DNA from: Candidatus Saccharimonadota bacterium
GTDB lineage: Bacteria > Patescibacteriota > Saccharimonadia > Saccharimonadales > UBA4665
Assembly: GCA_027371825.1 (NCBI GenBank)
Contig: DAHXLE010000025.1
Span: forward strand, 1 to 64,000
Length of the DNA stretch: 64,000 bases
Direction: 5' to 3'
Positions 1-64,000 of this stretch are shown here, piece by piece; the stretch's first letter is position 1, and each line of letters starts with the position of its first letter. Position numbers and translations under genes: made by a program. The notes under the pieces were generated by a model. That model saw only the letters and a program-made list of their open reading frames with translations, did not search any database and was not told the origin of the DNA.

Positions 1-149
1 CTCTTTTTTACGTTGGTACAATACAAATACGGACAGCGTATAGCTCTCATAGTATTTCTCCTGATTAGTTTGGTAACTTCAGGATACTACGTGACTAATT
101 GCTGTCCGTATTTGGTTAATTATGTTGTAGTAGCAACTTTAATTTGTTA

Positions 150-650
150 TTAAGCCCGAATTGCAAATAATGCAATTGCAGCAGCTACCGAGACATTAAA
201 AGATTCTTTTTTACCTTTCATCGGAATTTCGATGATAGCATCGGATGAATCGAGTATACTTAATTCGATTCCTCCTATCTCTCTTCCGACTATTAAGGCG
301 ACTCTATCCGGAGCCTTATAGTCATGTACCGGTATTGACCGCTTTGATTGTTCTAGTGCAACTATTTCATACTTTGTTTTATGAAGTTCCCTGAGTAGTT
401 TTGATATATCGACGCAGTGCTCCCAGTCAACGTAATGTTCGGCGCCTAAAGATGTTTTTGTGATCCTCTTATTGATTGATTCTGCCAAGAAAGGTAACCT
501 GTCGTCGGTTTTATGTTGAGGATAGGGGGTATAGCCGGTAAGATAGACTTTGCTTACTCCTAACCCGTCAGCGGTTCTTAGCATTGAACCGACGTTATGG
601 GTGCTCCTGACGTTGTGAATTATTAATATCAGTAATCTTTCTGTCGCCAT
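150..650 (-). CDS. TrmH/SpoU-family RNA 2'-O-methyltransferase
   Basis: ORF; N-terminal HNVRSTHNVGSMLRTADGLG and C-terminal ALIVGREIGGI / IPMKGKKESFNVSVAAAI match SpoU motifs. Confidence 0.9.
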   Translation of the reverse strand: MATERLLILIIHNVRSTHNVGSMLRTADGLGVSKVYLTGYTPYPQHKTDDRLPFLAESINKRITKTSLGAEHYVDWEHCVDISKLLRELHKTKYEIVALEQSKRSIPVHDYKAPDRVALIVGREIGGIELSILDSSDAIIEIPMKGKKESFNVSVAAAIALFAIRA

Positions 651-726
651 TATTTAATAATGCTACTACACTTTATCAATTCAGAGAGAGATTTTTTAAA
701 CTTAAGCGGTTATAATAGTACGTGCG

Positions 727-2328
727 ATGAGTCAAGATGCTAGATACGACGAAGAACGAGCCACCGAACGACGTGCCGGTTTGTTGGGACTGAGTTATGT
801 CGATACATCAAAAATTGACAATAAAATTTTATACAAAAGCTTTTTAAGCATACCCGAGATGTATCAGCAGAGAGTGGTTCCCTTGGCTGCCGACCAAAGC
901 AATATTCAGTTTGGAATAACTACCACAACCTCGCAGCAAACCCTGGATAATTTAAGAAGCCGGTTTACGGATCAACGAATATCTTATGCGATTATATCTG
1001 TTACCGGCTTCAATGACTACATGAAATTGTATGATCCACCGACAAAAATAGTGTATCAAGACGTCAACTTGGCAGGCGGTCGTGGTAGTAGCTTAATTGA
1101 TCGTATATCCGCGATATTGGACCAGGTTAGGCCAGACGACATTTTAGCTTATCTAGTCAAGCAGGCATATCAGTTAAAAGCATCGGATATTCATCTTGAA
1201 AATGGCTCTCACTATGCCAGAATTCGAATAAGAGTAGACGGAGTCCTGCACTTTATTGCAAGGCTTAGCTTTGAGAAATACCACAATCTAATGGGCTCTA
1301 TAGCATCGGCGTCTAATATTTCGGTGAACGCTGCTGAAGCCCAAAGTGGTCATATTAACAAAACTTACAACATGCTAAACGGCGAGAGTGTAACGGTTAA
1401 TCTAAGAGTTGAAACTATACCGGCGGCATATGGGCAGGACGTAGTTATGAGACTTTTTAATATAAGTTTAGAGCTTATGAAACTTGATAAGCTGGGGCTC
1501 AGTGTATCAGAGCGAAAGATTGTAGATGATGTCATAAATCATCCCTCGGGAATGGTGCTTGTCGTTGGCCCGACCGGATCCGGTAAGACTACGACTCTTT
1601 ACTCCTTGATAAACACTCTTAATACCGAAGAGAGAAAAATAATAACCCTAGAGGATCCTATCGAATACTATATTGACGGGGTCGTACAAATTCCCGTCAA
1701 TAGTGACGAAGGTACGCAAGGTTTTGCCGATAAACTCAAAGCAATATTAAGGCTAGACCCGAATGTTGTTATGGTTGGAGAAATTCGTGATCAAGATACG
1801 GCTAGAACAGCTCTTCAAGCAGCTTTAACCGGTCAGCTGGTACTATCATCCTTTCACGCCTCTTCGGCGGCAGCTGCGCTGACGAGACTGATAGACTACG
1901 TAGGAATAAATCCAATATTTTCCTCTGCAATCCATCTTATAATGGCGCAGCGTCTGATAAGGCGTCTTGATGATAGTACGAAGATTCCTTATCGACCAGA
2001 CGATAGCTTAATGGCGGAAATAACCAAGGTAATTAATTCCTTGCCCGACGGAACCAATATTCCGGATTTAACTTCAATTACGTTTTATAGACCGGGTAAA
2101 TCAGACTCAAACCCGTTTGGTTACAGCGGACAGTTAGCTATTCGGGAACAACTACAGATGAGCGAAGGTGTGAGAAAAATCTTAAGACTTCCACAGAATG
2201 ATATAACGACGGTAGCAATCGAGGCAGAGGCGGTCAATAATGGCATGTTAACCATGCTTCAAGATGGGGTGCTAAAAGCAATATCTGGCATTACGTCGCT
2301 AGAAGAAGTATATAGAGTTGTAGGCTAA
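727..2328 (+). CDS. Type II secretion/type IV pilus assembly ATPase (GspE/PilB family)
   Basis: Walker A GPTGSGKTTTL, Asp box LEDPIEYYIDGVVQIPVN, RLDPNVVMVGEIRDQDTA, HIS box SSFHASSAAAALTRL. Confidence 0.92.
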   Translation: MSQDARYDEERATERRAGLLGLSYVDTSKIDNKILYKSFLSIPEMYQQRVVPLAADQSNIQFGITTTTSQQTLDNLRSRFTDQRISYAIISVTGFNDYMKLYDPPTKIVYQDVNLAGGRGSSLIDRISAILDQVRPDDILAYLVKQAYQLKASDIHLENGSHYARIRIRVDGVLHFIARLSFEKYHNLMGSIASASNISVNAAEAQSGHINKTYNMLNGESVTVNLRVETIPAAYGQDVVMRLFNISLELMKLDKLGLSVSERKIVDDVINHPSGMVLVVGPTGSGKTTTLYSLINTLNTEERKIITLEDPIEYYIDGVVQIPVNSDEGTQGFADKLKAILRLDPNVVMVGEIRDQDTARTALQAALTGQLVLSSFHASSAAAALTRLIDYVGINPIFSSAIHLIMAQRLIRRLDDSTKIPYRPDDSLMAEITKVINSLPDGTNIPDLTSITFYRPGKSDSNPFGYSGQLAIREQLQMSEGVRKILRLPQNDITTVAIEAEAVNNGMLTMLQDGVLKAISGITSLEEVYRVVG

Positions 2329-2397
2329 GTCGAGACTACTTGCGTTTATAGAGATAATCGTGTAAGATTTTGTATAAATAGTAAGTCAGGAATAGAT

Positions 2398-2919
2398 ATG
2401 GAATCGGTAATTCAACAGGTTGAGGCGCGTTTCAAAAAAGCTGCCGTCGTTAATGTGAAAAGCGGTGATATGGTTAAGGTGCACCAAAAGATTCGAGAAA
2501 ACGGCAAAGAACGTGTTCAGGTTTTTCAGGGACTTGTCATACGAACGGATCGGAAGAATAGCCACACCAGCCGCATTACCGTTCGAAGAATAGCCAGTGG
2601 CGTGGGCGTAGAAAAAAGCTTCCTGCTACACAGCCCCCTGGTTCTTAAAGTTGAGATAACCAAACGAAGCAAAGTACGCCGGAACTATCTAAGCTATATG
2701 CGTGGCCTTACAGGAAAAGCTGCCAGATTGAGTGGCGTAGATTTTGATAGAGAAAAAGTAAATTCTATAAAAGATGAAGCTTCCGAGGCTGAAGAGGAAA
2801 AACTGAAAGAAGAAGTCGCTAAAGCTGCAGAAGAAGAAATTGCCAAAAAAGCCAAAGAGGAAGCCAAGATCGAAGCGAAAGCGGAAGCAGCGTTAGCGGC
2901 ACACAAGAATGCAGCTTAG
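2398..2919 (+). CDS. rplS: 50S ribosomal protein L19 with Glu/Ala/Lys-rich C-terminal extension
   Basis: FQGLVIRTDRKNSHTSRITVRRIASGVGVEKSFLLHSPLVLKVEI..RSKVRRNYLSYMRGLTGKAARL is L19 core. Confidence 0.95.
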   Translation: MESVIQQVEARFKKAAVVNVKSGDMVKVHQKIRENGKERVQVFQGLVIRTDRKNSHTSRITVRRIASGVGVEKSFLLHSPLVLKVEITKRSKVRRNYLSYMRGLTGKAARLSGVDFDREKVNSIKDEASEAEEEKLKEEVAKAAEEEIAKKAKEEAKIEAKAEAALAAHKNAA

Positions 2920-2946
2920 ATTATCTCGATCTTTTTAAAACCGTTT

Positions 2947-3804
2947 CTATTGTATTGATAAAACAGGATTCCGGCGAGCCGGACGATGCTCTTTAAGCAG
3001 TAAAATAGGCGAAATCTTACGACTCTTATCGTCGAAACTTCTGTATAAAAGTCTCAGCGGAAGATAACACGCCAACACTAAGCCAACGACCGGATAAAGC
3101 GATAATCTATTTAATGCGCCGTGACTTTTGTACGAGTTTAGATTGGCACTTACATATCTAATAAAATCTAACGGTGAGACGTCAATACACCTACCCGATA
3201 CTCCGGCTTTGAGCTCGGTAATAAACCCAAGACTCATGTCGTGTTTACTGAGATGTATGGCTAAATCTAAATCTTCATGTATATTATTGCTTTGACAGAC
3301 TTCATGTTGAACTGTTTGCCAGGAGCTTCGTCTAAGTGCCATATTGCTGCCGAACAGGTAAGGGTACCGATGCTGCGAAAAGTATAGCCACTTACGACAG
3401 ACAAGATCAGCTCTGTCGATAATGCTTGACAGTGGAGCATCGTAATAATGAATAGATCCGGTAATAGCACTAACGTCACTATCTTGATAGATATTGCAAA
3501 TAGTCTCTACCCAGTTATCGCTAATAATTGTGTCGGCATCGATTCGTCCGATAATATCTCCAGTGGCGTAGTTGAACCCAGTGTCCCTGACGTAAGGAAG
3601 TCCCTTTCGGGGTTCATTAACTAGTGTTACGAAGTCGTAATTAAGGGCTATATCGACTGTCTTATCGGTTGAATTATTGTTGATGACAATAACTTCATAT
3701 GGCACTACGGTTTGTCTTGATATGGCCTCTAAACACTGCCCGAGGAGCCGTTCTTCGTTATGGGCCGGTATGACAATAGATACCGTTAATTCTTTATCGT
3801 GCAT
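2947..3804 (-). CDS. Glycosyltransferase family 2
   Basis: VSIVIPAHNEERLLGQCLEAI..VIVINNNSTDKTVDIA; internal ATG (MHDKELTVS) at 3804 preferred because the longer ORF overlaps rnhB. Confidence 0.88.
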   Translation of the reverse strand: MHDKELTVSIVIPAHNEERLLGQCLEAISRQTVVPYEVIVINNNSTDKTVDIALNYDFVTLVNEPRKGLPYVRDTGFNYATGDIIGRIDADTIISDNWVETICNIYQDSDVSAITGSIHYYDAPLSSIIDRADLVCRKWLYFSQHRYPYLFGSNMALRRSSWQTVQHEVCQSNNIHEDLDLAIHLSKHDMSLGFITELKAGVSGRCIDVSPLDFIRYVSANLNSYKSHGALNRLSLYPVVGLVLACYLPLRLLYRSFDDKSRKISPILLLKEHRPARRNPVLSIQ

Positions 3805-3895
3805 TATGACTACTACATTATAGACTGCTATTGTTAATATTTTGCTGGGTTTTTTGGCATATCCTAAGTTGTGACTTGGTGGTACAATCGAGCAA

Positions 3896-4450
3896 ATGAT
3901 TATTCTCGGCGTAGATGAGGTAGGACGAGGAAGTTGGGCCGGCCCTCTAGTGGCAGGGGCTGTTATTCTAAAGTCACCAATTGATGGTCTTACTGATTCT
4001 AAGCTTTTAAGCAAGAAACAAAGGGAAAAATTATCCGCTCAGATTCTTCAGTTTTCCGATGCCTATGCGCTTGGTTGGGTAAGTCCTAAAATCATAGATA
4101 AACTCGGGCTGACGGCATCAGTACGATTGGCTATGCAAAGAGCCGTTAAGAGAATCTCGGTTTCATACGACCAATTAATAGTCGACGGCAACATTAATTA
4201 TCTGTCAAGCATTGCTAAGAGTAAAGCGATTGTCAGAGCCGACCTCAGCGTCGCAAGCGTTAGCGCAGCATCTGTTATTGCTAAAGTTGCTAGAGATGAG
4301 TACATGAAAAATCAGAGTATGCTCTATCCACAGTATGGTTTTGACAGTAACGTAGGGTACGGTACCGCCAAGCATTTATCGGCTCTTAAACTCGTTGGAC
4401 TCTGTCCATTGCACCGCTTAAGTTATCGTCCGGTAGCAGCTTTTCTGTGA
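3896..4450 (+). CDS. rnhB: Ribonuclease HII
   Basis: ILGVDEVGRGSWAGPLVAGAVIL, SVASVSAASVIAKVARDEYM. Confidence 0.95.
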   Translation: MIILGVDEVGRGSWAGPLVAGAVILKSPIDGLTDSKLLSKKQREKLSAQILQFSDAYALGWVSPKIIDKLGLTASVRLAMQRAVKRISVSYDQLIVDGNINYLSSIAKSKAIVRADLSVASVSAASVIAKVARDEYMKNQSMLYPQYGFDSNVGYGTAKHLSALKLVGLCPLHRLSYRPVAAFL

Positions 4451-4451
4451 G

Positions 4452-7070
4452 TTAGCGGAAGAATTTTAAAATAGCATCAAGATCTCGCTTTTTCCAGGCC
4501 GATTGATACTCTATTATTTCGCAGCCTTGCTTAAATGCTCTCTCGATTCCGGGTTCCATTCTAGGTTCAAAGAAATTTTTGTATTCCGACAATAAGTGTT
4601 CATCACCATACGACTTGGCGCAGTAAATCGGAAAGCGAGAAAAACTTAAATCTGTACCGAGCGTGCTCTTGAGCCACGTCCAGTGGTCTTTAAACCATTC
4701 CCAGGTTGCATCACGCGCAAAACGATTGGCAAAGCTGTATGCCACCCAATATGATACATCCTGCGGTCTTACGTTCGGGCCATCAATTTGTTCCAGTGCT
4801 TTCTTGATAATGTCAGGTGTACAAAAAGCTGTCAGAGCTGCTGATAAAATTACTTTTTCTTCACTGTTGTTGGTCGTATTGTGGAGGTTTAAAAGTTTAT
4901 TGTATTCCTTAATTCCGCCCTCTCTCGCTACCGTAACGTATACAACGCCGCGTATATTCGGGTCGATAAACGAATCTTTGTTTATTTTAGCAAACCTCTT
5001 GAAGGCTTCGGATATGACGGGCTTATCTTTAGATATCGAAGCTAAAGATAGAATAGTGGGCCGTAGTAATGTATCAAAATGAGACTCATTTTTCCCGGCC
5101 TCCCAACCTAGGCGATCAAGTTGCTCCTTGGCAATTTTAATTACAAAAGGTTGCATAGAACTTCGTAAGCTTTCATCGGCCATTACCGACCTTATGCTCC
5201 CGAGGCCTGATGCTATGATGTCCCAAACAAAAGGGCTGTCTTCGCCTTTGTCGGAGTCGATTAAGCTCAAAAAATTTGTCGTAGGGGACGAGCCGTTAAC
5301 GGCGTTTTCGAGAGAATCATTGAATATTCTAATTCGATCTTCTGTGCCTATGCGATGATTCAAAAGAGACTTACGCAGAATCTCCTGATATTTGTCGTTA
5401 CTGTAACTCGTCCTAAAGAAACCGTTGCTACCAGAGTTTAGAAGTAACAGGGTTTCATCCGACTTACTACTATCAAAAGTAAAATTACCTGAGGATTTAT
5501 TGAGTGTATCTTCGCTTAAAGCGATACTCGATCCAAGCGGGATGGGCCATAATTGATCGTCAAGTTTACTTACTGGTTTATCTTGATCGGATATTTGATG
5601 TTGGTGAGGCGTTAGAGTAAAACGTTTTTGAGACAGTGCAATATTACCTGCTTGCAAGTCAATATCAGCTGTAACAACAGGAAAACCAGACTGTGTTGTC
5701 CAGGAGTTCATGAAATCTTTGACCGGCCTATTGGAAACTTGACTCAAAGATTCCCATAAATCAACGGTATCGGTATTGCTATAGGAGTGGGATTTAAGAT
5801 AATGTCTCAGTCCGTCTCGAAAAAATTCTTCACCAAGATAGTGATAAAGCATATTGATGACGCTTGAGCCTTTGCAGTAACTGATATTATCGAAAATAGT
5901 CCGTATTTCGTCAGGATGGTTAATTGTTACCTCGACCGGATGCGTGTTTATGAGAGCATCTTGCTTAAGGGCGGATTCTTGTTCGTTAACTATAAACTCG
6001 CTCCACATCTGCCACTCGGGATACAAATGATCTATGGCAAAATATTCCATCCAACTGGCAAAACCTTCATTTAGCCAGAGATCAGTCCACCATCTCATTG
6101 TCACCAGGTTGCCGAACCATTGATGGGCAAGCTCATGCGCAACCACTAATGCTACGTACTGTAGACTGCTAAGGCTGGTTTTCTTAGAATCCACAAGAAG
6201 AGCTTGTTCTCGGAAAGTTATACATCCCCAATTTTCCATAGCACCAGACGAAAAGTCGGGTAATGCAATGAGGTCGCATTTTTTTAAGGGGTACGGAATA
6301 TCGAAATAGTCACTGTAGAACTCGATTACTTTTACGGCCGTATCCAGCGCGAATTTCACATAAGAAACGTTATTCGGAGTCGCATATGCCCTGATAGTTA
6401 TGCCGTCCTTTGTATGACTTTCCAAATAGTCCATGTCACCGTATACAAAAGCCAGCAAGTAGGTACTCATCACGGGTGTTTTTAAGAACTTAGTAATCCT
6501 TAACTTGTCTTCATTGTCTTTAGATTTGAATAACTTCCGGCTTTCAACCGGTGTGTTGGATAAGACGACTGCGTCGGAGGGAGTAACCAGAGATAACTCA
6601 AATGTTGCCTTAGCCTCAGGCTCGTCAATGCAAGGGAAGGCCTGACGGGCGTAATGACTTTCAAATTGGGTAGCTATCAGCATCTTATCTTTCCCTTTAT
6701 CCGAAAAATAACAAGGGTATATGCCATCCATGGGCTGTGTTATTTGACCATCAAAATCAATCTCAATTCTATATTTGCCGGGGTATAATAGTTTATCGAA
6801 GTGTAATCTTAGTTCTTCGTAGCTTTTATGCGAGTTAATTCGGGAGGGGATTAGTTTTTCCTGACCGTTTTTTGTAGATAAATATACCGTAGCGTTTAAT
6901 ATCTTTAGATTTTTCTGATGCAAGGTAAGCCTTTTACTGGGACGACCACGTTTATGCCCGTCAATGACAACACTGCCGTGGAATATCATCGCTCTTGTGT
7001 CGGGGTAAAGAAATATCTTGTAATTATCGGGCTGAAACCCGATAAATAGTCTCCGTACTTTTTTGCTCAT
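4452..7070 (-). CDS. M1-family zinc aminopeptidase
   Basis: GAMENWG and HELAHQWFGNLVTMRWWTDLWLNEGFASW. Confidence 0.95.
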   Translation of the reverse strand: MSKKVRRLFIGFQPDNYKIFLYPDTRAMIFHGSVVIDGHKRGRPSKRLTLHQKNLKILNATVYLSTKNGQEKLIPSRINSHKSYEELRLHFDKLLYPGKYRIEIDFDGQITQPMDGIYPCYFSDKGKDKMLIATQFESHYARQAFPCIDEPEAKATFELSLVTPSDAVVLSNTPVESRKLFKSKDNEDKLRITKFLKTPVMSTYLLAFVYGDMDYLESHTKDGITIRAYATPNNVSYVKFALDTAVKVIEFYSDYFDIPYPLKKCDLIALPDFSSGAMENWGCITFREQALLVDSKKTSLSSLQYVALVVAHELAHQWFGNLVTMRWWTDLWLNEGFASWMEYFAIDHLYPEWQMWSEFIVNEQESALKQDALINTHPVEVTINHPDEIRTIFDNISYCKGSSVINMLYHYLGEEFFRDGLRHYLKSHSYSNTDTVDLWESLSQVSNRPVKDFMNSWTTQSGFPVVTADIDLQAGNIALSQKRFTLTPHQHQISDQDKPVSKLDDQLWPIPLGSSIALSEDTLNKSSGNFTFDSSKSDETLLLLNSGSNGFFRTSYSNDKYQEILRKSLLNHRIGTEDRIRIFNDSLENAVNGSSPTTNFLSLIDSDKGEDSPFVWDIIASGLGSIRSVMADESLRSSMQPFVIKIAKEQLDRLGWEAGKNESHFDTLLRPTILSLASISKDKPVISEAFKRFAKINKDSFIDPNIRGVVYVTVAREGGIKEYNKLLNLHNTTNNSEEKVILSAALTAFCTPDIIKKALEQIDGPNVRPQDVSYWVAYSFANRFARDATWEWFKDHWTWLKSTLGTDLSFSRFPIYCAKSYGDEHLLSEYKNFFEPRMEPGIERAFKQGCEIIEYQSAWKKRDLDAILKFFR

Positions 7071-7077
7071 TCATGCT

Positions 7078-7107
7078 ATTTTACCAGTCCTTGCATAAGT
7101 GTTTCAA
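7078..7107 (-). promoter_or_regulatory. Predicted promoter of the M1 aminopeptidase gene
   Basis: Minus strand TTGAAA (7107-7102), 18 nt, TAAAAT (7083-7078), 7 nt before the ATG at 7070. Confidence 0.65.
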
Positions 7108-7119
7108 CTGATATATACT
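7091..7119 (+). promoter_or_regulatory. Predicted sigma-A-type promoter of nusA
   Basis: TTGCAT (7091-7096), 17 nt spacer, TATACT (7114-7119). Confidence 0.75.
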
Positions 7120-7140
7120 AACAATGTTGAAATGTAAATC

Positions 7141-7165
7141 TCCGGCCAGATTGGTCGGATTTTTT
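7141..7165 (+). terminator. Intrinsic terminator inside the nusA 5' leader (candidate attenuator)
   Basis: TCCGGCCA-GAT-TGGTCGGA (8 bp stem with one G-T) followed by TTTTTT. Confidence 0.75.
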
Positions 7166-7188
7166 AATGAAAGGATCAAGGCAAACAC

Positions 7189-8358
7189 ATGGATTTAGAT
7201 TTAAAACAATTGGTTATGGCCATAAAGACTATTGCCGAAGAGAAGAATCTGCCCGAAGAAGTCGTCAAAGAAGCGGTTGAGCAAGCGCTTGCGGCAGCAT
7301 ATCGCAGAGACTATGGGGATCGCGATCAAGATGTGCGGGTTAGTCTCAATGTTAACACCGGAGAGATTGACGCGTTCGTCACCAAAGAAGTAGTCGATAC
7401 TCCAGGCAGTGATGCCTATGAGATATCCCTAAAGGATGCCCTAAAGCTTAAGAAAACTGCCGTTGTCGGTGATAAGATTGAAGTCCATCAAAAAATTGAT
7501 GACTTCGGTCGAGTAGCTGCTCAAACTGCAAAACAAGTTATTCTTCAGCGACTCAGAGAAGCCGAGCGAGAGATTATCATGGAAGAATATGAAGATAAAA
7601 TCGGCACTATCATTAACGGTATGGTAGTCAGACAGGAGCCGAGTATCGTTCGAGTGGATCTTGGCCGTGCTCAAGCTATTATGCCCAGGAGCGAGCAGAT
7701 ACAAGGGGAGAGATATTATCCCGGTCAGCGAATAAAAGTGTATCTTAAAGACGTAGAGCGTGGGCTGCGAGGTCCGCAGCTTATAGTAAGTCGCGGCTGT
7801 AATGAGTTTATCGAGTGGCTGTTCAGGGCGGAGGTTCCAGAAATGGAAAATAACGCCGTCGAGATAAAAGGAATGGCTAGAGAAGCCGGAGTGAGAACAA
7901 AAATTGCCGTTAGCTCCAGCCTACCGGGTGTTGATCCTGTCGGTACTTTTGTTGGCGGACACGGCACGAGAGTTAACGCTGTGATGGGCGAAATAGGCGA
8001 GCAGGAAAAAATTGACATCATAGTATTTAGCGACGACACCCGTTCCTATATTACGAACGCTCTAAGTCCGACTAAAGTCACTAAAGTGATTATTGACGAT
8101 AAATCTAAGAGAGCACAGGTTTTGGTTCCCGAAGACCAGCTAAGTATTGCTATCGGTAAATCCGGGCAGAACGTCAGATTGGCCAGTAAGTTAACCGGTT
8201 ACGAGCTTGACGTTGAAGCTGACCGACAAGATGTACCCAAAGAAACCGTGAAGCCGGATGAACCTCATCATGTTCCAAAACTAAAAAAGAAGGAACAGCT
8301 CGAGAGCTCGTTACTTGAGGCAATCGAAGAGCACGGCGTCGACCAGCTTGATCAATAA
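7189..8358 (+). CDS. nusA: Transcription termination/antitermination factor NusA
   Basis: S1 region, KH region VDPVGTFVGGHGTRVNAVMGEIGEQEKIDII, SIAIGKSGQNVRLASKLTGYELDV. Confidence 0.95.
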   Translation: MDLDLKQLVMAIKTIAEEKNLPEEVVKEAVEQALAAAYRRDYGDRDQDVRVSLNVNTGEIDAFVTKEVVDTPGSDAYEISLKDALKLKKTAVVGDKIEVHQKIDDFGRVAAQTAKQVILQRLREAEREIIMEEYEDKIGTIINGMVVRQEPSIVRVDLGRAQAIMPRSEQIQGERYYPGQRIKVYLKDVERGLRGPQLIVSRGCNEFIEWLFRAEVPEMENNAVEIKGMAREAGVRTKIAVSSSLPGVDPVGTFVGGHGTRVNAVMGEIGEQEKIDIIVFSDDTRSYITNALSPTKVTKVIIDDKSKRAQVLVPEDQLSIAIGKSGQNVRLASKLTGYELDVEADRQDVPKETVKPDEPHHVPKLKKKEQLESSLLEAIEEHGVDQLDQ

Positions 8359-8376
8359 ATATATGTAGTAATAAAA

Positions 8377-8403
8377 TTAGCACTCTTGACTTGTGAGTGC
8401 CAA
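8377..8403. promoter_or_regulatory. CIRCE element (HrcA operator) overlapping the clpC promoter
   Basis: TTAGCACTC-N9-GAGTGCCAA; one mismatch from consensus. TTGACT (8386-8391) lies in the spacer and TATTAT follows 18 nt later (8410-8415). Confidence 0.9.
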
Positions 8404-8552
8404 TAAGGCTATTATATTTGATGTAGCGTAATCACTTTAAATTGTTTTATGTATGTGTTAAATATTACAGTTTGTATTGAGGCTACACCAGTAAACTAAA
8501 ATATGTTACGGATAATTAGTGTCAGTTTTCTTAAAGTTGGAGATTAATTAAT

Positions 8553-11036
8553 ATGTTGCCACCATCACCAGATTTTCAAGAATTTTTAAATCATCTTACT
8601 AACAACGCGTTAAGTAGTTTAAAACATGCCGATTTGATAGCGCGCGGTACGGGAAGCGCATATATCGGTACAGAGCACTTACTGCTTGGTGTTTTAGCTC
8701 AGAGCTCCAGTATGGCTGCTAAGATACTTGAAGATGCCGGTGTTGATTTAGAAAGAGCTCGGAATGCATTAAACCTAGCCCCTAAGACGCTAGTTATTGA
8801 CATGGGCGCTAAAGGCTTGAGTGAAGCTGCCAAGTTTACTTTACGAACAGCTTATGATGTTGCGCAGGACTATAATCAGGATGTTTGTGGAACAGAACAT
8901 ATTCTCTACAGCATTCTAACTCAAAAAAACGCTCGTGCCACGTCTTTACTTAGGGATATGAGCGTTAATATAGATGCTTTAATTAAGCAACTAGAGGAAT
9001 TCTTGAACAGGCAACAATTTGAAGAAAGCGGTGTAGGTTCGAAGCAGAGGCGACGAACCGGCGAAGGAGGAGGCCATAAAACAGCTCTGGACTTTTTTGG
9101 TAGTGACTTGACCGCTCAAGCTCGCGCCGGAAAACTTGACCCGGTCGTTGCTCGAGACGAACAGACAAAGCGACTAATCACCATACTCAACAGGCGAACA
9201 AAGAATAATCCCGTATTGATCGGAGAACCCGGAGTCGGCAAGACTGCAATAGTCGAAGGGCTAGCGCAGCGTATTATTAACGAAGATGTCCCGGACAATC
9301 TTTTAGACAAACGGATTGTGATGATAGACTTAGCTGCCATGATAGCGGGCACCAAGTATCGTGGTGAATTCGAAGAAAGGCTGAAAAAAGTCATAACCGA
9401 ACTTGAGGGCAACGACCGAGTGATAGCTTTTATAGATGAATTACACCTTATAGTTGGAGCAGGTGCCGCAGAGGGTGCGATGGATGCCGGGAACATTTTA
9501 AAGCCGGCCTTAGCTCGCGGTAAAATGCGAGTTATAGGGGCTACGACAACTACCGAATATACCAAGCATATCGAGAAAGATGCCGCCTTGGAGCGAAGAT
9601 TTCAGCCGATTCAAGTGCCGGAAGCGACGGTCCCAGAAACCGTTGCAATATTAAAAGGTCTGAAGAGGCATTACGAAGAATTTCACAGAGTCAAAATACC
9701 CGATGACGTCGTAGAGGATATCGTGAATCTATCGAAAAGATATATAACGGATAGATTTATGCCCGACAAAGCCATAGATCTATTGGACGAGACCGCCGCA
9801 CATCTTAGAGTAGAGAAAGGCAAGACTTCTCCGGAAGTTAGGAGACTTCAAAAGGAACTCAAATTACTCAATATACAGATCGATGAAGCAGTAGACTCGG
9901 AAGATTACGAGAAAGCAGCAAAATATAAGACTGTCGCCAGCCAGGTCAGTGAAAATCTAAATAAGCTCAAGCAAAGTTTTAAAAACTCCAAACAATTAGC
10001 AATGACCGCAGGCGATGTTGCGTTGGTTGTGTCCAGAATAAGCGGAGTGCCGGCAACGAAAGTTATCCGTAGCGAGGCTAAGTATTTAATTAACCTAGAG
10101 AAACGGCTTAGTCGGTTTGTTATAGGCCAAGATGAGGCAGTCGAAGCAGTTTCGAGAGCAGTTAGACGAAATCGATCCGGTGTAAGTAACGAAAATCGTC
10201 CGATCGGTTCATTCATATTCTTAGGACCTACCGGAGTTGGGAAAACCGAATTAGCACGGGTTTTGGCGCGCGAATTCTTTGGAAGTGACGAAGCGCTGAT
10301 CAAAATAGACATGAGTGAATTTGGTGAGCATCATAACGTCTCCAGGCTCGTAGGAGCTCCTGCCGGTTACGTAGGATATGATGATGGCGGTCAGCTCACC
10401 GATAAAATACGTCGTCAGCCATATAGTCTGGTGTTGTTCGATGAGATCGAAAAAGCGCACCCCGACGTTTTCAATATGCTCCTACAAATACTTGAGGATG
10501 GATATATCACAGACGCCAAAGGCAGAAGAATAGACTTTACAAACACTATAGTGATCATGACAAGTAATATCGGAGCGGATAAGCTACAGAAAGAAGCTAG
10601 TCTTGGGTTTCAGGCAGTTAATACTAATGACTTAAAAGACCTAGACAAGTTACATGAAGACAATAAGGGCAAAGTATTGGACGAGCTTAAGAAACAAATG
10701 AGACCCGAATTGTTAAACAGAATCGATAAAATTGTCGTCTTCCGGGCTCTTACTAAGCAAGACATTTTTCATATTATCGACCTGCAAGCAGATGAACTTA
10801 GGAATAGATTACGAAAACAGGGCATAGGGCTCAAGATTTCACTAAGTGCTAAAGATTATCTTCTAGAGCACGGCTATGATGCTCATAATGGCGTGAGACC
10901 GCTTAGAAGACTAATCCAGGATACAATCGAAGATTACGTTGCTATGGAACTGTTAAAAGAGAAATTCACTAAGGGAAATATATTACAAATAAGCACTAAA
11001 AACAAAGAGTTAGAATACCAAACGGTAGACGAATAG
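8553..11036 (+). CDS. clpC: ATP-dependent Clp protease ATP-binding subunit ClpC
   Basis: Clp N repeats, two AAA+ modules GEPGVGKTAIVEGLA and GPTGVGKTELARVLA, UVR-like linker. Confidence 0.95.
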   Translation: MLPPSPDFQEFLNHLTNNALSSLKHADLIARGTGSAYIGTEHLLLGVLAQSSSMAAKILEDAGVDLERARNALNLAPKTLVIDMGAKGLSEAAKFTLRTAYDVAQDYNQDVCGTEHILYSILTQKNARATSLLRDMSVNIDALIKQLEEFLNRQQFEESGVGSKQRRRTGEGGGHKTALDFFGSDLTAQARAGKLDPVVARDEQTKRLITILNRRTKNNPVLIGEPGVGKTAIVEGLAQRIINEDVPDNLLDKRIVMIDLAAMIAGTKYRGEFEERLKKVITELEGNDRVIAFIDELHLIVGAGAAEGAMDAGNILKPALARGKMRVIGATTTTEYTKHIEKDAALERRFQPIQVPEATVPETVAILKGLKRHYEEFHRVKIPDDVVEDIVNLSKRYITDRFMPDKAIDLLDETAAHLRVEKGKTSPEVRRLQKELKLLNIQIDEAVDSEDYEKAAKYKTVASQVSENLNKLKQSFKNSKQLAMTAGDVALVVSRISGVPATKVIRSEAKYLINLEKRLSRFVIGQDEAVEAVSRAVRRNRSGVSNENRPIGSFIFLGPTGVGKTELARVLAREFFGSDEALIKIDMSEFGEHHNVSRLVGAPAGYVGYDDGGQLTDKIRRQPYSLVLFDEIEKAHPDVFNMLLQILEDGYITDAKGRRIDFTNTIVIMTSNIGADKLQKEASLGFQAVNTNDLKDLDKLHEDNKGKVLDELKKQMRPELLNRIDKIVVFRALTKQDIFHIIDLQADELRNRLRKQGIGLKISLSAKDYLLEHGYDAHNGVRPLRRLIQDTIEDYVAMELLKEKFTKGNILQISTKNKELEYQTVDE

Positions 11037-11139
11037 AAGTAAGTTATTTAAATCGTCCGGGATTGATGAGGCATTGCCTCTCGGGTAACCAGAATATCAA
11101 ACGACGAATATTAATATAGGTCTGTTAAACTAGCTATAT

Positions 11140-12495
11140 ATGGTAAGAAGACCGACTGTTAGGTATGTCTGCTCTAGTTGCGGCGCAACCAGTTCTGCAT
11201 GGGCCGGACGATGTGCGGTCTGTGGTGAATGGAATACTTTAACAGAAGAAGCCGTCATAGATGACGCATCGATCGCGAATCCGGGCGCATCGGGTCATAA
11301 GTTAAAGTTTAATACTATATCAGCTACTTCGGGTAAAAGCGTCAAACGGCTTAAGACTGATATCGCTCAAATAGACGATGTTTTAGGGGGAGGCATCGTC
11401 TCCGGTAGCATAACCCTAATCGCCGGTCAGCCTGGAGCGGGCAAAAGTACTTTGCTATTACAAATTGCTAGCTCTGTTGCTAGGTCAGCGTCGGTTATAT
11501 ATGTTAGCGGCGAAGAGTCGACCGGACAAGTCGGGTTAAGGGCGCAACGCCTTAACACTCTAGAGTCAAAACTAAAATTGGCTACATCGACATCAGCCGA
11601 TGATATTGCCGCTACAGTGAAATCCGGAGAGTTTTCGTTGGTAATTGTCGATTCAATCCAAACAATAGCATGTCATCACATCAACTCGGCACCCGGTACT
11701 ATATCTCAAATATCGGGCTCCACTCAGTTGATAATGTCAGCCGCTAAACTGAGTAATACTGCCGTAATAATTGTGGGCCACGTTACCAAAGAGGGCGCCA
11801 TTGCCGGTCCCAAAATACTCGAACATATCGTTGACGTGGTACTACAGTTGGAGGGTGAACGATACGGCGGGTTTAAACTCGTTAGATCAACAAAGAATAG
11901 GTACGGTTCAACTAACGAGGTGGCCATACTTGAAATGTCCGACCTTGGCCTACGTCCTGTTGATAATCCATCGGCGGCTCTTTTGGCTGAGAGGCAAATC
12001 TGCGATGGCTCAGTAATATTGGCCACTATAGAGGGTTCACGGCCGCTACTGGTTGAGGTACAAGCACTAGTTAACCCGACTAATTACGGTATCCCGAAAC
12101 GGGCAGCCAGCGGAATAGACATCAATAGAGTTAACCTACTGATAGCTATGCTTGAAAAACGCACTAAACTTAATCTTGCTAACTCCGATATATATATCAA
12201 TATTGTTGGCGGGTTACGAATATCGGAGCCAGCTGCTGATCTTGCAATCTGCATGGCCATTGGTTCGGCTGCTAAGGCGTTGAAACTAAAGGAGAATGCT
12301 GTTGTGTTTGGAGAAGTAGGGCTGTCGGGTGAAGTCAGACATGTCCCGTTTATCGACAAACGAATTCAAGAAGCTAAGAAATTAGGGATCGATATTGCTA
12401 TTGGTCCGATTATACGAACAGGCAAGCAACCCGCAAATCTTGATAGCGTATCAGACGTGCGGACTGCTCTTAATAAGTATTTAAAAACCGATTAG
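11140..12495 (+). CDS. radA: DNA repair protein RadA
   Basis: CSSCGATSSAWAGRCAVCGEW zinc finger, GQPGAGKSTLLLQIA, KNRYGSTNEV motif. Confidence 0.96.
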   Translation: MVRRPTVRYVCSSCGATSSAWAGRCAVCGEWNTLTEEAVIDDASIANPGASGHKLKFNTISATSGKSVKRLKTDIAQIDDVLGGGIVSGSITLIAGQPGAGKSTLLLQIASSVARSASVIYVSGEESTGQVGLRAQRLNTLESKLKLATSTSADDIAATVKSGEFSLVIVDSIQTIACHHINSAPGTISQISGSTQLIMSAAKLSNTAVIIVGHVTKEGAIAGPKILEHIVDVVLQLEGERYGGFKLVRSTKNRYGSTNEVAILEMSDLGLRPVDNPSAALLAERQICDGSVILATIEGSRPLLVEVQALVNPTNYGIPKRAASGIDINRVNLLIAMLEKRTKLNLANSDIYINIVGGLRISEPAADLAICMAIGSAAKALKLKENAVVFGEVGLSGEVRHVPFIDKRIQEAKKLGIDIAIGPIIRTGKQPANLDSVSDVRTALNKYLKTD

Positions 12496-12521
12496 CCATA
12501 TCCCGGCTTCCGATAAACTAT

Positions 12522-15500
12522 CTAAGAAGGACTGGATCCGGTGTTAGAGCCGGTGTTTGTGCTGCTCCCGTTACCGGTAGTCTTGGTGGGGTTGTTAGCG
12601 GGACTTGCTACGACTGTGTAAGATTGTGAAGTTGCTGAATACAGTGCATTATCGACTACTTGGACAGAAATCTTCGCAGGTGTTGAGGTAGGAATGTAGG
12701 TAAACGGGTTAACAGAATACGGACTGTTATAGCTTATTGTCTGTGGCGTTCCGTACACTTGGCCATTGACGAGTAAACTGACGGTAATGGGATAGCGGTT
12801 ATACGGAGACGTACCTTCGGTTTGAGCTGGCGGCGGAGAAGACCCCATCACGACTTGTATCGCACAACTTCCGCTGGGGCACGTATAGTAGTTGCTATTA
12901 GTCGGATCCGTTACCGTACCGTTTGTCGATGAATCGTCGACAGTAATAGTCGGCGCCTGAATGGGCGGATCACTACAGCTGTGGACATTATCCGTACTTG
13001 TCGGCAGTGATGATGTCGTAGTCTGTCCTAATGGCCAAAATATATCAATAGAGAAAGTGTTATTATTAGAAGCCGTCATAACCTCTTTTGCCAGCGCCGG
13101 AGTACAATTGGTTGCTAGATTACCGGATATCTTATCTATGGTTTCTGATTGTGTAGCACTTCCGTAAGCGGCTTTACCTTTGTACCAGGCAGGGTAAAGG
13201 TCGGTGCTTGGCCCGGGTACTTCGGCTCCATAACCCGGTGAAATACGTTGGACGAACGCCGGTAAGACTTTAACATCTGATGGCTGTACCCAATTTATCG
13301 GTTTTGTATGTAATGCATTTAATGCTTGCTCCATCCAAGTTCTAGTCAGAGGCTCTGTAATATCCTCGAAATGTCCTTCAATGAGAGGTTGTGCCAAGGT
13401 GTGATACCCCGCAAACCCTATAACGGCGTATTGCGTACTCCAAGCAGTCATTAATCCATTGTAATTCTGGTTTTCAGTTCCGGTCTTGACGGCTATATCC
13501 CACCCATTATAATTCTGAAATTTCTGATACGGTAGAAGATAGGTCGCTCTCGGGTCATCTAACATGTTATTCACTATATAAGCGCTATCAGGGTTATACA
13601 CCTGAGTACCTTTAGGCTGCGTCCAGTTATATACAACCTTACCGGACGAGTTTATGATCTTTAAAATGTATGTTTGAGGAATTTCCGAGCCTAACCTTGC
13701 CAGAGTTACGTCTCCGTTAACTTCTTGGTCGATGGCTATATCTCCGCTTCCAAGCGCCGCTGAACCATAACATTGAGTCATTTGAGCTGCGGTGGCCGTC
13801 TCAACATTCACTCCTGGCTGATAACAAGCATAGGCGTTTTTTGTACCGATTGCTTGGTTGGCGGTGTCGATCCACTTATTAACCGATGCCGTGTAGTCAG
13901 GGCTCTTATCATTCGGTACAACTTCGTATGATGCCTTTACCGCCGGTACATTACGTGATCCAGCCAGGGCGTAACGTAAAGTTTCTGGTCCCGGATATAT
14001 GAAGTTATCATCCCAAAGACAATTTCCACCGTTGCTCGTGAGTGTTGGTCGTGCTTTGTTGGTGCACGGATAACCCGGTATAGGCCCTTGCGTGTCGTAT
14101 AGCACGGAACCGGCACCGACATCGGTATTGTTTTGTATCAGTTCGGCATAGAGAAACGGTTTCATACTTGATCCAGGGGAAATGTTGGTATTGGCATAAT
14201 TTATTTGACCATCAATAGGGTTTGAGAAATTCTCGCCTCCAACCTCAGCAACGACTTGACCGGTTTGAACATTCTCCGCAACCATAGCCTCTTCATCTCC
14301 ATTAACGGCAGCGACATTAGCGATATTAGCGGCTACGTCTTTTTCGGCATCTGCCTGCAATGATGTGTTGAGTGTGGTTATAACCTTCCAGCCTCCTCGA
14401 TTAACCGTGGCAGCGCCATACTCGTTCTCGAGCTGTTGTTTTGCGGCTAGCACGAAATACGGAGCTTGTATGCCGGCATACTTGGTTTGTAGCTGATGAA
14501 CCTCGGAAAGTACGTTAACTTTTATAGCAGCGTTGGCCTGGGCTTGTGTGATATATCCCTGGATAGCCATTTGGTTAAGAATATAGTTTTTCCTTGCTAA
14601 AAGAGCCTGCTGACCGAATTCATCGGTACTTGCCGCCGGATTGTACTGTGGACTGCTAAAAGGCGAATAGTAAGTGGGGGCTTGCGGAATAGCTGCTAAC
14701 ATCGCCGATTGTGCCAGGGTCAGCTGAGATGCATCCTCGCCGAAGTAGTCGCGGGCAGCTGCTTCAACTCCGTAATCAACGCCGCCATAAGGAGCAACGT
14801 TTAAATAACCCGTTAAGATAGTGTTTTTAGAATATTCACGCCCTAGGTCAACGGCTAAAATTATCTCCTTGATTTTAGTACTTACGGATCGATTACCGTC
14901 CCAGTTTTCGTTTAATTTGACTACTTGCTCGGTGATTGTCGACGCCCCCTGTAATCCGCTACCTCCAAAAAGATCATGTAATCCGGCTCGAACAATTCCG
15001 CTCACACTAAAAGCTCCTTCGTGGTAGAAATTCTTATCCTCAATAGCGACGGTTGCTTCCCTTACGTATTTAGACATCTGATTACCCGGAATGGCTACCC
15101 GCTTCACCGCGCTATAATCTTGCCACAGAACAGTCTGTCCGGTGCTGTCGTAATAAGTAATGCTTCCCCCTAAATTACCACCGGATATATCGACTAGTTT
15201 AGGCAAATCTTTTCTAAAGTAAGCAAACAGACCGATAGATAAGACAAACAAAAACACAATTCCGATGCCAGTTATCTTAAGGCCCATAATCAAACCGTCT
15301 CGACTAAACCAATAAGCCATCAGGCGTCGGGGCTCGAGTCTATAGATTAAGCGCTTAACTCTACCTTTTGGTAAAGCCGCCAGTCGATTAGCCTTGCGTC
15401 TTGCCCTGGCATCTTTTCTTGCCAGCAAACTACCGCCCAGGTTTTGATTAACCTTAGGCCCATTGCCATGGCTATTAAGTGTAGCGGCACTCCTTCTGCT

Positions 15501-15533
15501 GCGGGTAGAGTGCTTTTTTGTGTCGCTACTCAT
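12522..15533 (-). CDS. Class A penicillin-binding protein (PBP1A-like) with Ser/Thr/Asn-rich C-terminal extension
   Basis: GT51 EDKNFYHEGA..GASTITEQVVK; transpeptidase SSMK, SRN, KTGTEN motifs. Confidence 0.93.
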   Translation of the reverse strand: MSSDTKKHSTRSRRSAATLNSHGNGPKVNQNLGGSLLARKDARARRKANRLAALPKGRVKRLIYRLEPRRLMAYWFSRDGLIMGLKITGIGIVFLFVLSIGLFAYFRKDLPKLVDISGGNLGGSITYYDSTGQTVLWQDYSAVKRVAIPGNQMSKYVREATVAIEDKNFYHEGAFSVSGIVRAGLHDLFGGSGLQGASTITEQVVKLNENWDGNRSVSTKIKEIILAVDLGREYSKNTILTGYLNVAPYGGVDYGVEAAARDYFGEDASQLTLAQSAMLAAIPQAPTYYSPFSSPQYNPAASTDEFGQQALLARKNYILNQMAIQGYITQAQANAAIKVNVLSEVHQLQTKYAGIQAPYFVLAAKQQLENEYGAATVNRGGWKVITTLNTSLQADAEKDVAANIANVAAVNGDEEAMVAENVQTGQVVAEVGGENFSNPIDGQINYANTNISPGSSMKPFLYAELIQNNTDVGAGSVLYDTQGPIPGYPCTNKARPTLTSNGGNCLWDDNFIYPGPETLRYALAGSRNVPAVKASYEVVPNDKSPDYTASVNKWIDTANQAIGTKNAYACYQPGVNVETATAAQMTQCYGSAALGSGDIAIDQEVNGDVTLARLGSEIPQTYILKIINSSGKVVYNWTQPKGTQVYNPDSAYIVNNMLDDPRATYLLPYQKFQNYNGWDIAVKTGTENQNYNGLMTAWSTQYAVIGFAGYHTLAQPLIEGHFEDITEPLTRTWMEQALNALHTKPINWVQPSDVKVLPAFVQRISPGYGAEVPGPSTDLYPAWYKGKAAYGSATQSETIDKISGNLATNCTPALAKEVMTASNNNTFSIDIFWPLGQTTTSSLPTSTDNVHSCSDPPIQAPTITVDDSSTNGTVTDPTNSNYYTCPSGSCAIQVVMGSSPPPAQTEGTSPYNRYPITVSLLVNGQVYGTPQTISYNSPYSVNPFTYIPTSTPAKISVQVVDNALYSATSQSYTVVASPANNPTKTTGNGSSTNTGSNTGSSPS

Positions 15534-15756
15534 AAATCGATTGAAGATCCAATGCTCTTTCGCTTCATAATAAGTAAGTAGTATTATATCAAACTAATCG
15601 GCTATTAAACTACTATTTTGCTATTGCTTTTCTCAGGTAAAACGCAGCATTCTAACGCGCATCAGGTAACAAATATACAATAAATGAAGTTAGTAGGATA
15701 AAATACTTAGGTATAATAATTAATTAGTGGATACATAATAATAAGGACTGGAATAT

Positions 15757-16974
15757 ATGACTCTTACCGAGGAACTGGAGTTTAGAGGCTTCACAAACCA
15801 GTGTACGTATCGAGATTTAACGGTACTAAATAATGAAAAGTTAACTTTCTATTGGGGAGTAGACCCCAGCGCCGACTCGATGACTATTGGTAATTTAGCC
15901 GCAGCAATGGTGGTCAAGTGCTTCTTAAAACATGGACATAAGGCTGTACTGCTAATAGGAGGAGCGACCGGCCTTATTGGCGACCCGGACGGAAAAACCG
16001 ATGAACGAACGGTAAAGCCTTTAAAAGAAGTCAGACACAACGCAGAAGCCATCAAGAAACAGTATTCTGACCTATTCGACGGAATGGATTTCACGGTAGT
16101 CGATAATTATGACTGGTGTAAAAACTTAAATTATTTGAGTTTTTTAAGAGATATAGGCAAACACGTACCAATGCGACAGATGCTAGCTAGAGAATTCGTC
16201 CAGGATAGATTGAGTGAGACAGGCAATGGAATCAGTTATGCTGAATTCAGCTATGTATTAATCCAGGCATACGATTTTTTACATCTTTTTAATAATTACG
16301 GTGTTACGCTACAGCTTTGCGGTAGCGACCAGTGGGGCAACTCAATAGCCGGAGTAGATCTTATTAGAAGAATATTAGGAAAAGTCGTTAACGTCTACAG
16401 CACTCCTCTAGTAGTGAACAAGCAGAGTGGCAAGAAATTTGGAAAAACGGAGGACGGTGCCGTCTGGTTGGATAAGACCAAAACATCGCCGGATAGTTTT
16501 TACCAATTCTGGATTAATTTAGATGATGATTCGGCCAGTGAATACTTTAAAATTTATACTGAGTTTAGCGTATCGGAAACTAAAGAAGTTTTAGATGAGT
16601 TTAATCGTGACAGGTCAAACAGAAAAGCACAAAAAGTATTGGCATATGAAGTAACAAAACTGGTGCATGGCGTGGATGAGGCAGAAGCTGCCCGGATACA
16701 TGCCGAAGGTTTATCCAGTCAAAATATGGACCCCAATGGCTTAGAGTCGTTTAAAGTTACCGCCGGCAGTGAAATTACCCAAATCCTGATCAGTAGCGGG
16801 TTGGTAAAGTCTAAAACCGAGGCAAGACGCCTTTTAAACAGCGGCGGCATTTATCTCAATGGCAGTAAAGTATCGAAGGAATATTTACAGACGGAAGATT
16901 TCAAGGACAAAAAAGCCATACTAAGACGCGGTAAAACTCTCAAGAATACTGTCATTCTCGAGCAGGAACAATAA
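15757..16974 (+). CDS. tyrS: Tyrosyl-tRNA synthetase
   Basis: YWGVDPSADSMTIGNL, LCGSDQWGNSIAG, KKFGKTEDGAVWLD, C-terminal S4 domain. Confidence 0.96.
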   Translation: MTLTEELEFRGFTNQCTYRDLTVLNNEKLTFYWGVDPSADSMTIGNLAAAMVVKCFLKHGHKAVLLIGGATGLIGDPDGKTDERTVKPLKEVRHNAEAIKKQYSDLFDGMDFTVVDNYDWCKNLNYLSFLRDIGKHVPMRQMLAREFVQDRLSETGNGISYAEFSYVLIQAYDFLHLFNNYGVTLQLCGSDQWGNSIAGVDLIRRILGKVVNVYSTPLVVNKQSGKKFGKTEDGAVWLDKTKTSPDSFYQFWINLDDDSASEYFKIYTEFSVSETKEVLDEFNRDRSNRKAQKVLAYEVTKLVHGVDEAEAARIHAEGLSSQNMDPNGLESFKVTAGSEITQILISSGLVKSKTEARRLLNSGGIYLNGSKVSKEYLQTEDFKDKKAILRRGKTLKNTVILEQEQ

Positions 16975-17018
16975 CATCGTCTTGCAAGAGCACCGATAGT
17001 TCACTATAGTCTATGAAG

Positions 17019-17789
17019 ATGTCGAGCAACAATACGTTTAACAAAAAAGCCGATCAATATAACGACCCTAAGCATAACTACATGGATTATTGGCATGGTC
17101 GTGACTACGAGCATGAAGCTGAGGTGATGGCCATCAAAAGACTATTAAAAAATCAACACTTTGCAACAGCCGTGGATCTCGGTGGTGGGTACGGTCGCCT
17201 TAGCGTTCTTATATCCGAGTATGCCGACAAGGTAATATTGGCAGAGCCTAGCTCTCAACAGCTTGATATGGCCAAGGAGTATCTTAAAGATAAAAAGAAT
17301 ATAACCAGGGTCCTCGCTCAGGCGGATAACCTGGAGTTTAAGAGCGGGTCAATCGATCTTTTGGTCATGGTGAGAGTCATGCATCATTTGCCCGACCCGC
17401 AGCGTGAGTTAAAACAGATCGCAAGAGTACTCGCGCCTAACGGTACGGCAATTATAGAGGTAGCCAACTTTGCTCATGCTCGTAACCGCTTAAAATATAT
17501 TTTAAAGGGTAAAACAATGCCGACAGAGCCGGTTGATATCAGATCGGACAAAAATAAAAATAGTAAGGAAGTTGCTTTTGTTAATCACAATCCTCATACC
17601 GTCATGAAGCAGTTGGACGCAGCAGGACTGCATGTCGAACGTATTTTATCGGTTTCCAATCTCAGAAGTCCTGGTTTAAAAAAACTGGTGCCACACAATG
17701 TATTGCTAGGAATTGAGGGAATACTTCAACCAACGTTATCAAAAACATTCTTTGGACCCAGTATTTTCTTCTTAGTAAAAAAAGCCTGA
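17019..17789 (+). CDS. Class I SAM-dependent methyltransferase
   Basis: VDLGGGYGRLSVLISEYADKVILAEPS..LVMVRVMHHLPDPQRELKQIARVL; start 17019 preferred over 17013 because of TTGCAA-N17-TATAGT promoter ending at 17010. Confidence 0.85.
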   Translation: MSSNNTFNKKADQYNDPKHNYMDYWHGRDYEHEAEVMAIKRLLKNQHFATAVDLGGGYGRLSVLISEYADKVILAEPSSQQLDMAKEYLKDKKNITRVLAQADNLEFKSGSIDLLVMVRVMHHLPDPQRELKQIARVLAPNGTAIIEVANFAHARNRLKYILKGKTMPTEPVDIRSDKNKNSKEVAFVNHNPHTVMKQLDAAGLHVERILSVSNLRSPGLKKLVPHNVLLGIEGILQPTLSKTFFGPSIFFLVKKA

Positions 17790-17834
17790 TAACAGGGTAG
17801 TTTGTATTTTAAGTTGTCTCGGTAGTCTTATACT

Positions 17835-19880
17835 ATGTCTATAGTGAATCAACCGGACGAAAACATTAAACTGATCAAAGGAGTTGGCTCCGTTCTGGCG
17901 AATAAACTTAATGGTGCCGGCATAACCACCGTTTTGTCATTGCTAGAGTATTTCCCTAGACGTTACGAAGATTATTCGAACATATCCAAAATCATCGATT
18001 TGAAGCCCGGAACGGTAACCATCAAAGCCTATATTAAGGATATAAAGGGCAGGTATGTTCGTCGAGGTTTTCATATCACCGAGGCAGTCGCAAGTGATGA
18101 TTCAAGCAGTGTCAGACTTATATGGTTTAATCAACCCTATAGAGAAAAGGGCTTTACCCCCGGGTGCTTGTATTACATATCGGGCCAGTTTGGTCTCCAA
18201 AGAGGAAGACTCTTAATATTAAACCCCAGCGTCGAAAGAGACGTGGACTTTCCCGTCAACACCGCCAGAATTCTAGCGGTATATCGTGAGGCCAAAGGAC
18301 TTAAATCAAGACAAATCAGAAAGCTTATTAGTGAATGCCGGCCGATGATAGCGGATATGGATGAAACTTTACCGGATTGGGTAGTTCGGGACTATAAACT
18401 TATGAGCCGGGCTCAAGCCGTAGAAGCAATTCACTTCCCCGAAAGTCTAGAGAACTTAAGTAACGCCAAACGACGGATAGGGTTTGAGGAAGTCTTTAAT
18501 CTTGTGCTAGCGTGTCTGAGCGCCAAGTATGAAATCAAATCGGAGCAAACTCTGACGGTTAAATTCAATGTGCAACTAGCTAAAGAATTTGTTAAAAATT
18601 TGCCATTTAAGCTAACCGATGATCAACGATTGGCTGTCATGAGTATCTATAAGGACTTGGAGCATCATCAACCCATGAATAGGCTCATAGAAGGTGACGT
18701 CGGTTCCGGTAAGACTGTGGTAGCGGCCATGGGCTCTCTCATGGCAATTGCCGAAGGGTATCAAGTAGTAATGATGGCACCGACCGAGATATTGGCCCGT
18801 CAGCACGCAAATACTGTTTATAATCTATTATCTCCCATGCACACGGAGAATACGGTAGCTTTACTGGTCGGATCTCTTACGAAGGTCGAAAAGAACAGAG
18901 CTATAAAGTCTATAGCCTCCGGAAGAGCTAAGTTCATCATAGGTACGCATGCTTTGATTCAGGAACGGGTAGATATGCATAACCTGGCTCTGATTATTAT
19001 CGACGAACAACATAGGTTTGGTGTAAACCAACGCCAAACACTAATAAAAAAAGCCGGGCATATGCCTCACGTGCTAAGTCTTAGCGCCACTCCCATACCA
19101 AGATCATTAGCTTTAACCGTTTTTAGAGAGTTAAGCATTTCTAGACTTAAAACGAACCCGTCTGGAAGAAAAAACGTCATAACTAAGATTGTAATGCCCG
19201 GAATCAGAACCCGCATATATGAGTTTATTGATGAACAAATCGAAAAAGGAAGACAGGTATTTATCGTGACCCCGCTTGTTAACGAGTCGTTTGTTAGTAA
19301 CGCAGTATCGGCTGAAGAGGTATTTGATAAACTAAAAACCGGTCCCTTTAAAAAACGCCGCATCGGCTTACTCCACGGCAAACAGAAACCGGCATTAAAA
19401 AATGAAATAATGAACGAGTTCGTTATGGGAAAACTAGACATCCTGGTTTCCACGACCGTTATTGAGGTGGGCGTTGATGTTCCCAATGCCACGATTATGA
19501 TAATAGAGAATGCCGAAAGATTTGGCCTGGCTCAACTGCACCAGCTAAGAGGCAGGGTTGGTCGTGGTAAATATCAGGGCTACTGTTATCTGATGGTCGG
19601 CAGTAGTCAGGCATCGACATCCAGGCTCAGAGCTCTCGAAAGCTCATCGGATGGTTTCGAACTGGCTGAGCTGGATCTTAAGCTCCGAGGTCCAGGCGCA
19701 ATTTACGGAACGATACAGCACGGTGCGTTAGACCTTAAGATAGCCCAACTCAATGATAAAACTCTTATCGCTGAAGCATCAGAAGCGGCAGACATGTTTA
19801 TGGCTAAAGATAATTTGTTAAAATATCCAAGGCTATCTGAAGCAGTAGCTGAACTCAAAATGGTCACTAATTTAAATTAG
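17835..19880 (+). CDS. recG: ATP-dependent DNA helicase RecG
   Basis: RLIEGDVGSGKTVVA, APTEILARQH, IIDEQHRFGVNQR, SATPIPRSLAL, QLRGRVGRG. Confidence 0.96.
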   Translation: MSIVNQPDENIKLIKGVGSVLANKLNGAGITTVLSLLEYFPRRYEDYSNISKIIDLKPGTVTIKAYIKDIKGRYVRRGFHITEAVASDDSSSVRLIWFNQPYREKGFTPGCLYYISGQFGLQRGRLLILNPSVERDVDFPVNTARILAVYREAKGLKSRQIRKLISECRPMIADMDETLPDWVVRDYKLMSRAQAVEAIHFPESLENLSNAKRRIGFEEVFNLVLACLSAKYEIKSEQTLTVKFNVQLAKEFVKNLPFKLTDDQRLAVMSIYKDLEHHQPMNRLIEGDVGSGKTVVAAMGSLMAIAEGYQVVMMAPTEILARQHANTVYNLLSPMHTENTVALLVGSLTKVEKNRAIKSIASGRAKFIIGTHALIQERVDMHNLALIIIDEQHRFGVNQRQTLIKKAGHMPHVLSLSATPIPRSLALTVFRELSISRLKTNPSGRKNVITKIVMPGIRTRIYEFIDEQIEKGRQVFIVTPLVNESFVSNAVSAEEVFDKLKTGPFKKRRIGLLHGKQKPALKNEIMNEFVMGKLDILVSTTVIEVGVDVPNATIMIIENAERFGLAQLHQLRGRVGRGKYQGYCYLMVGSSQASTSRLRALESSSDGFELAELDLKLRGPGAIYGTIQHGALDLKIAQLNDKTLIAEASEAADMFMAKDNLLKYPRLSEAVAELKMVTNLN

Positions 19881-19905
19881 CGTCACAGGAAGGTATTGAT
19901 TCCAG

Positions 19906-20706
19906 ATGTATTCCAGGTTAATCTCGACTCATCAGAAAATTGATAAATTAGCTTACGCTATACTCAAAGAGTATTGCGGCAACACTTCTGTATTAAATCT
20001 GAAAGACATTTTACATTACGAGGGATCTAAAGGACCTGATGCTCCACGACTATATGCGACCGAGAGCTCGACGCCATGGCATTACTATGACCCTTCAGGA
20101 ACCGTTCCACAATTACCGTTCCTAGACATACTAAAAGACCATTACACCGAACTTATCAAACAGCTGAAACTAAGAGATGTTCATCAAAGTTGTTTTGAAG
20201 CAGCTTGGTTAGCCCATGCTTTAGTCGACGGGCTAACTCCTCCTCATCATTTTCCGGTGGAAGCTGAACTGGAAGCGTTACACGGAGCTAGCGTTGATCA
20301 ACGAGAAAAGATCAGCTCGCACCTGCTTGTTAAGGGGCCGTCTAAAATCCAATCATTTAGTAGAAGCTGGAGACTAACAGGACCCAAAGGGATGTTAACC
20401 CAACACACATACTTTGAAGCTAACGCCGGACTAGCGGCAGTACGCATTCGCGCCCAAGATATAGCCGTTAATGATGATCTCCTCAAAAGGCTTAGTCCAG
20501 ATGCTCTCATAGAGATATTCGAAAAGTATGCTCATGAAGTAGATTCACTGGATTTGTTTAAGCGTTTCGTAAAACGTGGCTGGAGTTTAAAACTAACCCG
20601 TTTGACCCGTAAAGAACTTATCCCTAAGATGGTTAAACTAGTGCTTATTGCCTGGTACGGAGCTCTTTTAGAAGCCGGTGTAATTCAAAGCGGAGAAGAG
20701 TCTTGA
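19906..20706 (+). CDS. Conserved hypothetical; weak resemblance to zinc-dependent phospholipase C / S1-P1 nuclease fold
   Basis: ORF packed between recG and rsmD; His-rich TPWHYYDPSG and AAWLAHALVDGLTPPHHFP patterns. Confidence 0.55.
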   Translation: MYSRLISTHQKIDKLAYAILKEYCGNTSVLNLKDILHYEGSKGPDAPRLYATESSTPWHYYDPSGTVPQLPFLDILKDHYTELIKQLKLRDVHQSCFEAAWLAHALVDGLTPPHHFPVEAELEALHGASVDQREKISSHLLVKGPSKIQSFSRSWRLTGPKGMLTQHTYFEANAGLAAVRIRAQDIAVNDDLLKRLSPDALIEIFEKYAHEVDSLDLFKRFVKRGWSLKLTRLTRKELIPKMVKLVLIAWYGALLEAGVIQSGEES

Positions 20707-21242
20707 GGATAATTGCCGGTATTTACGGCGGCAGACAATACATTGCTCCTAACACTGTCAAAACACACCCAATGAGCGACAAGATGAAGGGGGCGATATT
20801 TAACGCCCTTGGTGATTTAAGTGATCTAAAAGTATTAGATGCCTTTGCCGGGAGTGGCGGTTTGGGATACGAGGCCTTAAGTCGAGGGGCGGACTACGTA
20901 GTACTAGTAGACTATGATAGACAAGCACAAAAATGCATAGTCACCAATATCGACAGTCTAAAGATAGGCGATAAGGCCAAAGTAATATCTGCCGATATTG
21001 GGTCATGGTTAAAGACTTCTTCAGAGCAATTCGATGTCATTTTAGCCGATCCCCCCTACGATTCAATAAAACTAAACCTTATAAGTGCATTAGCAGAAAG
21101 ATTAAACCCGGGAGGAATATTTGTGTTATCTTACCCCGGCAAACAAACACCCCCGACTATTGATAATTTCAAGATAATATCAAACAAGAATTATCGAGAC
21201 TCTCAACTGATCTTCTACATCAACAAGGTTAATGTTAATTAG
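20703..21242 (+). CDS. rsmD: 16S rRNA (guanine966-N2)-methyltransferase RsmD
   Basis: MRIIAGIYGGRQ, MSDKMKGAIFNALGD, LDAFAGSGGLGYEALSRGA, ILADPPYD; TTG start overlapping upstream stop. Confidence 0.93.
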   Translation: MRIIAGIYGGRQYIAPNTVKTHPMSDKMKGAIFNALGDLSDLKVLDAFAGSGGLGYEALSRGADYVVLVDYDRQAQKCIVTNIDSLKIGDKAKVISADIGSWLKTSSEQFDVILADPPYDSIKLNLISALAERLNPGGIFVLSYPGKQTPPTIDNFKIISNKNYRDSQLIFYINKVNVN

Positions 21243-21248
21243 TTGTTT

Positions 21249-21890
21249 CTATTTAGATCTGGATTTAAGAAGTTTTTGAATTTGTATATAGCGTATGGCT
21301 GGAGCGCATATATATAGGTAAAACAGTATATAGCCGATGATGATTATTGATAAAATAGCCAAGACTACATATACAGCCAGCATTTCCCAGATACTCCTAG
21401 AGTAGCGTTTTGCATTTTGAGCTGACATTCGCATAGCCTCGATTGCGCTAGTGTTTTTGTCGAATAAATAATAAGGGGCAAGGAAAAACCGATGGACAAC
21501 GAATAGACCCGGCACAACAAAGAGCACCAATCCGATAACGGTCAACGACACTATCATGACAAGCAGCGCAAGATATCTAGCCATATACGGTAGGCTCTCT
21601 TGAATTGCTGGCAATAAGTCAATCTTGAGACCTCTAACCGATTTTAACTGTGCAACGATAAGTGCTGGAGCGCATAAAATTGTTCCTCCGTAAGAAAGCA
21701 GATATAGCATAACCGAGTTCTTGGGAAAAACTATATATCCTATAAAAGTCAGCAATAACGGGATGAGTATTAGTTCTAAAAATGTAATAAGATTTACATT
21801 AATAGCTTGCCAGCTCGGTTTAAATAAATCGATAGCAGAGGGTAGTGTTGCAGCATCATCGGCGGTATTATTCTTTTGTTTTTCAACCAT
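21249..21890 (-). CDS. Multi-pass membrane protein of unknown function
   Basis: ORF with several hydrophobic helices; start MVEKQKN at 21890 preferred. Confidence 0.6.
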   Translation of the reverse strand: MVEKQKNNTADDAATLPSAIDLFKPSWQAINVNLITFLELILIPLLLTFIGYIVFPKNSVMLYLLSYGGTILCAPALIVAQLKSVRGLKIDLLPAIQESLPYMARYLALLVMIVSLTVIGLVLFVVPGLFVVHRFFLAPYYLFDKNTSAIEAMRMSAQNAKRYSRSIWEMLAVYVVLAILSIIIIGYILFYLYICAPAIRYIQIQKLLKSRSK

Positions 21891-21963
21891 ATAGCCTAAA
21901 CTATCCGTTATGAGGCCCCTTTTTGTCAACGGGCTTTATGAAATCAAAGGATAATAGCTAATT

Positions 21964-22047
21964 GCCGAGGTGGCGAAATGGTAGACGCACTAGCTTTAGG
22001 AGCTAGCGGAGCAATCCATGGAGGTTCAAGTCCTCTCCTCGGCACCA
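21964..22047 (+). tRNA. tRNA-Leu (UAG)
   Basis: GCCGAGG...CCTCGGC A CCA; anticodon TAG in the loop; GGTTCAAGTCC T arm; CCA encoded. Confidence 0.95.
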
Positions 22048-22361
22048 ATAATACCTAAGTAGTTGCCAATTTATTTTCGTTTGTCGTTAAAGCGTATAAC
22101 TTTAACTTGTTAGATTTCTAAGGAATGTCGATAATAACGTATTTTTACTTTTGAACCGTATATTGTCCATGACAGAATATTAGTTGAAGTAAGTGGCGCT
22201 GCTCTAGGTAAAAACATAGTGCTTACTAATATCGCTACAATTCGGGTTTGTGTAAGAAAGCGACTAACTAAATAGGACTCGTCGTGAATTATATCTTTGT
22301 GCTATCATAGCATTAGCAAAATTGAGAGCAATAACTATAGGGAGCTGCAGTATAAGTAATT

Positions 22362-23993
22362 ATGAGTAAGCTGGCACACTACCTTCAAGAACACGTAACC
22401 GGGGAAGTGACTACCGCAGAAGATGTACTAAATCACTTTGCGACCGACGGAAGTATACTTACTCTGAAACCTTCGGTAGTGGTATATCCTCATAACGAAG
22501 GCGATGTTAGAAAGACGATGCGATTTACTTGGCAACTGGCGGAGCGCGGCAGAATTATACCAATTACTCCGCGAGGCAGCGGCACCAACACTACCGGTTC
22601 AGCTTTAGGTAGCGGTATTGTTATGGTATTTCCGGCCCACATGAATAAAATTGTCGAGATTGATGGTAAGACGGGCATGGTCAAGGTAGAACCGGGCATA
22701 AATTATGGCCGGGTTGAGCAAACTCTAAATACTCACGAACAATTCTTGCCTCCGTTTCCGTCGAGCGGTGAGTTCTCGACGATTGGAGGTGCAGTAGCAG
22801 ATAATCTATCTGGAGAGCGAACGATTAAGTATGGCACAACCCTTGATTACGTAAAAGCTCTGCGGGTGGTACTTGCTAACGGTGAGGTTATTGAGACGGG
22901 CAGACTTAACAAGAGAGACTTAAATAAAAAACTGGGATTAACAACCTTCGAGGGAGAGATATATCGGGCTATTGATACTCTCCTGGAGGAAAATAGGAAA
23001 GTCGTTCTTGCTTCCAGACTTAAGGTTAGTTCAAATAGCGCCGGTTATAATCTTTTCGATGTAAAAAATAAAGAAGGTTTTGACCTAACCCCGTTATTCG
23101 TCGGTGCGCAAGGTACTCTAGGGATCATAACCGAAGTTACTCTAGATACAATTGCTTACAATCCCGACACGACTCTATTGGTGGGAATGTTTAGTGACAT
23201 CAAGCAGCTCCAACAAGCAATAATAGAATTTAAATCTATAGACGATCTCCCTTCCAAAATGGAAATGATAGATCGTGGGTTGCTGGAAATCAGTGACCGC
23301 ATAAACCCGAATCACCTGAATGGTGTCATTCAACCTCCTTATCCAGAGGCTGTATTGATAGTAGAATTCGATGATCACGGAGAGCGGCAGCAAAAAAAAG
23401 CAGCCAAAAGGGGATTGAGAATACTCGAAAAATATTCGACCGGTTGTAAAGTTACCACCGATCCATCTGAGAAAGCCAGTCTCTGGAAGCTTCGACGCGC
23501 CGTATCTACCGCTATTATTCACTCCGAAAATAGTATGAAGGCGCTGCCAATACTAGAGGGAGCCGTTGTACCGGTTCATAAATATGCTGAGTTCGTAGAG
23601 GGCACTAAATCTATCATAAAAAATAATAAACTCGTTGCTCCGTTGTGGGGACATGCAGGAGATGGTGATTTATATGTAAGGCCGTATCTAGATGTCAGCC
23701 AAGTTGGTAACAGGCAGACGATTTTTAGGGTGATGGATGAGTACTATTCTCTTGCTCTCAGTTTAAAAGGGAGTACTTCCTCCTCGGGAAGTGACGGACG
23801 GTTAAAGGCGCCGTATTTAAATCGCATGTATGGTAACGAAGTCTACGATCTATTTAAGAAAGCCAAACATATCCTAGACCCTTATAATATCTTAAACCCC
23901 GGCGTTAAGATCGGCGTAACCATAGACCACATTAAACCTTTGCTCAGAAATGAATATAAAACGCACTGGCACGATCATTTACCTCAAGGGTAA
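22362..23993 (+). CDS. FAD-binding oxidase (GlcD / D-lactate dehydrogenase-like)
   Basis: ITPRGSGTNTTGSALGSGIV and FPSSGEFSTIGGAVADNLSGERTIKYGTT FAD-binding PCMH motifs; WGHAGDGDLYVRP. Confidence 0.88.
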   Translation: MSKLAHYLQEHVTGEVTTAEDVLNHFATDGSILTLKPSVVVYPHNEGDVRKTMRFTWQLAERGRIIPITPRGSGTNTTGSALGSGIVMVFPAHMNKIVEIDGKTGMVKVEPGINYGRVEQTLNTHEQFLPPFPSSGEFSTIGGAVADNLSGERTIKYGTTLDYVKALRVVLANGEVIETGRLNKRDLNKKLGLTTFEGEIYRAIDTLLEENRKVVLASRLKVSSNSAGYNLFDVKNKEGFDLTPLFVGAQGTLGIITEVTLDTIAYNPDTTLLVGMFSDIKQLQQAIIEFKSIDDLPSKMEMIDRGLLEISDRINPNHLNGVIQPPYPEAVLIVEFDDHGERQQKKAAKRGLRILEKYSTGCKVTTDPSEKASLWKLRRAVSTAIIHSENSMKALPILEGAVVPVHKYAEFVEGTKSIIKNNKLVAPLWGHAGDGDLYVRPYLDVSQVGNRQTIFRVMDEYYSLALSLKGSTSSSGSDGRLKAPYLNRMYGNEVYDLFKKAKHILDPYNILNPGVKIGVTIDHIKPLLRNEYKTHWHDHLPQG

Positions 23994-24527
23994 TAATACT
24001 TTTTGATAATAGACTTGGCCCATGAACCCAGTGCTCCAGAAAACTACTATAACCAGGCTAGTTAAATATGTATTCAACAAAATCACATCTGGACATATGA
24101 CGCAGCAAAAACCGGTCTGCTGAACCTTTTGAAAGTATTAGTGGTTGGCTACTTCGTAGATCAGATGTTAATAGGGTGTTACGACTACTAGAGGCTTCAC
24201 GCAGGTAATTTTATGAAACAGTACCAGTCCTAATAGAAAAGCACCACTACTGTCTTTAGAAGCCGTTTAAATCCAATACATGCCGAACAAGCAATAAGTT
24301 GGGATGCTCTACCGTAACTGGCGCCCATTTGAACCATGCCATATTTAAGAACGTATTCTGTCACTCCCATTAAAATGAACACACTGCGCAAAGTCAGCCA
24401 GGACTACTAAATTATTAATGACTTTGCAAGCACTAGTACAATACTATTTTATAGAAAACAGCCAAGCAGGTTGATGCCAAGAAATTCGAGTGTAAATCTA
24501 TTTAAGAGAGTAGTTTATCCCAGATTA

Positions 24528-25571
24528 TTAGATATATAGTCTCTCAACAAACTGTCCTACGACCAGTTGTCCAGCTAGACTACGAGCGATGTCAAAAGTA
24601 CTTGCAGTCTTTGAATCTACCATTTCCTGAAGCTTCCCTGTTATTTCATTTTTCAGCGTTCTTTCATCAATCCCGACCACACTTAGAAACGCTTGTGTTT
24701 CAGGAATAGTTAAACTCTGTGGTTTTATGGTTTCTAAGGGCGCAGCATCTCGCCGGGAACAGTTGTACCCCACGCTGATCTGTGGATATCTATACGCTGA
24801 TCCGATCCCGGCAAGTGAGTATGCCATTGATTCTACGAGCGCTTTGCCGGCTATAGAAGCAACACTCGGTTTCACTTGTACGCCAGGGTTCATGCCGGCA
24901 AGTTCAAGGGTCAATGCCGCATAGAAACTGTCTTCCTCTGAACTACGGTCGACGTTGGTTTGAATGTGTTCCACGCCGAGAGCCAAATGGCCTGCTCCCA
25001 TTGCAATGTCATGTATAAACTGCCAGTCGCTTTCATCTCGAAGAGATTCTGGTACAAGGGCTATGCTTGTTTTTGAATCAGGCTTGGTAAAAAAGTCCGG
25101 AAACTGCCCCTTATTAGGACGCAGCTCATAGCCTTTTAAGTTGATGTGAATCCCCGGGAACATAGTGAAGTCTACCGTTTCCTCGGTTGCACCGGTTTTG
25201 CCGGCAAAGAATCTCTTTGGATTCCATCCTGTTTCCGCAAGATTCGCCAGAAAAGGTGTGCCTGGTGCAGATTGAGCCTTAATGGCGTCTAGGTCTTCGA
25301 TCGTTCTAACGGCTAACTCTTCACGGTTTTGAAGAGGATGCCTGGTCCCGAAAATAAAACTTAAGTTAGCTTTATGCCACGGGTCAAACTTAGTTTCATT
25401 GGTAATGGCATCAAGCTCGTAAAATACTTCTATTAGTCGTTCGTCTTTTGTGTCCACACCGCTACCGGTCTCGGCTTCCTTTAGTAGTGCGCCAATATTA
25501 CTTGGTAGTTGAGGATAGAAAGCTCTTATTGATTTATGGGCCCGTACTTCATCAGTCGTCTTTTCCATCAA
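24528..25571 (-). CDS. Hypothetical protein, no family recognised
   Basis: 347 aa ORF with balanced composition and no low-complexity sequence. Confidence 0.65.
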   Translation of the reverse strand: MMEKTTDEVRAHKSIRAFYPQLPSNIGALLKEAETGSGVDTKDERLIEVFYELDAITNETKFDPWHKANLSFIFGTRHPLQNREELAVRTIEDLDAIKAQSAPGTPFLANLAETGWNPKRFFAGKTGATEETVDFTMFPGIHINLKGYELRPNKGQFPDFFTKPDSKTSIALVPESLRDESDWQFIHDIAMGAGHLALGVEHIQTNVDRSSEEDSFYAALTLELAGMNPGVQVKPSVASIAGKALVESMAYSLAGIGSAYRYPQISVGYNCSRRDAAPLETIKPQSLTIPETQAFLSVVGIDERTLKNEITGKLQEMVDSKTASTFDIARSLAGQLVVGQFVERLYI

Positions 25572-25720
25572 TAATTTCCTTTCTTTGTGAAAGATTATAT
25601 AGGACTACTATAGGGTTGCAAGCAACAGCTGAATGCTATTGTCGCAAGCGATGACCAGCCAAATCCTTTTAGTCCAGTCTATCGAAGTTACATGGACGTG
25701 TATTGCCAGTCAGTCCGGAT

Positions 25721-25805
25721 TGGTGCGCGAGAGAGGACTTGAACCTCCAAGCCTTGCGGCACTTGCCCCTCAGACAAGCGTGTCTACCGATTCCACCACT
25801 CGCGC
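25721..25805 (-). tRNA. tRNA-Leu (GAG)
   Basis: Reverse complement GCGCGAG...CTCGCGC A CCA; anticodon loop CTGAGGG; class II variable arm. Confidence 0.93.
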
Positions 25806-25876
25806 ATATCTGTTATTCTATCATTCTCTTCAGTTATTGAGAATCCCAAATTTTTTGATACAATGACTCAGTCTGC

Positions 25877-25953
25877 GGGTGATTAGCTCAGTTGGCTAGA
25901 GCGCCTCGTTTACACCGAGGAGGTCGGGGGTTCAAGTCTCTCATCACCCACCA
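25877..25953 (+). tRNA. tRNA-Val (UAC)
   Basis: GGGTGAT...ATCACCC A CCA; anticodon loop TTTACAC. Confidence 0.95.
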
Positions 25954-26185
25954 TGAAAGTTGATAACACAAGTTTCCGCTGTCGGAATAAATGATTTAAC
26001 GCTATTACCGAATTAATTCTGGGGCTCCAGAAATTAAGTCGTTATAGGTTGGTAATTTGTCAAAGAGTAATCCCGAAGAACTTTGCCTTAATGATCGGGT
26101 CCTTCTGCTGCAATAGCAGATAGTCAATATGTTCCAAAAAGTACGTTACGATCGCTAGAATCTTATAAGATCTAACGGCCTGTTG

Positions 26186-26902
26186 TTATTTATCAAGCTC
26201 CAAGTCTTTAATTTTGATTCCCAATTTCGTAATCACCTCCTTCATATATTTAATTGTTATCTCCGAAGTCAAAAATGTCAGCCTCTCCATAGCAGGCCCA
26301 ATTTGTGTTTTGAGCGCTTTTATCGTGGCGTGAATGATCAGCTCATCGATCTTAATAACTGCCTATCGCCGTTCCCATACGGTGAGCATGGAACCGGTAA
26401 GGGCTTCAACGTATTCAGAAGCGATAAGAATACTCTGCACGAACTCCGTCGGGGTTTTATCAAAATCAGCTTTCTTGATCCGGAATCTGTGGCCAGGCTT
26501 GTAGCAGTGGTAGGCCGAGAAGTAACCGCCGTGTCTGCCGCGCGAAGCGCTATCAAGTAACGGCTTCTCACGGTGCGGGCAGAGGATGACCCGTTTATAG
26601 GGATATTCGGGATTCTTAACACCTTTCTTGGGCTGGAATTCAGGTGGCTGGCGTCTGAATATCGCTATCTCGTCGTCCTTCTCGGTAATAACGACCTTAC
26701 TACGATTTGCCTGATTGAATTCGGCTATAGAGACAAGGCCATCGAATTTGCACTTTACAGGCTTGCCTTGCGTCCACTGTTCCGGTTTGGCGGCTGCATA
26801 GAACGGGTTCTCCATAATGCTCCATAATACTCCTGAAATCTTCGTGGACTCGGAAGACTGTTTTAGGCTTAGTTGATGGCGAAGAACCGGAGAGAATCGC
26901 AC
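26186..26902 (-). pseudogene. Remnant of a large serine recombinase (recombinase and zinc-ribbon region; catalytic N-terminus absent; in-frame TAG)
   Basis: ISGVLWSIMENPFYAA...GLVSIAEFNQANRSKV...VILCPHREKPLLDSASRGRHGGYFSAYHCYKPGH resembles recombinase/zinc-ribbon regions; frame runs past TAG (26365-26363) to TAA at 26188-26186. Confidence 0.72.
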
Positions 26903-26946
26903 TACCCATGCAACTCGAGGAGGGGTGATGGCGGTATAATGGTCTT

Positions 26947-27693
26947 ATGAGCAAATATCAACCGTTCCTGGACGAGTCGGGTGACCATGGGCTTAAGACT
27001 ATCGATCCGAATTTCCCCGTTTTTGTTCTTACTGGTCTGCTCTTTTCGAATGCAAGTTACCGCGTAGTATGTAAACGTGTTGACGCGTTCAAGCAGAAGT
27101 TTTTCGGCTCCACGGGTGTTATCTTGCATCGCCGTGATATGCGTAAGTACGAACGGGGCTTTGAGATATTATTTGATGAAGATGTATAGCGCCGCTTTTA
27201 CATAGAGCTGAATCGTATTCTACAAGAGGCAGACTATACTATTATTGCTTCCGTCATAGATAAGCAACGCCACATTGAGCAGTACGGCAAGTTCGCTGAC
27301 GACCCTTACGAAATAGCTCTTACGTTTGTATTGGAACGTACACTCTTCGAGGCGGATGATAAGCACGACGTTGAAGGTATCCATGTTACCATAGAAGGTC
27401 GCGGTAAGAAGGAAGACCGGCTACTTGCCAAGCGCTACAATGAGCTGCTTTACCGAGGTACCGGTCAAGTTGAGGCGCGGCGCATACTTCAGACATACGA
27501 CCAGGATCTCGAAGTACGACTTAAAACTGATAATGATTGCGGCCTACAACTTGCGGACCTGTGTGCCTATCCAATCGCACGGTATTTTATGAACAATAAC
27601 GAGCCAAACCCCGCGTACGAAGTAATAAAAGGCAAAATACGGAAGGGTCCTAAAGGGGTGATTGGCTACGGTGTCAAAGTATTCCCGAAATAA
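26947..27693 (+). pseudogene. DUF3800-like protein gene interrupted by an in-frame TAG (27187-27189)
   Basis: YQPFLDESGDHG... N-terminus and LQLADLCAYPIARY C-terminal motif lie in the same frame, split by one TAG. Confidence 0.75.
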
Positions 27694-27714
27694 AGCCAAA
27701 CAAAAAGCCTCCTA

Positions 27715-28068
27715 GTGGAGACCTTATGCCGACCGGGGACACCCCAATCCACTAAAAGTGTATCAAAAAAGTACACTAAAGGCCAGCTAGTCGCATTAGG
27801 TACAAAAAATGCCAAGGTACAAAAGAAGGTAGATGCTATCGATGGCGAGATCGCTGCGATCTTTAAGCAGATCGTTGAGCCAGAAGACAAAGCTATGGAG
27901 AATCTATTCACAAAGGCTAAGAAAGCCAAAAAAGAGTTTGATGATCATAATAAGGAAATCGTTCAGTTCGTTATGCAACAAATGAACGTACCGAGGATTA
28001 TCGGGCATTGGTTGGATAGTATTGTTATGGTACTAAAGCCGGAAATCATCGTTATAGATTTAAAATAA
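27715..28068 (+). CDS. Hypothetical protein, charged/helical; true start uncertain
   Basis: ORF with GTG start; YTKGQLVALGTKNAKVQKKVDAIDGEIAAIF...IIGHWLDSIVMVLKPEIIVIDLK. Confidence 0.5.
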   Translation: METLCRPGTPQSTKSVSKKYTKGQLVALGTKNAKVQKKVDAIDGEIAAIFKQIVEPEDKAMENLFTKAKKAKKEFDDHNKEIVQFVMQQMNVPRIIGHWLDSIVMVLKPEIIVIDLK

Positions 28069-28087
28069 GATATAATGTCACTTAGTT

Positions 28088-29335
28088 ATGAAGTTATCGA
28101 CAGGCCCATATAAAGGAGCTAGAGACTTTTATCCAAAGGATAAACGCATACAGAAATATATGTTTGCTGTTATGCGAAAAGTTGTTGAAAGCTATGGATA
28201 TGAAGAATATGACGCTCCGATACTTGAACCCATAGAGTTGTATTTAAGCAAATCCAGTGCTGAAATTGTCACTCAACAAACATACACATTCGAAGATCGG
28301 GGCGGGCGAAAGGTTACGATACGTCCAGAAATGACACCAACCGTCAGCAGGATGGTTGCCGCCAGACGCCAAGAACTTTCTTATCCATTAAGATGGTACT
28401 CTATACCGAACGTATGGCGATACGAACGACCGCAGCACGGTAGATTGCGTGAGCACTGGCAGCTCAACGTTGACATATTTGGCGTTCAGAATATAGCCGC
28501 TGAAGTAGAAGTACTTCAAATTGCAAACGGTATTCTGAAGGCATTCGGTGCTACAGAGGATATGTATGAGATAAGAATTAACTCTCGGGTAGCACTAGGA
28601 GACGCTATCAAGTTAGCCGTACCGTTAACGAGCGTTGTGGAAGTTATTAGAATTGTCGACATGTTTGAAAAAATGAGCCGTGACGAATTTATAGCAGCCA
28701 TTAGCAAGCATCTAAAATACCCGGACAAATTGTTAAACTATCTGCACTCGGCAATTCCCACCGACGAAATTAGCAAAATTATTTCTGCCTGTAGTCTACT
28801 TGGAATAAAAGTTGAATACGTTCCCAGCATTGCCAGGGGTTTCGATTACTATACCGACATAGTATTCGAGGTTTTCGATAGGCATAAAGATAACAACAGA
28901 TCAATGTTTGGTGGCGGAAGATACGACAACTTAATAGGACAGTTTAATGTTGAACCGCTGCCTACAGTCGGTTTTGGCATGGGTGATGTAACTCTACAGT
29001 ACTTTTTAGAGCTGCATAACTTACTGCCGCAGCTAGACTCTGCAACAGATGCCGTGGTTATATTGGCATCATCTGAAACTTTAGCTGCCCAAAAAGTTAT
29101 CAAACGGTTGAGGGCTAATGGTCTGAATTTATCGGTTGATATAACTGAACGAAAAATGGATAAACAGATAAAAGCGGCAGATAAAAGCGGTATAAGATTC
29201 GTGATTATTATCGGTGATCGTGAGTTGAGCGATGGACGATATGTACTTAAAGATCTTTCTACCGGCAAGTCTAACATGCTAACAATTGAAGAAATAACAT
29301 CAATGTTCAAAAAAAATAAAGAAGCCAAAAACTAG
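28088..29335 (+). CDS. hisS: Histidyl-tRNA synthetase
   Basis: GARDFYP, RPEMTPTVSRM, RYERPQHGRLREHWQLNVDIFG, ARGFDYYTDIVFE, GGGRYDNL. Confidence 0.96.
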   Translation: MKLSTGPYKGARDFYPKDKRIQKYMFAVMRKVVESYGYEEYDAPILEPIELYLSKSSAEIVTQQTYTFEDRGGRKVTIRPEMTPTVSRMVAARRQELSYPLRWYSIPNVWRYERPQHGRLREHWQLNVDIFGVQNIAAEVEVLQIANGILKAFGATEDMYEIRINSRVALGDAIKLAVPLTSVVEVIRIVDMFEKMSRDEFIAAISKHLKYPDKLLNYLHSAIPTDEISKIISACSLLGIKVEYVPSIARGFDYYTDIVFEVFDRHKDNNRSMFGGGRYDNLIGQFNVEPLPTVGFGMGDVTLQYFLELHNLLPQLDSATDAVVILASSETLAAQKVIKRLRANGLNLSVDITERKMDKQIKAADKSGIRFVIIIGDRELSDGRYVLKDLSTGKSNMLTIEEITSMFKKNKEAKN

Positions 29336-29346
29336 TCTATTAGATC

Positions 29347-29802
29347 ATGAGAGCAATTAACCATGCAATGACGGGGGCTATTATAGGGTTAACCATTTCT
29401 GAGCCGATTGTTGCCATACCAATAGCGGTCGGTTCTCATTTTGTACTTGATGCAATACCGCATTTTGGAGAGAAAAGCAACTCACTAACCTCTAGATCAT
29501 TTAAGCCTATGCTATGGATTGATGCCATTTTGTGTCTGTGCCTGGTTTTGGTTATTGGATTTACAAAGCCTAATAACTGGATACTCTCAATTGTCTGCGC
29601 AACAGTTGCGGCAGGCGTAGATTTCATGCAGGCACCAAGATATTTTCAAACTATCAAAAGCGGAAAAGATATTAAACCGAAGGGTCACATCAATAGATTT
29701 CACGCTAATATTCAGTGGTTCCAGCGCCCCTTGGGAGCTGTAGTCGAGATAGCCTGGGCAATAGGTTCGTTGATAATATTAAGCTGGTTAATAAAAAAAT
29801 GA
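29347..29802 (+). CDS. Small membrane protein, possibly membrane-bound metal-dependent hydrolase-like
   Basis: NHAMTGAIIGL..VGSHFVLDAIPHFGEKS pattern with hydrophobic segments. Confidence 0.6.
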   Translation: MRAINHAMTGAIIGLTISEPIVAIPIAVGSHFVLDAIPHFGEKSNSLTSRSFKPMLWIDAILCLCLVLVIGFTKPNNWILSIVCATVAAGVDFMQAPRYFQTIKSGKDIKPKGHINRFHANIQWFQRPLGAVVEIAWAIGSLIILSWLIKK

Positions 29803-29857
29803 CGAGAGTTAAAACACTTGAGTAGAATGGGTTGATCTGTTACAGTCTAGAGTCGAT

Positions 29858-31138
29858 ATGCACATCACGAAGAGAACCCTAAGCTCAACTAAAGCTGAAC
29901 TCCAACTCATAGCCGGTGCTAAGGAAATATCCGATATAAAGAAACTTGTAGTGTCCGAACTAGGACGATCTATTAAAGTACCGGGCTTTAGAGAGGGCCG
30001 AGCGCCGCTTAATATTGTCGAAAAGAATATAGACGGTTCTACTCTACAGAGTCATGTATTAAACGATGCCGTTAACCGATTTGTTGGTGAGGCAATGAAT
30101 GCCGAAAAGCTAAGGTCAGTCGGTCGCCCGAACGTAACAATTTCCAAGTTCGTCCCCTATCAAGAACTTGAGTTAAAAATAGAGACAGAAATCATCGGAA
30201 ACATTGAGCTACCGGATTATAAGAAGATTAAACTCGCAAAACCGGAAGTAAAGGTAAAAACAGAAGATGTCAACAAAGTTCTCGACGGGCTGAGAACAAA
30301 GGAAGCGGTACGTATCGATGTAAAGCGCGCCGCAAGATTAGGCGATGAGGCTATTATCGACTTTGAAGGAACGGACATCAAAACTCACGACAAAATTAAT
30401 GGTGGCAGCGCCAAGAACTATCCGCTGTTACTTGGTAGCGGCTCATTTATTCCCGGGTTCGAGGACGAAATCGTCGGGCTAAAGCCCAATGAGCAGAAGG
30501 AATTTGTTATTACTTTCCCGAAAGACTACGGACTTGCCGCATTACGAAACCGCAAGGTAAGTTTTAAGGTTAAGGTTAGTACCCTAAATGAATTAAAGCA
30601 GCCGCCAATGGACGATAAATTTGCTGCTAAAATTGGTCCCTTTCAAACAATGCAGGAACTTCGTTCAGATATTAAAAAATCCCTCATAGATGAACAAAAC
30701 GCCACTATAGAGCGTGATTATCAGAATAAATTGATTCAAAAAATCAGCGACGGTACGACCGTTGATATTCCTCAGTCTCTAATAGATGAAGAGTCTGCCA
30801 ATATCGACAGGGATGAACGTCAAAACTTTGCCTACCGCAGGATGACGTTTGAACAGTATCTGGATAGCGAAGGTATAAACGAAGAACAGTACAAGAAGCT
30901 TATCAAAGACAACGCGATAAAAAGGATAAAAACAGCCTTAATACTTACCGAAATCGCCGAAGGAGAAGGTCTTACGGTAACGGACGCCGAAATAGATGAG
31001 AATATCGCTTTTCTTAAAAAAACGTATGATGACCCAAAAATGCAAAGTGAGCTAGATAAACCCGAAAGCCGCAGAGAAATTTGGAGCAAACTCTTAAGCG
31101 AAAAAGTACTTGCCCTAATAACCAATTCAGCCAGTTAA
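29858..31138 (+). CDS. tig: Trigger factor
   Basis: [20 protein letters not shown] domain [28 protein letters not shown]. Confidence 0.95.
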
Positions 31139-31151
31139 TTGGCACTCATAC

Positions 31152-31799
31152 TTGACGACTGCTAATCGTAATCGTATACTTAAAGTCATGAAAGATGTTA
31201 CAAATCAGGTATTGATTCCTACGGTGATCGAAACCGAAGGCCGTTTCGAGCGTGCCTATGATATATATTCAAGATTATTAAAAGAACGTATTATATTTCT
31301 AGGTTCGGATGTTAATGAAACGACGGCAAACTTAATTGTTGCCCAGCTATTGTTTCTTCAAGCCGAAGATCCTAAAAAAGACATATTCCTTTACATCAAC
31401 AGTCCCGGTGGAGTTGTTTATGACGCGTTAGCTATTTATGACACGATGAGATACGTAAAAAACGATGTACAGACAGTTGGTATCGGGATTCAGGCCTCGG
31501 CAGCATCATTCCTGCTTAGTTCTGGCACTAAAGGCAAAAGGTTTATTCTCCCTAATTCTACTGTTATGATTCACCAACCTTCCAGTGGGACCAAAGGTAA
31601 GGTTACGGATATGGAAATTGATCTGAGGGAGTCTTTACGTATAAAGGACAGATTGAATCAAATCATGGCCGACAATACCGGTCAAAAAATCGAGACAATA
31701 AAGCAAGACATGGAAAGAGATAACTGGATGACTGCTGACCAGGCCAGAAAATACGGTATCGTAGATAGGGTAATCGAGACCGCACAAACGATAAAATAG
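31152..31799 (+). CDS. clpP: ATP-dependent Clp protease proteolytic subunit
   Basis: [70 protein letters not shown]; start may instead be ATG 31188. Confidence 0.96.
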
Positions 31800-32047
31800 C
31801 AGATTGCTATTGACAATTTAATATAGGTCATTCAAACTATCGAATAAGAAGTAGTGTACGTCGGGCAGTGCTCATGCGTATTGCATTTTCACCAAAAACG
31901 CCTTCGTAGTAATCTTCACACGCAAAAACTACAACAATTTATAAAATCATTATGGGGTTTTAATATAATTTGTCGGCCAATATATAGTTTTGATAGTGAA
32001 ATCAGATCGTATAACGAACGACAACGAAGGGGAGGCATATCTTAAAT

Positions 32048-35000
32048 ATGGCACTAGGCACCACGTCACTAGAAGATAAAATTAAAAACGCACAAGGTAA
32101 CCGTGTTTCATTTGCTGCTCAGGAAGATATAATTGATCTTCCCGATTTAGTTAGTCACCAAAACAAATCATTTCAGTTGTTTGTGGAGGAAGGCCTGGGA
32201 GAACTACTGGCTGAGATTAGTCCTATTGACGATTACACTGGATCTAAGCTTAGACTGAACTTTAAAGATTATCATTTTGATTCCCCGAAGATGACAGAGT
32301 CAGAGGCCAGAGACAACAACGTCAGTTTTGAAGCGCCCCTCAAGGCGACAGTCGAATTAATCAACAAAGTTACCGGAGAAGTAAAAGAACAAGAAATATA
32401 TTTGGGCGACTATCCATGGATGACAACTCGAGGCACCTTTGTTATAAACGGCGCTGAACGAGTCGTCGTATCACAACTAATAAGATCAAGTGGCGTATTC
32501 TTTACTACCGATCAACACGGGACGAGCAATCTTTACGGAGCAAAGGTTATCCCGGGACGCGGAGCATGGTTGGAGTTTGAAACGTCGGCCGCTGGTGCGA
32601 TGTTTGTAAAAATTGATCGCAAACGAAAAATGCCAATAACGACCCTACTAAGAGCGCTCGGTTTAAATGACTCACAAATGCGTGATGCCTTTAAGCATGT
32701 CGATCAGGGTAAACTTAGTTATATAGAAGCTACCTTCGAAAAAGATTCGACTCGTGGACAGAACGAAGCCTTGATAGAGGTGTATAGACGGCTAAGGCCC
32801 GGGGATCTGGCGACCGTAGATAATGCTCGCAGTCTCATCGAGAATATGTTCTATAACTTTAAGCGTTTCGATTTTAGCCGTGTCGGTAGATACAAGTTAA
32901 ATAAACGGCTCGATATGGATGTCCCGAATACCATTGAGAATCGCGTTATGCGCATCGAGGATCTAAAGGCAATAATAGCGGAAATTATCAGACTGAACGT
33001 AACACAAGAACCCGGCGATGATATAGACAGTTTGGCCAACAGGCGAGTAAAACTTGTTGGTGAGCTCGTACAGCGTCAATTTAGAATCGGTCTACTTCGT
33101 ATGGAGAGAAACACAAAAGACAGAATGAGCATGAGCGATATAGAGACGGTCACACCCGCACAACTTATTAACGCTAGACCGGTCGTGGCTGCTGTAAGAG
33201 AGTTTTTTGCAAGTTCTCAGCTAAGTCAATTCATGGATCAAATTAACCCACTGTCAGAACTGGCTCACAAGCGACGTTTAAGTTCGATGGGGCCAGGAGG
33301 GCTTAGTCGAGAAAGAGCCGGTTTTGAGGTTCGTGATGCTCACGCAACACATTACGGTCGTATCTGCGTAGTAGAGACACCGGAAGGAGCAAACGTAGGT
33401 CTTGTTCTAAATTTGGCTAACTATGCCCGCGTAAACGAATACGGATTTATAGAGACACCTTATCGTAAGGTAGTTAGTGCTCAAAAAGCATCGGATCTTG
33501 CGGGACACATAGCCTCGGTAGATCTCGAGGATGAGAGCGGTAAGATTATCGTGAAGGCCGGAAAGACTATCTCAAAGTCCGATGCCGAAAAACTGGCCAA
33601 GATTAAATCTCAAACGACGTGGCCGGTTAAAGCCAGGGTCACAAACGACATTGTCTATCTTGATGCTTCAGCCGAAGAGTCTGCCATTATTGCCAGCGCT
33701 GCTGAAGAACTGGATGATGAAGGATACTTCAAGAATGAAAGAGTAAGCGCACGACGTTATCTGCAGTCGGGACAGGTCGACGCCAATGAGGTTACCTATA
33801 TGGATGCGGCCAGAAACCAGATTATAGGGTCATCGGCTGGTTTGATACCGTTTATCGAAAAAGACTATGTGTATCGAAGCCTTATGGGTTCGAACCAACA
33901 AAGACAAGCAGTGCCGCTTGTCCAGCCTTCCTCGCCAATTGTTGGCACGGGGCTAGAATCAGCAGTCGCCCGCAATACCGGTCAATTAATCGTAGCTAAG
34001 GCAGCCGGAGAAGTAATAAAAACGACAGCCGACGAAGTTATAGTGAAATATAAGGACGAGACGGTCAGTTATTCACCGGAGCACTTTATCCGCAGCAACG
34101 AAGGTACGAGCATTAATCAAAAGGTAGTAGTTTCTTCCGGCGACAAAGTAAAAGCCGGCCAACCGTTGATCGAAGGAATGAGTATCGAAAATGGCGAACT
34201 GGCACTTGGTAAAGACCTGCTGGTGGCGTTTATGCCGTGGGCTGGATATAACTTTGAAGATGCCATTATTATCTCCCGAAGGCTGGTACAGGATGATTCG
34301 CTGACGTCTATTAATATCGTAGATTTCATGATTGAAGTTCGCGAAACAAAGCTAGGTCCTGAAATTGTAACCAGAGATATTCCCAATGTGTCAGAGGAAG
34401 CCTTAAGACACCTAGACGAGGACGGTATCGTTAGAATCGGCGCCGAAGTTCATCCCGGTGATATTCTAGTCGGTAAAATTACCCCGAAGGGTGAACAAGA
34501 GCTATCGAGCGAAGAGAGATTATTACGGGCCATATTTGGTGAAAAAGCGAAAGAAGTACGCGACACATCACAACGCATGAGTAATGGTAAGCACGGTAAA
34601 GTTGTTGGCGTGAAGATCTTCAGCAAAGAGAATGGTCACGAGCTTAAATCAGGTGTTTTGATGCAAATACAGGTTTTTGTAGCTCAAACTCGCAAAATTG
34701 CAGTGGGAGATAAACTCGGAGGCCGACACGGAAACAAAGGTGTTATAGCCAGAATTCTGCCCATAGAAGATATGCCCTTCACGGAAGACGGCACACCGGT
34801 TGATGTAATTCTCAACCCGTTGGGCGTCCCTTCCCGTATGAACGTCGGTCAGTTATTTGAGACTCACTTAGGAATGGCGGCCAGAACTTTGGGTCTAAAG
34901 GTTGTCAGTCCGGCCTTTAATGGCGTGGGAATCGATACCATCCAGGAGCTTCTGAAAAAAGCCGGACTACCCGAAGACGGCAAACAACAATTGTATGATG

Positions 35001-35647
35001 GTCGCACCGGCGAGGCCTTTATCGAACGCACAACGGTCGGCTCGATGTACATAATTAAGCTTAACCACATGATAGCCGACAAGATTCACGCCCGCTCGAC
35101 CGGACCATACACCATGGTTACTCAGCAGCCACTGGGCGGTAAAGCTCAAAATGGCGGACAGCGTTTTGGTGAAATGGAAGTTTGGGCACTAGAAGCCTAC
35201 GGAGCCGCCAGTACCCTACAGGAAATGTTGACGCTCAAATCAGATGATGTCTACGGTCGCTCTAAGGCTTACGAAGCTATAATTAAAAAGACCGAGATTG
35301 TCGGACCAAAAGTACCCGAAAGCTTTAATGTTTTAGTAAAAGAGCTCCAGGGACTTGGTCTTAAGGTTGACATGATCACTTCGAACAAGATCGTTGATGC
35401 CGAAAACATTTTAGCCGAAAACATAAAGAGTGAAGCGTCGGCTCAACCGATAATCGATGTCCCTGCCCCGATCGCTTCAGATATTGATGTTACCGAAGAA
35501 GACAGTGTCGACGAGTTCGCAAATTTCAGCATATCGGATAACGGTTTGCTAGGTGACGATAATTCCGATGATTCAATTACCGTTAGCGTAACGGATGATG
35601 ATGATCAAAATGCCAATGTAGGGACGATACACGAGGAGGTAAGCTAA
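32048..35647 (+). CDS. rpoB: RNA polymerase beta subunit
   Basis: FFASSQLSQFMDQINPLSELAHKRRLSSMGPGGLSRERAGFEVRDAHATHYGRICVVETPEG. Confidence 0.99.
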   Translation: MALGTTSLEDKIKNAQGNRVSFAAQEDIIDLPDLVSHQNKSFQLFVEEGLGELLAEISPIDDYTGSKLRLNFKDYHFDSPKMTESEARDNNVSFEAPLKATVELINKVTGEVKEQEIYLGDYPWMTTRGTFVINGAERVVVSQLIRSSGVFFTTDQHGTSNLYGAKVIPGRGAWLEFETSAAGAMFVKIDRKRKMPITTLLRALGLNDSQMRDAFKHVDQGKLSYIEATFEKDSTRGQNEALIEVYRRLRPGDLATVDNARSLIENMFYNFKRFDFSRVGRYKLNKRLDMDVPNTIENRVMRIEDLKAIIAEIIRLNVTQEPGDDIDSLANRRVKLVGELVQRQFRIGLLRMERNTKDRMSMSDIETVTPAQLINARPVVAAVREFFASSQLSQFMDQINPLSELAHKRRLSSMGPGGLSRERAGFEVRDAHATHYGRICVVETPEGANVGLVLNLANYARVNEYGFIETPYRKVVSAQKASDLAGHIASVDLEDESGKIIVKAGKTISKSDAEKLAKIKSQTTWPVKARVTNDIVYLDASAEESAIIASAAEELDDEGYFKNERVSARRYLQSGQVDANEVTYMDAARNQIIGSSAGLIPFIEKDYVYRSLMGSNQQRQAVPLVQPSSPIVGTGLESAVARNTGQLIVAKAAGEVIKTTADEVIVKYKDETVSYSPEHFIRSNEGTSINQKVVVSSGDKVKAGQPLIEGMSIENGELALGKDLLVAFMPWAGYNFEDAIIISRRLVQDDSLTSINIVDFMIEVRETKLGPEIVTRDIPNVSEEALRHLDEDGIVRIGAEVHPGDILVGKITPKGEQELSSEERLLRAIFGEKAKEVRDTSQRMSNGKHGKVVGVKIFSKENGHELKSGVLMQIQVFVAQTRKIAVGDKLGGRHGNKGVIARILPIEDMPFTEDGTPVDVILNPLGVPSRMNVGQLFETHLGMAARTLGLKVVSPAFNGVGIDTIQELLKKAGLPEDGKQQLYDGRTGEAFIERTTVGSMYIIKLNHMIADKIHARSTGPYTMVTQQPLGGKAQNGGQRFGEMEVWALEAYGAASTLQEMLTLKSDDVYGRSKAYEAIIKKTEIVGPKVPESFNVLVKELQGLGLKVDMITSNKIVDAENILAENIKSEASAQPIIDVPAPIASDIDVTEEDSVDEFANFSISDNGLLGDDNSDDSITVSVTDDDDQNANVGTIHEEVS

Positions 35648-35648
35648 T

Positions 35649-38600
35649 ATGCGCAGCTATTCAAACCAAACAGATATTGCCGTCTTTGACGCTGTCAGGC
35701 TTGCCGTCGCAAGTCCTGAAGACATCAAAGAATGGAGTTATGGTGAAGTCCTAAAACCGGAGACGATTAACTATCGCACACAGAAGCCGGAACGCGATGG
35801 ACTTTTCTGCGAAAGAATTTTTGGACCGGTAAAAGACATTAATCCTCACGACACGAAATATAAGGGTGTCCGCAGCCGCGAAGCAGCCCTAGACAAAAAA
35901 GGCGAGGTTGTTACTAGAAGCATAGTAAGACGAGAACGAATGGGTCATATCAATCTGGCCGTACCGGTCGCTCACATTTGGTTTTTGAGAGGGACTCCGT
36001 CTGCAGTAGGACTATTACTGGGAATGACCGTTAAGAATCTCGAGCGAGTGGCGTATTTTGCCAGCTATGTCATAAAGAGCGTCGATCAGACCAAACGCGA
36101 TCAGATCATGTCGGATAAGCAAGCCGAATACGACGCTGCATTGGTTGCTATTAAGTACCGCTACGAAGATGAAGCAAAGCAAGAAGGATCCAACATCAAG
36201 GCTTTAGCCGAAGCACAGACAAAAGAGCTCGAAGAATTAACGTCGGAGTTTGAGCACTACAAAGAACAACTGAGCGGTTTAGAAAAACTGCATCTTATCA
36301 GCGAGAACGACTATCGGGCTCTGCCTGATGAATTGCGGGAACTAATTAAGGTTGGCATGGGCGGTGCGGTCATCAAGGAGCTGCTGGAAGAGATCAACTT
36401 GCCTAAACTAATAGCGGATCTAAACATAGAAGCTGAGGAGTCGAAAGGTCAACGTCGGAAGAAGATAATGAAACGGCTTAGACTACTAGAAGGTATTGAG
36501 CGTGCAGGCATAAAACCAAGTTCTATGTGCCTAAGCGTACTGCCCGTTATTCCGCCCGATCTCAGGCCAATGGTTCAATTAACCGGCGGACGTTTCGCAA
36601 CTTCCGACCTTAATGATCTCTATCGACGCGTGATTAATCGTAATAATAGACTGAAAAAACTTATCGATTTAAACGCACCGGAAGTCATTAGACGTAATGA
36701 ACAGAGAATGTTACAAGAGGCAGTTGATGCCCTGATCGACAACAACAATGCTCGAGGAGGACGTGCTGTTGCGTCAACCGGTCAACGTCGCAAACTCAAA
36801 TCATTAAGCGACATGTTAAAGGGTAAGCAAGGAAGATTCCGCCAGAACCTACTGGGTAAGCGAGTAGATTATTCCGGACGATCAGTGATTGTAGCCGGTC
36901 CTGAACTTAAGATCAATCAATGCGGGTTACCAAAAATGATGGCTCTTGAGTTATTCAAGCCGTTTGTCATCGGAGAGCTAATCGCTCGCGAACAAGCACA
37001 CAACATCAGAAGTGCAACTCGCATGATCGAAACTAGCGAAACAGAAGTGTGGGACGCTTTAGATGAAGTTATACGCGGAAAATACGTTTTGCTGAATCGC
37101 GCGCCCAGCCTTCACCGTCTCAGTATTCAAGCCTTCCAGCCGGTGCTGATAGAGGGACGAGCCATACAATTGCATCCATTGGTATGTAAAGGATTCAACG
37201 CGGACTTTGATGGTGACCAGATGGCTGTTCATCTACCGCTTTCAGAAGATGCTCAAAATGAAGCTAGAGACATAATGGCTGCCAACCGAAATCTACTTAA
37301 GCCAGCCGACGGCTCACCTATATTGCATATTGAACAGGATATTGTCCTCGGTTCCTATTATTTGACCTACATACCACCAAAACAGAGCACAGTACCCCGT
37401 ATTTTTGTTGATCTGGAAGAAGCGTTAATGGCATACGACAATAATTCAATTACGTTACAGAGTTATGTAAAGATCAATTTCAGAGGCGAGATTAGAACAA
37501 CAACCTTGGGACGATTACTGTTTAATGAAATTTTGCCAGAAGATTTTGAATATCAAGATGACACCATGACCAAGAAACGCCTGCAGGAGGTTATGTCAAA
37601 TGTCTATGTAAAATACGGACAGTTGAAGACGGCAGAGATAGCCGATGGGCTCAAAGACCTAGGGTTTTACTACGCAACTCGCTCCGGTTTGTCTATGGGA
37701 ATGGGGGACTTTGGCATAGTTGTTGGTGCAAAAGAAGCAATCGAAGACGGCGAGGTTCGCACCGATGCCATAAGCGAGCAATTCGAACAAGGTTTTATCA
37801 CCGAAGACGAACGATACAGGCTAACCGTAGATAACTGGACAAAGGTTGAGGCTCGGGTTCAGGAATTACTGAAAGACCAAATGTCCGGCCAGAATTCTTC
37901 AACCGCCATCGCTATGACATCAGGAGCTCGAGGTAATATATCGCAAATGAAGATGTGTGTTGGCATGCTGGGAGTATTTTCTGACACTTCCGGTCAACCT
38001 ATCGAACTGCCGGTTAAATCCAGCTATACAGCAGGGCTTAGCCAGCTTGAATATTTCACAGCTACCAGAGGAGCAAGAAAGGCTGTCATCGATATTGCTC
38101 TTAAAACAGCCGATGCCGGGTATTTAACCAGGCGTTTGGTTGATGTCGCTCAAGATGTCTTTACTATCTCCGAGGAAGCACCGGATCCAGGGTTTGCTAT
38201 GTACAGAGCCGATGCCGAGGAAATCGGTGTTGAATATGGCAGTCGCCTGATAGGACGTTTTGCCGCAGAATCTGTTAAAAATTATGTTGCCGCCGGTGAA
38301 CTCATAACGGCCGAGATAGCTCAAAAAATACAAGATAATCCTCAGCTTGACGGTGTTAAGATAATGAGCGTTTTAAGTGTTAACTCTGTTAAGGGCATAC
38401 CGCAAAAATCCTACGGGATTGACCCGGCAACGGGCGAACTTGTTGCGGCTCATCACCCGGTGGGAGTAATTGCCGCCCAGAGTATCGGCGAACCGGGTAC
38501 CCAGCTATCTCTTAACTCTAAACATAGATCAGGGGCGGTCGTGGCCGACGATACCACCGAAGGATTAAATCGTGTCGAAGAGTTATTTGAAGCCAGAACT

Positions 38601-39485
38601 CCGAAAGGTCAAGCCTATCTCGCCGACATATCAGGGACTGTGAATACGTGGGAAGAGGGCGAGAGTTACATAATCCAAATCATTCCCGACAAACAAAAGA
38701 AAATCAAACTTGCACTGGACGGTCGTACTCCCAAGCTGGATGACGACAAGAATTCGGTAGCCATAGGTGATGTTATTGCCTCAAAAGCCAAAGGTAAAAG
38801 CCCGCTGATCTCACCAATAGCAGGATCAATAGAGTTTACCGATACGCAGGCCGTAATTACGCCGGCAGTACAAGGAATTGTCCGTTATGAGATACCGGGC
38901 TTTAAACACCTAACGGTAGCCGACGGCGACAAAGTTAATGCCGGTGACCGCTTAACCAACGGGTCCATTAACCTGCACGATCTGACCGCATTAAAGGGAG
39001 TAGAGGCCACACAACGATACATAATGATCGAAGTCTTAAGAATGTTTGCCGGACAAGGTCAAAATATTGCCGACAAACATCTTGAAATTATCGTGAGACA
39101 GCTGTTTAGCAGGGTACAGATAGAAGACTCCGGTGATAGTGAATTCGTAACAGGCGATATCGTCAGTAAGCTGTCAACAGTAGAAGCTAACCAACGACTC
39201 GTCGCTAAAGGCATGAAGCCGACTGAGTACAATCAACTGCTACTCGGAATAACTAAAGCCAGTCTTTCGACAGACTCATTCTTAAGTGCCGCTTCTTTCC
39301 AGGATACGACTCGAGTACTAATCGCAGCTGCAACCACAGGTAAGGTAGATAAATTATTTGGCCTTAAAGAAAACGTGATTCTGGGTCGAAAGATTCCTGT
39401 CGGTACCGGTTATGTCGGCAATGACACACCAAAAGACGTAGATATTGAACGATTAACGCCTATTAATGTTGGACAAGAGGTTTAA
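35649..39485 (+). CDS. rpoC: RNA polymerase beta' subunit
   Basis: [33 protein letters not shown]. Confidence 0.99.
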
Positions 39486-39595
39486 AACGTAGTAATATGT
39501 CAACTGATTTAAGTACAAAGATCAATGAAAACGCCGGTTATAAAAACTTGGTGTTGGGGTCAGATGATCAAATTAAGGTAATTGGATAATTTAAG

Positions 39596-40009
39596 ATGCC
39601 AACCATTAACCAACTAATACGCAAGCCTAGATCTAAGGCTACCGGTAACTCAAAATCACCGGCCCTGCTTCGTATTGCCAATAACCTAAAAACAGTGAAC
39701 TATGAAAAACCTTCACCTTTTAAGCGTGGAGTGTGCGTGAAGGTTACTACTAAAACCCCAAAAAAGCCAAACTCTGCTTTGAGAAAAGTTGCTCGTGTAC
39801 GGCTGACTAACGGTCAAGAGGTCTGGGCATATATAGGCGGAGAGGGACATAATCTGCAGGAACATGCTGTCGTCCTGGTAAGAGGAGGACGCGTTAAAGA
39901 TCTTCCCGGAGTACGCTATCACATTGTTCGTGGATCATTAGACTTACAGGGTGTATCTAACCGCAAACAGGGTCGTAGCAAGTATGGCGCCAAGAAAGAC
40001 GGTAAGTAA
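39596..40009 (+). CDS. rpsL: 30S ribosomal protein S12
   Basis: [34 protein letters not shown]. Confidence 0.98.
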
Positions 40010-40015
40010 ACAGTT

Positions 40016-40495
40016 ATGCCGCGAAAAGTAACAAAATCCTTAGTACGAAATATTCCTCCGGATAGGCTCTACAACTCCGTTCAGATTCAGAGGATCATTA
40101 ACCGGGTAATGCTAGACGGCAAGAAACAGCTAGCTGAACGATTAGTCTATGATGGCATGCAGAAAGCTGCTGATAAACTAAAGGTTCAGAATCCGATAGA
40201 AGTTATGGAAAAAGCTCTCGCTAACATTCAACCGCATATGGAAACCAGATCCAGAAGAGTAGGCGGGGCTAATTACCAAATCCCCTTTGAAGTTAAGGGT
40301 CAGAGACAAACACACCTAACAACGATGTGGCTTGTTCAAGCTGCGCGCGCTAGAAAAGGTATCAGTATGGTCGACAGAATTGCTCTTGAACTGGTGGACG
40401 CCTACAACGGACAAGGAGCTGCGGTCAAGAAACGAGAAGATGTTCATAAGATGGCTGAAGCCAACCGGGCTTTTGCTCATTTTGCCAGAGGCTAG
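40016..40495 (+). CDS. rpsG: 30S ribosomal protein S7
   Basis: MPRKV..VRNIPPDRLYNSVQIQRIINRVMLDGKK, KKREDVHKMAEANRAFAHF. Confidence 0.98.
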   Translation: MPRKVTKSLVRNIPPDRLYNSVQIQRIINRVMLDGKKQLAERLVYDGMQKAADKLKVQNPIEVMEKALANIQPHMETRSRRVGGANYQIPFEVKGQRQTHLTTMWLVQAARARKGISMVDRIALELVDAYNGQGAAVKKREDVHKMAEANRAFAHFARG

Positions 40496-40498
40496 TAT

Positions 40499-42589
40499 AT
40501 GGCGGAGAACAAATACGCAATTGGTAAACTCAGGAATATCGGCATAATTGCTCACATTGACGCCGGAAAGACAACCACTACCGAGGGAATACTTTACCGT
40601 ACCGGACTTAAACATAAGATCGGGGCAGTTCACGAAGGTGAAACAACCACCGACTGGATGGCTCAGGAACGTGAGCGGGGAATCACCATCGTATCGGCCG
40701 CTGTGACGTGTTTTTGGAAAGGTTATCAGATAAATATTATCGATACTCCCGGACACATCGATTTTACGGCAGAAGTAGAAAGATCGCTAAGAGTATTGGA
40801 CGGTGCCTGTGTTGTTTTTGATGGCAAAATGGGAGTAGAAAGTCAATCTGAGACAGTCTGGCGACAAGCTGACAAGTACGGTGTCCCACGACTCTGTTTT
40901 ATCAATAAGATCAATCAGACCGGCGGAGATTTTTATAAATCTTTAGAGAGTATCCACAATCGTCTGACCCGACGGGCATTCCCCATTCATCTACCGATCG
41001 GCTTTGAGCAAAGTATCTCGGGAGTTGTTGACTTGGTTAGTATGAAGGCCTACACCTATAAGGACTTTACAGATCATGAATTAATCGAGAGCCAGATTCC
41101 GGCAGACATGAAGCAGGATGTAGATCGCTACCGTTCTTTGTTGATAGAAAATGCCGTAGCTGAAGACGAAAAACTGCTTGAAAAATATCTTGAGGTCGGT
41201 GAAGAGGGTATGAGCGAAGCAGAGATTCGTTTGGCTATACGAAACGCTACGCTGACCGGCAAGTTTTTCCCTGTTACCGGCGGTGATGGTCGCGGTGTAA
41301 TCGTTGAAAAAGTACTTGATATGGTAACGGAGTTATTGCCGAGTCCGGAAGACAGGGGCAATACATGGGGAACTCACCCGAAAACGGGTGATGAAATCGA
41401 GAGAAAGCCATCTGTTTCAGAGCCATTCGCTGGACTAGCTTTTAAGATTACTACCGATCCATTTGTAGGTAAACTAGCCTACTTTAGAGTCTATTCGGGT
41501 AAAATTCAGGCCGGCTCCTATATTTTGAATAGTTCAACCGGAGAAAAGGAGCGAGTGGGACGCATAGTAAGAATGCAGGCCGACAAACGCGAAGATGTCA
41601 GCGAGGTTGATGCTGGAGATATTGCCGCGATAGTCGGGCTGAAGGGTACTACTACCGGTCACACACTCTGTGATCCTAATAATCCTATTGTACTTGAGAA
41701 TATTATATTTCCGGAACCACCCGTTTCGATTGCCATTGAACCCAAGACTAAGGCCGATCAGGAAAAGATGGGCATTGCTTTGCAGCGACTTTCCGAAGAA
41801 GATCCGACTTTCAGGATTAACGTCGACGATGAAACCGGCCAAACTATTATCAGAGGTATGGGCGAACTTCACCTGGAGATATTTGTCGATCGGATGAAAC
41901 GAGAGTTTAGCGTTGAAGCTAATGTTGGCCAACCTCAAGTTGCCTACCGTGAAACAATCCGTAAAGACAACATCGAAGCCCAAGGTAAGTTTATCCGTCA
42001 ATCCGGCGGAAGAGGTCAATACGGTGATGTCTGGTTACGCTTAAGTCAAAATACGGCCGGTAAAGGTTTTGAGTTTATTAACGCTATTAAAGGCGGAGTT
42101 GTTCCGGGCGAATATATACCGGCAGTCAGAAAAGGCATAGAGGAAGCTATGAGCAACGGAGTTATTGCCGGCTACCCTGTTGTCGATATTAGGGTTGAGC
42201 TCTATGACGGCAGTTATCACGAAGTTGATTCGAGTGAACTGGCGTTTACGATCGCTGGTTCTATGGCCTTTCAAGCCGGGTTCAAAAAAGCGGGACCGGT
42301 TCTACTAGAGCCAATTATGAAGGTGGTCGTCGTGACACCTGAAAATTTCATGGGCGACGTTATAGGTGATTTAAACTCAAAGCGTGGCAGAATTGAGTCT
42401 ATGGAAGATCTTACTGCCGGCATTAAAGAGATAACAGCTTATGTACCCCTAGGGGAGCTATTTGGATACACCACCAATCTCAGATCAATGACACAAGGAA
42501 GAGCCAGCAGTTCGATGGAGCTTGATCATTATGCCGATGTTCCAAATAACGTTACCGAGGCAATAATCGCTAAGAACGGTAAAAAATAA
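40499..42589 (+). CDS. fusA: Elongation factor G
   Basis: RNIGIIAHIDAGKTTTTEGILYRTG, DTPGHIDFTAEVERSLRVLDGA. Confidence 0.98.
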   Translation: MAENKYAIGKLRNIGIIAHIDAGKTTTTEGILYRTGLKHKIGAVHEGETTTDWMAQERERGITIVSAAVTCFWKGYQINIIDTPGHIDFTAEVERSLRVLDGACVVFDGKMGVESQSETVWRQADKYGVPRLCFINKINQTGGDFYKSLESIHNRLTRRAFPIHLPIGFEQSISGVVDLVSMKAYTYKDFTDHELIESQIPADMKQDVDRYRSLLIENAVAEDEKLLEKYLEVGEEGMSEAEIRLAIRNATLTGKFFPVTGGDGRGVIVEKVLDMVTELLPSPEDRGNTWGTHPKTGDEIERKPSVSEPFAGLAFKITTDPFVGKLAYFRVYSGKIQAGSYILNSSTGEKERVGRIVRMQADKREDVSEVDAGDIAAIVGLKGTTTGHTLCDPNNPIVLENIIFPEPPVSIAIEPKTKADQEKMGIALQRLSEEDPTFRINVDDETGQTIIRGMGELHLEIFVDRMKREFSVEANVGQPQVAYRETIRKDNIEAQGKFIRQSGGRGQYGDVWLRLSQNTAGKGFEFINAIKGGVVPGEYIPAVRKGIEEAMSNGVIAGYPVVDIRVELYDGSYHEVDSSELAFTIAGSMAFQAGFKKAGPVLLEPIMKVVVVTPENFMGDVIGDLNSKRGRIESMEDLTAGIKEITAYVPLGELFGYTTNLRSMTQGRASSSMELDHYADVPNNVTEAIIAKNGKK

Positions 42590-42596
42590 GAGACTC

Positions 42597-42625
42597 TTTA
42601 CAATCTCCTTAGAATTTTATATACT
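42597..42625 (+). promoter_or_regulatory. Predicted promoter upstream of tuf
   Basis: TTTACA (42597-42602), 17 nt, TATACT (42620-42625). Confidence 0.65.
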
Positions 42626-42698
42626 TTGACGGTACATTTAAGCAAGCTTTATGAGTTTGCTCAAAAAATTTAAAGATAACTTATAGGAGACAATTGAA

Positions 42699-43883
42699 AT
42701 GGCAGATAATTTTGATCGTAGTAAACCGCATGTTAATGTCGGCACAATGGGTCATGTAGACCACGGTAAAACTACTTTAACGGCAGCCATAACATCAGTA
42801 TTGGCCAAAAAACTCCCCGGTTCTATCAATAAACCGGTAGCATACGATCAAATTGACAAGGCACCTGAAGAAAAAGCCCGCGGTATAACCATCGCCACAT
42901 CTCATCAGGAATATGAGAGCGAAAAAAGACACTATGCTCATGTTGACATGCCTGGTCACGCCGACTATGTAAAAAACATGATCACGGGCGCAGCTCAGGT
43001 CGACGGAGCTATATTGGTTGTTTCAGCTGCCGACGGTCCTATGCCGCAAACTAGAGAGCATGTGCTGCTTGCTAAGCAAGTAGGGGTACCGTCTATATTG
43101 GTATTTTTGAATAAAATGGATCTGGCTGATCCGGAGTTAGTTGACCTGGTAGAAGAAGAAGTCCGTGAACTACTGGAAAAAAATGGCTTTGATAAGAATT
43201 GTCCTATCATCAGGGGATCTGCGACTAAAGCCCTGGAAGGTGACGCTGACAACGAAAATGCTATTATGGACCTCGTTAAAGCAATGGACGACTATGTGCC
43301 GGAACCAAAACGCGAACTCGATAAACCATTTTTAATGCCTATCGAGGATGTATTTTCCATAAAAGGCCGTGGGACAGTCGCAACCGGACGTATCGAGCAA
43401 GGTATTGTTAAAGTCAACGAAGAAGTAGAGATAGTCGGTATACGACCTACAACTAAGAGTGTCGTAACCGGTGTCGAAATGTTTAAAAAGAATCTTGATC
43501 AGGGACAAGCCGGAGATAACGTAGGCGTATTACTACGGGGTATAGAGAGGGAAGACATAGAACGAGGACAGGTTCTAGCTAAACCCGGTACAATTACTCC
43601 TCATACAGAGTTCGATTCAGAAGTATACATCTTAACAAAAGAAGAAGGCGGACGACATACTCCCTTCTTTAAGGGGTACAAACCACAGTTTTACTTTAGA
43701 ACTACAGATGTAACAGGTGAAGTAGAACTACCGGCAGATAAAGAAATGGTAATGCCTGGCGATACTATTACCTTCAAAGTCAAATTACTAGCGGCAATTG
43801 CTATGGAGCAAGGACTTCGATTTGCAATCCGCGAAGGCGGAAGAACGGTTGGAGCCGGCGTAGTAACCAAGATAGACAAATAA
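42699..43883 (+). CDS. tuf: Elongation factor Tu
   Basis: [63 protein letters not shown]. Confidence 0.99.
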
Positions 43884-43935
43884 CCACGAAATTTAGATAA
43901 TAGTAACGGAAAATAAGCACCACACGAATACAATC

Positions 43936-44277
43936 ATGGCAGTAGCAGTACCTAAAAAACAATTAACTGATTCAAAACAACGCGTAAGAATTCGTTTAAA
44001 AGCATACGATCATAAGGTAATTGATCAAGCCTGCAAACAAATAATAGATACGGCACTCAGAACGGGCGCTACTTTGGCCGGCCCTATACCTTTGCCGACA
44101 GAAAAGAGCAGTTATACTGTCATAAAAAGCCCGCACGTTTTCAAAAAAGGTCGTGAACAATTTGAAATGAGAGTACACAAACGTCTGATAGATGTTTTTG
44201 ATCCTACTCCAAAAACAATCGACAGCCTGATGAATCTTAGCCTACCGGCCGGTTGCGACGTTGAAATTAAAATGTAA
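43936..44277 (+). CDS. rpsJ: 30S ribosomal protein S10
   Basis: [60 protein letters not shown]. Confidence 0.98.
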
Positions 44278-44337
44278 ATCGACGCTGTTATAGCAGTAAA
44301 GCTAGGCATGATCCGTGCGTGTATTATTTGCAACGCA

Positions 44338-44367
44338 TTGACAGAAGTTATGGAAACGTGATAATCT
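44338..44367 (+). promoter_or_regulatory. Predicted promoter between rpsJ and rplC
   Basis: TTGACA (44338-44343), 18 nt, TAATCT (44362-44367). Confidence 0.65.
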
Positions 44368-44509
44368 GTAACGAGTACTTTTTTCAAGATACTGTCTTGG
44401 CATATCGGCAGGTCTGCGGCTTAATTTGATGCAGATACCACCTTTTGCCAAGAGTTTTTATGTCATCAGATATTTAATACGTCACAGTTAAATAACTAAA
44501 GAAGAAAAT

Positions 44510-45124
44510 ATGAAATCATTAATTGCTCGAAAAGTCGGAATGACCAGTGCCGTTATAGCGGACAGCGGTGTTATGCAAGCTGTTACTATCTTAAAGGCCG
44601 AACCAGGTACACTTACACAAGTCAAGACTCTAGAGAAAGATGGTTATAACGCACTGCAATTCGGTTGGGGTAAGGGCCGCTTATCAAAACCGTTGGCGGG
44701 TCACCTCAAAGCTTCTAAAGCCGAGTCTAAGATCTTACGAGAAGTAAGAGTCGATCATATAGACGAGGGAATGACCGTTGGATCATCCGTCAAGGCGGAT
44801 ATTTTTGAAGTAGGAGATACGGTTAGCGTCAGTGCTAAAACTAAGGGTAAGGGCTGGGCAGGAACAATCAAAAGACATAATTTTCATCGCCAGCGCAAAA
44901 CACACGGAGGCAAAGGCGACACACGCAAAGTAGGATCAATCGGCTCCATGTATCCACAGCATATCCGTAAGGGCAAGAAAATGGCCGGACGTATGGGAAA
45001 TGTCAACGTTACGGTTAAAGGACAGAAGATCGCTCTTATTGACGCTGACAATGGAATTATAGGAATTACCGGAGCCGTGCCCGGTCCCAGAAAAGGACTT
45101 GTCCTTATTAAGGGAGTAAAGTAG
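44510..45124 (+). CDS. rplC: 50S ribosomal protein L3
   Basis: LIARKVGMTSAV, RHNFHRQRKTHGGKGDTRKVGSIGSMYPQHIRKGKKMAGRMGN. Confidence 0.98.
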   Translation: MKSLIARKVGMTSAVIADSGVMQAVTILKAEPGTLTQVKTLEKDGYNALQFGWGKGRLSKPLAGHLKASKAESKILREVRVDHIDEGMTVGSSVKADIFEVGDTVSVSAKTKGKGWAGTIKRHNFHRQRKTHGGKGDTRKVGSIGSMYPQHIRKGKKMAGRMGNVNVTVKGQKIALIDADNGIIGITGAVPGPRKGLVLIKGVK

Positions 45125-45778
45125 ATGAAAGCCGACGTTTACACCGAATCCGGCAATAAGAGTAAAACACAGATTACTCTTAATAAGGATATTTTCGGAA
45201 TACTAACGTCCAACCACGACCTTATTAAACATGCTTACGTTGCACACCAGACTAACAAGAGAACTAATATCGCAAAAACTAAAACTCGCGGAATGGTTAG
45301 CGGTGGCGGTAAAAAGCCCTGGAGCCAAAAAGGAACCGGTCAAGCAAGATTCGGTTCATCTCGTAATCCTATTTGGAGGAGTGGTGGTATAGCTTTCGGT
45401 CCGACGGGCAATGAAAATTATAGTCACAATATTACTCCCGGCCTAAAACGACGGGCGCTAATTCACGCTCTTTCAATGGCCGCAACTGACAAAAAAGTGA
45501 TGGTCATAGAAACTTTCAAGGGTGGTGACGGCAGGGTTGCAACTACAGATAAATTGCTTAAAAATCTTAAAATAACCGGTTTTTGTCTTATGATTGTTAG
45601 CGAACACGACGAACTTGTCAGACGCGCTACGAAAAACCTTGCCAATACAAAGGTTACCAGAGCCGATTATTTAAATGTTTGCGATGTTATTGATGCCGAT
45701 TCGATCGTTGTCACCAAGAACTCGCTGGACATATTGGATAAATGGTTACTAAAAGATAAAAAGGTTAAGGAAGCTTAA
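45125..45778 (+). CDS. rplD: 50S ribosomal protein L4
   Basis: KTRGMVSGGGKKPWSQKGTGQARFGSSRNPIWRSGGIAFGP. Confidence 0.97.
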   Translation: MKADVYTESGNKSKTQITLNKDIFGILTSNHDLIKHAYVAHQTNKRTNIAKTKTRGMVSGGGKKPWSQKGTGQARFGSSRNPIWRSGGIAFGPTGNENYSHNITPGLKRRALIHALSMAATDKKVMVIETFKGGDGRVATTDKLLKNLKITGFCLMIVSEHDELVRRATKNLANTKVTRADYLNVCDVIDADSIVVTKNSLDILDKWLLKDKKVKEA

Positions 45779-45780
45779 AG

Positions 45781-46209
45781 ATGACTAACACACTTCCGAT
45801 ATATCCAAGATTAAGCGAGAAGGTTCATGACCTAAGTAAGACAGCTCATGTATTTGTTTTCGATGTTCCCGCATCCGCCAACAAACAAATTGTAGCGGAG
45901 CAAATCAAAAAACAATTCGATGTCGATGTTAAATCTGTCAGAATAGCTGTTATTAAAGGTAAGAGTAAACGGACCGTCGCCCAAAAAGGTAAACGAGTAC
46001 TAAGGGGCAGACAATCTACTATCAAGAAAGCTTATGTAACATTGCAAGAAGGAAGCCACTTGGCATTCTTTGAAGAGATTGAGAACGAAGAAAACAAGAA
46101 AAAGGAATCCGGCGAAAAAATCGTCAAGGCTATGAAAGAACAAGATGAAAAGGCTGCCGCTAAATCAGGACACAAACTGCGAAGACGTAAGAAAGCGGAG
46201 GTCAAGTGA
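45781..46209 (+). CDS. rplW: 50S ribosomal protein L23 with charged C-terminal extension
   Basis: YPRLSEKVHDLSKTAHVFVFDVPASANKQIVAEQIKKQFDVDVKSVR. Confidence 0.94.
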   Translation: MTNTLPIYPRLSEKVHDLSKTAHVFVFDVPASANKQIVAEQIKKQFDVDVKSVRIAVIKGKSKRTVAQKGKRVLRGRQSTIKKAYVTLQEGSHLAFFEEIENEENKKKESGEKIVKAMKEQDEKAAAKSGHKLRRRKKAEVK

Positions 46210-47072
46210 TGGCTGTTAAAAAACTCAAACCCAATACTCCCGGAACAAGGGGTATGACGTCACAAGACTTCAGTAGTATTACTACAAATCGACCCCTTCG
46301 TTCTTTGATAGTGCCAAAAAGACGAGGCAACGGAAGGAACAACCAGGGACGCATAACAACCAGGCACCAAGGCGGTGGAGCGATGAAATTCTATCGACTC
46401 GTTAACTTTGATCTTAAAATTGAAGGTAAAGCGGTCGTAGAACAGATCGAATATGATCCAAACCGATCGGCCAGGATTGCCCGTATCAGGGATGACCATA
46501 ACAAAAGACACTACATACTGGCGGTTAACGGCATGAAGGTTGGTCAAACGATAGTCAGCTCTAACGACGAAACACCCATTGAAGATGGTAATAGACTTCC
46601 TATTAAAAACATTCCCCTGGGCAGTACGATACATGCCATTGAAATACAATCGGGTAAAGGCGCACAAATAGTCAGAAGTGCCGGAAGCGGTGCGCAGCTA
46701 ATTGCCAAAGAAAACAACTACGCGCAAGTTCGATTACCTAGCGGTGAAATTCGTCTAGTGCATCTAAACTGTCGAGCATCTATCGGATCTGTCGGAAACG
46801 AACAGCACCAAAACATAAAAATCGGTAAAGCCGGAAGAAACCGACACAAGGGAATTAGACCAACGGTTCGAGGCGTAGTAATGAACGCCGTTGATCACCC
46901 ACACGGTGGCGGTGACGGCGGTCGTCATGGTGTTGGGGGTGGAGGCAAAGGTGGATTTGGACATGCACCGAAGACTCCATGGGGCCAGAAAACACTGGGA
47001 TATAAAACCAGACGACGAAAAAGTACGGACCGATTTATTGTAAGAAGCGCCAGCGCTGGGAAGAGAAAGTAG
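46209..47072 (+). CDS. rplB: 50S ribosomal protein L2
   Basis: NNQGRITTRHQGGGAMKFYR, RGVVMNAVDHPHGGGDGG; ATG 46209 overlaps rplW stop. Confidence 0.98.
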   Translation: MAVKKLKPNTPGTRGMTSQDFSSITTNRPLRSLIVPKRRGNGRNNQGRITTRHQGGGAMKFYRLVNFDLKIEGKAVVEQIEYDPNRSARIARIRDDHNKRHYILAVNGMKVGQTIVSSNDETPIEDGNRLPIKNIPLGSTIHAIEIQSGKGAQIVRSAGSGAQLIAKENNYAQVRLPSGEIRLVHLNCRASIGSVGNEQHQNIKIGKAGRNRHKGIRPTVRGVVMNAVDHPHGGGDGGRHGVGGGGKGGFGHAPKTPWGQKTLGYKTRRRKSTDRFIVRSASAGKRK

Positions 47073-47079
47073 GTAGAAT

Positions 47080-47358
47080 ATGAGTAGATCATTGAAAAAA
47101 GGACCATTCATAGATTTTAAACTGGCTAAAAAGGTTGCAGCTCTTGCTCCCTCGGATCGAACGATCATTACTACCTGGGCAAGAGCTTCAACTATTGCCC
47201 CTGAGTTTGTGGGTAGGACTATTGCCGTACATAACGGAAAAGTACATGTACCTGTCTTTATTACAGAGAACATGGTCGGTCATAAATTGGGTGAGTTTTC
47301 ACCGACACGTAAATTTAGATCGCACGGCGGTAAATTAGCCAAAGCAGGTAAGGAGTAG
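47080..47358 (+). CDS. rpsS: 30S ribosomal protein S19
   Basis: [23 protein letters not shown]-like, [35 protein letters not shown]. Confidence 0.98.
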
Positions 47359-47361
47359 AAT

Positions 47362-47763
47362 ATGCCAGCGCTTGCAATATCTAAAGGTGTCGCTATCAGC
47401 CCTCGCAAGGTATCTGTTGTGGCTGCTTTGGTGCGTGGACGCAGCGTGGCTGATGCGCTCGTCATTCTCAACCACACACCGAGACGATCCGCTATTGCTG
47501 TTAAAAAGACTATTCTTAGTGCTTCCGCAAATGCCGATCGTAACCACGGCTATAAACCCGGAACCTTAAATATTACCGAAATTAGCGTGACCCCCGGACC
47601 AAGATCAAAGCGTTTTCGTCCTGTTTCTAGAGGCCGGGCACATCGTTACATGCATAGAAGTTCACATATACGCGTCGTGGTTGATGGCCAGAAGCGTGAG
47701 ACTAAAGTAAAACCGCCCGTCAACAAGACATCGGACGCTAAGAAAAGCGAAGGAGATAAGTAA
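47362..47763 (+). CDS. rplV: 50S ribosomal protein L22
   Basis: ISPRKVSVVAALVRGRSVADAL, RFRPVSRGRAHRYMHRSSHIRVVV. Confidence 0.97.
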   Translation: MPALAISKGVAISPRKVSVVAALVRGRSVADALVILNHTPRRSAIAVKKTILSASANADRNHGYKPGTLNITEISVTPGPRSKRFRPVSRGRAHRYMHRSSHIRVVVDGQKRETKVKPPVNKTSDAKKSEGDK

Positions 47764-48392
47764 TGGGTCAAAAGGTAAATCCAATTTCTATGCGACTTCA
47801 GCTTAATAAAGACTGGCGCAGTAAGTGGTTTGTGAACCGTCGCGATTATGCCAAATACCTGAAAGACGATTTGGTAGTCAGACAGCTTATATCCGACACG
47901 CTTGGATCAAGAGCGGCTATTAATAAGGTTGACATTGAACGATCTCCAAACCTGGTGACAGTCAGTATCATGACAGCCAAAGCGGGGGTAGTCATAGGAC
48001 GTGGCGGCAGCGGTGCTCAAGAGCTAAAAGTAGCTATCGAGAAAATTTATAGTATTCCAGTACGTGTTAATATTGACGAAATTAAAAAACCGGATTTGCA
48101 CGCCAAATTAGTAGCCGAGAACATAGCGCATCAGCTGGAGAGACGCATGAACTTCAGACGAGCTATTAAGTCCGCCTCTGCATCTTCTATGAGAGCCGGT
48201 GCAAAAGGTATTAGAATACAGGTATCGGGACGCCTTAACGGGGCAGAGATGAGTAGGCGCGAAAAGGAAGTAGCCGGTTCAATACCGTTACACACGCTTC
48301 GTGCTGATATAGACTACGCCTACGTTCCCGCCAAAACAGCTGCCGGGATAATAGGCGTCAAAGTATGGATATATAAAGGAGAAGCTTCTTAA
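47763..48392 (+). CDS. rpsC: 30S ribosomal protein S3
   Basis: [68 protein letters not shown]. Confidence 0.98.
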
Positions 48393-48414
48393 GCTAAAGG
48401 ATATTGTTATGTTA

Positions 48415-48822
48415 ATGCCAAGTCGAACCAAATACCGTAAGGTCAGAAAAGGTCGTATCCGCGGAGTAGCAACGAGCGGTAACTACGTAGCTTACGGGGA
48501 ATATGCACTTCAATCACAGAGCAACGAGCGTATCACCGCAAGGCAGATTGAAGCCGCTCGTCAAGCAATGACGCGATATATCAAACGAGGGGGAAAGATT
48601 TGGATTCGAATATTTCCTCATACGCCCGTTACGAGAAAACCACTGGATGTTAAGATGGGTAGCGGCAAAGGTAGCCCGGAATTTTTTGTGGCTAAAGTCC
48701 GTCCCGGAACCGTATTGTTCGAGATGCAAGGAGTTACCGAAGAGATTGCCCGAGAGGCAATGCGTCTAGCAGGCAACAAACTACCCGTTAAAACCAGGTT
48801 CATAAAACGGGAGGAAGTCTGA
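48415..48822 (+). CDS. rplP: 50S ribosomal protein L16
   Basis: [60 protein letters not shown]. Confidence 0.98.
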
Positions 48823-49022
48823 TGAAAATCGTAGATATCCGAAAATTAAGCACCGAGGAGCTTACAAGTGAAAGCGTCAAGCTTCGTGATGAAATTGCCG
48901 AACTTCGACGCCGTATTCATCAAGGAGAGATAAGCAATGTCCGTATGGCAAAGAATAAAAGACGGGATCTGGCTCGCGTACTGACAATACTGGGCGAACA
49001 GTTACAAAAGGAGAAAATATAA
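48822..49022 (+). CDS. rpmC: 50S ribosomal protein L29
   Basis: Position and LSTEELTSESVKLRDEIAELRRRIHQGEISNVRMAKNKRRDLARVLTIL. Confidence 0.95.
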   Translation: MKIVDIRKLSTEELTSESVKLRDEIAELRRRIHQGEISNVRMAKNKRRDLARVLTILGEQLQKEKI

Positions 49023-49309
49023 TGTCTAAAATACTGACTGGCAATGTTACGTCGAACAAAGGCGATAAAACTATCGTCGTGACAGTTCAAACACACAAGA
49101 TGCATCCTCTCTATAGAAAGAAGTACCTAAGCAGTAAGAAATTCTTAGCTCACGACGAAAAGAATGAAGCTAAGGTCGGAGATCGAGTGACTATTACGGA
49201 AACGCGTCCTATCAGCCGTCTAAAACACCATAAGCTCGAAACGATCATCGAAAGACCGGTGCTCAAAGACGAAGACATTAAAGCAGCCAGTAATGAGGAA
49301 ACGGCATGA
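49022..49309 (+). CDS. rpsQ: 30S ribosomal protein S17
   Basis: [60 protein letters not shown]. Confidence 0.97.
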
Positions 49310-49674
49310 TCCAACAGGAAACACGATTGCTAGTGTGCGATAACTCCGGAGCGAAAGAAATACTTTGTATCCGGGTTCTTGGTGGTACTCGACGCCGTTA
49401 CGCCAGAGTCGGTGATATAATTGTCGCAACTGTCAAAGAAGCAAACCCCGGTGGCGGAGTTAAGAAGAAGTCAGTAGTCAAGGCCGTCGTGGTACGCACA
49501 CGAGACTCTATTAAAAGACCGGATGGATCGACTATCCGTTTTGATGATAACGCAGCCGTCATTATAGGCGACGATAAACAGCCGAAAGCTACGAGAATAT
49601 TCGGACCAGTTCCAAGAGAGCTACGGGATCAAGGACATGCTAGAATAATCAGCCTAGCTCCGGAGGTACTATAA
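49306..49674 (+). CDS. rplN: 50S ribosomal protein L14
   Basis: [53 protein letters not shown]. Confidence 0.98.
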
Positions 49675-49676
49675 GT

Positions 49677-50021
49677 ATGAAAAACATGACTCAACCAATT
49701 AAAATCAAGCTAAGAAAAGGCGACAAGGTTATTGTCATAAGCGGTAAATATAAAGGCAAAGTAGCAAAAATTACCGCCGTTCACCCGAAACTTAACAAAG
49801 TCACCGTAGAGGGCGTTAATGTATATAAGCGACATCTTAAAGCAAATCGATCATCATCCGGCGGTATTGTTGACATTATAAAACCTATCTGGGTCAGCAA
49901 AGTCGCCCTGTACGATTCAACCACGAAAAAAGCGTCACGTATTCACTACAAGGTCAATGACGATGGTCACAAAATCAGACTGTATAGTAAAAGCGGCAAG
50001 GAGGTGACCAACAATGACTAA
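49677..50021 (+). CDS. rplX: 50S ribosomal protein L24
   Basis: KIKLRKGDKVIVISGKYKGKVAKI, VEGVNVYKRHLK. Confidence 0.97.
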   Translation: MKNMTQPIKIKLRKGDKVIVISGKYKGKVAKITAVHPKLNKVTVEGVNVYKRHLKANRSSSGGIVDIIKPIWVSKVALYDSTTKKASRIHYKVNDDGHKIRLYSKSGKEVTNND

Positions 50022-50586
50022 AGTAGCTACTTCATATCGTCCAAAACTAATGTCCTTATATAACGACAGCATAAAAAAACAGCTTAAGGACGAGTTAGGG
50101 CTGCCCAATATTCATATGGTTCCTAAGCTTGAAAAGATAGTTATCAACGTTGGTTTAGGTCGAGCTAAGGATGACAAGAAAATATTGGAAACAGCAACAA
50201 ATACTCTAGCTAAAGTAACGGGGCAAAAACCAATTCAAACTACAGCCAAAAAGTCTATCGCAAGCTTTAAACTCAGAGAGGGAAACAAAATCGGGCTAAA
50301 AGTGACGTTGCGCGGTGAACGAATGTATGAATTTGCTGATCGATTAATCAATATTGTCCTTCCCCGTATACGAGATTTTCATGGGACTAATGCTAGCGCT
50401 TTTGACAAGAGCGGTAATTACAGTCTGGGATTATCCGACCAATCTATATTTGCAGAGTTAAAGTACGAAGAGACCACCCCGTCACATGGCATGCAAGCAA
50501 TATTTGTCATTAACGGACGCGGTCCAAATGATTCTAAGCTACTGCTTGAGAAGCTAGGAATGCCGTTTAAGAAGGAGAGTAAGTAA
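50014..50586 (+). CDS. rplE: 50S ribosomal protein L5
   Basis: [51 protein letters not shown]. Confidence 0.98.
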
Positions 50587-50587
50587 T

Positions 50588-50857
50588 ATGGCTAAGAAAT
50601 CTATAATTAACAGAGACGCAAAACGCGCAAAGATGATCATCCAATATAGTGCGAAGCGTCGTGAGCTGAAAGAACTGGGTGATCTTGAAGGTTTGTACAA
50701 ATTACCTCGGAATTCAAGTCCGACCCGTAAGAAAAATCGCTGTATCGAGACCGGTCGCGCCAGAGGCTATATGAGACAGTTCGGGCTTTCCAGAATATCC
50801 TTTCGCGAACATGCCTCAAAAGGCGAAATACCAGGCGTAACTAAGTCGAGCTGGTAG
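50588..50857 (+). CDS. rpsN: 30S ribosomal protein S14
   Basis: [13 protein letters not shown]...[51 protein letters not shown]. Confidence 0.97.
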
Positions 50858-50874
50858 GAGAATAAGGAGAATAT

Positions 50875-51270
50875 ATGAGTCAAGTATCCACTGATCCAAT
50901 AGCCGATATGTTAAGCCGTATACGCAATGCCGTTGCTGTTGGCATGAGCGAAGTGAACGTCCCTCACTCAAAAATGAAGGAGTCTATTGCTAACATCCTG
51001 AAATCATCCAGGTATATTCAAAGTGTAAAAACTGTCGATGCTAGCGTTGGAAAAACTCTCGTCATTAGCTTGTCTACGAACGAATCCAAGATTACAGAGA
51101 TTGTCAGAATTAGTAAACCGGGTCGACGACAATACAGCAACGCTTCTGAGATACCGGTCGTTAAGAGCGGACGTGGAATTGTTATTATCTCGACCTCTCA
51201 GGGTGTAATGAGCGGCGATCAAGCGAAAAAAGCCGGAATTGGCGGAGAATTAATCTGTAGGGTTTACTAA
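50875..51270 (+). CDS. rpsH: 30S ribosomal protein S8
   Basis: DPIADMLSRIRNAVAVGMSEVNVPHSKMKESIANIL, VKSGRGIVIISTSQGVMSGDQAKKAGIGGELICRVY. Confidence 0.98.
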   Translation: MSQVSTDPIADMLSRIRNAVAVGMSEVNVPHSKMKESIANILKSSRYIQSVKTVDASVGKTLVISLSTNESKITEIVRISKPGRRQYSNASEIPVVKSGRGIVIISTSQGVMSGDQAKKAGIGGELICRVY

Positions 51271-51334
51271 CTATGAATAATTACGAATCAAAATACAATC
51301 ATATGCCAGCTATTCTAAGGAGCGGGGGTTCGCT

Positions 51335-51877
51335 ATGAGTCGGGTAGGTAAAATGCCAATCAAACTTCCGTCGGGCGTTACGATAGACGTGACAGATACC
51401 ATGCTCAGCGTGAATGGTCCAAAAGGAAGTCTCACCCAATTTACAATACCCGGGATTGCTGTGGCGATCGATAACGGAATTGTCAATATATCCAGAGACA
51501 ATGACTTAAATAAATTACCGGCAAAACACGGCTTAATGCGCGCGCTTGTAAATAACATGGTTACGGGAGTCAGCCAGGGATATTCTCGACAACTAGAGCT
51601 TAACGGAGTGGGTTATCGTGTTGCCTTGACCGACAACAACACTCTGAAATTTAATCTCGGATTCTCACACGACGTCATCTTTAAACTACCGGCCGGAATT
51701 ACAGCACAGGTTGCACAAAACATTATCACTATAAGCGGAATAGATAAACAACTGGTCGGTCAGGTAGCGGCTAACATCAGAAAACTCAAGAAACCAGAGC
51801 CATACAAAGGAAAAGGCATAAAGTATGTCGGCGAGCGTATAATTCGTAAAAGCGGTAAGTCAGGGAAGGACAAGTAG
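51335..51877 (+). CDS. rplF: 50S ribosomal protein L6
   Basis: MSRVGKMPIKLPSGVTIDV, KKPEPYKGKGIKYVGERIIRKSGKSGK. Confidence 0.98.
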   Translation: MSRVGKMPIKLPSGVTIDVTDTMLSVNGPKGSLTQFTIPGIAVAIDNGIVNISRDNDLNKLPAKHGLMRALVNNMVTGVSQGYSRQLELNGVGYRVALTDNNTLKFNLGFSHDVIFKLPAGITAQVAQNIITISGIDKQLVGQVAANIRKLKKPEPYKGKGIKYVGERIIRKSGKSGKDK

Positions 51878-51885
51878 GAGCTATT

Positions 51886-52242
51886 ATGAATAGACTAAAG
51901 AGTACAGCAAAGAGAAAAGCTTTACGCCAATCAAGAACAAGATCTAACATTTACGGTACCGCGACTAGACCTAGATTGAGTGTGAATCTTAGCAACAGAA
52001 ATGTTACCGCACAGATAATAAACGATGAAATTAGCTCAACTTTAGTGTATGCATCAACCGTCGGCCAAAAGTCAGCCCCAGCTAACATGACTGAAAAGGC
52101 CAAATTCGTTGGTGAAGCAGTAGCAACAAAAGCCTTAAAGGTTAAAATCGATACCATAGTTTTTGATCGCGGCGCAAAGCTTTATCACGGTAGAATTAAG
52201 GATCTTGCAGAAGCTGCAAGGTCAAAAGGACTAAAATTTTAA
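51886..52242 (+). CDS. rplR: 50S ribosomal protein L18
   Basis: RPRLSVNLSNRNVTAQIINDE, FDRGAKLYHGRIKDLAEAARSKGLKF. Confidence 0.97.
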   Translation: MNRLKSTAKRKALRQSRTRSNIYGTATRPRLSVNLSNRNVTAQIINDEISSTLVYASTVGQKSAPANMTEKAKFVGEAVATKALKVKIDTIVFDRGAKLYHGRIKDLAEAARSKGLKF

Positions 52243-52287
52243 TGACGGAGTATATAAGGATCACAATATGAATCAAGGGAGAAGATA

Positions 52288-52914
52288 ATGCCGAGCCCAA
52301 CAGATACAACAAGTAAGCGGAATCGTAGACCTGGAGTCAAAGAGGCGGACCAGAAACAATATGACGAGAGAGTCGTTAACATAGACAGGGTCGCCAGGGT
52401 TGTTAAGGGCGGTCGTCGATTCAGGTTTCGTGCGCTGGTGGTAGTCGGCGATCACAAAGGAAAAGTTGGCATCGGACTTTCTAAGGGAGCAGACGTCACA
52501 GCTGCAGTTACTAAGGCGACAGAGGTTGCTAAAAAACAAATTGTCACGCTTTCCTTATACAAGGGCACGATTCCGCATGAAGCCGAAGCAAAAGTCGGAG
52601 GCTCGTATATTCTACTAAAACCGGCAAGTCCCGGAACCGGTTTAATAGCCGGGGGTGTCGTACGGGTCATACTAGAAGTAGCCGGCGTTAGTAATGCGCT
52701 TAGTAAGTCACTGGGCTCTTCTAATAAAACAAATACATCCTACGCTACCATCGAAGCGCTAACCAGCATACGACCGGCCTCTTCTTGGATAACACGCCAA
52801 TCCGCTACACGCTTTGACAAAAAAGAAGCCGGCAGCAAGTTATTAAACAAATCATCGAAAAAGCCACCAACACAGACTAGCCATACTAATGTCACAGAGG
52901 AATCAAAAAAATGA
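52288..52914 (+). CDS. rpsE: 30S ribosomal protein S5
   Basis: ERVVNIDRVARVVKGGRRFRFRALVVVGDHKGKVGIGLSKGADV, PGTGLIAGGVVRVILEVAGVSNALSKSLGS. Confidence 0.98.
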   Translation: MPSPTDTTSKRNRRPGVKEADQKQYDERVVNIDRVARVVKGGRRFRFRALVVVGDHKGKVGIGLSKGADVTAAVTKATEVAKKQIVTLSLYKGTIPHEAEAKVGGSYILLKPASPGTGLIAGGVVRVILEVAGVSNALSKSLGSSNKTNTSYATIEALTSIRPASSWITRQSATRFDKKEAGSKLLNKSSKKPPTQTSHTNVTEESKK

Positions 52915-53378
52915 AGTACAACGAGCTGAAGGCTCAAACGCCTAAGATAAAAAAACGTCTGGGTCGCGGTATAGCCGCCGGTCAAGGTAAAACAGCAGGA
53001 CGTGGCACTAAAGGCCAAAAATCCAGAACCGGGGCATCAAGAAATCCTGGGTTTAGCGGTGGACAGAACCCTATAATGCAAGCCCTACCAAAGCTGCCCG
53101 GTTTTAAATCCAAACGGCAAAAACCTGTGCTGGTTTATACATCCGACCTAAATCTGTTTAAAGGCTCCACCGTCAATGCTACCTCGCTCAAAAATGAAGG
53201 TTTCATTGAAAATGAGTATACCCTCATAAAATTAGTTGTCAGGCGCGGTGATCTAACAAAAAAACTGAATATTGAACTGCCTATGGCCAGTAAATCGTCG
53301 ATCGAACAAATCAAAAAAGCCGGCGGTACATTTAAGACCGTTGATCGACTGCAACACCCACCAAAGCTAAAGAAATAA
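52911..53378 (+). CDS. rplO: 50S ribosomal protein L15
   Basis: KRLGRGIAAGQGKTAGRGTKGQKSRTG, GFSGGQNPIMQALPKLPGF. Confidence 0.97.
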   Translation: MKYNELKAQTPKIKKRLGRGIAAGQGKTAGRGTKGQKSRTGASRNPGFSGGQNPIMQALPKLPGFKSKRQKPVLVYTSDLNLFKGSTVNATSLKNEGFIENEYTLIKLVVRRGDLTKKLNIELPMASKSSIEQIKKAGGTFKTVDRLQHPPKLKK

Positions 53379-53471
53379 TCCAGATCAGAGTGGGTGTATA
53401 GGGTATAATTTTAAGGTGATTAGGTAAAGTAGTAAATCTACGACCTGGTAAAAGGTGAAACAAGGGTAAAC

Positions 53472-54974
53472 ATGAGCTGGAAATCAATTTGGAATTCTCT
53501 CAAAAATGCAGATATGAGAAAACGCATACTGGCGGTTCTCGGTATGCTTTTGGCCTTCAGGATCCTGACCCATATACCGGTACCTTTAAGCAACCCCGAA
53601 ACATTAAAACAGCTTCTTACTAATCTATTTAATTCGGCTGCCGGTCAAAATTCACAGTTCTTAAACTTTATGAACGTTATATCGGGAGGTGCTTTAGCTA
53701 ACTTCTCGATCATGTTGGCGGGCTTAGGACCTTACATCAATGCCTCGATAATTATGCAGTTACTGACCAAGGCTATCCCCAAGCTCGAAGCCATGCAAAA
53801 GGACGGTGAATCCGGTCAAAAAAGAATTAACCAATATACTCGCATACTGACGTTTCCGTTATCGATAGTACAATCAATCGGAGAAATATATCTTATACGA
53901 CAGTCTGCCCAATCGATCGGAGGAATCGGTGACATAACCGCTAATACATCCATATTGAGATGGGTTGTAATGATAGCCGCTTTGTCTGGCGGCTCGATGT
54001 TGCTAATGTGGCTAGGAGAGCTTATAACCGAAAAGGGTATAGGTAACGGAATCTCTTTAATTATTACAGTCGGCATCGTTAGCCGGTTACCATCTACCAT
54101 CTCCAGCGTGTTTAAAGCCTTAGCGCCTGCTGCGGCTCATTGGAAACTCGCCGGTATTAAATTACCATTTAGTGAGAGGCAATTTTGGTATGCCGTGATC
54201 ATCGCTTTGGTGGTAATCCTGGTTACGTGGGCAGTTGTTAAGTTAAACGAGGCTTCCAGGCGTTTAACAATACACTATGCTAAGCGTGTTCAAGGGAACA
54301 GAACCTACGGCGGGGTTACTACCGTTCTTCCTATTAAACTGATAACTGCTGGCGTTATACCTATTATATTTGCAGTGGCATTTTTGAGTGTGCCGAGCTT
54401 TGTCGGGCAATTATTAAATGGAGCCTCAAGCCATTATCTTCAACACATCGGCACGTTTTTGACTTCCTGGTTTCAGCAACCGACAAAAGCCAGCTTTGCG
54501 GCTGGTGGATGGCAACCGTATCTTTATCCTGTAGTCTATTTTCTACTGGTCTTTATATTTACTTTTTTCTATACGAGCGTAACGTTTAACGCCAAAGATA
54601 TAGCAGAAAACCTACAAAAACAAGGCGGATTTTTAGAAGGAGTTAGATCAGGAACTCAAACAGAAAAATACTTAAGCAAAATAGTTAATCGAGTAACATT
54701 ATTTGGAGCCATAAGCCTGGGTCTATTGGCGCTTCTTCCCATAATCGGGCAGATTTTTATCAACGCCAACATTAGCATTGGCGGTACTAGTATATTAATC
54801 TTGGTATCGGTATCTCTGGAGACCCTGAGGGCTATCGAGTCGAGAGCTCTAATGGTAACCTACGATCAATACAGCGAGAGTGACTTTTTCTATGAACCGC
54901 AGAACAGCGGAGAAGCAGCCCTTGGAGCGCGCCGTCTTAAATATCGTCCCAGGCGTCGTCGTAACATAAAATAA
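53472..54974 (+). CDS. secY: Protein translocase subunit SecY
   Basis: Multi-pass; LGPYINASIIMQLL, IGNGISLIITVGI, NAKDIAENLQKQGGFLEGVRSGTQTEKYL. Confidence 0.97.
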   Translation: MSWKSIWNSLKNADMRKRILAVLGMLLAFRILTHIPVPLSNPETLKQLLTNLFNSAAGQNSQFLNFMNVISGGALANFSIMLAGLGPYINASIIMQLLTKAIPKLEAMQKDGESGQKRINQYTRILTFPLSIVQSIGEIYLIRQSAQSIGGIGDITANTSILRWVVMIAALSGGSMLLMWLGELITEKGIGNGISLIITVGIVSRLPSTISSVFKALAPAAAHWKLAGIKLPFSERQFWYAVIIALVVILVTWAVVKLNEASRRLTIHYAKRVQGNRTYGGVTTVLPIKLITAGVIPIIFAVAFLSVPSFVGQLLNGASSHYLQHIGTFLTSWFQQPTKASFAAGGWQPYLYPVVYFLLVFIFTFFYTSVTFNAKDIAENLQKQGGFLEGVRSGTQTEKYLSKIVNRVTLFGAISLGLLALLPIIGQIFINANISIGGTSILILVSVSLETLRAIESRALMVTYDQYSESDFFYEPQNSGEAALGARRLKYRPRRRRNIK

Positions 54975-55016
54975 GCCAGCAAAATATTGTATACCGAACA
55001 TAAAAACAAAAAACCC

Positions 55017-55046
55017 TTTACATATTGATGTAATATTTGATATACT
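55017..55046 (+). promoter_or_regulatory. Predicted promoter of infA-rpmJ-rpsM segment
   Basis: TTTACA (55017-55022), 18 nt, TATACT (55041-55046). Confidence 0.65.
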
Positions 55047-55063
55047 GGCTTGACGTTATAATT

Positions 55064-55285
55064 ATGGCCGAGAGTAAAGAAGTTATCGAACTAACCGGAA
55101 CAGTGACTGAAACTTTACCAGGCACACAGTTTCGGGTGGAACTCGAAAACGGTCATAAGATTATAGCTCATGTTGCGGGTAAGATGCGTAAACACTACAT
55201 ACGAATCGTACCGGGCGACAGCGTTACGGTTGAGTTGACCCCTTATGATCTTTCAAAGGGAAGAATCACGTACCGCAGGTCCTAA
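55064..55285 (+). CDS. infA: Translation initiation factor IF-1
   Basis: [71 protein letters not shown]; start moved to 55064 because the listed start lies upstream of the -10 box. Confidence 0.97.
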
Positions 55286-55344
55286 ATATCATAAAACTGG
55301 GTTATAACGCTGGTGTTATCCCCTTAAACTATGAGGTAATCCGC

Positions 55345-55461
55345 ATGAAAGTGCGAGCAAGTGTCAAAAAAATCAGTCCCGACGACAAAATAGTACGTCG
55401 TAAAGGTAGGCTATACGTTATTAATAAGTTCAAACCTAAGCATAAACAAAGGCAAGGATAA
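55345..55461 (+). CDS. rpmJ: 50S ribosomal protein L36, Cys-free form (absent from supplied ORF list)
   Basis: [38 protein letters not shown]; 38 aa between infA and rpsM. Confidence 0.96.
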
Positions 55462-55469
55462 AAGGCTAT

Positions 55470-55856
55470 ATGGCTCGAATTTCAGGTGTAACGATTCCTA
55501 ACGAGAAACAGGTATGGGTGGCTCTAACCTATGTTTATGGTATCGGCGACAAAGCCAGCCGTGACATATTGTCTAAAGCCGGTGTTGATCCAACCGTGAG
55601 GGTTAAGCATTTGAACGATTCCGAAATTTCCAGAATCCAGGATATTATTACAGAAAAATACACAGTTGAAGGTGAGCTACAGAGAATTATCGCCGGTAAC
55701 ATTAAAAGACTAAAAGATATCAAATCATACCGAGGTAGTCGACATACAGCCAACCTTCCCAGCCGTGGACAACGCACAAAGACTAACGCTAGAACAAGAC
55801 GCGGTAAAAAGATTACTGTTGGCGGTACAGCTAAGAAGGTAGCCGCTAAAACATAA
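55470..55856 (+). CDS. rpsM: 30S ribosomal protein S13
   Basis: MARISGVTIPNEKQVWVALTYVYGIG, RGSRHTANLPSRGQRTKTNARTRRGKK. Confidence 0.98.
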   Translation: MARISGVTIPNEKQVWVALTYVYGIGDKASRDILSKAGVDPTVRVKHLNDSEISRIQDIITEKYTVEGELQRIIAGNIKRLKDIKSYRGSRHTANLPSRGQRTKTNARTRRGKKITVGGTAKKVAAKT

Positions 55857-55887
55857 GGGTTAATTAATTAACGTTAAAGGATATATT

Positions 55888-56364
55888 TTGATGCCAGAGC
55901 CAAAAGCAACAACTGATAATTCTCAAGAGGTAGACAGCCCGACGCTATCAACGCAGGCCGTGACTACGGAATCATCGACAAGCGTCACTCCAAAGAAAAA
56001 ACGGACAAAGAGAACGGTAACAACCGGACAAATGCACGTTTTGGCCACTTTCAATAATACAATCGTTACTTTTACCGACGATAAAGGTGCCGTATTAAGC
56101 TGGTCAAGCTCTGGAACATGCGGTTTTCGCGGATCAAAGAAAGGAACCGCCTACGCTGCGCAGGTAGCCGCCGATAAGGCCGGACAAGTCGCTAAACAAA
56201 CCTATGGTCTCAACAAGGTAATTGTCTTTATAAAAGGTACAGGGCTTGGTAGGGACGCTGCTGTTCGCGCTCTAGCCGGTCTAAACATATACGCTGAAAG
56301 CTTAAACGATGTCACAGGATTGCCCCATGGTGGCGTCAGACCAAGAAAGGCAAGGAGAGTTTAG
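55888..56364 (+). CDS. rpsK: 30S ribosomal protein S11 with N-terminal extension
   Basis: ATFNNTIVTFTDDKGAVLSWSSSGTCGFRGSKKGTAYAAQVAADKA, DVTGLPHGGVRPRKARRV. Confidence 0.97.
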   Translation: MMPEPKATTDNSQEVDSPTLSTQAVTTESSTSVTPKKKRTKRTVTTGQMHVLATFNNTIVTFTDDKGAVLSWSSSGTCGFRGSKKGTAYAAQVAADKAGQVAKQTYGLNKVIVFIKGTGLGRDAAVRALAGLNIYAESLNDVTGLPHGGVRPRKARRV

Positions 56365-56367
56365 TCT

Positions 56368-56985
56368 ATGGCACGTAATACGGATTCAATCGTCAAACAA
56401 AGTCGCCGGGAAGGTTATGCTCTTCATCCTAAGGCCCATAAAGTTCTAGTAAAGCGCACGGTTGGCCCAGGCAAGAGCTTAAGTAGTCGCCCGGCTCGTG
56501 GAGCAAGCCAATATCTAGTCCAGCTACGAGAAAAACAAAAAGTTAAAAGAATGTACGGATTACTAGAGAAACAATTCTCTAATTTAATGAAAGAAGCATC
56601 TCGATCCAAAGGTCAGTCGGGTGAGGTTATACTAAAACTGTTGGAACAGAGAGCCGATAATGTTGTTTATAGATCCGGACTAGCGGCAACCCGTCCAGCC
56701 GCCAGACAACTGGTTAACCACGGACATTTCTTATTAAACGGACGAAGATTCGATATACCGTCATTGAGGCTCAAAGCAGGAGATGAGTTAACTGTCAGAC
56801 CCCATAGTCAAAAAACGAGCTACTTTACATCATTAGACGAAACCAGCCCGGCTCCAGCATCAATACCCGAATGGATAAAGACCGACCGTAAAAAATTGAC
56901 GATTAAAGTAACCGGTCAACCCACCAGAGACGATGCCGAACCAGATATCAACGAGCAGTTAATAGTTGAGTATTACTCACGTTAA
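56368..56985 (+). CDS. rpsD: 30S ribosomal protein S4
   Basis: QYLVQLREKQKVKRMYGLLEKQF, LEQRADNVVYRSGLAATRPAARQLVNHGHFLLNGRRFDIPS. Confidence 0.97.
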   Translation: MARNTDSIVKQSRREGYALHPKAHKVLVKRTVGPGKSLSSRPARGASQYLVQLREKQKVKRMYGLLEKQFSNLMKEASRSKGQSGEVILKLLEQRADNVVYRSGLAATRPAARQLVNHGHFLLNGRRFDIPSLRLKAGDELTVRPHSQKTSYFTSLDETSPAPASIPEWIKTDRKKLTIKVTGQPTRDDAEPDINEQLIVEYYSR

Positions 56986-57009
56986 ATAAATGTAAGGAGA
57001 AAGAACAGT

Positions 57010-57954
57010 ATGCCAAACATAATTCACTCGCCAGGACTAGCGGCAGTTAACGATCACAGCGACAACAGCGCTACGTTTGTTATCGAGCCTTTGCATAGTG
57101 GGTACGGCATGACGCTTGGTAATTCGCTTAGAAGAGTATTGTTATCGAGCATTAGCGGTGCAGCGGTTACCGGATTTAAAATTGACGGAATAACTCATGA
57201 GTTTACTACCGTTAAGGGCGTAAAAGAAGACGTCGTAACCATAATGCTGAACCTTAAAGGTCTCAGATTTAAGGTCTTTAGCGGTGATATTCAAAGACTA
57301 CGAATAACAAAAAACGGCAAAGGGAAAGTAACCGGTAAAAATATTACCGCAAACTCCGAAGTAGAAATCGTAAATCCTGATCACGTCATAGCAACAGTCG
57401 ATGACGATAAAACAAAGTTCGTTATGGATCTTAATGTCGAAATAGGCCGAGGATACCGTACGGTCGAAGAAGGTTCACTCGACAAAACTAACGACATGAT
57501 CGTACTGGACGCTATATTTAGCCCTGTTCAGAGAGTACGTTACAAGGTTGAAAATACACGTGTAGGTCGTGCGACCGATCTTGATCGTTTACTGATCACT
57601 ATTGACTCGGACGGTTCTATCTCCCCGCGCGATGCATTCGAGGAAGCAGCCGCTATATTGGTTAACCAATACTCGGCACTGGCCGGGAAAACCCGAGTTG
57701 AGTCAACTCCCCACGAAGGAGTTATGGATGACAGTAATAAGATCAACAGCGAGCAGGATGACGAAAGTGAATTATTAACCTCAATTGATGATTTAAACCT
57801 ATCCGCCCGAACGACTAACGCCCTAGTGAACAATGATATTCACACTCTCAAAGATCTGTTTAGTCTTAGCGACGTGGAACTGCGCGACTTAAAAGGTTTT
57901 GGCTCGAAAGCATTGGACGAAGTTAAGGAAAAACTAACCGAGCTGGAACTCTAG
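57010..57954 (+). CDS. rpoA: RNA polymerase alpha subunit
   Basis: ATFVIEPLHSGYGMTLGNSLRRVLLSSISGAAVTGFKIDG, alpha-CTD LNLSARTTNALVNNDIHTLKDL. Confidence 0.98.
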   Translation: MPNIIHSPGLAAVNDHSDNSATFVIEPLHSGYGMTLGNSLRRVLLSSISGAAVTGFKIDGITHEFTTVKGVKEDVVTIMLNLKGLRFKVFSGDIQRLRITKNGKGKVTGKNITANSEVEIVNPDHVIATVDDDKTKFVMDLNVEIGRGYRTVEEGSLDKTNDMIVLDAIFSPVQRVRYKVENTRVGRATDLDRLLITIDSDGSISPRDAFEEAAAILVNQYSALAGKTRVESTPHEGVMDDSNKINSEQDDESELLTSIDDLNLSARTTNALVNNDIHTLKDLFSLSDVELRDLKGFGSKALDEVKEKLTELEL

Positions 57955-57964
57955 GAACTGAAAT

Positions 57965-58435
57965 ATGCATAGGCACGGATATAAAGGCAGAAAATTCGGC
58001 AGAGAAGTAGGCCCTCGGACTGCTCTAATCAAAAACCTGGCTGATTCATTGATCGCAAATGGCTCAATCAGTACGACGCTGCCCAAAGCTAAAGAAACTC
58101 TACCTTACGTCGAAAAACTCATAACAAAAGCCAAAGTTGGTGATCTAGCTAGCAGACGCCAGATATTATCTGCCTTAATGACAGAATCGAGCGCACATAA
58201 ATTAGTTGACGACATCGCTCCTCGCTTAAAGTCGCGAACAAGCGGATACCTTAGAATTACCAAGAGTGATCTTAGACGTGGCGATAATGCACCAATGGCT
58301 AAAATAAGTTTTGTCGACGATATTAAGGCTCCTTTTAATACTTTGGACCAACAAGTGAAGCCACAACCTAAAATTACAGCCGACAAGAAAGCTAAAGTTG
58401 TTAAGGATCCCACCACGAAGGTATCTAAGAAATGA
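57965..58435 (+). CDS. rplQ: 50S ribosomal protein L17
   Basis: MHRHGYKGRKFGREVGPRTALIKNLADSLIANGSISTTLPKAKE. Confidence 0.96.
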   Translation: MHRHGYKGRKFGREVGPRTALIKNLADSLIANGSISTTLPKAKETLPYVEKLITKAKVGDLASRRQILSALMTESSAHKLVDDIAPRLKSRTSGYLRITKSDLRRGDNAPMAKISFVDDIKAPFNTLDQQVKPQPKITADKKAKVVKDPTTKVSKK

Positions 58436-58905
58436 AAAATACAACCAATCAGACTATCAGAAAAGTTTCTATAAAAAAGACCTATAGCGCTAAACCAGCC
58501 GATGTAGTAAGAGTTTGGTACCAAATGGATGCTAGCGATATAAGTTTAGGACGACTAGCTACTAAAGCTGCCAGTTTACTGATAGGTAAAGGTAAGCCGA
58601 TCTTTACTAATCATATAGACTGCGGTGACTTTGTAATTATTACCAACGCCGACAACTTAAAAGTCACCGGCAATAAGGCTACCGATAAGATGTATCATCG
58701 TCACAGTTCGCACCCAAGCGGTTTACATTCAAGAAGTCTTCAAGAAATGCCATCGGTGGAAGTTGTTAAACAAGCCGTTTCGGGCATGCTGCCGGACAAT
58801 AAGTTAAAAGCCAACCGACTTATAAGACTAAGGATTTATGCCGGTAATGACCATCCTCATAATCCCCAGAAGCCAATAACTTTAACACTTAAGGAGAAGA
58901 TGTAA
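58432..58905 (+). CDS. rplM: 50S ribosomal protein L13
   Basis: KTYSAKPADVVRVWYQMDASDISLGRLATKAASLLIGKGKPIFTNHIDCGDFVIITNADNLKVTG. Confidence 0.96.
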   Translation: MKNTTNQTIRKVSIKKTYSAKPADVVRVWYQMDASDISLGRLATKAASLLIGKGKPIFTNHIDCGDFVIITNADNLKVTGNKATDKMYHRHSSHPSGLHSRSLQEMPSVEVVKQAVSGMLPDNKLKANRLIRLRIYAGNDHPHNPQKPITLTLKEKM

Positions 58906-59306
58906 TGGCTGATGCTAATAAATATTTTTACGGTCTCGGTCGTCGCAAAAGCTCAACGGCACGTGTTAGGCTCACTAGCGGTAAGGGAACCATTACAATC
59001 AACGATAAACCGGCAGAAGAATACTTTAGTTCGAGTAAATATCTGCTAGCAAAACTACTTCAACCTATAACAGCTTTGGAACATGATAATAAGTTTGCTA
59101 TTTCGGCTAGAGTAACCGGCGGCGGGCACGACGGTCAGGCGGAGGCTATCCGTCTAGGTATCGCCAAAGCCCTAGTGTCGCTTAATGAAGATTTTAGATC
59201 GACGCTTCGTAGAGCAGAGCTATTGGGGCGTGATCCCCGCGAAAAAGAACGCAAGAAATTCGGTCTTAAATCTGCCCGCAAACAACGACAATTCACAAAA
59301 CGCTAA
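58905..59306 (+). CDS. rpsI: 30S ribosomal protein S9
   Basis: YFYGLGRRKSSTARVRL, VTGGGHDGQAEAIRLGIAKAL, C-terminal RKQRQFTKR. Confidence 0.98.
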   Translation: MADANKYFYGLGRRKSSTARVRLTSGKGTITINDKPAEEYFSSSKYLLAKLLQPITALEHDNKFAISARVTGGGHDGQAEAIRLGIAKALVSLNEDFRSTLRRAELLGRDPREKERKKFGLKSARKQRQFTKR

Positions 59307-59393
59307 ATATATCTGCGGTATTTTGAACCAGGTCAACATTTAAGACCACCGGTAGCTACTCTTAATGATATACTTGAACGAAGAGAGTATTAA

Positions 59394-60440
59394 ATGGATA
59401 AACCTGTAATATTAACCGGACTACGTTCTAACAATGACCTGCACATAGGGAACTATTTCGGTGCATTGTTGCCGCTCATTGAAATGGCTAAAAACAACTC
59501 GGGTAAGTATCAAATCAATCTATTCGTCCCGGATCTTCACAGCTTCACGACACCAGTTGATCACCCCGGTCTTTACAAACAAACATTACATAACTTAAGA
59601 CTATACGTAGCGGCCGGACTACCAATCGATGACACGAATATTCACATCTACCGACAGAGTGCTATCCCCGCCCACTCCGAACTAACATGGATATTAGATT
59701 GTTTTACAAGTTATTCCATGATGCAGCGAATGACTCAGTTTAAGGATAAATCAAAAAACTTAATTGATGAACAGGCGAATTCTAGCGAAATAACTGTCGG
59801 ATTGTTTAATTATCCGGTGCTTATGGCATCCGACATGCTGCTGTACGGCGCCCAATACATACCGGTCGGGGATGATCAGACACAACACATAGAATATGCC
59901 CGTGATATAGCCGAGCGCCTTAACTCTAAGTTCGGTGATTTATTCGTACTCCCCAAACCTGTTAGTGAACAACACAAATTTTTTGGCCGAGAACAGGGTT
60001 TAAGAATTAAGGATCTCGTGAATCCTATCAAAAAGATGAGTAAAAGTACGGAATCGGATAAAGGCGTATTATTTCTAGGCGACAGCCCTCAGTCAGCGAA
60101 GGCAAAAGTAATGGCTGCTACGACAGATTCATATGGACGAATTAACTTAGATGCCGATAATCAGCCCGGCATCACAAACCTTTTACAGATATTATCTCTT
60201 TTAAAAAACGAATCCATGGAAGATGTTGCTAATGAGTGGGTCGGAAAAACAAGTTATGGTGATCTTAAGACGGCCGTTGGCGATATGATTGCCGATTTTT
60301 TGGTAAAGCTTCAAGATAACATGAGCAAAGTCGACGAAAATAGCATAATTAACAGGCTGGAAACCGATGAAAAACTGATGAATCTACAGGCCAACGAGAC
60401 ATTATACAAAGTCCAGCGTGCCGTCGGCCTAAGACCATAA
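59394..60440 (+). CDS. trpS: Tryptophanyl-tRNA synthetase
   Basis: ILTGLRSNNDLHIGNYFGAL, LMASDMLLYGAQYIPVGDDQTQHIEYARDIAERLN, KKMSKS. Confidence 0.96.
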   Translation: MDKPVILTGLRSNNDLHIGNYFGALLPLIEMAKNNSGKYQINLFVPDLHSFTTPVDHPGLYKQTLHNLRLYVAAGLPIDDTNIHIYRQSAIPAHSELTWILDCFTSYSMMQRMTQFKDKSKNLIDEQANSSEITVGLFNYPVLMASDMLLYGAQYIPVGDDQTQHIEYARDIAERLNSKFGDLFVLPKPVSEQHKFFGREQGLRIKDLVNPIKKMSKSTESDKGVLFLGDSPQSAKAKVMAATTDSYGRINLDADNQPGITNLLQILSLLKNESMEDVANEWVGKTSYGDLKTAVGDMIADFLVKLQDNMSKVDENSIINRLETDEKLMNLQANETLYKVQRAVGLRP

Positions 60441-61297
60441 TGAATCAGCATACAGATCTTAAATCTACCCGTCTTGATAACAAAATAATTACCTACTTGC
60501 CGACTTTGAGCCGATCATTCGCCGCTGAACTTATTAAATCTGGTAAGGTTACGGTTAACAAAATGATCGAGTTAAAACCGTCACATAAGATAATGCCTGA
60601 CGACATTATAGATGTTAATTATGATCTTCAAGAACTTAAGAATATACCACAATTAGACTTGCCGGTTATATATCAGGACGAGAATTGTATCGTCATCAAC
60701 AAGCCAACGGGTATATTGTCACACTCAAAGGGAGGGTTCAATCCGGAAGCAACGGTGGCTTCCTGGCTCCAGTCTAGGGTTATGGATATGGATGGCGACA
60801 GGGCAGGGATTATTCACCGTCTGGATAGAGCGACTAGCGGCGTAATGATATGCGCAAAAAATAATGTTACTGCTAAATATTTACAAAAACAATTTGCTGA
60901 TCGCAAGGTTAAAAAAACCTATATGGCAATAGTTGAAGATAATCTAAATCACGAGAGCGCTATGATAGATATGTCGATTGAGCGTAATCCTAAATCTCCC
61001 GGGACATTTAGAGTCGGTCCTAACGGTAAAAGCGCCCAGACATTCTACCGAACAATCAAGACAAAGCACGGGTATAGCCTGATTGAGCTCAAGCCAACGA
61101 CCGGCAGAACACATCAACTACGCGTTCATCTAAGTTATTTAAAGCATCCGATAGTCGGAGACGAACTATACGACGGTAAAAAAGCCGACCGACTGTATTT
61201 GCACGCCGAACAACTAGAAATAACATTGCCCGGAGGTATTAGGCGTGTATTCACCGCAAAACTACCATCAGAATTTGCGTCTCTACTTAATTCGTAA
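60440..61297 (+). CDS. RluA-family pseudouridine synthase
   Basis: N-terminal S4 domain; AGIIHRLDRATSGVMICAKN; ELKPTTGRTHQLRVHLSYLKHPIVGDELYDG. Confidence 0.95.
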   Translation: MNQHTDLKSTRLDNKIITYLPTLSRSFAAELIKSGKVTVNKMIELKPSHKIMPDDIIDVNYDLQELKNIPQLDLPVIYQDENCIVINKPTGILSHSKGGFNPEATVASWLQSRVMDMDGDRAGIIHRLDRATSGVMICAKNNVTAKYLQKQFADRKVKKTYMAIVEDNLNHESAMIDMSIERNPKSPGTFRVGPNGKSAQTFYRTIKTKHGYSLIELKPTTGRTHQLRVHLSYLKHPIVGDELYDGKKADRLYLHAEQLEITLPGGIRRVFTAKLPSEFASLLNS

Positions 61298-61302
61298 AAA
61301 TA

Positions 61303-62184
61303 ATGAGCATGAAGACAGACATAGTAATCCACCCCAGTACCAGGGAACGTCTTAACGATCTGATTCTTAATCCTTTTCAGGCCCTTTTAATTTCCGGACC
61401 AGACGGTATAGGCAAGACGACGGTCGCTAAATACTATCTGTCCGTCTTATTGCAATGTTCCATAGATGCAATAGATAATTACAAATACGGATTAATCATT
61501 TCTCCTGATAAAAAATCGATTAGCATCGATCAGATACGGCAGTTAAATGAGTTCTTAACTTTAAAAACAATCGGCAGCGACAAAATTAGAAGGTTTGTAA
61601 TGATTGAGCATGCCAACCTAATGACCACAGCGGCCCAAAATTCCTTACTAAAAAATTTAGAGGAGCCTCCTTCGGACACGCTCATAATACTGACGGCCGG
61701 GCATCGCTTCTCGCTTATACCGCCCATATTGTCCCGCGTACAATCACTAGAAGTCTATCTACCGACCAGGGATATGTTGAGCGAGCATTTTCAACTTGAC
61801 GATGATAAGTTTACCAAAATATATGGCTTATGCGCGGGATTACCCGGACTCATGGCAGCCTATGTTGATGATAATAACCAAAAAAATAACGAGCCTATCA
61901 TCGAAGCATTTAGCGAAGCACGTTTATTACTCAATCTATCTCTATTCGATCGCCTATGTAGAGTCGAAAAGATCGCTAAAGCCAATTATCCGCCCTACCT
62001 GTTAACAGACTTATTAACAAGAATGGCTACTGCTGCTTTGGTTCAGCAGTCACAGAAGCAAAATAACACTCCTAGCATTCTAAAATGGCAGCGAGTGCTA
62101 AAAGCCGGCTACACTGCATCTAATAAACTAACAGCCGGGTCAAACGTCAAGCTATCATTAAGTGAGCTGATGCTAAATCTGTAA
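61303..62184 (+). CDS. holB: DNA polymerase III delta' subunit-like clamp-loader ATPase
   Basis: GPDGIGKTTVAKYYL, MIEHANLMTTAAQNSLLKNLEEPPSDTLIILTAGHRFSLIPPILSRVQ. Confidence 0.85.
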   Translation: MSMKTDIVIHPSTRERLNDLILNPFQALLISGPDGIGKTTVAKYYLSVLLQCSIDAIDNYKYGLIISPDKKSISIDQIRQLNEFLTLKTIGSDKIRRFVMIEHANLMTTAAQNSLLKNLEEPPSDTLIILTAGHRFSLIPPILSRVQSLEVYLPTRDMLSEHFQLDDDKFTKIYGLCAGLPGLMAAYVDDNNQKNNEPIIEAFSEARLLLNLSLFDRLCRVEKIAKANYPPYLLTDLLTRMATAALVQQSQKQNNTPSILKWQRVLKAGYTASNKLTAGSNVKLSLSELMLNL

Positions 62185-62268
62185 AGGTCAATATAGCTAA
62201 CCGATTTACGCCCGTAATAAACCGTGATTTAACCCTTGGATGTATTTAGGATATAATATATCTTACAC

Positions 62269-62925
62269 GTGATATCGATTATATTGATCGCGACATTCGC
62301 AGGATTAGCATACTACCATACCGTATTACACGGTGATGAGTTTAGCGACATCTCAAAAAGGGTAAGTAATAGGTTGGGTCGTTTATGGGATATTGCTCAC
62401 CAAGGAATGCGTGAAAACAGATTATTACGCGCCGAAAAAGCATTATTGACAATTCTAAAAATCGACGAGAGAAATGCTGCCGCCTACAATAGGCTGGGCA
62501 TACTCTACGCTAAGCAAAAAGAATACAAAGATGCTATCGACTGCTTTGAGATTGCCAGTAGTATTGAGGCTACTCCATCTAGCCTGCATAATTTAGGACT
62601 AATATATTACGAAACAGAAAATTACGAAAAAGCTTCGGTGGCGTTCGAACAAGCACTCAAACTAGAAAATAATCTAGCCGCAAGGCATGTAGCCTATGCA
62701 AAAGTCGCCGAAAAACTACAAAACGATAAACTGATGTTCCAAGAGCTTGAAAAAGCCATCGAACTTGAACCTAATGAAGAAACCTATACTTTACTTTTAA
62801 GTGCTTACAGAACAAGGGGGATGGGGATTGAAGCGGATCAGATTATAGAGAATATGAAACAACTAAAACTCGGATCTCCTACTCAACGCAAGCGTATGCT
62901 CCGGCCCAAAAAAGTTGTCATCTAA
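62269..62925 (+). CDS. Membrane-anchored TPR-repeat protein
   Basis: N-terminal hydrophobic segment; NAAAYNRLGILYAKQKEYKDAIDCFEIASSIE repeats; GTG start. Confidence 0.85.
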   Translation: MISIILIATFAGLAYYHTVLHGDEFSDISKRVSNRLGRLWDIAHQGMRENRLLRAEKALLTILKIDERNAAAYNRLGILYAKQKEYKDAIDCFEIASSIEATPSSLHNLGLIYYETENYEKASVAFEQALKLENNLAARHVAYAKVAEKLQNDKLMFQELEKAIELEPNEETYTLLLSAYRTRGMGIEADQIIENMKQLKLGSPTQRKRMLRPKKVVI

Positions 62926-63194
62926 CGTCAAACATTATAAATCCAATGTATATTGATCAATCATAAAAAAGCAACACGGTAAGTACAATAGTAGCCTATT
63001 GCTAACATTTTTATGAAGATATAGCGACGACTCATTAATAATCTTTAGCAACCTCAAGACATTCATCCGGTAGTCATAAACAAAAACCAGTATCAAAGGT
63101 TACCTACACCGCTAATACTTTCAAATTATTAATTAATAAATTATATATCCTAGCAATAACAGGCGATACTCGGTAGTGAACCAGGTTAGAAATT

Positions 63195-63377
63195 CTATTT
63201 TACATTCTCTTTCTTAGACTTTTCAGGTATTGGGATTTCTGTTGTCACCCAAATGTCATCATCCCTACATTCATAGGTAAACTTATCGTACTCTTTAAAA
63301 TCTTTACCAGTCTTGAAATTATTAGTAATTTCCCAACGAACTTTTCGCATTGGTTTACTGCAACTAGGACAATTCAT
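63195..63377 (-). CDS. Small CxxC protein, hypothetical
   Basis: MNCPSCSKPMRKVRWEITNNFKTGKDFKEYDKFTYECRDDDIWVTTEIPIPEKSKKENVK; longer upstream start would run into tRNA-Tyr. Confidence 0.6.
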   Translation of the reverse strand: MNCPSCSKPMRKVRWEITNNFKTGKDFKEYDKFTYECRDDDIWVTTEIPIPEKSKKENVK

Positions 63378-63424
63378 GATTAAACTATATGATAAAGTTC
63401 GATCATACACAATACTCTCACCCG

Positions 63425-63510
63425 TGGTGCAGGGAGAGGGATTCGAACCCCCGAAGGCGAATGCCAATAGATTTACAGTCTACCGTGTTTGACCGCTTCA
63501 CTATCCCTGC
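63425..63510 (-). tRNA. tRNA-Tyr (GUA)
   Basis: Reverse complement GCAGGGA...TCCCTGC A CCA; anticodon GTA in GACTGTAAATC; long variable arm. Confidence 0.94.
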
Positions 63511-63520
63511 ATTATATATC

Positions 63521-63597
63521 TGGAGCCGCCTGTCGGATTTGAACCGACGACATTCAGTTTACAAAACTGACGCTCTAGCCAACTGAGCTAAGGCGGC
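63521..63597 (-). tRNA. tRNA-Thr (UGU)
   Basis: Reverse complement GCCGCCT...AGGCGGC T CCA; anticodon loop TTTGTAA. Confidence 0.94.
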
Positions 63598-63665
63598 ACA
63601 TACTTACAGATACAAAGTGTAGCAAAATCACAAGAGATTTGCTACCATTGCTTAGTATATATTAT

Positions 63666-63741
63666 GCCGTGATAGCTCAGTTGGTAGAGCACGCCCATGG
63701 TAAGGGCGAGGTCATGGGTTCAAATCCCGTTCACGGCTCCA
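63666..63741 (+). tRNA. tRNA-Thr (GGU)
   Basis: GCCGTGA...TCACGGC T CCA; anticodon loop ATGGTAA. Confidence 0.95.
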
Positions 63742-63808
63742 TATCTCGATTTAAATATTGTTAGAATTTATACATAAAACTCGCAGACATATGTGATTAA
63801 ATCGTTTC

Positions 63809-63884
63809 AGTGCTTGAGGGCAGCGGCCCACGAAAGTGTAGATACATCAAGCACTCCTAAACCCCGCTTATAATGCGGGGTTTT
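63809..63884 (+). ncRNA. Candidate structured RNA ending in an intrinsic terminator
   Basis: AGTGCTTGA/TCAAGCACT 9 bp closing helix enclosing GGGC-AGCG-GCCC and CAC-GAAA-GTG hairpins, then terminator. Confidence 0.5.
63859..63884. terminator. Intrinsic (possibly bidirectional) terminator
   Basis: AAACCCCGC-TTATAAT-GCGGGGTTTT. Confidence 0.9.
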
Positions 63885-63924
63885 ATGTTTACAAATGTAT
63901 GCATAATCTGTTAAAATACAGTTC

Positions 63925-64000
63925 ATGGCAAAAAAAAGTGATAAACGCAAGATTATAGGCATGGTAAGTGAAGAGTCCGGTGAGCGGATATATTACACCA
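63925..64000 (+). CDS. rpmG: 50S ribosomal protein L33, Cys-free form, cut by window end
   Basis: MAKKSDKRKIIGMVSEESGERIYYT matches L33 N-terminus; not in supplied ORF list. Confidence 0.85.
   Translation, partial: MAKKSDKRKIIGMVSEESGERIYYT

Follow-up and report, generated by a model that had tools for sequence, protein, structure and literature searches.

The sequence examined here (the window) is a 64-kb stretch of DNA taken from a 614-kb assembly of a genome that is 71% complete. It carries a nusA gene whose product scores 371.6 bits against TIGR01953 (cut-off of 253.4) and displays the Pfam domains NusA_N, S1, and KH_5. Upstream of this gene are found a promoter, from which transcription would start near position 7126, a short hairpin, and a run of six T residues (Table 1). 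The stem is composed of eight pairs, including one G·U, for an energy of −11.1 kcal/mol. Its conserved core reads CCGGCC/GGTCGG in the window, and the G·U is the third pair counted from the conserved CC-GG end. A first-pass annotation of this DNA had described the promoter, the hairpin, the T6 run, and the nusA start codon, and each of them was found exactly where it had been placed. It had also argued that the hairpin does not close an upstream gene of the plus strand, which is correct since the neighboring aminopeptidase gene lies on the minus strand.

Table 1. Features of the nusA locus in the window.
Feature	Position	Strand	Basis and remarks
M1 family aminopeptidase, divergent neighbor upstream of nusA	4452..7070	-	ORF list and protein identification
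nusA promoter of the sigma-70 type, TTGCAT-N17-TATACT	7091..7119	+	Sequence; −35 at 7091-7096, −10 at 7114-7119
Putative terminator hairpin, TCCGGCCA-GAT-TGGTCGGA	7141..7159	+	Arms 7141-7148 and 7152-7159; loop 7149-7151
U tract, T6 (7160-7165) then AAT (distal interruption); predicted release region	7160..7168	+	Sequence
Purine-rich ribosome-binding region, AAAGGATCAAGG	7170..7181	+	Sequence inspection; before the nusA start
nusA, 389 aa, ATG at 7189	7189..8358	+	NusA N-terminal, S1, and KH domains
CIRCE-like element, TTAGCACTC-N9-GAGTGCCAA	8377..8403	+	Before clpB (8553-11036); overlaps a promoter-like site

Three other arrangements are visible around these features. The aminopeptidase promoter overlaps that of nusA (7070-7107), and the aminopeptidase mRNA may be leaderless because the −10 box of its promoter (7083-7078) is located only ∼7 nt ahead of the start codon. 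An inverted repeat (TTTCAAC...GTTGAAA) encompasses the nusA −10 box, with one arm on either side (7103-7133). Finally, base pairing is possible in the read-through RNA between the U tract and the AAAGGAUC ribosome-binding region (7158-7177), a pairing that cannot be general since both elements are far apart in many relatives.

Short hairpins followed by T residues are easily found by chance. A loose scan returned 8 such sites in 7 kb versus 6.2 in shuffled sequences, which is barely over chance. With a strict terminator rule (a stem of 8 bp or more, five or more G-C pairs, and at least six T in eight positions), the nusA hairpin was the sole site of the 64-kb window, while eight shuffles gave one site in total. 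One sequence alone would not settle the question, and it is the conservation of the hairpin at the same place in relatives that, on comparative grounds, puts it beyond chance. No Rfam covariance model gave a match for positions 7080-7300 up to E = 1.

The hairpin is conserved and its pairs covary. A scan of genome contigs yielded 43 related nusA loci that are 54-82% identical, those with a name being Saccharibacteria, and in all 43 a hairpin with the core YCGGCC-N(4-9)-GGTCGR precedes nusA, together with a T tract. Conservation of hairpin and U tract in related leaders despite drift, which the first-pass annotation had named as supporting evidence, is very strongly borne out by the relatives compared. 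A covariance model of eight pairs was then built from 28 members, all with 4-nt loops because MAFFT misplaced the arms when loop lengths differed. Five core pairs are invariant in the 28 members, the three outer pairs change on both sides, and 99.1% of the cells are able to pair. The covariation score reached 0.300 versus 0.152 after shuffling, a value attained by none of 500 shuffles. In terms of information content, the core is at or near the maximum and the T tract is high, with background levels on either side.

Across the order, the model found one match apiece in 124 of 198 genomes, and most of the inspected genomes that it missed still carry a variant hairpin. When the place of nusA was listed (118 matches), the match was located on the same strand and 6-222 nt upstream of nusA (median of 30) in 116 cases, the two others not being nusA leaders. 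The core CCGRCC/GGYCGG, or a form with one mismatch, is kept in 108 of 118 distinct leaders. Among the nusA leaders examined, a recognizable hairpin is absent from families f145 and f159 and from a few other genomes, and its distribution on the NusA tree involves at least four changes; several of the genomes compared are incomplete. Outside the order but in the same class, the hairpin is present in two lineages (G094 and G049) and absent from a third (G228). In other classes of Patescibacteria, a terminator-like hairpin was seen within 260 nt in 13 of 40 nusA leaders; the stems differ in sequence, and the count was made without background control. One of them (L193), AGTGGGT-GCA-GCCCACT-TTTTT, is similar to the rimP-leader motif. 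Two trivial origins of the hairpin were also considered. A generic terminator sequence common to many genes is ruled out by the single model match per genome, and the matches inspected outside nusA mostly follow tRNA genes or other ORFs. The end of an upstream gene is ruled out in most species, the upstream neighbor being divergent from nusA in 35 of 41 relatives. The nusA leader element is short and essentially unique in each genome.

The hairpin also occupies a fixed place after the promoter. Its core lies at a median of 14 nt past the best promoter-like −10, and the best promoter-like site of the 300 nt searched is found 8-28 nt before the core in 88 of 104 leaders, compared with 10.5% of shuffled controls. 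The distance between hairpin and start codon varies far more than that between promoter and hairpin, which ties the element to the promoter rather than to the ribosome-binding site. If transcription begins, as is usual, some 7 nt past the −10 box, the RNA made ahead of the hairpin is only about 7-15 nt long, and neither an antiterminator nor an aptamer would fit into it. Downstream of the stem, runs of five to seven T are present in 92 of 104 leaders, and in 73 of 100 the bases next to the T run are [CA][AG]T.

These features help to weigh two explanations that do not involve termination. The palindromic and near-invariant half sites CCGRCC, positioned at about +7 to +30, are reminiscent of a DNA operator, where an inverted repeat just past the transcription start would bind a repressor dimer. 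However, the conserved arms are separated by 4 to 11 nt depending on the leader, which is a poor fit to a dimeric DNA-binding protein, nearly all leaders have the T tract immediately next to the stem, and the outer stem pairs change together, which makes an operator very unlikely. Alternatively, the hairpin could serve at the 5′ end to shield the nusA mRNA or to maintain an open ribosome standby site. Its proximity to the inferred RNA 5′ end would be in line with such a role, but protection has no need for the conserved T run directly after the stem, and we regard this role as still more improbable. The reading of the element as a terminator is, from its sequence features, well supported, and the hairpin would be expected to cause termination inside the cell.

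Which gene the terminator serves can be deduced from its surroundings, as the element is linked to nusA alone. Besides the divergent gene upstream, 32 of 41 relatives have a CIRCE element in the 600 nt that follow nusA; in the window, it lies just before clpB. This suggests that clpB has its own promoter, probably under HrcA control as judged from the CIRCE-like element, and that nusA is transcribed alone. The element, enclosed by a divergent neighbor and a CIRCE element, most likely serves only nusA. Moreover, rimP was detected in none of 21 genomes (that of the window and 20 relatives), while the same search was positive in 10 of 14 control genomes. The infB gene is located elsewhere, away from nusA, and none of 17 infB leaders contains a terminator-like hairpin. 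With rimP not found and infB elsewhere without leader terminators, the attenuator appears to belong to nusA alone, and attenuation of this gene is well supported at the sequence level.

The explanation that we favor, and consider probable, is a promoter-proximal attenuator whose read-through into nusA falls as NusA rises. Shortly after leaving the promoter, RNA polymerase would produce the hairpin and the U tract within about 40 nt and, at the U tract, would either release a tiny leader RNA or read through into nusA. Since no alternative upstream RNA fold is possible, what decides on read-through must be a factor that acts on either the polymerase or the hairpin, and NusA would be the likeliest one. 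When plentiful, NusA would promote hairpin formation and pausing, leading to early termination and a decrease in nusA expression; when NusA is scarce, the polymerase would read through into the gene. Of the first-pass proposal that NusA could limit its own expression by termination in its leader, the attenuation of nusA is thus the well-supported part. NusA as the sensed factor is what we infer from the identity of the gene, the precedent of B. subtilis, the loss of rimP, the separation of infB, and features that resemble those of NusA-dependent terminators.

In B. subtilis, NusA-dependent terminators are marked by suboptimal hairpins and distal interruptions of the U tract (PMC8060035). Among the 108 leaders that bear the core, the third pair is G·U in 89, A-U in 8, A·C in 5, G·G in 2, G·A in 2, and G-C in 2, and is thus non-Watson-Crick in 98. 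On the NusA tree, most of the order holds the G·U, while the remaining mismatches arise within clade f2 and in f7. A G-C pair is rare although it is one change away and more stable, which suggests the maintenance of an imperfect stem, with the reservation that kinship between sequences lowers the number of independent events. The resemblance of the imperfect third pair and of the interrupted T run to NusA-dependent terminators is no more than suggestive, as the stem energy is not clearly lower than that of other terminators. The median of the nusA hairpins was −12.0 kcal/mol versus −12.7 for other terminators of a small control set that includes CIRCE and leader hairpins (p = 0.14), and this comparison does not support a weaker stem as a proof of NusA dependence.

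A stable stem followed by T6 might even terminate without NusA. As such a structure can act factor-free, the terminator could be a constitutive one that cuts nusA output by a fixed fraction, with no sensing. However, a weaker promoter could give the same fixed loss, the near-invariant stem and promoter spacing across an order point to recognition, and the controlled gene itself encodes a termination factor; a purely constitutive device is therefore quite unlikely. Alternatively, the attenuator may be real and its read-through set by NusG, another RNA-binding protein, or sigma factor retained near the promoter. The stem sequence is kept beyond the needs of pairing and the site is within ∼40 nt of the transcription start. 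In addition, NusG acts together with NusA on weak terminators whose terminal pairs are A-U and G-U (PMC8060035), and the outer pairs of the nusA hairpin are mostly A-U or G-U. Control by such a factor nevertheless seems unlikely, because the element is found on nusA only among all genes and feedback by the gene's own product is the simplest account.

Further points weigh against NusA-responsive attenuation: the conservation of the stem sequence exceeds what would be expected from NusA dependence alone, no separate NusA-binding sequence was recognized upstream of the stem, and some lineages, as noted above, have no recognizable hairpin. As for termination in the lineage at large, Rho (PF07497) was detected in none of 21 genomes, and none of 100 exceeded the TIGR00767 cut-off, the weaker matches being of a length that would fit F1-type ATPase subunits. 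In the genome of the window, a hairpin with a T tract was found at a single gene 3′ end out of 260; the corresponding counts were 9 of 48 for a stretch of E. coli, and 10 of 188 and 15 of 176 for two relatives. As the lineage appears to be without Rho, the level of NusA may count for more than it usually does. A tentative extension, which we hold as possible and no further, is that in an order without recognizable Rho and rimP, NusA (or NusA with NusG) recognizes this stem, in which a non-Watson-Crick third pair is maintained (G·U, or A·C, G·G, and G·A in derived lineages), and that the nusA leader would serve as the cell's gauge of termination capacity. Another leader of the same genome is of a different kind: a SAM riboswitch (RF00162, 52.9 bits; L222:4588-4733, on contig C1 of G000) precedes an ORF that reads as an S-adenosylmethionine synthetase, and the hairpin that follows it sequesters the ribosome-binding site by pairing instead of forming a strong terminator, which suggests a control of translation.

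To conclude, nusA follows this hairpin in nearly all of the Saccharibacteria sampled, and the most likely role of the hairpin is to adjust the output of NusA to how well transcription terminates. This arrangement can be placed among known systems. The closest one is the rimP-leader, which terminates transcription prematurely upstream of rimP-nusA-infB (Naville and Gautheret 2010, PMC2965389). Both elements share an unusually conserved stem sequence with a U stretch in a leader terminator, the lack of an antiterminator, a short distance to the gene start (4-130 nt in the rimP-leader), and a position on a transcript encoding NusA, which has been proposed as the regulator of the rimP-leader (PMC2965389). 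They differ by the stem, GGGc(...)gCCC in the rimP-leader versus CCGGCC(...)GGTCGG in Saccharibacteria, and by the genes, rimP coming first in the former whereas a lone nusA, with rimP not found, follows in the latter. Since both the stem motif and the position ahead of rimP-nusA-infB define the rimP-leader, we did not file the nusA element under this name, although it would work like one. Auto-attenuation of nusA has also been demonstrated by experiment in B. subtilis (Mondal et al. 2016, according to PMC12288461), whereas in Saccharibacteria it is inferred, and the two leaders are likened on the basis of that description. E. coli NusA represses its own rimP-nusA-infB operon (Plumbridge 1985; Nakamura 1985, both as cited in PMC2965389), but this operon includes rimP and infB and lies behind the metY tRNA gene, unlike the lone nusA of Saccharibacteria. 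Auto-attenuation of nusA and a leader terminator ahead of rimP were therefore already known, and what differs here is the stem and an attenuator on nusA alone. In well-studied bacteria, where one leader terminator heads rimP, nusA, and infB, the product that it serves had to be argued; in Saccharibacteria, these genes are separated and the terminator is kept on nusA only, which points to NusA by comparison alone.
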